Assembly: GCA_902538185.1 (NCBI GenBank)
Contig: CACBED010000004.1
Span: forward strand, 1-34,982
Direction of reading: 5' to 3'
Length of the DNA: 34,982 nucleotides
Origin: an uncultured OCS116 cluster bacterium
GTDB taxonomy: Bacteria > Pseudomonadota > Alphaproteobacteria > Rhizobiales > TMED25
In this document: positions 1-34,982 of the stretch, piece after piece
Layout of the letters: each line of letters begins with the position of its first letter
Numbering within the stretch: position 1 is the first letter of the stretch
Translations under genes and position numbers: made by a program
Notes under the pieces: generated by a model
What the model saw: only the letters and a program-made list of their open reading frames with translations
The model's database searches: none
What the model was told of the DNA's origin: nothing

Positions 1-940
1 TAGAGAGCGTAACAATCACCGTTTCATTATTTTCATCGAGCGTATCATTCACAATACTCGCTATTGTTATTGTACCCGATGTGTTGCCTGATGTTATTGT
101 TAATGTACCGTTTGCTAATGTATAATCAGTGCCGCTGCCTGTAGCCGTGCCAGTAACAGTATAGTCTACAGTCACGTTCTCTGAATAAGAGTCTGATAAA
201 TCTACTGTTAAGTTAGCTGATGAAGATGACTCTGCTGCGCTAGAGCTTGTGAGATTAAAGTCAACGGTTGGCTCCTGTTCGACGGCAGTAAATACTCTAA
301 TATAATCCCCATATGTTCCGTTTTTGACACCTATTCTAAGGGTTTTACTATCTGATCCAATCGAGACCCAGTCATGAGATGTTGTTGAAAAAGTTGTTGT
401 ATCAGTATAAAGATTGAAGTTTTCTAATTCTCTTGCACTGAATCCGTCATTACTTGAAACTGGATATGTGGCGCCACTTTTAGATACATTTGTCAAAAAT
501 ATAGTCTTCGTAGGATCATTAGAAAATCCATATATTTCATTATCAAAAATAATTTGACCAATTTCATCGACCCTGTCAGATTTAGAGTGATTATCATTCA
601 TAAAGACCAAATAAGAATTAACCGGTGTGCTAGCCGTATTTATTGAAACATTGGTGTTACCATCATCATCAAAGTCCATTGTGAGTGTACCAGCATTCGA
701 TATATTCTCACGTTCGAGTGCTATTATAAAATCAAATCCAGAGTCTGACCTTTGACCACTAGAGTTTTGTTTTCGTGATCGAAAGTCTGTCGCCGAATGC
801 TTTTCCTCAACAAAACTATTAACGGATGTTATACCGTTGTTTGCAAGAGATGGAACTACATATATGAACTGAAAAATGAATATAACGCCAAATAATAATG
901 GCGCTCTTATGAAAAACCTTTGTATACTACTTGTACCCAT
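1..940 (-). CDS. Secreted/surface protein with Calx-beta-like domain, C-terminus truncated by window edge
   Basis: Minus-strand ORF open from ATG at 940 to the window edge (absent from the ORF track because it has no stop). Starts MGTSSIQRFFIRAPLLFGVIFIFQFIYVVPSLANNG (signal-peptide-like). Later EPTVDFNLTSSSAAESSSSANLTVDLSDSYSENVTVDYTVTGTATGSGTDYTLANGTLTITSGNTSGTITIASIVNDTLDENNETVIVTLS is Calx-beta-like. Confidence 0.8.
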   Translation of the reverse strand, partial: MGTSSIQRFFIRAPLLFGVIFIFQFIYVVPSLANNGITSVNSFVEEKHSATDFRSRKQNSSGQRSDSGFDFIIALERENISNAGTLTMDFDDDGNTNVSINTASTPVNSYLVFMNDNHSKSDRVDEIGQIIFDNEIYGFSNDPTKTIFLTNVSKSGATYPVSSNDGFSARELENFNLYTDTTTFSTTSHDWVSIGSDSKTLRIGVKNGTYGDYIRVFTAVEQEPTVDFNLTSSSAAESSSSANLTVDLSDSYSENVTVDYTVTGTATGSGTDYTLANGTLTITSGNTSGTITIASIVNDTLDENNETVIVTLS

Positions 941-1070
941 CGAAATGCCGCATCTGAATAGAATCAGTTCTGATAAGTATAATTTTCAATCTAGGTAAGT
1001 TAATGGGTGGTTAATGTCGTCAGCCCTTGTGGATAAACCACTTGAGAGGAAAAAATTTGGACTTAGATAA

Positions 1071-2621
1071 ATGGAATTAGTGCTTATCTGGATGACTGGA
1101 GCTTTTTTGGTTGGTCAACTATTTAGGATTATATCCCTTCCTCCCCTTGTTGGGTTTATATTGTCTGGGTATATATTCACAATGCTGGGAATGTCGGATG
1201 ATATTGGACTTCTAAGTATGCCAGCCGAGATTGGTGTCGAATTATTATTATTTTCTATCGGCTTGAAGATAAAACCTTCAGCCTTTTTAAATAGATATTT
1301 GCTAATAGTTGTGCTCATCCATACTATCTTCATAACAGCTATTTACCTCCTCTTATCTGGAATTGACTTGCCGATAGAAGGGAAAATTATTATTTGTATC
1401 GCCCTTTCCTTTTCGAGCACTGTTATCGCAACTAAGTCACTTGAAAGCCGAAAGGAGTTAACCTCATTCCATGGACGCTTGTCTGTTCTAATTATTATTT
1501 TTCAAGATATCATAGCCCTATTTCTTTTAGGATATATGCAATCAAACAATTTATCTCTTAATACGCTATATCTTCTTGCTATACCTATATTTATACCATT
1601 AATCAAATTTATTCTAAACCGGATTGAGGATGATGAAGAGTTACTCCTTCTTGCAACGTTGATAATTGCACTCTTCCTCGGGGCATATGTATTTAAATAT
1701 TTCGGACTAACTGGAGAAATTGGCGCTCTGGTATTAGGTATCCTTCTATCTGGATATCGTTCAGCTGAAAAACTGTCTGAGAAAATTTGGAGTTTAAGAG
1801 AAATGCTATTGCTAGCTTTTTTTGTCTCAATTGGAATGCAAATAACTCTCACCAGTGACTCATTTCAATTATTCTTGATATTAATGTCACTTCTAATCAT
1901 AAAATCAATCATACTATTTTCATTACTTATCTTCTTCAAACTCAGAGCGTATACAGCCTTTCTCATGACGATATCACTAACTACATTTTCAGAGTTTTCA
2001 CTCATTGTTTTATCTATTTTGAGCAGTCAAATTATTATCGATGAAAGCATTATATCGGGCATCATCTTATCTGTAAGTGTAAGCTTTATTATAGCAGCAA
2101 TCCTAAATAAGCATGCCCACAAGATATATGAGTTAATCGAAGATTATATAGTTAGAGTCGAAAGAAAGACGCACCATCCTGATGAAGAACCGCATACATG
2201 TGGTGATTCCGAAGTTATGATACTTGGCTTAGGTAGATTTGGTGGCGCAATTCTTGAACTTTTACAAGAAAATAAGATTAAGTCGGCTGGTTTTGATAGT
2301 AATACCGATCTTGTAAAAAGTTTTATTAAAAAAAATAGAAGGGTAGCTTTTGCCGACGCGGAAGATCCCGGATTTTGGTCTAAACTTAGATTTGGTAAAT
2401 TAAGAGTTATTATATTGGCTCTGCCTGAATATGAAGCCCAAAAAAGATCAATTATACAAGCGAGGAAATATGGCTTTGATGGAAAAATCATTGTTCCATC
2501 AAGGACCAAAGAGGATACGAATGAGCTTGAGGTACTAGGCGCTGATATTATTTTTGACGCATATGAAGCAGCGGCCATTGGTATCTCTGATAGCTTAGTC
2601 AAGAATATTGGTGATTCTTAA
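1071..2621 (+). CDS. Monovalent cation:proton antiporter-2 (CPA2/KefB-like) with C-terminal TrkA-N (RCK) domain
   Basis: Multi-TM N-terminus with PPLVGFILSGYIF and EIGVELLLFSIGLKI; Rossmann-type VMILGLGRFGGAILELL near the C-terminus. Confidence 0.88.
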   Translation: MELVLIWMTGAFLVGQLFRIISLPPLVGFILSGYIFTMLGMSDDIGLLSMPAEIGVELLLFSIGLKIKPSAFLNRYLLIVVLIHTIFITAIYLLLSGIDLPIEGKIIICIALSFSSTVIATKSLESRKELTSFHGRLSVLIIIFQDIIALFLLGYMQSNNLSLNTLYLLAIPIFIPLIKFILNRIEDDEELLLLATLIIALFLGAYVFKYFGLTGEIGALVLGILLSGYRSAEKLSEKIWSLREMLLLAFFVSIGMQITLTSDSFQLFLILMSLLIIKSIILFSLLIFFKLRAYTAFLMTISLTTFSEFSLIVLSILSSQIIIDESIISGIILSVSVSFIIAAILNKHAHKIYELIEDYIVRVERKTHHPDEEPHTCGDSEVMILGLGRFGGAILELLQENKIKSAGFDSNTDLVKSFIKKNRRVAFADAEDPGFWSKLRFGKLRVIILALPEYEAQKRSIIQARKYGFDGKIIVPSRTKEDTNELEVLGADIIFDAYEAAAIGISDSLVKNIGDS

Positions 2622-2648
2622 TTCAAAGTAATCGTGTTATAACTTCTT

Positions 2649-3401
2649 ATGACTGAAAATACTCTTTATATAACAGGCGCTGGTGTAAGTGCGGAAAGTG
2701 GTATACCAACTTTCCGAGGGAACGACGGGTTCTGGACTATTGGAAGCGTAAATTACACACCGCAAGAGATGGCGACACGTCATATGTATCAGAAAAATCC
2801 AGAAGAGTTTCTTCTATGGTACTTTAAAAGATTTGCATCATATCGAAATGTCATGCCAAATAAAGTCCATCATTTTTTATCAAACAAAAGACTTATTACA
2901 CAAAATGTTGACGGCTTGGATGGCAAAGCCGGAAACCAAAACTATATTCCGATTCACGGAAGACTTGATAAAGCACTGATTTATGATGAGATGGATCATT
3001 TTTTAGAGCTAACAGATGCTCCATGGGATGAGGTTGATGAACTGATTGACGGAGAAAATAATGACATCAAAATAAAACTTCTTGATGCATTTAAAATATC
3101 AAAAGAAACAAAAAAACCAGAACTGGGGAAGTCCCTGCGTCCTTTCATATTATTATTTGATGAGTATTACACCGATCAATACAGAATGTCTGAAGCAGAG
3201 TCTTGGATGAGAAATGCCGATCACTACATATTTATGGGTACCTCGTTCAGTGTAAATATAACAAATATAGCTTTAAGGTATGCAATACAAAATAATGCGC
3301 TTATTGAAATAGTTGACCCTGAGCCTGTGGATTTGGGAATACCAAATATCAAATATCACAAATCAAAAGCGCAAGATTATATTCTAAATAAATTCTGTTG
3401 A
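2649..3401 (+). CDS. Sir2 family NAD-dependent protein, lacks zinc-binding cysteines
   Basis: GAGVSAESGIPTFRG, TQNVDGLD, IHG, LRPFILLFDE and GTSFSV motifs; the only Cys in the ORF is the last residue. Confidence 0.85.
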   Translation: MTENTLYITGAGVSAESGIPTFRGNDGFWTIGSVNYTPQEMATRHMYQKNPEEFLLWYFKRFASYRNVMPNKVHHFLSNKRLITQNVDGLDGKAGNQNYIPIHGRLDKALIYDEMDHFLELTDAPWDEVDELIDGENNDIKIKLLDAFKISKETKKPELGKSLRPFILLFDEYYTDQYRMSEAESWMRNADHYIFMGTSFSVNITNIALRYAIQNNALIEIVDPEPVDLGIPNIKYHKSKAQDYILNKFC

Positions 3402-4012
3402 TGATTGAGTTGATGGGCATTGAAGTAATTTTCGCACTCTTTATTTTTGCATTCGTAGCCTCAATAACGCCGGGTCCGAATAATATTATGCTAATGGCTT
3501 CTGGAACCAACTTTGGCTTTCGTAAAACTTTTCCCCACATACTTGGTATCAATATAGGATTTAGTACACTCGTCTTCGGTGTGGGAATTGGTCTAATGGA
3601 AATCTTTAATGCAATTCCTTTTACACAAATAATTCTTAAGTTACTATGTGGAGGGTATCTAATATATCTATCGTACAGAATTGCAATATCCTCATCAGGC
3701 ATTGAAAAAAATGGTGAGCAAAAATCAAAACCATTATCATTTTTCCAGGCTTTACTATTTCAGTGGGTTAACCCAAAAGGCTGGAGTATGTCACTGACTG
3801 CAATTTCTATATACTCACCAACAAATTCATTATCGGGTATTATCCTCGTAACCGCGGCCTTTTCACTTGCAAATCTTCCCTGCCAATGTTTATGGGCTTT
3901 ACTGGGCCAACAATTTCGTCGTCTTATGACGAACAGCAGATTGAAAATATTCAATTATACTATGGCAGGACTGCTGCTGCTTACACTTATTCAAATAATA
4001 ATGATTAGCTGA
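3398..4012 (+). CDS. LysE/RhtB family amino acid exporter
   Basis: ASITPGPNNIMLMASGTNFGFRKTFPHILGI N-terminal LysE signature, QWVNPKGW motif, multi-TM. Start probably ATG at 3401 (3398 is TTG). Confidence 0.88.
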   Translation: MMIELMGIEVIFALFIFAFVASITPGPNNIMLMASGTNFGFRKTFPHILGINIGFSTLVFGVGIGLMEIFNAIPFTQIILKLLCGGYLIYLSYRIAISSSGIEKNGEQKSKPLSFFQALLFQWVNPKGWSMSLTAISIYSPTNSLSGIILVTAAFSLANLPCQCLWALLGQQFRRLMTNSRLKIFNYTMAGLLLLTLIQIIMIS

Positions 4013-4105
4013 GCTATACGGCAATTTTTCATCACAATTACGGCTTGTAATAATTGTATATTGTATTACTTTAAGGGTACCTATTAATAACCAAATTCAC
4101 ACTAG

Positions 4106-5155
4106 ATGCACAATTTCATTGTTAAGAACATTATTTCTCTATTAATGGGTTTTGTTGGTGGGTATCTTTTTGCGCTATATAATTTTCCTCTACCATGGAT
4201 GCTTGGCTCTTTTACTATTTCACTTTTTTTATCAATACCCATTGGCTACTTTGACATTGATAATAGGCTACGAAGAGTTGCTTTACCAATTTTAGGTGTT
4301 CTGATCGGCACCTCGTTTACACCCGAAATTTTGAAGCAAGTCTATAGCTGGCCCAAAGGAATCTCCCTTGTGTTCATTTATGCCTTTATCGTGTCTTTAA
4401 TCGGTTATATTTACTATCGTAAAATCGCCAAATGGGATGTGGTAACGTCGATATTTTCTGCACCTCCAGGTGGCCTAGCCGAACTGGTGTTTATTGGCTC
4501 TGATGCCGGTGCAGATGAGAGAAAAATGATACTTGTACACTCACTCCGGATTGCTCTAGTTGTCATTACCAGCGCTATAATTATTAAATTCTATTTCAAT
4601 ACAGATTTTGCTCGCATTATTATTGAAAATCCTCCGCTACACCTTATTGGTTTTTCAGATTGGTTTATCATGCTGTTCTGTGCAGTGGTAGGAAGTATTT
4701 TAGGCTTAAAGTATAAATTACCCGGGGGCGCTCTCTTTGGGGCACTTTTGCTTAGTGCCTTTTTTCACCTCACATCATTAACGGAAGTGAAGCCACCCTC
4801 TTTTATTGTTGCTTCTGCGCAGATTATACTTGGCACAAGTCTTGGGGTAAGATTTCATGGTATCACAAAAAAAGAATTCAAAGATACCGTTACTCACGGC
4901 TTCGTTATGGCAATCATAATGATAAGTACAGCTTTAGCCATTGCAGTTATCAGTAGTAATATCGTAGCTATGGATCCAAGAGCCTTATATTTATCTATGG
5001 CGCCCGGTGGCTTTACTGAAATGCTTCTGCTCTCACTTGCAATCGGGGTAGAATCGGCTTTTATAGCAACTTGTCATTGTCTTAGAATTTTTTTAATATT
5101 ATCATGCATACCGTTTGCATCGTATATGACAAAAAATAATAGGAGCCATAAATGA
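4106..5155 (+). CDS. AbrB family (PF05145-type) membrane protein
   Basis: Two similar halves: PLPWMLGSF...ILGVLIGTSFTPE...SAPPGGLAELVFIG and LPGGALFGALLLSAFF...ILGTSLGVRF...SMAPGGFTEMLLLSLAIG, typical of this family. Confidence 0.82.
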   Translation: MHNFIVKNIISLLMGFVGGYLFALYNFPLPWMLGSFTISLFLSIPIGYFDIDNRLRRVALPILGVLIGTSFTPEILKQVYSWPKGISLVFIYAFIVSLIGYIYYRKIAKWDVVTSIFSAPPGGLAELVFIGSDAGADERKMILVHSLRIALVVITSAIIIKFYFNTDFARIIIENPPLHLIGFSDWFIMLFCAVVGSILGLKYKLPGGALFGALLLSAFFHLTSLTEVKPPSFIVASAQIILGTSLGVRFHGITKKEFKDTVTHGFVMAIIMISTALAIAVISSNIVAMDPRALYLSMAPGGFTEMLLLSLAIGVESAFIATCHCLRIFLILSCIPFASYMTKNNRSHK

Positions 5156-6306
5156 AGATTATTGATATAAAGGAAAACTCAATTAAACTTAATCTTTCCC
5201 TAAGTAATTCAATGTTCTCATTTAAAGAAATGACAACCTCAATTGTCAAAGTAGTAATTGATGATGGAAAAAATACACACACAGGTTACGCATTCAATTC
5301 TACGGGGAGATATGCATGCGGTGATCAAATGCGCAATAGATTTATACCTCGCCTATTAAATGCTAGTGATAACGATCTACTCGATGATGATGGATGCATT
5401 GATACAATGAAAGCCCTTCATGTAATGCTTGTCGGAGAAAAGCCTGGTGGTGACATGGAGAGATCTGTGCCCATTGGAACAATTGAAACAGCCTTATGGG
5501 ATGCAATTGCAAAATCACAAGATCTGCCACTATACAAGCTATTATCGATTAAATTTCCTAATTATACATCTACCGATAAGATGTTTTGTTATGTTGGGGG
5601 CGGTTATTATGACGTGGGCAAGACCATTGATGACCTCAAAGATGAGATAAAAAGAAATTTTGATAATGGGTATCGTTTAATGAAAATAAAGATAGGTGGC
5701 GCTCCTATCAAAGAGGATATTATGAGAGTGGAAGCGGCTATTGAAGCAACCGGCTCGGCAGAAAAAGTCGCCTTAGACGCAAATGGTGGACTCAAAGAAA
5801 GCAATTACCTTAGCTACGCGAAAGAGCTATCTTCCTATGGCTTAAAATGGTTTGAGGAGCCGACACATCCATCAAATTTTTCGAGATACAATGAATTTAT
5901 AAATCTATATGGTAATGCCGTTGCAGGTGGCGAAAATCTGTACTCGATTCAAGATTTTCTTAATCTGGCAAAGTACGGTGGTTTTCGTGAGAGTCAAGAC
6001 ATAATTCAAATAGATGTACCCCAAAGTTATGGGATCAGTTATTTCAATGAGGTGCTAAAGGAGTTAGAAGCGATTAACTGGGATGTTAGTTCGATTATGC
6101 CCCACGGTGGCAACCAGATGTCACTTCATATAGCTTGCGGATTTGGGCTATCAATGTGTGAAGCTTACCCAAATGTGTTTGGAGTTTTTTCTGGATATGA
6201 TGATAATTACCAATTAAATGATGGATACCTCAAATTAAACGAGAATCCGGGGATTGGTTTTGAAGGTCAACATGACCTCTTTAATTTATTTAAGAATATA
6301 GAATAG
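5152..6306 (+). CDS. Mandelate racemase / muconate lactonizing enzyme family protein (enolase superfamily)
   Basis: RLMKIKIGGAP (KxK), VALDANGG, KWFEEPTHPSNF, VAGGENLYS, IMPHGGNQMSLHIACGFG; substrate not assignable from sequence alone. Confidence 0.87.
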   Translation: MKIIDIKENSIKLNLSLSNSMFSFKEMTTSIVKVVIDDGKNTHTGYAFNSTGRYACGDQMRNRFIPRLLNASDNDLLDDDGCIDTMKALHVMLVGEKPGGDMERSVPIGTIETALWDAIAKSQDLPLYKLLSIKFPNYTSTDKMFCYVGGGYYDVGKTIDDLKDEIKRNFDNGYRLMKIKIGGAPIKEDIMRVEAAIEATGSAEKVALDANGGLKESNYLSYAKELSSYGLKWFEEPTHPSNFSRYNEFINLYGNAVAGGENLYSIQDFLNLAKYGGFRESQDIIQIDVPQSYGISYFNEVLKELEAINWDVSSIMPHGGNQMSLHIACGFGLSMCEAYPNVFGVFSGYDDNYQLNDGYLKLNENPGIGFEGQHDLFNLFKNIE

Positions 6307-7452
6307 ATGCAGAAATATAAGATTGCGATCGTTGGCTCAGGTATAATTGGTATGACATTAGCTCTTCAATTAAGCACAATTAACCATATAAATATAACTT
6401 TGTTTGGGAAAAAGCCGAAATACAGTGAATTTAAGACTACAGCAATATTAGCAACCTCATTTAACTTATATGAACGACTTTTGGGCCTGGATAAGTCACA
6501 ACTACAAATCTCAAAATTAAAAAAATTTAAAATCATAGATGAATTAAAAACAAAAAAGAAAATTATAGACTTCGACGCTGAAGAAATTAATCTCGATAGT
6601 TTTGCCTATAACATTAGAGATAATTTTTTGGCTGACCGGCTTTACAAAGAAATAAGAAATAATGACTCTATCATTTTTAAGGGTGAATTTATAGAAGGCC
6701 TAGAGGATAATCTAAACAGCACAATTCTCAATACATCAGATGGGGCAGCGGAATTCGACTTGGTAATTGGTGCAGACGGCCGTAATTCAATTATAAGAGA
6801 ATTAGCAGAAATAAATTACTCAAAAAAAACCTACAAAGAGAGCATTTTAGTTACCGAAATTGATCATAGTATTCCAAATAACAACACAAGTTTTGAAATC
6901 CATCGAAATGGTAGTTTGCTTACGTCGGTTCCAACAAGTAATAAAAAATCTGCAATTGTGATGATTGATGACTCTGAAAAGATTGATAGTCTTGATTGGG
7001 ATAATCTTAATAAAATAATTAACGATAGTCTCTCCACATACCTTGGTAATACAATTACGAACAATAAATATTCAATACTTCCTAGCGAAACAATTAACGT
7101 CGAAAAATTATATCGAAATAGAGTAATATTGGTTGGGGAGTCCGCGCATGTAATACCCCCTATAGGAGCTCAAGGCCTCAACCTTGGATTACGAGATATA
7201 ATTACTTTTTCTAATTTATTATTAGATAATGATGCAAAAGACCCTGGTACAAAATCCATTTTAAGTAGCTATAATAATATGCGTTGGCTTGATATTTATA
7301 AAAGGTATAAGTCTGTAAATTTACTGTATCAGAGCATGATGAATAACAATGTAGGATATTCTGCTGTTAGAAATATTGGCTTCTTAACCTTGAACAGGTC
7401 GAGGAGGATCCGAAATATACTCCTGACAGAGGGTCTATCACTTAATAAATAA
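6307..7452 (+). CDS. FAD-dependent monooxygenase, UbiH/UbiF/COQ6 family
   Basis: N-terminal IAIVGSGIIGMTLALQL dinucleotide fold, VIGADGRNSIIRE, VILVGESAHVIPPIGAQGLNLGLRD. Confidence 0.87.
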   Translation: MQKYKIAIVGSGIIGMTLALQLSTINHINITLFGKKPKYSEFKTTAILATSFNLYERLLGLDKSQLQISKLKKFKIIDELKTKKKIIDFDAEEINLDSFAYNIRDNFLADRLYKEIRNNDSIIFKGEFIEGLEDNLNSTILNTSDGAAEFDLVIGADGRNSIIRELAEINYSKKTYKESILVTEIDHSIPNNNTSFEIHRNGSLLTSVPTSNKKSAIVMIDDSEKIDSLDWDNLNKIINDSLSTYLGNTITNNKYSILPSETINVEKLYRNRVILVGESAHVIPPIGAQGLNLGLRDIITFSNLLLDNDAKDPGTKSILSSYNNMRWLDIYKRYKSVNLLYQSMMNNNVGYSAVRNIGFLTLNRSRRIRNILLTEGLSLNK

Positions 7453-7462
7453 TGTATTTGAT

Positions 7463-8329
7463 ATGAAAAGAATAAGGCAATTTATTGAATATTTATTTGT
7501 TCTCTTTTTTTATTACCTGATTTCATTAGTCCCAGTAGCTTTGGGTTCAAAGATAACTGGCTATTTGAGTATGTTGTTATTCATGTCTTTTTCTCGAAAA
7601 AGAAAAAAGAGGCTTAAGGGCCAACTCAGTAAATATATGAATTTAAGTGAGAGAGAGTCGCATCAATATGCTAAATTAATTTATTACCATTTTGGTCAGA
7701 ATATGGCAGAGTTAGCTATGATTAAAACGATGCTGAAAAAGAAAAAATTCAGCTATCCTAAACTACCAGATCAAGACAGAAAAGGTAATATTTATGTTGC
7801 GGCACATTTCAGTAATTGGGAAGTCACAGGCGTACCATTCTATCAATCAGGTCAAAAAACTGCCTGTGTCTATAGACATATAAGTAATCCATTTATTGAT
7901 GGATTTATACTTAAACGAAGGTCACAAATCTTTACAGGAGGTTGTTACGAAAAATTTAATGTAACGGCAATCGACCTTACTAAAATAATAAATAATAATA
8001 TTAATATTTTTTTGGTTTGCGATGAAAGACGCTTCAACGGAATAAAAATAGATTTTTTAGGGCATAAGGCCTATTGCAATACAGTTCCAGCATTGCTAGT
8101 GCGCAGAACTGGCGCTAATATTTACACAATAAGAGCTGATAGAGAAAGAAATTCCAATTACACCTTTGCTATTGACAAGATCGACATGGGAAAAAACAAG
8201 GATAAAGATAATACTATCTTGAATATAACAATTAAAATAAATAATATTTATAGAAATTGGATACTATCAAATCCATCCGAATGGTGGCTATGGAATCACG
8301 AGAAATGGAAACAAAAAAATGAAGAATAG
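7463..8329 (+). CDS. LpxL/HtrB-type lipid A biosynthesis acyltransferase
   Basis: AAHFSNWEV (Hx4E motif), N-terminal hydrophobic helix, overall LpxL-like length; LLVRRTGANIYTIRADR region. Confidence 0.78.
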   Translation: MKRIRQFIEYLFVLFFYYLISLVPVALGSKITGYLSMLLFMSFSRKRKKRLKGQLSKYMNLSERESHQYAKLIYYHFGQNMAELAMIKTMLKKKKFSYPKLPDQDRKGNIYVAAHFSNWEVTGVPFYQSGQKTACVYRHISNPFIDGFILKRRSQIFTGGCYEKFNVTAIDLTKIINNNINIFLVCDERRFNGIKIDFLGHKAYCNTVPALLVRRTGANIYTIRADRERNSNYTFAIDKIDMGKNKDKDNTILNITIKINNIYRNWILSNPSEWWLWNHEKWKQKNEE

Positions 8330-8651
8330 TAAAAAAGCTACATTTAATATTGGGCAAATAGTAAAACATAAATATTATCCATTTAGGGGTGTTGTGTTTG
8401 ATATAGATCCAGAATATGCAAATACTGAAGAATACCTTATGTCAATACCTCAAAAAATTAGGCCAACTAAAGATCAACCATTTTATCACCTGTTAGCAGA
8501 AAATAGTGAAACGGAGTATATTGCCTATGTATCCGAGCAAAATCTTGAATTAGATGACTCAGATGAACCGATTACCCATGATGAGTTGTATAATTTTTTT
8601 GATGAATATGTTGATGGAAGTTATAAATCAATAAAAAATCTTAAACACTAA
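8319..8651 (+). CDS. hspQ: Heat shock protein HspQ (YccV-like, hemimethylated-DNA-binding family)
   Basis: FNIGQIVKHKYYPFRGVVFDIDPEYANTEEY...DQPFYHLLAEN...YIAYVSEQNLE is the characteristic HspQ pattern. Confidence 0.87.
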   Translation: MKNSKKATFNIGQIVKHKYYPFRGVVFDIDPEYANTEEYLMSIPQKIRPTKDQPFYHLLAENSETEYIAYVSEQNLELDDSDEPITHDELYNFFDEYVDGSYKSIKNLKH

Positions 8652-9151
8652 TTTAATTTATTATAAGCCTTCGTAAAGCCAATAAGAGAGACTGAAGCAT
8701 CTATTGCTTTACCGTTGACAGACGTGAACCTCATCTTAATTACATTACCATCCTTCAACTGTTGTATGGTTGTGTTATCAATTTCCAGAAGACCTTGGCA
8801 TCCCTGCACGTTATAACATGCGTTATAAGGCATTGAATTTGTTTGATAATCATCAATTTGATATAGAACCCCACTTTGTATTTTAACGCCGAGCGGAGCA
8901 TGAATAAATAATTTCTTTTGCTCGCCATTAAGCTCTACAACTCCAACACGTGAGAACCATACAGTTTGATCTCCGTAATCCATATTCTGCCCATAGCTTA
9001 TTTGACAAATAGTGTTGGCATCTTTGGTTTCACAAATCTTATCCCATGCAGGTTTATTATCGTGATTATCAGCATATGCAGTTGACATAACAAATAAAAA
9101 AACAAAAAATGATATTATGTATTTATCTATATGTGACATTATAAGGTTCAA
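8648..9151 (-). CDS. Invasion-associated locus B (IalB) family protein
   Basis: Signal peptide; WDKICETKDANTICQISYGQ...GVVELNGEQKKLFIHAPLGVKIQSGVLYQID...YNACYNVQGCQGLLEID matches the IalB pattern. Confidence 0.78.
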   Translation of the reverse strand: MNLIMSHIDKYIISFFVFLFVMSTAYADNHDNKPAWDKICETKDANTICQISYGQNMDYGDQTVWFSRVGVVELNGEQKKLFIHAPLGVKIQSGVLYQIDDYQTNSMPYNACYNVQGCQGLLEIDNTTIQQLKDGNVIKMRFTSVNGKAIDASVSLIGFTKAYNKLN

Positions 9152-9198
9152 ACAATTTTAAAATGCGTCATTACAATTGAAATAATAACAGATTTTAT

Positions 9199-11007
9199 AT
9201 GACATTAAACATAAAAATTAAAACATGGTTCATGCTTCTGATCATCCTTTTGGCTATTGAATCAGCAACCATTGTTTCTGCTACTGAAATTTATGAACAA
9301 AATTCCATATCAATGCACGGGGAGCCAACTCTTAGCTCTGGGTTCGATAGTTATCAACATGCGAATATAAACGCAACGAAAGGAGGTACGTTAAGGCTAG
9401 CTTCCTTGGGGACTTATGACTCAATGAATCCCTTCATTGTTAAAGGAAGGACTGCATATGGTATTAAAAATTATATATTTGAAAGTCTGTTATCTCGAAA
9501 TTATTCTGAACCTTTTTCATTATATAGTCAAATTGCTGAGAAAATCATATATCCTGAAGATCGTAAATGGATCGAATTTCATATAAATGATCAAGCTCAT
9601 TTCTCCGATGGCAATAAAATTAACCCTTCTGATGTGCTTTTTTCCTTCAACCAGTTAAGAGAATTTGGAAGACCTAATCATCGAAATTATTACTCAAGAG
9701 TGAAGAAGGCGAGCATAACTTCTGACAATAGCATAAAGTTTACAATCAATGATAATGATGATGACAGAGAATTAATCCTAATTCTGGGCTTAATGCCTAT
9801 TCTGCCTGAGCATATTTATGGTAATGGACGATTTTTGGAAGCAAATCTAGACATACCAATTGGATCAGGTCCTTATACGGTTCGCAAAATAGATCAAGGT
9901 AAAAATATCACTTATATAAAAGATCCTAATTATTGGGCGCAGGATCTAAATATAAACAAGGGTATGAATAATTTTGAAAAAATTTCTATCGACTATTATC
10001 TCGATGATAATTCAAGATTTGAGGCTTTTAAAGCCGGTCTTTTTGACCTTTACCAGGTATGGGATCCAACAAGATGGAACAATTTAAAATCTGAAAAGAA
10101 GGTGATAAATGGTGATATAAACCTTTTGAATATTTCGAAAAAGACGCCTGCTGGAATGCTTGGCTTGGCTATGAATACAAGAAAAGAGAAGCTATCAAAT
10201 ATAAATATCCGGTCTGCACTATCTTCACTCTTTGATTTTGAATGGATAAATAAAAATCTTTATCATGGCCTGTATAATAGGACTTTAGGTTTTTACGATA
10301 ATTCATATTTATCCTCTGTAAACACGCCTATTTCCCCACTCGAGGCAAGCCTTATGGGTGAAAGCGCAGTCAATATATATAATACAAACTATGCTAATTT
10401 TGAGTTATTAAGTAAGAAGAATATGAGAGATAAGTTGCAAGATGCCCTAAAAATCTTTCAGTCTAATGGCTATATTTTAGAAAATTCAAAGCTTATTGAT
10501 GCAAAAACACAAGAACCATTTGTTATTGAATTTTTAATATCCGATAAAAGACAGGAAAAATACGCCCTTAATTATAAGAAAAATCTTGAGAGAATTGGTA
10601 TTGAACTGATTATCACGATGGTGGACTCTACACAGTACCAAAAAAGGAAGCAAAACTTTGACTTTGATATAATTGAGCATTTTTGGTACGCATCGCTATC
10701 GCCTGGTAATGAGCAATACTTTTATTGGGGGAGTAAAAGTGCAGACGACATAGGAAGCAGAAACTATGCAGGAATCAAAGATCAAAATATTGATAAAATG
10801 ATAGATAATTTGATCGCTAGTAAAAAGAAAGAGGATTTTATTGCAGCGGCTAAGTCACTAGATAGGCTATTGATTTCAGGTCATTACATCATACCTCTAT
10901 TTCACTGGCCACACCAGTGGGTTGCAACAAGCAATCGAGTGAAGCAGCCAGCAACATTATCACTTGATGGTTACAAGATTAATAGCTGGTCTATTAATGC
11001 TGAGTGA
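9199..11007 (+). CDS. Extracellular solute-binding protein family 5 (YejA-like oligopeptide/ABC type)
   Basis: Signal peptide; ISMHGEPTLSSGFDSYQHANINATKGGTLRLASLGTYDSMNPFIVKG; WIEFHINDQAHFSDGNKINPSDVLFSF; C-terminal FHWPHQWVATSNRV. Confidence 0.88.
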   Translation: MTLNIKIKTWFMLLIILLAIESATIVSATEIYEQNSISMHGEPTLSSGFDSYQHANINATKGGTLRLASLGTYDSMNPFIVKGRTAYGIKNYIFESLLSRNYSEPFSLYSQIAEKIIYPEDRKWIEFHINDQAHFSDGNKINPSDVLFSFNQLREFGRPNHRNYYSRVKKASITSDNSIKFTINDNDDDRELILILGLMPILPEHIYGNGRFLEANLDIPIGSGPYTVRKIDQGKNITYIKDPNYWAQDLNINKGMNNFEKISIDYYLDDNSRFEAFKAGLFDLYQVWDPTRWNNLKSEKKVINGDINLLNISKKTPAGMLGLAMNTRKEKLSNINIRSALSSLFDFEWINKNLYHGLYNRTLGFYDNSYLSSVNTPISPLEASLMGESAVNIYNTNYANFELLSKKNMRDKLQDALKIFQSNGYILENSKLIDAKTQEPFVIEFLISDKRQEKYALNYKKNLERIGIELIITMVDSTQYQKRKQNFDFDIIEHFWYASLSPGNEQYFYWGSKSADDIGSRNYAGIKDQNIDKMIDNLIASKKKEDFIAAAKSLDRLLISGHYIIPLFHWPHQWVATSNRVKQPATLSLDGYKINSWSINAE

Positions 11008-14000
11008 TAAATTTTCCTAAGCTATCAATTATATCCATCGCTGACTCTGACTCAGGAGTTTCTTTATCAAAACATCTTACAAATAGAAGATTATTCTTTT
11101 TTATTTGTGCAAAGCTATGATTATTCTTAATCCAAACAAATAAGTTGTTTTGCTCAGTAAAATATTTTTCATTGAAGGATATGTTGACTCCCGCTTTGGT
11201 GAACTCAACTTTGCTTATATTTAGGTTTTTGCATTTTAATTTGAGAGATAAAATCATCAATAGCTCACTTACCTCTTTTGGTAATATACCAAATCTATCT
11301 ATTAGCTCACCCCTCATGTCATCAAGTTCGTTTTGTTGTCGAGACTCTGAAAGTCTTCGATATATGCTCATTCTAACTTTTATGTCATTTATATAATCTT
11401 CTGGAATATAATATGAATTATTTGTTTTAATGATGGGTGACCAATCCTTTTCTTCTGATGGTCTATGTTTAATATTATTAATTTCATCCTCCAGCATTGA
11501 GTTAAAAAGCTCGATACCAACATCTCTTATATGACCTGATTGCTTGCTACCTAATAAATTACCAGCACCGCGTATATCCAAATCGTGAGAAGCAAGTATG
11601 AAGCCCATACCTAAACTATCTAAATTTTGTAAAATTTGGAGCCTTGCTAGTGCATTCCTTGTCATATTACGACGTGGCAGTGTTATGTACGCTGATGATT
11701 GAATTTTTGAACGGCCCACCCTACCCCTTATTTGATATATTTGGGATAAACCAAAATTGTGTGAGTTTGTAATTATGATCGTGTTTGCATTTGGTATATC
11801 AAGACCAGATTGCACTATGGAAGTTGCAATTATCAAGTCATATTTATTTTCGTAAAAATCATCCATAATCCTCCTCATTTCATGATTCTTTAGTTTCCCG
11901 TGAGCAATTACATATTTTATCTCTGGAATATTTTTTTTGACAAAGTCTTCGATCTTTGAGATATCTTTTATCTTTGGGCATATTATAAACGATTGACCAT
12001 TTCTTTCTTTTTCCTTTAGAATAGCTCCCCTTACTAATGATGGCTCAAAGTAATTAACCGTTGTTCTTATTGGTAACCTGCCTTCTGGCGGACTAAAAAT
12101 TAATGACATATCACGTATTCCATGGAGGGAAAGCTGTAAACTTCGTGGTATTGGAGTCGCAGACATTGATAATATGTGTGCCCTTAGAGAGTGCTTCTTG
12201 AGATATTCTTTCTGTTTGACGCCAAAATTTTGTTCTTCGTCAATTACAATTAATCCTAAATTTTTAAATTTAATGTCATCGCTTAATAGTGCATGAGTGC
12301 CAATAATTATGTCCGTTTTTCCATTTCGTATATTTTCCAAAATTTCATTACGTCTCATTTTAGAGTCAAACCTACTTAAGCAATCAATATTTACTGAAAA
12401 TTTCCTAAACCTATCATTGAAGCTTTCAAAATGTTGTCTAGCAAGTAATGTCGTTGGTACTAATATTATTACTTGATATCCACTCGATACAGATAGAAAA
12501 GCAGCCCTAAGTGAGAGCTCTGTTTTTCCAAAACCAACATCGCCGCATATTAGCCTGTCCATTGGAACACCCTTCTTTAGGTCATCTATAATATCTTTCT
12601 CCGCTTTTTCCTGATCATCTGTTTCAGAGTATGGAAAGTGGGATATAAATTCATTATACCTGCTATCTGGAGTTATAATTGGAGCGGTTGACATTTTTCT
12701 TTTTGCTTCGAGATTTATCAATTCAAAGGCTATTTCTTTTATTCTATCTTTTGCCTTAGCTTTTCTATACTGCCAACTCGCCGCACCTAATTTATCAAGC
12801 TCGATATTATCATTATTAGAATGAGAATATAATGATAGCAAATCAATATTCTCGACAGGAAGATGAACCTTATCATTACCCCTATATTTCAACTCTAGGC
12901 AATCATACGTAACTGAATTTGTTGTAATTTTTTTTAAACTTTCAAATTTACCAATTCCATAATCTCTATGAACAATAAAATCTCCTACATTAAGTGAGGT
13001 AATTTCTTTGAGGTAATTTATAGATTTCTTTTTATTTTGATTTTTTATAATGCTCTTAATATTGAATATTTTATCATACGATAGGTAGAGACAATCCTTG
13101 GTAATAATATTTCCCACTTCAATTTTATTTGTTATGTATATTTTATTGTTTCCATGAATTTCATCCTGGTTATCTATTATTTTTACTTCCTCAAATTTTG
13201 GGAAAATACTTGTAATATAGGATGCTGCATTTTTTGTATTTTGCGCAGTAACTAGAATTGGGAATTTATTTTGGTGCCTGCTGATTATGCTCACAATATT
13301 TTCTTGTTTTTTTTCAATACCAACATTTCCCACAAGATCACTATCATCTATTGAGTCAATGCTTGCATCAAAAAAATCATAGCTTTCAATATTATTAAAA
13401 TTTGGATTTTGTGATGTTGATAGAACAAGAATTTTATTTTTTAATATTTTATTTAACTCACCTGTACCCACGTAAAGTTCATTTGGTTTTAATGGCTTCA
13501 TCATATCCTTAACAAAATCATCGCCTTCATTCAAAGTTAATTTATATGCATAAACCTCACCAATGCTTTTCATAGCTAGATCTGCTTCAAACGTAGCAGT
13601 CTCAGAAATAGCAATTCGCGAATTTGGAATAGCGGAAGTAATCGTATCTAGTTTTTTAAAAAAAAGTGGCAAATATTGCTCTAAACCATTTAGTCTCAGT
13701 CCTGATGTAACGCTCTCATATATGTAGTCTTTTTCCTTTCTCTTAAAGTTATGGATATACGAACGTCGAAAATTATTAATATTATCCTCAAAGAAGTATA
13801 TCTCTGAGAATGGGAATATATTTATAGTTTTTGCAGACTTAATTGTTTTTTGATTTTGAAAATCGAAATATCGAATCGAGTCAATGCTATCACCAAAAAA
13901 ATCTAATCTAATGGGGTAGTTGTAATTAGGGCTAAATAGGTCAACAATACCACCCCGATTTGCATATGTCCCAACCTCAATAACATTATCAACCTTTTCA

Positions 14001-14440
14001 TATCCTATTTTCTCAATATGTTCTATAAGATCTGAGTATACTACATTTTCACCGATCTCAACCTTTCGTTCCTTATATATGTCAAAATCTTGAATCCTTT
14101 GCAATAGACAGTTTATGGTTGTTATGAGTATAAATTTATAATTATTCTTTATGTACTTTTTAAGTTTTATGATGTTATTTATTCGTGAAGCTTTAATAGA
14201 CCTTGATGGACCAAAATTGTCATAAAAGGGACAATCCCACTCGCTTAATTTTATAACTTTTACAGTCTTATTGATAAATTTTATTGATGAGTAACACTGA
14301 TTAATTTCATCATTAGAACTAACGACATAAATTAAATTTTCATCGTTATTTTGGTGATATTGCAAGAGGGCTAGCGTTTGAGAGCTTTGTGGCGTGCCTT
14401 TTATGCAAATATTTTTATGCAATTCATCAGCTGAGAACAT
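10994..14440 (-). CDS. mfd: Transcription-repair coupling factor Mfd
   Basis: 1148 aa; VGDFIVHRDYGIGKFESL (RID), RLICGDVGFGKTELSLRAAF, DEEQNFGVKQKE, SATPIPRSLQLSLHGIRDMS, QIRGRVGRS, DLDIRGAGNLLGSKQSGHI. Confidence 0.96.
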   Translation of the reverse strand: MFSADELHKNICIKGTPQSSQTLALLQYHQNNDENLIYVVSSNDEINQCYSSIKFINKTVKVIKLSEWDCPFYDNFGPSRSIKASRINNIIKLKKYIKNNYKFILITTINCLLQRIQDFDIYKERKVEIGENVVYSDLIEHIEKIGYEKVDNVIEVGTYANRGGIVDLFSPNYNYPIRLDFFGDSIDSIRYFDFQNQKTIKSAKTINIFPFSEIYFFEDNINNFRRSYIHNFKRKEKDYIYESVTSGLRLNGLEQYLPLFFKKLDTITSAIPNSRIAISETATFEADLAMKSIGEVYAYKLTLNEGDDFVKDMMKPLKPNELYVGTGELNKILKNKILVLSTSQNPNFNNIESYDFFDASIDSIDDSDLVGNVGIEKKQENIVSIISRHQNKFPILVTAQNTKNAASYITSIFPKFEEVKIIDNQDEIHGNNKIYITNKIEVGNIITKDCLYLSYDKIFNIKSIIKNQNKKKSINYLKEITSLNVGDFIVHRDYGIGKFESLKKITTNSVTYDCLELKYRGNDKVHLPVENIDLLSLYSHSNNDNIELDKLGAASWQYRKAKAKDRIKEIAFELINLEAKRKMSTAPIITPDSRYNEFISHFPYSETDDQEKAEKDIIDDLKKGVPMDRLICGDVGFGKTELSLRAAFLSVSSGYQVIILVPTTLLARQHFESFNDRFRKFSVNIDCLSRFDSKMRRNEILENIRNGKTDIIIGTHALLSDDIKFKNLGLIVIDEEQNFGVKQKEYLKKHSLRAHILSMSATPIPRSLQLSLHGIRDMSLIFSPPEGRLPIRTTVNYFEPSLVRGAILKEKERNGQSFIICPKIKDISKIEDFVKKNIPEIKYVIAHGKLKNHEMRRIMDDFYENKYDLIIATSIVQSGLDIPNANTIIITNSHNFGLSQIYQIRGRVGRSKIQSSAYITLPRRNMTRNALARLQILQNLDSLGMGFILASHDLDIRGAGNLLGSKQSGHIRDVGIELFNSMLEDEINNIKHRPSEEKDWSPIIKTNNSYYIPEDYINDIKVRMSIYRRLSESRQQNELDDMRGELIDRFGILPKEVSELLMILSLKLKCKNLNISKVEFTKAGVNISFNEKYFTEQNNLFVWIKNNHSFAQIKKNNLLFVRCFDKETPESESAMDIIDSLGKFITQH

Positions 14441-14699
14441 TAATTTGATTAACTTTAAGATATTCTCTAATTTTAATTATAATATCATTTAAAGACTTAT
14501 CACTTGGAACTTCAAACTTAACAATCCATTTATAGATGTCGGGGTCTTCTGAATGTAATAGCGCTTCAAACTCAGTTATCTCATCTTCTGACATTTGGTT
14601 AATATTATCTGAAATAAAATTACCAAGTATGAGGTCCAATTCTTTTGTGCCCCTGTGCCAAGATCTGTAGATTAGTCTATTTTGAAATTCGTTTTTCAT
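14427..14699 (-). CDS. sdhE: Succinate dehydrogenase assembly factor SdhE/Sdh5 family
   Basis: NRLIYRSWHRGTKELDLILGNF...EFEALLHSEDPDIYKWI; SWHRGTKELDLIL is the RGxxE-type SdhE motif; sits between mfd and recG. Confidence 0.87.
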   Translation of the reverse strand: MKNEFQNRLIYRSWHRGTKELDLILGNFISDNINQMSEDEITEFEALLHSEDPDIYKWIVKFEVPSDKSLNDIIIKIREYLKVNQINVLS

Positions 14700-14766
14700 A
14701 AAAATTAAAATAATATTAGCGTACTTAATAAATTATGTCTCATTTGCAAAAATTACAATTTTTATT

Positions 14767-16854
14767 ATGGAAAATCATGCAATTAATGGATTATTCACAG
14801 ACTTGTCAAGCATCAAAGGCGTTGGCGAACAAAGCTATTATAAATACTGTAGATTACTAGGAAAAGAGAGAGTTCGCATAATTGACTTATTGTGGCATTT
14901 TCCAAATAAGATAGTCCAGAGGAATAATATAACTAAAATTAGAGATCTCCAGGATGGTGTGACTCAAACAGTTTGCGGTAAAATAGAGAAACACAAGAAG
15001 GGCTTCAGAAACGTGCCTCATCAATTTGACATTTATGATGGAACTGGAATCCTAAACCTTATTTACTTTAAGTTACCGTTTTATATGGAGTCAAAGTTAA
15101 AAGTTGGGGATACAAAGTATATTTCAGGTAAAGTAAAAGAGATTGGTTCAAAGAAACAAATCGCTCATCCGGATTTAATACTGTCATTCGATGAATTTTC
15201 AACCCAAAGAGAATTTGAGCCGCTATATTCACTGACTGCCGGTTTATCAAATAAGCAAATCATACAAACAATAGATAATATATTTAAGTTTATAGATAAA
15301 ATGGAACCCTTCATAGATTGGCACAGTGAGTCTTTTCTGTGTGAAAATGGTTGGAAGGGCATTATTGAGACCTTTAAAGACATTCACATACCGAATAAAG
15401 ATTATTTTAATGCCACCGCTACTGAAAACCCAACAAAAAGACTAGCCTACGATGAAGTGCTGATAAATCAGATTAAAATTGAACATATTAGAAGACTGCG
15501 AATGAAATCGAATGGTATAGAGATGTCCAGTGAAAATCCAATTATTGATAAATTAAAAAGTGCGCTTCCTTTTAAGCTTTCGGAGTCTCAAAATAAAGCG
15601 ATTAGTCGAATATATGCTGATATGTCAAAACCAAATCAAATGATAAGACTCTTGCAAGGTGATGTTGGCAGCGGTAAAACAATGGTATCTTTTTTCTCAG
15701 GGTTGAAATGTATTTTTTCGGGTCACCAATTCGCGCTAATGTCACCTACAGAAATACTTGCGAAACAGCATTACGAGAATTTTAAAAAATTTGTACTGGG
15801 TTCGAATGTCAAATGTTGCCTATTAACCTCAAGTACGACTGCAGATGATCGAAAAGTTATATTAGAAGAAATTAGTAATGGTAATATACACGCTATTATT
15901 GGAACACACTCGCTATTCCAGGAGAATATTACGTATAGTAGCCTTGGTTTGGTAGTAATTGATGAGCAACACAGATTTGGACTTCACCAAAGACTATCTT
16001 TGCAGAGAAAATCGGTAGCAGGTAAAGCTGATTTATTATTGATGACTGCAACACCCATACCAAGAACGCTAATACAAATAAAATACGGTGATATTGACTT
16101 ATCTGAGCTTGAAAGCCTTCCCAATAAGAAAGAGATCAAAACTACCATCATATCCATATCAAAAGTCGCAACGATTATAGATAGGCTTAACAATATCTGT
16201 AATAGCAAAAATAAAGTTTTTTGGGTATGCCCCCAGATTCAATCTAACGAGAGTAACAACATGTCAGTCAACGATCGCTATGATTTTTTAAAGCATAATA
16301 TGAAGCACGACATTTCAATTATTCATGGAAAGATGACTGAGAAAGATCGTGATATTCAAATGAATGACTTTCTTGAAGACAGGACCAATATACTTGTAGC
16401 AACATCGGTTATTGAAGTTGGTATTGATATTAAAGCTGCAAATATTATTGTAATTGAAAATGCAAATAATTTTGGTTTGAGCCAAATCCATCAATTAAGA
16501 GGCCGTGTTGGGAGAAATGATCAAGAAGCATGGTGCGTATTATTGCATGATAACACTCTCAATGAAGTTTCTAAAAATCGTCTAAAAATTATAAGAGAAA
16601 GTAGTGATGGATATCAAATTGCAAAAGAGGATATGCTAATACGTGGCTATGGTGATATATTTGGTTTTAGGCAATCCGGGTTTAGAGATTTTAAGGTATT
16701 AAATGAAAATCTAATTAGTGAAATTGGTAAGAAAGCTGAAGATGATAGCAAGGGCATTCTTGATGGAATATTGAACAATGCGGAACAGAGATCAAGATAC
16801 AAAAGGTTATTTGATTTCTACGAAGCGCACGAATATAAATATATAATAAGTTAG
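14767..16854 (+). CDS. recG: ATP-dependent DNA helicase RecG
   Basis: KGVGEQSYYKYCRLLG wedge/HhH, RLLQGDVGSGKTMVSFFSGLKC, DEQHRFGLHQRL, MTATPIPRTL, QLRGRVGRN, DMLIRGYGDIFGFRQSGF. Confidence 0.96.
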   Translation: MENHAINGLFTDLSSIKGVGEQSYYKYCRLLGKERVRIIDLLWHFPNKIVQRNNITKIRDLQDGVTQTVCGKIEKHKKGFRNVPHQFDIYDGTGILNLIYFKLPFYMESKLKVGDTKYISGKVKEIGSKKQIAHPDLILSFDEFSTQREFEPLYSLTAGLSNKQIIQTIDNIFKFIDKMEPFIDWHSESFLCENGWKGIIETFKDIHIPNKDYFNATATENPTKRLAYDEVLINQIKIEHIRRLRMKSNGIEMSSENPIIDKLKSALPFKLSESQNKAISRIYADMSKPNQMIRLLQGDVGSGKTMVSFFSGLKCIFSGHQFALMSPTEILAKQHYENFKKFVLGSNVKCCLLTSSTTADDRKVILEEISNGNIHAIIGTHSLFQENITYSSLGLVVIDEQHRFGLHQRLSLQRKSVAGKADLLLMTATPIPRTLIQIKYGDIDLSELESLPNKKEIKTTIISISKVATIIDRLNNICNSKNKVFWVCPQIQSNESNNMSVNDRYDFLKHNMKHDISIIHGKMTEKDRDIQMNDFLEDRTNILVATSVIEVGIDIKAANIIVIENANNFGLSQIHQLRGRVGRNDQEAWCVLLHDNTLNEVSKNRLKIIRESSDGYQIAKEDMLIRGYGDIFGFRQSGFRDFKVLNENLISEIGKKAEDDSKGILDGILNNAEQRSRYKRLFDFYEAHEYKYIIS

Positions 16855-16858
16855 ATTA

Positions 16859-17470
16859 TCAATCAGGATTAACTAGACCGGCTGATATAATTAATTTTGC
16901 AGCATCCTCAACTGACATATCAAGAATCTTGACATCTTTTTCTGGTAAGAATAATAAAAAACCTGATGTTGGATTTGGAGTTGTTGGTAAAAAAACTGAT
17001 AAATACACCTCGTTATCTTTTGATATTTTTTTAAGCAGCTCACCTTTTGTATCGGTAGATACAAAGCAAACGGAATGAACACCTTTTCTAGGATATTCAA
17101 TAACAGCAGCCTTTGAGAAGTTTCTTCCATCCTCAGAAAAAACTGTCTCAAAAATTTGCTTTAAACCTTTGTATATACTTCTCAAAACAGGTGTTCTATT
17201 TAGTAATGACTCTCCAAATCTCAAAAAACCTGTACCAAGAAAATTAGCCGCAAGGAAACCAAAAAAAGTCAGAAGGATGAAGCCGATAACAAGCCCAACT
17301 CCTGGAATCGAGAATGGTAAAATATTTTCAGGCAAAAATTTATCCGGTAATAAAGGTGTAAAAATTGCATCAATTTTATTTATAAACCACCACCCAACAG
17401 CAAGAGTAATAGCAACTGGCGCCGACACCACAAGGCCGGTTAAAAAATATGAACGAATTTTCTTTACCAT
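16859..17470 (-). CDS. DUF502 family membrane protein
   Basis: RSYFLTGLVVSAPVAITLAVGWWFINKID, IPGVGLVIGFILLTFFGFLAANFLG, RTPVLRSIYKGLKQIFETVF, FLPTTPNPTSGFLLFLPEKDV. Confidence 0.9.
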   Translation of the reverse strand: MVKKIRSYFLTGLVVSAPVAITLAVGWWFINKIDAIFTPLLPDKFLPENILPFSIPGVGLVIGFILLTFFGFLAANFLGTGFLRFGESLLNRTPVLRSIYKGLKQIFETVFSEDGRNFSKAAVIEYPRKGVHSVCFVSTDTKGELLKKISKDNEVYLSVFLPTTPNPTSGFLLFLPEKDVKILDMSVEDAAKLIISAGLVNPD

Positions 17471-17485
17471 TATCTACAACCTAAC

Positions 17486-18541
17486 TTACATTGCACTTTC
17501 AAGAGTGAAGGAATAATTATTCTTTGTTAAACTTTCAGCTATTTTATCCATCCTCGATTTGTTTGCAAAAGGTCCAATAATAATATCAAATATTTTTGAA
17601 CCATCATTTTGAATTTTTTCAATCAACTGAGGTCTAATTCCACTCAGAGCTCTAAAATTATCATTAACTATTCTGTTTATTTTAACTTTAGCAGAGGATA
17701 AGTCTAGACCTTTACTGATAAGAATGTAATTAACTTGTTCATTATATATTCTATCGAGATCTTCTTTTATTCCTGCATTCTCGTTTTGGATAATTTTAAT
17801 TTGCCCTGCGTCCTCTTGCTTAAGCTCGCTATTTTCTTGTTCTTTACTAGGGTCTGTGGTCTGTATAATATCTAAGTCGGCAATATCTCTCGCTTGGAAG
17901 TCTTCACTTATATCTGAGGTATCTTCAGAGTCAAAGTTCAGAATATTGCTGTACAAATCAGAATCTCTTAAAACATAATTATTATCGGGAATATCAGGAA
18001 CCTCTATCTCTTCTCTACCAAAAAAATTATCAACATTTAGAGAAAACCTATTTTTAATACTATCTATTTTATCCTCTACAGCAATATCCTCGATATTTTT
18101 AGCATCTAATTTTTCTTCAATTTCATCAATCTTTGATAACTTCTCTATGGAGTCAGCATCTTTTATTGCCAGATCTTCTTGTCCAATTTTAGAACGCGCC
18201 AAAGACCTAGTTTCTAAAGCTATGATCTTTTCATCATCGGTGAGCAGGTCAAGCCAAAGAGAATTTGTAATATCTGTTATTGCAGCAATATAGTTATTAG
18301 ACTCATAATTTGAGAGCCCCCTGTAGAAAAATGAGCGTGTCAGAAGAACGTCATCAAGACCACCAGACTTTATCAAATCATCTAAAATTGAAATCGAGAG
18401 TTCGTACTCTTCGTTTGAATATAAATCAATAGATTTTTCAAGATCATCTGTATAAACGCTAGATGTGGCGTTTGTGGAATTGTAGTTAACGATTAAGAAT
18501 ACATATAAAAGGAATTTCAGTATTTTTTTTGATATTTTCAT
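17486..18541 (-). CDS. Secreted TPR-like protein with C-terminal SPOR-like domain
   Basis: Signal peptide; TPR-like SIDLYSNEEYELSISILDDLI...RGLSNYESNNYIAAITDITNSL; C-terminal IIIGPFANKSRMDKIAESLTKNNYSF resembles SPOR. Confidence 0.62.
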   Translation of the reverse strand: MKISKKILKFLLYVFLIVNYNSTNATSSVYTDDLEKSIDLYSNEEYELSISILDDLIKSGGLDDVLLTRSFFYRGLSNYESNNYIAAITDITNSLWLDLLTDDEKIIALETRSLARSKIGQEDLAIKDADSIEKLSKIDEIEEKLDAKNIEDIAVEDKIDSIKNRFSLNVDNFFGREEIEVPDIPDNNYVLRDSDLYSNILNFDSEDTSDISEDFQARDIADLDIIQTTDPSKEQENSELKQEDAGQIKIIQNENAGIKEDLDRIYNEQVNYILISKGLDLSSAKVKINRIVNDNFRALSGIRPQLIEKIQNDGSKIFDIIIGPFANKSRMDKIAESLTKNNYSFTLESAM

Positions 18542-18634
18542 ATGTGACTAGATAATGAAATTAACAGATATTGCTTGAATATAAATTATATTTTAATAGA
18601 ACAATATTTAATAAAACATTTATTAAGTAAAAAA

Positions 18635-19291
18635 ATGAAGAAAATCTTATCAGATAGAAAATACAAGCTATTAGAATTGCTAATAATTGGCTTGCTTATC
18701 CCAACTCTTGTTCTAGTAAATCGTTTAGCAGAAAATGTTATCTTGATCTTATGGTTAATCACTATATATGGAGGATCTATTTATATAAAATATCACAATA
18801 GAGCTAAACTCAAAGAAATATTAAATTTTCATGCTTTCACGAAGAAAAATATCAATATCATACTAATACGGTGGATGTTACTAACAATTGTGATCTACTT
18901 GATAACTTTTTATTTTTATAATGATAAATTATTTACAATACAAAAGCAGAATCCCTATTTTTTGATTGTTATCTTTTTTGTTTATCCGATCCTATCGGCG
19001 CTGCCGCAAGAATTTATATTCACCACCTTCTTTTTTAGTAGATATGCAGACATAATACCTGAAAAACTTCAAATCTTGACGAGTGCAATAATATTTACCT
19101 ACGCTCATGTCCTTTTCATAAATTTTATTGCACCATTTTTATCGCTATTTGGTGGGCTAATATTTGCAAACACATACAAAAAAACAAATTCACTAGCCCT
19201 CGTCACGTTTGAGCATTCTTTATATGGAAATTCATTATTTTTTATGGGTCTTGGTTACTATTTTTGGGGTGGCTCTGTTGCTATTACATAA
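18635..19291 (+). CDS. CPBP (CAAX protease / bacteriocin-processing) family-like intramembrane protein
   Basis: Multi-TM; PILSALPQEFIFTTFFFSRY and FTYAHVLFINFIAPFLSLFGGLIFANTYKKTNSLALVTFEHSLYGN. The track start at 18575 is TTG; ATG at 18635 (MKKILSDRK) looks more likely. Confidence 0.72.
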   Translation: MKKILSDRKYKLLELLIIGLLIPTLVLVNRLAENVILILWLITIYGGSIYIKYHNRAKLKEILNFHAFTKKNINIILIRWMLLTIVIYLITFYFYNDKLFTIQKQNPYFLIVIFFVYPILSALPQEFIFTTFFFSRYADIIPEKLQILTSAIIFTYAHVLFINFIAPFLSLFGGLIFANTYKKTNSLALVTFEHSLYGNSLFFMGLGYYFWGGSVAIT

Positions 19292-19631
19292 TATTTTGAT
19301 TAACGCCACTAATTGGGATGAATTTATTAAATGCACCTATTATAATTATATCGTCAGCATTATAGCCAAACGTTCGTAAAACGGACGCATCTAACCTAAA
19401 TCTGGATAAGATAATATAATTATCATGTTTTATAATATTATTATTTGATTGCAAAATAAGAAATGAAATACCGGATGCTAGATTCGCGGTATCATTATCT
19501 TCGCTGATTTGCAGGACGTAATCTCGTATATAACTTGAAATATACTGGTCAAAATCGCTTTTTGATGGATTGGTTACGGATAGCACCAGAAAAATAAATA
19601 CACCCAGCCCATATATGTAAAATTTTTTCAT
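19284..19631 (-). CDS. Hypothetical small exported/membrane-anchored protein (possibly DUF4359-like)
   Basis: One N-terminal TM/signal segment followed by VTNPSKSDFDQYISSYIRDYV; overlaps the upstream amidohydrolase by 4 bp. Confidence 0.5.
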   Translation of the reverse strand: MKKFYIYGLGVFIFLVLSVTNPSKSDFDQYISSYIRDYVLQISEDNDTANLASGISFLILQSNNNIIKHDNYIILSRFRLDASVLRTFGYNADDIIIIGAFNKFIPISGVNQNIM

Positions 19632-21007
19632 CCTTCTTTTTTTTCCATAGCCTGCATTTCCCTATATTGTTGCATAATTCTATGCCCACTTGCGGCAAGT
19701 GTTTCAAGCTTTGTATCAAGATCTCTGGAGATCAACTGTCCATCACGCTTCAAAATTACCCCATTAATAATTACAGTATCAACATCATTCGAATTTGAAT
19801 GAAAAACAATGGATGAAATAGGATCGTGGATGGGAACAAAATTTATTTTATTTTTTTTGAACATTATTAAATCAGCTTTCTTTCCAGGGGTAATCGAGCC
19901 AACTTTATCATCTATTCCAAATGACTTTGCAGCGCCAATTGTTAACCATTCAAAAGCTTGCCTCGTTGTTACGCTCATTGAGCTTGGGGGTGAATGATTT
20001 CTCTCGTAATTTTCGAGGGTAAATTCATGCCTGACAGCCTGAAGCGCAAATCTTATTACGTTCTGCATATCGGCCGCCATAGCCGACTCAATATCTGACC
20101 CAAAATTAAAGGTGCCACCTCTTTCTATTAACCTCTTGGTTAGTGGATTACCAAACCCCATCTGCAATTCTTCCTCGGGGGTTATTGAAAATGTACAAGA
20201 TGAGTCAACCAGCAAATCCAACATTTCATTGGGTATATTATTTGCGTGTACAATATTTGTATTATTGTTCAATAGATTTTCTTCTTTAAGTGTACTAAAT
20301 CCATTTGGCGTTAGAAAATTACCACCAACATGCATACTGATTATTAAATTAAGATCTCTAGCCAATCTGAAATCCGATTTACAAACTTCGAGTGTTGACT
20401 GTTGAGGGCCCAGAACAGCCATGCCTAGTGTCAACATATCCTCATCTGAAAAACAACCCTTCTTAAGTCGGATGATTTCATCTTGAGGATGAGGTATTTC
20501 ACTATAATGAGGCATCCCTTCTTTTGGTTTGTGTTTTGGAGATCCATGTAGGAAAATCCCCCTCACTTTTGAGTCAATCAGACCATTTATCGCAGCATCC
20601 GTATGATCTGGAGTTGGGTTATTGTGACACCAATCTACAATTGTCGTAGAGCCAGTATAAATCTGATAAAGGGCGCCAATATAATTTCCGATATACATAT
20701 CATCAGGCTCATAAAATGAAGCCAGACCAGCATGAATAGAAGCTAAATAATCGGATAAGGTCCAGTCGGTTGCAATTCCTCGTAAACCTGTTTGCCATGT
20801 ATGAATATGCCCATTGATAAACCCTGGGCAAATTAGGTAATTTTTTGCATCTATTATTTCTGCTTCCGTGCTAATTGAAGGCTCCACTAGCTCAATTATC
20901 CCATCATTAATAAGTATATCAGTATCCAATAGATCACCGATATTATCATCCATAGAAATCAAGTGTGCATTTTTTATCAATATTTTATTCATAGCTTTAC
21001 GGCCCAT
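19628..21007 (-). CDS. Amidohydrolase family protein (TrzN/AtzA/SAH-deaminase-like, metal dependent)
   Basis: GFINGHIHTWQTGLRG (HxH), MHVGGNFLTPNG, FNFGSDIESA, ATIGAAKSFGIDD-like SITPGKKADLIMF. Likely start at MNKILIKN (a few codons inside the track start). Confidence 0.86.
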   Translation of the reverse strand: MGRKAMNKILIKNAHLISMDDNIGDLLDTDILINDGIIELVEPSISTEAEIIDAKNYLICPGFINGHIHTWQTGLRGIATDWTLSDYLASIHAGLASFYEPDDMYIGNYIGALYQIYTGSTTIVDWCHNNPTPDHTDAAINGLIDSKVRGIFLHGSPKHKPKEGMPHYSEIPHPQDEIIRLKKGCFSDEDMLTLGMAVLGPQQSTLEVCKSDFRLARDLNLIISMHVGGNFLTPNGFSTLKEENLLNNNTNIVHANNIPNEMLDLLVDSSCTFSITPEEELQMGFGNPLTKRLIERGGTFNFGSDIESAMAADMQNVIRFALQAVRHEFTLENYERNHSPPSSMSVTTRQAFEWLTIGAAKSFGIDDKVGSITPGKKADLIMFKKNKINFVPIHDPISSIVFHSNSNDVDTVIINGVILKRDGQLISRDLDTKLETLAASGHRIMQQYREMQAMEKKEG

Positions 21008-21118
21008 CTACAGACGGTATATTAACAATATTAGTGTTATACGCCAATTATAAAAAAAATGATAATTATGAAATTAAGGGATTACATTTATAAAAGAGAG
21101 GAAGTCAATTTTTATACT

Positions 21119-21409
21119 TTAAAACAGTAATTTAATCTTTTTTATGAATTTTCTTTGATAACTTACAAAATATGAAAACTGCCCAAATGGTATTGCTGTT
21201 ATTATAATTATTACTTGGTATAAAATAAAAATACTCACGACTCTTAAGATTAATATCAAAATATTATTATCTATAAACTTTAACAAAAAGGTGGTGAGTA
21301 TATCAGAGGCATAAAGTGCAATTATACCACTTAATGAGAATACTAAAAAAACTAGAGCTAATTTTGTGATATTATTAACACCGAATAATTTTAAGAGTTG
21401 ACTGATCAT
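21119..21409 (-). CDS. Small multi-TM membrane protein, DUF6787-like
   Basis: LVFLVFSLSGIIALYAS...LYQVIIIITAIPFGQFSYFVSYQRKFIKKI resembles my recall of the DUF6787 pattern (F-x-LTG ... YQ-LL-FG-FGQF-FF-E-KM); needs an HMM search. Confidence 0.55.
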   Translation of the reverse strand: MISQLLKLFGVNNITKLALVFLVFSLSGIIALYASDILTTFLLKFIDNNILILILRVVSIFILYQVIIIITAIPFGQFSYFVSYQRKFIKKIKLLF

Positions 21410-21433
21410 GAAATTCCTACCAATTTATTATGT

Positions 21434-21622
21434 ATGACTAAAACATCTTGGCTGATACTGATTTTACTTCTGGTTTTAATCATTGGCACATATATCTCCC
21501 GTAACAGTAATTTGCCTACACCACCTCATTATGAATGCAAAGAAAGTCTTTTCGAGTATGTAGTATTTAACAAATGCACTTATAGAAACCAATATGAGGA
21601 CTATTCTTCAGAGCCTGCGTAG
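21434..21622 (+). CDS. Putative small single-TM protein
   Basis: ATG at 21434: MTKTSWLILILLLVLIIGTYISRNSNLPTPPHYECKESLFEYVVFNKCTYRNQYEDYSSEPA; plausible TM helix and polar tail; no family recognised. Confidence 0.4.
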   Translation: MTKTSWLILILLLVLIIGTYISRNSNLPTPPHYECKESLFEYVVFNKCTYRNQYEDYSSEPA

Positions 21623-22860
21623 ACGCCTGCTGTTTCTGGCCAAAGCGCTTTTACGATCTTAAAATGTGAGATATCGACTGTGGCATCCATGTGCAAAAAT
21701 ATACTTGCATCTCTCATCAGCTTTTCAACACCTGCATCAAGCATTGCCCCCATACCACCATGCAGCTCCATTGCATTTTGACAAACATCCAATATTTGCT
21801 GAGACGCAAATACTTTTGACTGCCAGCATAAGGCATCGGCATCGCTTGTCTTCATATCGCAGGCATATGCCGCTTGCATAACTAAGCTTCTTACTGCGGA
21901 TACCTTTGTAGCGATATCGGCAAGCCTTGAAGCTACAATTTGGTGTTTAATAAGGAGCTTGCCACCTCTGCTATAATTTTGAACAAACTCAGCCGTTTTA
22001 TCCAATGCTGCCTGCCCAACTCCAAGATTTTTTGCTGACTGAATTATTTTCCCTGGCCTGAAATACACACCAGCTTTACTTAGAGCCGTCCCTTCATAGA
22101 GCAAATTATTATCTGGTACAAAGCAATCTATAAATTCAAGCTCACCATTATTCATATACCTACATCCTACGGTTTCATTACATCTTGTTATATTAAAACC
22201 ATCTGTTCCCCGTGGAACTATAAAAGATGATGTGCCCTCCATCATGCCTTTGCCTGGAGAAGTGTTTGCATAAACAACGTAAAGTCCTGCATCATAACCA
22301 TTACTTATGTAATGCTTCCGACCATTTATAAGCCATCCGCCATCAACTTTTTTGGCTTTTGTATCCATAGCGGCTTCAGGTGCGTTATAGCCTAGCCAGC
22401 GATCAGATGCTCCTCTTGGTTCAGTTAAGGCATGAGCAAACAAAAAATTAGGATCCTCCATTAATTTACCAAACCACATATCTTGGTGATCTTTTGATGC
22501 GAGCTCCCTAAGTAATACTGAAACTTTCCAATTTTGGACTAATTTATCTGCAAGTCCTGAATCACCTCTTGCAATCTCTTCTGATATGATCGCAAAGGTT
22601 CTCACCTCATGCTCAGTGTCAATTGGCATACCCCCATATTCTTCTGGTACCGCCAATGTTCTAATGCCGATTTTATCTGCATCTTCAAGTATGGAATTGG
22701 GCAACCGAGACTCAGGAGTTAAATCCCACTCTGTTTTCCAATTTTTTGATATAAAAGGAATTATAGTGTTATCTACGAAACGACGACATACATCGCGCAT
22801 CATTATTTGATCTTCTGTGAGATCTTGATCGAAGATACTCATAAACCTATCCGTATTCAA
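21601..22860 (-). CDS. Acyl-CoA dehydrogenase family protein
   Basis: LTEDQIMMRDVCRRFVDNTIIPF, GIRTLAVPEEYGGMP, ALTEPRGASD, NGRKHYISNGYDAGLYVVYA, ELHGGMGAMLDAGVEKLMRDA. Confidence 0.92.
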   Translation of the reverse strand: MNTDRFMSIFDQDLTEDQIMMRDVCRRFVDNTIIPFISKNWKTEWDLTPESRLPNSILEDADKIGIRTLAVPEEYGGMPIDTEHEVRTFAIISEEIARGDSGLADKLVQNWKVSVLLRELASKDHQDMWFGKLMEDPNFLFAHALTEPRGASDRWLGYNAPEAAMDTKAKKVDGGWLINGRKHYISNGYDAGLYVVYANTSPGKGMMEGTSSFIVPRGTDGFNITRCNETVGCRYMNNGELEFIDCFVPDNNLLYEGTALSKAGVYFRPGKIIQSAKNLGVGQAALDKTAEFVQNYSRGGKLLIKHQIVASRLADIATKVSAVRSLVMQAAYACDMKTSDADALCWQSKVFASQQILDVCQNAMELHGGMGAMLDAGVEKLMRDASIFLHMDATVDISHFKIVKALWPETAGVYAGSEE

Positions 22861-22872
22861 TATTATGATATA

Positions 22873-25005
<2,133 letters not shown>

Positions 25006-25109
25006 TCATTACTCCTCAATTTATGTTATATAATAGAATTAAAAATTAAGTTGTGTAAAGTCAAGCTTTTTGCTTTAAAATATAAGTTTTACAGAAACTA
25101 ATAATTGAT

Positions 25110-26093
25110 ATGGATAAAAATAACTTAAAAATGGGACCCCACGACGTTGGCGGAGAAGAATCACTGCCAATTGATACTACTGATAATGATATGACGCACT
25201 GGGAGAAATATGCAAATGCTCTTCGTATTGTGGTATCTTCAAAACGTATCATTACGCTGGATGAACTTAGATACCACACTGAAGCACTCGGAGCTAAATA
25301 TTTTGAAATTGGATATTTTGAGAGGAACTGTTTATCACTTCACAATATCTGTATCCAGAAAGGAATTTATGATAAGGAGCTTTTTCAGAAAATAAAATCA
25401 AGAAAAGTTTCTGAATTTGATGTACCGATTATAGACCTGCCAGATGTGGCTAGTATCAATCACATACATGATGGCAAACCACATTCACATAATGTGTCAG
25501 ATTTTCAGGAAGATGAAAGCGGTGACGGACCTCCTGATTACTACTTTGATACACTGGCGATTGCACAAATATTCATTGATCAAGGTTTGATCACGAATGA
25601 TGATATTAACTTAAAAATTGAGCAGTTTGATAATGTTTTTCCAAATAGAGGAAAAGCTGTTGTAGCTAAAGCATGGTACAATAACTTATTCAAAGAAGCA
25701 TTAATAAAGGATGCAAAAAAAGCAATATCTGATATTGGTATAGAGCTTGAGACTTTTGCTGATATTATATGCATGCCCCAAACAGATACAGTTCACCACA
25801 TTGTTGTCTGTACATTATGCTCTTGCTACCCGCGTACTTTACTTGGTATGCCGCCATCTTGGTATAAATCAAGAAGTTACCGATCGAGGGTTGTGCACGA
25901 GCCACGTGAGGTACTGGCAGAATTTGGTACAATCGTACCCGAAAACAAAGAAATTAAGGTCCATGACTCAAACGCTGATATGAGATATTTAATTTTACCA
26001 CCAAGGCCCTCAAATACTGAAGGCTTATCCGAAGTTGAATTATCAAAACTTGTGGCTCGAGATTATCTTGTAGGAGTTAGATTACCGAATTAA
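25110..26093 (+). CDS. Fused nitrile hydratase / thiocyanate hydrolase-like protein: beta N-terminal domain plus catalytic alpha (gamma) subunit, cobalt-type motif
   Basis: N-terminus MGPHDVGGEESLPI is beta-N/SCNase-beta-like. His-rich linker NHIHDGKPHSHNV. C-terminal GKAVVAKAWYNNLFKEAL...HHIVVCTLCSCYPRTLLGMPPSWYKSRSYRSRVVHEPREVLAEFG...YLILPPRPSNTEGLSEVELSKLVARDYLVGV is an NHase-alpha/SCNase-gamma domain. CTLCSC is the Co-type claw motif. Confidence 0.9.
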   Translation: MDKNNLKMGPHDVGGEESLPIDTTDNDMTHWEKYANALRIVVSSKRIITLDELRYHTEALGAKYFEIGYFERNCLSLHNICIQKGIYDKELFQKIKSRKVSEFDVPIIDLPDVASINHIHDGKPHSHNVSDFQEDESGDGPPDYYFDTLAIAQIFIDQGLITNDDINLKIEQFDNVFPNRGKAVVAKAWYNNLFKEALIKDAKKAISDIGIELETFADIICMPQTDTVHHIVVCTLCSCYPRTLLGMPPSWYKSRSYRSRVVHEPREVLAEFGTIVPENKEIKVHDSNADMRYLILPPRPSNTEGLSEVELSKLVARDYLVGVRLPN

Positions 26094-26097
26094 AGCG

Positions 26098-26382
26098 ATG
26101 GATACAAAATTCAAAATAAATGATGAAATAATTGTCGATAGTAGGAGTTCATCCGGTCATTGTAGGACACCCGCGTATATAAGGGGGAAAAAAGGTGTTA
26201 TTGAGAGAATTTGTGGACGCTATCCTAATCCGGAAGAGATCGCTTTATGCAAAAAAGATCCAAAAATAGTAACGCTGTACAGATGTCGCTTTAAGCAAAT
26301 GGATGTCTGGGATAATTATTCAGGTAAAGCTTCTGATACGATAGAGCTTGAAATATATGAACATTGGCTAAATGATGCTTGA
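26098..26382 (+). CDS. Nitrile hydratase beta C-terminal domain / SCNase-alpha-like subunit as a stand-alone ORF
   Basis: FKINDEIIVDSRSSSGHCRTPAYIRGKKGVIERICGRY...LYRCRFKQMDVWDNYSGKASDTIELEIYEHWLND; GHxRxPxYxRGxxGxIE is the beta-C hallmark. 4 nt after the preceding stop. Confidence 0.88.
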   Translation: MDTKFKINDEIIVDSRSSSGHCRTPAYIRGKKGVIERICGRYPNPEEIALCKKDPKIVTLYRCRFKQMDVWDNYSGKASDTIELEIYEHWLNDA

Positions 26383-26385
26383 AGT

Positions 26386-26904
26386 GTGAAATATATGATT
26401 ACTGGAATAAGCAGAATTGGGCATGTTGGCATTCGTGTTACAGACATAAAACGATCACTAGATTTTTATAAAAATATTTTAGGATTCAAGCTCACTGCTT
26501 ATTGGGAGGATAATAAGCAATGCTTTGTAAGGATAGATGATATGCACCACGAAATTGTATTCTTCGAGATTAATGAGAAGGTAAATCGCCAGGATATTGA
26601 CCAGACAGATACAGCAACAAGACCAAATACTGGTCTAGATCATATAGCCTTTGAAATAAAAGAACGTCAAGACTGGTTAAACGCAATTGAAAAGATGAAA
26701 TCTAATAATGTTAAATTTGTTGTCCCGCCATGCGTTCATGCATATGAGTCAGGTTTCTTCACAGAGGAAGAAGCTCAGTTTTATGGTGGTGCAGGATCGC
26801 ACTCATTTTATATCATTGATCCAGATGGAAATAGATTAGAATTTTATTGGGGTTCGATGAGGGTTACAAAAAAATCACTGGCTGCGCCAAACCCAGAATT
26901 TTGA
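26386..26904 (+). CDS. VOC (vicinal oxygen chelate) / glyoxalase-dioxygenase superfamily protein
   Basis: GHVGIRVTDIKRSLDFYKNILGFKL, GLDHIAFEIK, SHSFYIIDPDGNRLEFYWG; GTG start 3 nt after the NHase beta-C stop. Confidence 0.88.
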   Translation: MKYMITGISRIGHVGIRVTDIKRSLDFYKNILGFKLTAYWEDNKQCFVRIDDMHHEIVFFEINEKVNRQDIDQTDTATRPNTGLDHIAFEIKERQDWLNAIEKMKSNNVKFVVPPCVHAYESGFFTEEEAQFYGGAGSHSFYIIDPDGNRLEFYWGSMRVTKKSLAAPNPEF

Positions 26905-26908
26905 TACA

Positions 26909-27440
26909 TTATTCTTTTGACTCAATAGATATATCATCTGATACTATTGCGTTTGTCATCTCATGAATCTGATCAAACGTTGCCGGAAAAACACAATGAG
27001 TATGACCCGCTGCCGACCAAATTTTATCAAAACGTGCCAGAGCAGAGTCCATAATAATCCCAATGTCTGCCGGTAAGCCAATTGGGGATACTCCACCAAT
27101 AGAATAGCCGGTAATATACTTTACCGTATCTGCGTCAGGACGCTTTACTTTGCCGTCAATATTGAGCACTTGTAAAATCTGACTCGTATCACAAAGCATA
27201 TCACCCGAGATGAGGCACACGATTGGGGTTGCCCCTTCATCATTTTGAATGATAAATATTAATGTCTTTACAATTGCCCCAACTGGAACACCGAGCGCTT
27301 TTGAAGCGTCCAATGCGGACCTTGCAGTATCAGTGAGCTCAACTACTTGTTCGCTATGCCCCGCTTCGCTGAGTAAATTAATGACTTTGAGAACAGATTT
27401 TCTTTCTAAATTGCTGATAAAATCCTCACTTTTACTTCAT
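26909..27440 (-). CDS. YbaK/EbsC-type aminoacyl-tRNA editing domain protein; ORF start disrupted (apparent +1 nt after ATG)
   Basis: ALDASKALGVPVGAIVKTLIFIIQNDEGATPIVCLISGDMLCDTSQI...YSIGGVSPIGLPADIGIIMDSALARFDKIWSAAGHTHCVFP. The family-like N-terminus (SKSEDFISNLERKSVLKVINLLSEAGHSEQVVELTDTARSA) extends upstream of the track's TTG start at 27313. Confidence 0.8.
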
Positions 27441-27530
27441 TATATATTGCAGAAAGACTCATTCAAGTTTGAAAAGAATAAAATTATAATTTGTCAGTCG
27501 CCAGGCTATTGCTAAAAAAGGTAATGTCAT

Positions 27531-28070
27531 TTAGTTATATTTTGACAAATGATAAGCTTTTTCAGATTTATTTACGGTATCGAAATATTCGCCAAAAAGA
27601 TGGGTAAATAATCCATTTAAATACGGACACATAATAGATGTTTGCGCTGGCCTACAATCCTTTTCGTTGTCAATTTTCTCCCCAGATTGAATAATTGCTA
27701 TTGCGTGTGGTGTAGACAAGAGAAAATTATTCCTTTCATATCTATCCTGATTATTGAAAAGATATACCTCCTTCAATGACAGAATTACATCTTCTTTTTT
27801 AACCATCAGGTCACTAGTTTTTATATGAGATATATCACACATCAGAATAATACTGACATCATCTAAAAAAATCTCCCGCCCACTCATAATCTCTATTAAA
27901 TTAATAATATCAGAAATTTTTGATATTTTCTCAACATTAACTTTATAATCTTTACTGTCTGCTTTATTGTATATGAAGATATTATTTTCACTACCCAAGC
28001 AAAATTTCTTAAGATTTAGCCTAAACTGATCTAGAGTTTTTGGTGTTTGTATATCCTTTATTTTTTGCAT
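27531..28070 (-). CDS. Hypothetical protein
   Basis: 179-aa ORF, good ATG start, no antisense competitor; no recognised motif. Confidence 0.6.
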   Translation of the reverse strand: MQKIKDIQTPKTLDQFRLNLKKFCLGSENNIFIYNKADSKDYKVNVEKISKISDIINLIEIMSGREIFLDDVSIILMCDISHIKTSDLMVKKEDVILSLKEVYLFNNQDRYERNNFLLSTPHAIAIIQSGEKIDNEKDCRPAQTSIMCPYLNGLFTHLFGEYFDTVNKSEKAYHLSKYN

Positions 28071-28136
28071 AGCAGATTGTTATTTTATCAAGTATTTATA
28101 TAATCATAACAAATAAAAATAATCTATCGTTAGTTT

Positions 28137-30068
28137 ATGAAACAGAAGAATACATACAGACCTGAAATTGATGGGCTAAGAGCGATAGCTGTTTTAGGGG
28201 TTATTTTATTCCACGCAGGATACGATTTTGTCCGCGGTGGCTATTTGGGTGTGGATGTTTTTTTTGTAATAAGCGGATATTTAATAACAAGAATACTTTT
28301 GAATGATCTTCAAAATAACACCTTTTCATTAAAAAAATTCTATCTGAGACGAATCCGAAGAATTGCGCCTGCTCTATTATTCACACTTTTTTTTACAACT
28401 TTAATTTTCTCTATAATTCTTAATCCAATTGAATTAGTAAATTATTTTAAATCATTGTTTGCAACTGTAATTTTTATTCCAAATATTTATTTTTGGAAAA
28501 ATACTGGATACTTTGATACTTTATCAGAACTAAATCCATTAATCCATATGTGGAGTCTTGGGGTTGAAGAACAATTTTATATCATTTTTCCTATAATTTT
28601 ATTTTATTCATACAAATTGATTGGGAGCAACACTAGAAATTTTTTACTTGCCTTAACAATATTATCACTTTTATTTTCACTTTTTTTATTCAATTCAGAC
28701 CCATCTGGATCATTTTATCTGCCTTATCTGAGAGCATGGGAATTATTGATTGGTTCAATATGTGCATTTATTATACAAAATATAAACAAACAAAATTTAT
28801 TTAAAACTAAGTATTCATCAATTCTTGGTTTTATATTGATTTTTTTTACTTTTGTAATCCTTGCACAAACAGATCTATCAAATGTTCATTTATCAGTTAT
28901 AGCAGTCATAGGTACATCCTTAATAATTCTGAATGATCAACTTAGTATTCTATCTCGATTTCTCAGTCAAAAAATAATCGTATTGATAGGTAAGATTAGT
29001 TTTAGTGCCTATTTAATTCATCAACCATTTTTCGTATTAAATAGATATATGCAAAAGAGTTATAATTTATATTTGCCAGAAATTCTTATAATTTTTTTCA
29101 CATTAATATTTGCTTACTTATCTTGGAAATTTATTGAAAATCCATTCAGATATTCAAAAAAAATATCAAATAAATCCATAATAACAGCGTACTTCTCCTC
29201 AACCATCATTATAATTGTTGTTTCATACATTGGGATAAGTAATGATGGGTTTGCTAAAATAAAAATGAATACCCTGCAGCGGGATATTTCTTCAACTGCA
29301 ATTGGAAGCCCATTAAGGGACAAATGCCATACTAGTGGCTCAGATTATCTATCTCCATCTAATGCATGCAACTATGGACAGGGTAACAAGAGAATCACTG
29401 TATTTGGTGATAGTCATGTAGTACCAATTGCATATGCATTATCAAAATTTGAAAATTATAATATCAAGCATTTATCTTTTAGTGGTTGTCCGCCTGCATT
29501 TGATAGATCAAATAAAAATAAAATAAAAAATGGATGCTTAGATTGGAGCCATGAAGCAATAAACCACATAAACAATGATACTTCAACTGATGATGTTGTA
29601 ATAGCTTATAGGCTCCACTCAGCATTATTTGGAATTAACAGATACACAAATTATCCTAATATACCCGATGAAATTGGAGGAACTGAAAGAGACAGAAGAT
29701 GGCAATCCTTAATAAAAATCATTAATACGTTCTTGGATAACAATAAAAATGTAATATTATTATTACCGCCGCCTGAATTACCTTTTGAAGTTAATCAATT
29801 AATATCAGTTTCTTCGGGAGATGATATATATGGAGTAACGAGAGATTGGTGGAACAGAAGATCTGATTATGTAAATAGTAAAATATATGAGATTTCTGAT
29901 AAGGTAAAAATCATTGATCCGATTAATGATTTTTGTGACCTTGAAAATTGCTATGCGGTAAAGAAAAGCGTAGCGTTGTATTGGGATGATAATCATTTAT
30001 CGCAAAATGGTGCGTCAATTATTGCAAAAAAAATAATTAATTCACTTGAAAGTACGCTTGATAAATGA
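28137..30068 (+). CDS. Acyltransferase family 3 (OafA/YrhL-like) with C-terminal SGNH domain
   Basis: YRPEIDGLRAIAVLGVILFHAG, GGYLGVDVFFVISGYLITRIL, MWSLGVEEQFYIIFPI; C-terminal ITVFGDSHVVPIA and WDDNHLSQNGA (SGNH block I and DxxH). Confidence 0.94.
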   Translation: MKQKNTYRPEIDGLRAIAVLGVILFHAGYDFVRGGYLGVDVFFVISGYLITRILLNDLQNNTFSLKKFYLRRIRRIAPALLFTLFFTTLIFSIILNPIELVNYFKSLFATVIFIPNIYFWKNTGYFDTLSELNPLIHMWSLGVEEQFYIIFPIILFYSYKLIGSNTRNFLLALTILSLLFSLFLFNSDPSGSFYLPYLRAWELLIGSICAFIIQNINKQNLFKTKYSSILGFILIFFTFVILAQTDLSNVHLSVIAVIGTSLIILNDQLSILSRFLSQKIIVLIGKISFSAYLIHQPFFVLNRYMQKSYNLYLPEILIIFFTLIFAYLSWKFIENPFRYSKKISNKSIITAYFSSTIIIIVVSYIGISNDGFAKIKMNTLQRDISSTAIGSPLRDKCHTSGSDYLSPSNACNYGQGNKRITVFGDSHVVPIAYALSKFENYNIKHLSFSGCPPAFDRSNKNKIKNGCLDWSHEAINHINNDTSTDDVVIAYRLHSALFGINRYTNYPNIPDEIGGTERDRRWQSLIKIINTFLDNNKNVILLLPPPELPFEVNQLISVSSGDDIYGVTRDWWNRRSDYVNSKIYEISDKVKIIDPINDFCDLENCYAVKKSVALYWDDNHLSQNGASIIAKKIINSLESTLDK

Positions 30069-30662
30069 ATTCAAATTATGACGACCTTGTTCTTGCCATA
30101 CAACCCAATTATTTTTTACCCAATTTAATTGAATAGCTCTTCTTTGCCCTTCAAAAGAATGATGCCCATGCCAAGAATGGTTTTCTCTCTTGAATAGCAA
30201 CATTGTTCCCCCATTGGGTGATATTTCTTCCACATAATTTTCTAGATTATGACTATCGTTTAATATTCTCAGTTTACCACCTATTTCTTGTGAATCCCAA
30301 ACTTTTTGATTTAAATATAATAGACATGTAATGATTTTTGATTTTGAGTCGGGGTGAATTTTTCCGTCACTTTTTTTGCAAAACCCCCTTATTGTATACA
30401 TTTTTGGTCTGTTCTTAAGGCTTAAATTGAATTTATCTTCAACTATATCCTGAAATTCCTTGCTATATAATTCATCAACTATTTTTTTAAATGAACCTTT
30501 TATATCAAATAATACAGGTGGATGTGAACCGGGACCTGGAACATTTGGATAATCATTAATTATTTGATCTAAATCTCTTCCTTCAATAACCTCATTTATG
30601 ACCATATATTCATAAGGATTTTTTGTTACTGTTGTTTCAGATATTTTTGTTAAATTTAACAT
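30042..30662 (-). CDS. 2-oxoglutarate/Fe(II)-dependent oxygenase family protein (prolyl-hydroxylase-like fold)
   Basis: GKIHPDSKSKIITCLLYLN (HxD) and GGTMLLFKRENHSWHGHHSFEGQRRAIQLNWV (distal His, Arg). Confidence 0.78.
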   Translation of the reverse strand: MLNLTKISETTVTKNPYEYMVINEVIEGRDLDQIINDYPNVPGPGSHPPVLFDIKGSFKKIVDELYSKEFQDIVEDKFNLSLKNRPKMYTIRGFCKKSDGKIHPDSKSKIITCLLYLNQKVWDSQEIGGKLRILNDSHNLENYVEEISPNGGTMLLFKRENHSWHGHHSFEGQRRAIQLNWVKNNWVVWQEQGRHNLNSFIKRTFK

Positions 30663-30751
30663 TAGGATCCTATTTTAAGCTAATTTAATAATATATTATT
30701 ATATCTAACCAAATCGTCCGACTCAAGCATGATATCAAATTCTAAAAAACG

Positions 30752-32569
30752 TTATTCCACGGTTACAGCTTTTGCAAGGTTCCTCGGTTGATCAATATCC
30801 GTTCCCCTTAATTTTGCCACGTGATAAGCCAAAAGCTGGAGCGGTATAGACATAATGATAGGTATGTTCAATTTACCATTAACCTCAATATTAATTCCGG
30901 TCAATTTCAAATCTTTTAATTGATCGTTTTGAACCTTGCCCACAAGGATAATTTTTCCCCCTCGTGAATATACCTCATTCATATTAGATAGGTTTTTTAC
31001 GTAGAATATATCATCGGGAGCTAAAACAATTACCGGTAGCTTCTTATCAACCAGAGCTATTGCGCCATGTTTGAGTTCACCTGATGCTATTCCTTCAGCG
31101 TGTATGTATGAAATTTCTTTTAATTTTAATGCACCCTCGAGAGCAAGCGGTAATGTTGCGCCGCGTCCCATAAAGATCGCACTCGATGATTTGTGGATAT
31201 CTTTTGCGATCTTTTTAATATCATTTTCATACTTCAGCACATCCAAAACTTGACTTGGTATATGGACTAGTTCCTCTATGAGAGCTTTCTCTTGTGAAAC
31301 ATTGATGTGCCTTTTTTTCTTTGCCAAGAATAATACCAAGCTTGCTAGGGTTGCTAGCTGGCAAGTGAATGCTTTTGTCGAGGCCACACCAATCTCTTGG
31401 CCAGCAAATATTGGCAGCACAAGGTCAGACTCCTTTGCAATGGATGACTCTACTGTATTGACGACAGAGACTATTTTTTGACCGTTCTCCCTCGCATGAC
31501 GAAGTGCTGCAAGTGTGTCAGCAGTTTCCCCTGACTGTGAAATGAATAAGGATAGAGTTTTATTGTCGAAAAACATTTTTTTATATCGAAACTCAGATGC
31601 AATATCAAGGTCTACCTTTATATTGGCTATATCTTCAAACCATGATTTTGCTACCATCCCTGCAAAATATGCAGTTCCACATGCTGAGATAATAATTCTA
31701 TTTATTTTTGTGAAATCAAAATTATATTTTTCTAAATTAATTTTATATTTTGAGAAATTTAAATAATAGGATAAGGCATGCGATAAAACATCAGGCTGCT
31801 CTTTTATTTCTTTAATCATGAAATGGTCGTAACCATTTAAACCATCTTTATCTCTTTTTTTGATCTTTTTAGAAGGTCTTTGAATTGTTTTTAAGCTGTA
31901 GTCATGAAGAGATATTTTTGATTTTTCTGTAACAATTACATCTCCATCTTCAAGATAAGTGACGCTTGAGCCATAGTCTGAAATAGAATAAGCATCTGAT
32001 GATAATATGATCATATTCTTTGCCTTCATATACAACAATGGGCTACCTTGCTTAGTGCCAATCATTAGATCATCGTATCCACGAAAAATTGCGAGAATCG
32101 CGTATGCTCCCTCAAGTTTAGTTATTGTATTTTTGAATGCCTCGAGAGGCTTCTTACCGTTTATCAACTCTATATTTATGAGTTGAGATATAATTTCAGT
32201 ATCTGTGTCACTTATGAAATTAACACCACTCTTTTCCAGGATATTCTTCAGATCATGATAATTTTCAATTATACCATTATGGACTACTGATACGTTTGAT
32301 ATTGTATGGGGGTGGGCATTTATAGTATTTGGTTCGCCATGGGTTGCCCATCTCGTGTGACCAATACCGCAATTTCCAGAAATAGGATCATTATTTAAGA
32401 AATTTTCTAAATTTGTGACTTTGCCTTGTATTTTTCGTTCAAAAATTTCATTATCTCTGGCAATTGATAGCCCAGCTGAGTCATATCCCCGATAGCTTAA
32501 ATTTTTTAAGCACTGAACAATGTCACTGCTTACATTTTTTTTTGCGCTAATTCCTATGATCCCACACAT
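30752..32569 (-). CDS. glmS: Glutamine--fructose-6-phosphate aminotransferase (isomerizing)
   Basis: MCGIIGISAKK (N-terminal nucleophile Cys), RGYDSAGLS, GIGHTRWATHGEP, SACGTAYFAGMVAKSW, SQSGETADTLAALRHA, C-terminal DQPRNLAKAVTVE. Confidence 0.97.
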   Translation of the reverse strand: MCGIIGISAKKNVSSDIVQCLKNLSYRGYDSAGLSIARDNEIFERKIQGKVTNLENFLNNDPISGNCGIGHTRWATHGEPNTINAHPHTISNVSVVHNGIIENYHDLKNILEKSGVNFISDTDTEIISQLINIELINGKKPLEAFKNTITKLEGAYAILAIFRGYDDLMIGTKQGSPLLYMKAKNMIILSSDAYSISDYGSSVTYLEDGDVIVTEKSKISLHDYSLKTIQRPSKKIKKRDKDGLNGYDHFMIKEIKEQPDVLSHALSYYLNFSKYKINLEKYNFDFTKINRIIISACGTAYFAGMVAKSWFEDIANIKVDLDIASEFRYKKMFFDNKTLSLFISQSGETADTLAALRHARENGQKIVSVVNTVESSIAKESDLVLPIFAGQEIGVASTKAFTCQLATLASLVLFLAKKKRHINVSQEKALIEELVHIPSQVLDVLKYENDIKKIAKDIHKSSSAIFMGRGATLPLALEGALKLKEISYIHAEGIASGELKHGAIALVDKKLPVIVLAPDDIFYVKNLSNMNEVYSRGGKIILVGKVQNDQLKDLKLTGINIEVNGKLNIPIIMSIPLQLLAYHVAKLRGTDIDQPRNLAKAVTVE

Positions 32570-32573
32570 TATG

Positions 32574-33905
32574 CTATTTCTTTGTACTCTTCTTTACCCA
32601 GTTATTTTTTGTAACTTGCTCGCTTCTTGATAATGCGAGAGAATTCGTTGGCACATCCTTTGTGATCACGCTTCCCGACCCAATATATGAATTATCCGAG
32701 ATTTCAATTGGTGCGATTAATGAGGAGTTGGATCCAACAAAGACATTTTTACCAATGATGGTTTTATGTTTCTCAACCCCATCAAAATTACAAGTAATTG
32801 TTCCAGCTCCAATATTAGTTCCAGATCCTAAGTTTGCATCACCAATATACGATAGGTGACTTATTTTCACATTATCAGCAACATTTGCATTTTTTAATTC
32901 TACAAAATTCCCCACTTTTGAATTTTCACCTATATTTGACTCAGGCCTAATTCTCGCGAATGGGCCTATTGTCGCACCTTTTTTGATATTTGCACCCTCT
33001 AAATAAGAAAAGGATTTAATGATAACATTATCGCCAATAATTACACCCTCACCAATGTATACATTTGGTTCAACTGTTACATTCACACCAAATTTTGTAT
33101 CTGGATGGATAAATGAGGTATCTGCTAATGAAATATGGACACCTTTTTTCATAAATTTTTGCATAATCCTCTCATTCATGATTTTCTCTGCTTGTGATAG
33201 TTGAATATAGTCATTTACACCCTTAACGCTATCATATTCTAATAATACGTCTCTGACATTCAAATTATTGTTGTGTGCTATTTTTATAACATCGGTGAGA
33301 TAAAATTCCTTTTTTGAGTTATCATTTTTTATATTATCTAAAAGTGATAAAGTACTGATATTATTGAATATAATTATGCCAGAAAAGCAGGTTTTTATTG
33401 ATTTTTCTTCAGTTGTTGCATCACCCTCCTCTATGATATTATATACGTGCCCTTCGTTATTTCTCATAATTCTTCCATATCCTGTTGGATTTTCTGTTTC
33501 AAATGATGCTATTAGAATATCATTTGATTTTAGAGAGTCTGACAAGTAGGTGATATCTGATTGTGTTATCAGTGGTGTATCACCGAGAAAAACGAAGAGA
33601 TTTGAAATATCTTTGAAGGAGGTATTCTTCACAGCAACTTTTAGAGCATCAGCAGTTCCGACCTGCTTGCTTTGTACAACATAATCAATTTTAATATCTT
33701 TATTTGTACTTGATCTTATTGTGTCGATATTTTCGCTATTACAAACAATAATTATTCTGCCAATTCCAGACTCAACTTGGGCATCAAGTATGTAACCCAA
33801 CATTGATTTACCACATATTGTGTTTAATACCTTTGGGCGCGCGGAATTCATTCGACTGCCTTTTCCAGCACACAATATCACGGAAACAGAATTTTTATCG
33901 ATCAT
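32574..33905 (-). CDS. glmU: Bifunctional UDP-GlcNAc pyrophosphorylase / GlcN-1-P N-acetyltransferase
   Basis: VILCAGKGSRMNSARPKVLN, FLGDTPLIT, left-handed beta-helix repeats, VGNFVELKNANVADNVKISHLSYIGDANLGSGTNIGAGTITCNFDG. Confidence 0.96.
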   Translation of the reverse strand: MIDKNSVSVILCAGKGSRMNSARPKVLNTICGKSMLGYILDAQVESGIGRIIIVCNSENIDTIRSSTNKDIKIDYVVQSKQVGTADALKVAVKNTSFKDISNLFVFLGDTPLITQSDITYLSDSLKSNDILIASFETENPTGYGRIMRNNEGHVYNIIEEGDATTEEKSIKTCFSGIIIFNNISTLSLLDNIKNDNSKKEFYLTDVIKIAHNNNLNVRDVLLEYDSVKGVNDYIQLSQAEKIMNERIMQKFMKKGVHISLADTSFIHPDTKFGVNVTVEPNVYIGEGVIIGDNVIIKSFSYLEGANIKKGATIGPFARIRPESNIGENSKVGNFVELKNANVADNVKISHLSYIGDANLGSGTNIGAGTITCNFDGVEKHKTIIGKNVFVGSNSSLIAPIEISDNSYIGSGSVITKDVPTNSLALSRSEQVTKNNWVKKSTKK

Positions 33906-34900
33906 CAGATACTAATTAAGGCTTCTTTTTCAGCTGAGTTTATAACAGCTTCAAAGACGGCAGCCCCATGTATCCCTTGCTCTGAGGTTACTGGGTAAGG
34001 TGTAACTTGATTTATTGCATCAGCAAATGCTTCGAGTTCATTCTTGCACATATCAACATCGCTATTAGTTGTGGTCGTAATTTCTCCCTCACGAGGAGTA
34101 TACTTAATAACAGATAAGTCACGTTCAATAATCTCGATCGTACCATTTTCAGCAATAACTCTAAAATTATAAAATACCGAAGAGGCGATTGATGTTCCAA
34201 GATAGCCAGTAGAGCCATTGGCGAATTTAAAGAGAACTGAGGTAATTTCATCGAGTTCCCCCTTTTTGACAACTTTAGCTGTTTGAGCGTAAGCGCTTGA
34301 TATATTTCCATTCGACGCAATCATTTGATCAATAATATGAATACCCATACCAGTCATCCCACCTGCCGGGGTCTCTGCTGCATTTGATCTCCAGCTCTCA
34401 GGTTTGTACATCCAAAGGCCTGGTGCGTTAATTGTTCCCTCGATATGTAGCACTTTACCAAGTTCATTTGACCGGATCATATCGACAATTTTCATAAAAT
34501 TTGGATGAAACCTGCGATTAAAGCCAACAGCTAATATCTTATTATTTTTTTTGGCTTCATCATATGCGATTTTAGCATCTTCTGCTGTAAGTGTAATAGG
34601 CTTCTCAACGAAAACATGCTTACCGTTATTAACTGCCGCAACTATTTGCTCAAGGTGCTTTGAGTGTGGAGTCGCCAGAATAACAGCATCTACTTTATCT
34701 GATTTAACGATGTCATCATAACTTGATGCAACTTCTGCATTAATTTCTTTACAATACTCTTCAATATTATTGAGAGTTCTTGTTGTCGCCATTACAACAT
34801 TAATTTTATTACTATCTTGTATTGAATTAGCCAGTGTCTTTCCCCACCAGCCCAAACCAACTGAAGCTGCTCTAATCATGATTTTTTCCTCTAATATCAA
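33905..34900 (-). CDS. Gfo/Idh/MocA family oxidoreductase
   Basis: AASVGLGWWGKTLA, DAVILATPHSKHLEQIVAAVNNGKHVFVEKPITLTAEDA, GFNRRFHPNF, GMTGMGIHIIDQMIA. Confidence 0.92.
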   Translation of the reverse strand: MILEEKIMIRAASVGLGWWGKTLANSIQDSNKINVVMATTRTLNNIEEYCKEINAEVASSYDDIVKSDKVDAVILATPHSKHLEQIVAAVNNGKHVFVEKPITLTAEDAKIAYDEAKKNNKILAVGFNRRFHPNFMKIVDMIRSNELGKVLHIEGTINAPGLWMYKPESWRSNAAETPAGGMTGMGIHIIDQMIASNGNISSAYAQTAKVVKKGELDEITSVLFKFANGSTGYLGTSIASSVFYNFRVIAENGTIEIIERDLSVIKYTPREGEITTTTNSDVDMCKNELEAFADAINQVTPYPVTSEQGIHGAAVFEAVINSAEKEALISI

Positions 34901-34982
34901 AAATAATTTTTATTTTGTATAAAATTGCTATACTAATTTAATATACATTTATACTGCTATTTATTTGTAAAAAAAATAAATA

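Follow-up and report, generated by a model that had tools for sequence, protein, structure and literature searches.

Several characterised enzymes bear on the locus described here. In the nitrile hydratase (NHase) of S. canus (ScNHase, AnhD-AnhE-AnhA) the beta-N, beta-C and alpha modules are separate polypeptides (PMC7329996), and the toyocamycin NHase ToyJKL is likewise a characterised three-gene enzyme (PMC8574189, PMC7329996). The S. canus beta-N protein AnhD (10.4 kDa; AnhE is 11.35 kDa) forms a complex, AnhD2A, with alpha and is a chaperone both for the metal and for subunit swapping; a separate activator is absent (PMC7329996). In the toyocamycin enzyme the alpha-beta interface is believed to be the strongest and 'beta' is the 10-kDa subunit (PMC8574189), which from the subunit masses only is probably beta-N. 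Fusions have been described too: the NHase of Monosiga brevicollis is a natural fusion of the whole of beta to alpha (PMC2603476), and an engineered P. putida beta-alpha fusion still needed the activator P14K (PMC4709657). In NHase two beta arginines form salt bridges with the oxidised cysteines (PMC4709657).

The stretch of DNA analysed (the window, 34,982 nucleotides from an uncultured OCS116 cluster bacterium) encodes beta-N and alpha as one protein followed by beta-C as another. The original prediction was that this is a third architecture beside NHase and thiocyanate hydrolase (SCNase), one not known as a characterised enzyme. The layout is indeed unlike either, and no characterised enzyme with a betaN-alpha fusion and a separate beta-C was found in the open-access literature (subscription journals may differ), but three-gene NHases (AnhDEA, toyocamycin) and the Monosiga beta-alpha fusion were already known, so that the layout cannot simply be counted as the third. 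Searches of the open-access literature also yielded nothing directly relevant on SCNase active-site residues, OCS116 nitriles or NHase fusions in metagenomes.

Domain layout and catalytic residues

The fused gene (Table 1) is a single open frame without internal stops in which PF21006 (NHase_beta_N; E 2e-11, 44.4 bits against the Pfam cut-off of 21.5) is followed by a complete PF02979 (NHase_alpha; residues 149-323, E 7.6e-67). When residues 1-147 were searched alone PF21006 still scored 38.6 bits. The second ORF matches PF02211 (NHase_beta_C) above cut-off (E 1.7e-17) and starts after exactly 4 nt (26094-26097) beyond the stop of the fusion. The predicted 327-aa ORF with a beta-N-like beginning and a full alpha/gamma end, and the beta-C half as an ORF of its own, are thus both borne out, and the likeness drawn to scnB joined to scnC with scnA left apart matches these domain assignments and the separate beta-C. 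The first ATG of the fusion lies seven codons 5' of M8; the sequence MGPHDVGG starts at residue 8, where the homologue from the gammaproteobacterium TMED78 begins, and M8 is a possible alternative start.

Comparison with structures gave the same picture. A phmmer search of the PDB with residues 1-99 found NHase beta chains (4fm4_B, E 4.8e-7), SCNase beta being a weak match (2dd4_B, E 0.019); the alpha part is up to 47% identical to chains of NHase alpha. The AlphaFold2 model of the fusion (16 sequences; pLDDT 79, pTM 0.70) has an all-helical N-terminal part, with helices between residues 30 and 102; both parts match NHase chains in Foldseek, the alpha part with a target-normalised TM of 0.85 to P. 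putida NHase alpha. The linker has low pLDDT in the model; aligned with unfused alphas, it corresponds to the His-rich tail with which free alpha/gamma subunits begin.

Table 1. Features of the betaN-alpha and beta-C genes, with positions in the window.
Feature	Position	Strand	Basis
betaN-alpha fusion gene, 327 aa	25110..26093	+	open frame; PF21006 + PF02979; conserved in relatives
beta-N domain, residues 9-98	25134..25403	+	PF21006; phmmer to NHase beta; all-helical in AF2 model
Arg54	25269..25271	+	aligned to position 52 of 3qxe_B; 16/16 fused proteins
His/Asp-rich linker, residues 99-142	25404..25535	+	aligned with unfused alphas; low pLDDT; weaker constraint
catalytic alpha domain, residues 143-327	25536..26090	+	PF02979; Foldseek to P. 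putida NHase alpha
metal-binding motif C-T-L-C-S-C, residues 234-239	25809..25826	+	sequence; invariant in OCS116/TMED78/G044 fusions
Arg242	25833..25835	+	position of SCNase gamma-Arg136 / PtNHase alpha-Trp116
separate beta-C gene, 94 aa	26098..26382	+	PF02211; directly 3' of fusion in relatives
Arg23 of beta-C	26164..26166	+	phmmer start coordinates; GHCR/GHxR motif kept in relatives

The catalytic part belongs to the NHase superfamily both by its PF02979 score, over the cut-off, and by its CxLCSC metal motif, and the beta part by the presence of both catalytic arginines. Arg54 is the counterpart of beta-Arg52 of P. putida NHase. In phmmer alignments residue 3 of the beta-C ORF falls on residue 137 of 1ugp_B and 121 of 2ahj_B, so that, assuming no gap up to Arg23, this arginine corresponds to beta-Arg157 (P. 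thermophila) or beta-Arg141 (Rhodococcus), numbers which, with beta-Arg52, we take to be those of the two cysteine-contacting arginines. As CTLCSC, Arg54 and Arg23 are all present the active-site shell is complete, and the pair probably belongs, with its catalytic machinery intact, to the Arg-type three-part branch of the NHase/SCNase superfamily, this being one part of the overall reading weighed below. One catalytic arginine is carried by the catalytic chain (R54) and the other by a separate small protein (R23 of beta-C). Threonine after the first cysteine of the metal motif marks a Co-type NHase by the classical rule; by that rule the site would be of Co type, and from characterised relatives we infer that cobalt is used.

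Arg242 follows CSCYP, where classical NHases have Trp. SCNase has Arg136 at this place, as was shown by aligning Roseomonas scnC with 2dd4_C, which reads CTLCSCYPRP; it is exactly here that the residues of the two enzymes have been exchanged in PDB entries 3vyg (SCNase R136W) and 3vyh (NHase alpha-W116R). This Trp-to-Arg change of the pocket residue had been overlooked in the original prediction. Arg or Lys is general here in three-gene relatives, including a set on a Streptomyces plasmid annotated as nitrile hydratase, so Arg242 marks the clade and is not diagnostic of SCNase activity.

Relationships, distribution and origin of the fusion

In a tree of alpha domains the Trp-type (classical) and Arg-type proteins were separated with support of 100/100. 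The window protein is nested in the Arg-type clade with three-gene enzymes, and the annotated SCNase gamma also falls inside this clade, on a long branch; the tree points to the Arg-type three-gene clade as the real parent of the fusion. The fused proteins make up two supported clades and constraining them to a single clade was rejected (AU p = 0.003), so beta-N was fused to alpha on at least two occasions, each time with the modules in the same order. The joining would have been to the N-terminus of alpha through alpha's own His-rich tail. In genome G269 (L093:6524-7495, equivalent to L045:1495-2466) the beta-N and alpha genes lie side by side in one frame, with one TAG and a 9-nt spacer between them and no beta-C nearby; this looks like a pre-fusion state and would illustrate the origin of a fusion through loss of a single stop.

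The betaN-alpha fusion is present in 11 of the 12 genomes of the genus, in both genomes of the sister genus and in TMED78, and beta-C is directly downstream at every one of these OCS116, sister-genus and TMED78 loci, with a stop-start (ATGA-type) overlap of the two genes in three of them (L031-L033). The count of genomes with a fusion next to a stand-alone beta-C, proposed as a check on the original prediction, came out in its favour, as did the search in related genomes for a stop between the domains: the same fusion, with its linker conserved, is intact in no fewer than 13 further assemblies drawn from different datasets. The exception within the genus is G005, a near-complete genome without the fusion. 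Against a 95%-identical relative dN/dS was 0.06 for beta-N, 0.06 for alpha and 0.05 for beta-C; over the comparisons with estimable dS it was 0.03-0.06 in beta-N and alpha and 0.11-0.18 in the linker. The fusion is kept in proteins of 57-95% identity from two proteobacterial classes, and it is under strong purifying selection.

Fusions more distant from that of the window occur in two further places. Genome G044 has two copies with the same domain order, and, on a different contig, an orphan Arg-type beta-C (L101:3553-3834, contig C59) unlinked to both, the two contigs concerned being short. Genus g76, from another family (G216, G085 and G314), has others (L094, L095, L096, L097 and L098) that are without a dedicated beta-C and are of two paralogous types, with CTLCSC (Co) or with CSLCSC (Fe) in its place; the only beta-C detected in each g76 genome adjoins that genome's own free beta-N, in G314 and G216 within a complete three-gene set. 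Neither the two independent fusions nor the fused genes with an unlinked or no dedicated beta-C had been noticed in the original prediction.

No further fusions were found in 385 genomes sampled from the class (those of g76 excepted) or, with the fusion alignment, in 398 from the phylum. Three-gene sets, by contrast, are common, and among the closest alphaproteobacterial relatives they occur more often than any other arrangement. The fusion is a rare, conserved arrangement. Sampling across the phylum with TIGR03887 gave no true SCNase, and one was taken from a plasmid instead. Plasmid records gave 178 matches. Three of them cover 80% or more of the query, each in two pieces; in the two that are annotated, separate genes follow one another as beta-C, alpha, beta-N. 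Plasmids of Streptomyces, Polymorphobacter and Agrobacterium (L104, L105 and L118) carry three-gene NHase sets, after which come a cobalt transporter (NicO or CbtBA) and genes for aquaporin, DUF302 or both.

The genes around the pair (katG, a glyoxalase-like gene and, in the sister genus, an amine oxidase) are not conserved with it and indicate no substrate. The window's katG (catalase-peroxidase; 22873-25005, minus strand) is divergent from the fusion and keeps its position within the genus, though not in the sister genus or TMED78. A glyoxalase/dioxygenase-superfamily protein (26386-26904, plus strand) starts 3 nt past beta-C; as it is present only in the closest relatives it is probably outside the system. 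A 179-aa ORF (27531-28070, minus strand) is kept in close relatives and has no Pfam match.

Assembly, maturation and alternative interpretations

The best explanation overall, to which we give a probability of roughly 0.7, is that the pair is an activator-free NHase of the Arg type, in which betaN-alpha and beta-C work together and beta-N serves as a metallochaperone in cis. The fused chain would bring the CTLCSC metal site and R54, and the co-translated beta-C would bring R23, the working unit being betaN-alpha + beta-C, probably twice over. Such an arrangement would make the assembly obligate and fix the stoichiometry of the modules. Gene fusion tends to simplify assembly (PMC4009401; so cited in PMC4709657), and taken with the AnhD2A complex and the strongest interface of the toyocamycin enzyme this suggests that the betaN-alpha fusion most likely fixes the first assembly intermediate. 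The fused beta-N would then replace both a separate activator and alpha swapping. In the 11 genomes of the genus with PF21006 matches these are to the fusion only; the search found no beta-N-like activator of the P14K/NhlE kind besides it, a result consistent, as to beta-N-like activators, with an activator-free enzyme. The cobalt transporter CbtA was detected in seven of the 12 genomes and NicO in none; amidases are in all 12, though common everywhere. By analogy with characterised relatives the window pair would assemble, use cobalt and act as a hydratase, the likely reaction being the addition of water to a C-N triple bond, in small nitriles or cyanide and possibly in thiocyanate.

With the curated profiles the pair stays below the cut-offs of both named classes, NHase and SCNase. 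The alpha domain scores 218.2 bits with the NHase alpha model (cut-off 249.85; classical equivalogs TIGR01323 / TIGR03888), the two beta halves 35.9 and 54.5 bits with the NHase beta model (cut-off 152.2 for each) and the alpha domain 170.6 bits with SCNase gamma TIGR03887 (cut-off 291.45), for which the control, Roseomonas scnC, scores 359. It departs from classical NHase in having beta split over two ORFs and Arg242 rather than Trp after CSCYP. With the three-subunit Arg-type NHases it shares the clade of its alpha domain (support 100/100) and the lack of a separate beta-N-like (PF21006) activator, but beta-N and alpha are one ORF rather than two of three separate polypeptides. The remaining candidate class is SCNase. 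The enzyme would then act on thiocyanate, with SCNase beta (beta-N) and gamma (alpha) forming one chain and SCNase alpha (beta-C) another: Arg242 lies exactly at gamma-Arg136, the annotated SCNase gamma is within the same Arg-type clade and a beta split into N and C parts is common to both. We consider this improbable given a score far below the TIGR03887 cut-off (171 vs 291.5 bits), the absence from the alignment of both the gamma insertion (PTxFGTxSDY) and the YRRRxVRWPR segment, in place of which stands the NHase-like YRSRVVHEPR, and the occurrence of the pocket Arg in three-gene proteins annotated as NHase. Activators are themselves homologous to beta-N (PMC7329996, PMC4709657) and the genus has no other beta-N-like protein, so that the N-terminal domain might instead be a fused activator or swapping chaperone of the P14K/NhlE kind and the whole a maturation intermediate rather than an enzyme. 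This is highly improbable: the best curated model is nitrile_beta, no accessory-protein model matches up to E = 1, the catalytic Arg54 is invariant, a beta-C gene adjoins, and without the N-terminal domain the enzyme would have no beta-N at all. The two interpretations also overlap, as the three-gene enzyme has both jobs in one protein.

That the protein is degenerate, or a hydratase-like relic having nothing to do with cobalt or nitriles and kept for another reason, is suggested by the streamlined genome without obvious pathway neighbours and by the absence of the fusion from G005, yet seems scarcely credible for a gene with such low dN/dS in beta-N and alpha, with all its catalytic residues kept, and retained over the range of divergence given above. 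The assembly from which the window comes is fragmented and 53% complete, and a stop between two genes might have been removed in it by an assembly or sequencing artefact; the many independent assemblies that carry the fusion and its conserved linker exclude such an error, and this interpretation is refuted. To return to the activator-free Arg-type NHase, several points tell against it: the scores below the cut-offs of both NHase alpha (218 vs 249.9) and SCNase gamma, the lack of an adjoining nitrile-pathway gene (katG, glyoxalase-like and amine oxidase genes being there instead), the failure to detect CbtA in five of the 12 genomes and NicO in any, the P14K requirement of the engineered P. putida fusion (PMC4709657) and the identification of toyocamycin 'beta' as beta-N from subunit masses only.

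A wider proposal, which we put forward tentatively and think rather less than even in likelihood, is that the beta-N of Arg-type NHases is primarily a metallochaperone, that its fusion on at least two occasions gave a self-maturing NHase that needs no activator and whose alpha cannot be swapped, and that the g76 fusion (G216, G085, G314) may work without a dedicated beta-C, one paralogue having changed to Fe-type CSLCSC. Whether cobalt uptake and cysteine oxidation in NHase proceed by self-subunit swapping, through a metallochaperone or free of an activator is debated, and a natural protein whose chaperone-like beta-N cannot leave alpha could tell these maturation models apart. The same pair fused repeatedly in the same order would also be a natural case of gene fusion following the assembly pathway, and a marine bacterial NHase that needs two genes and perhaps no activator could make an industrially used enzyme easier to express.

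Comparison with known systems

With classical two-gene Co-type NHases (P. putida 3qxe, P. thermophila 1ire/1ugp) the window pair shares CTLCSC, the equivalents of beta-Arg52 and beta-Arg157 and the alpha fold; there, however, beta is one polypeptide and the pocket has Trp, whereas here beta is split with its N half on alpha. Like SCNase (T. thioparus, PDB 2dd4) it has beta-N and beta-C on separate polypeptides, the Arg136 pocket and the His-rich tail of the gamma N-terminus; unlike SCNase it lacks the gamma insertion and WPR motif, is far below the curated cut-off and has beta-N fused to gamma/alpha. On the Roseomonas plasmid the beta partner beside the annotated scnC combines beta-N and beta-C in one protein of 283 aa (L103:2110-2958), from which it appears that SCNase-like enzymes are not always encoded by three genes.

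The Monosiga brevicollis enzyme resembles the window protein in having a beta module upstream of alpha in one protein and a His-rich joining stretch (PMC2603476), but the whole of beta (N and C) is fused there and only beta-N here, beta-C having its own gene. In the engineered P. putida fusion (PMC4709657), as here, the joining of subunits rules out alpha swapping; that fusion differs in being artificial, in including the whole of beta and in depending on an activator. The three-subunit NHases have the same three modules, and no separate activator was found in S. canus or in this genus. The three-gene relatives tested here, from loci other than that of S. canus, share the Arg-type alpha motif CTLCSCYPR/K with the window protein. 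The S. canus order is beta-N, beta-C, alpha, all separate, an order found also on the Streptomyces plasmid and at most of the alphaproteobacterial loci compared, whereas in the window the gene for a single betaN-alpha protein precedes that for beta-C. What appears to be new here is this betaN-alpha fusion with a separate beta-C, a rearrangement of a known enzyme family that, judging from the alpha-domain tree, has arisen twice.
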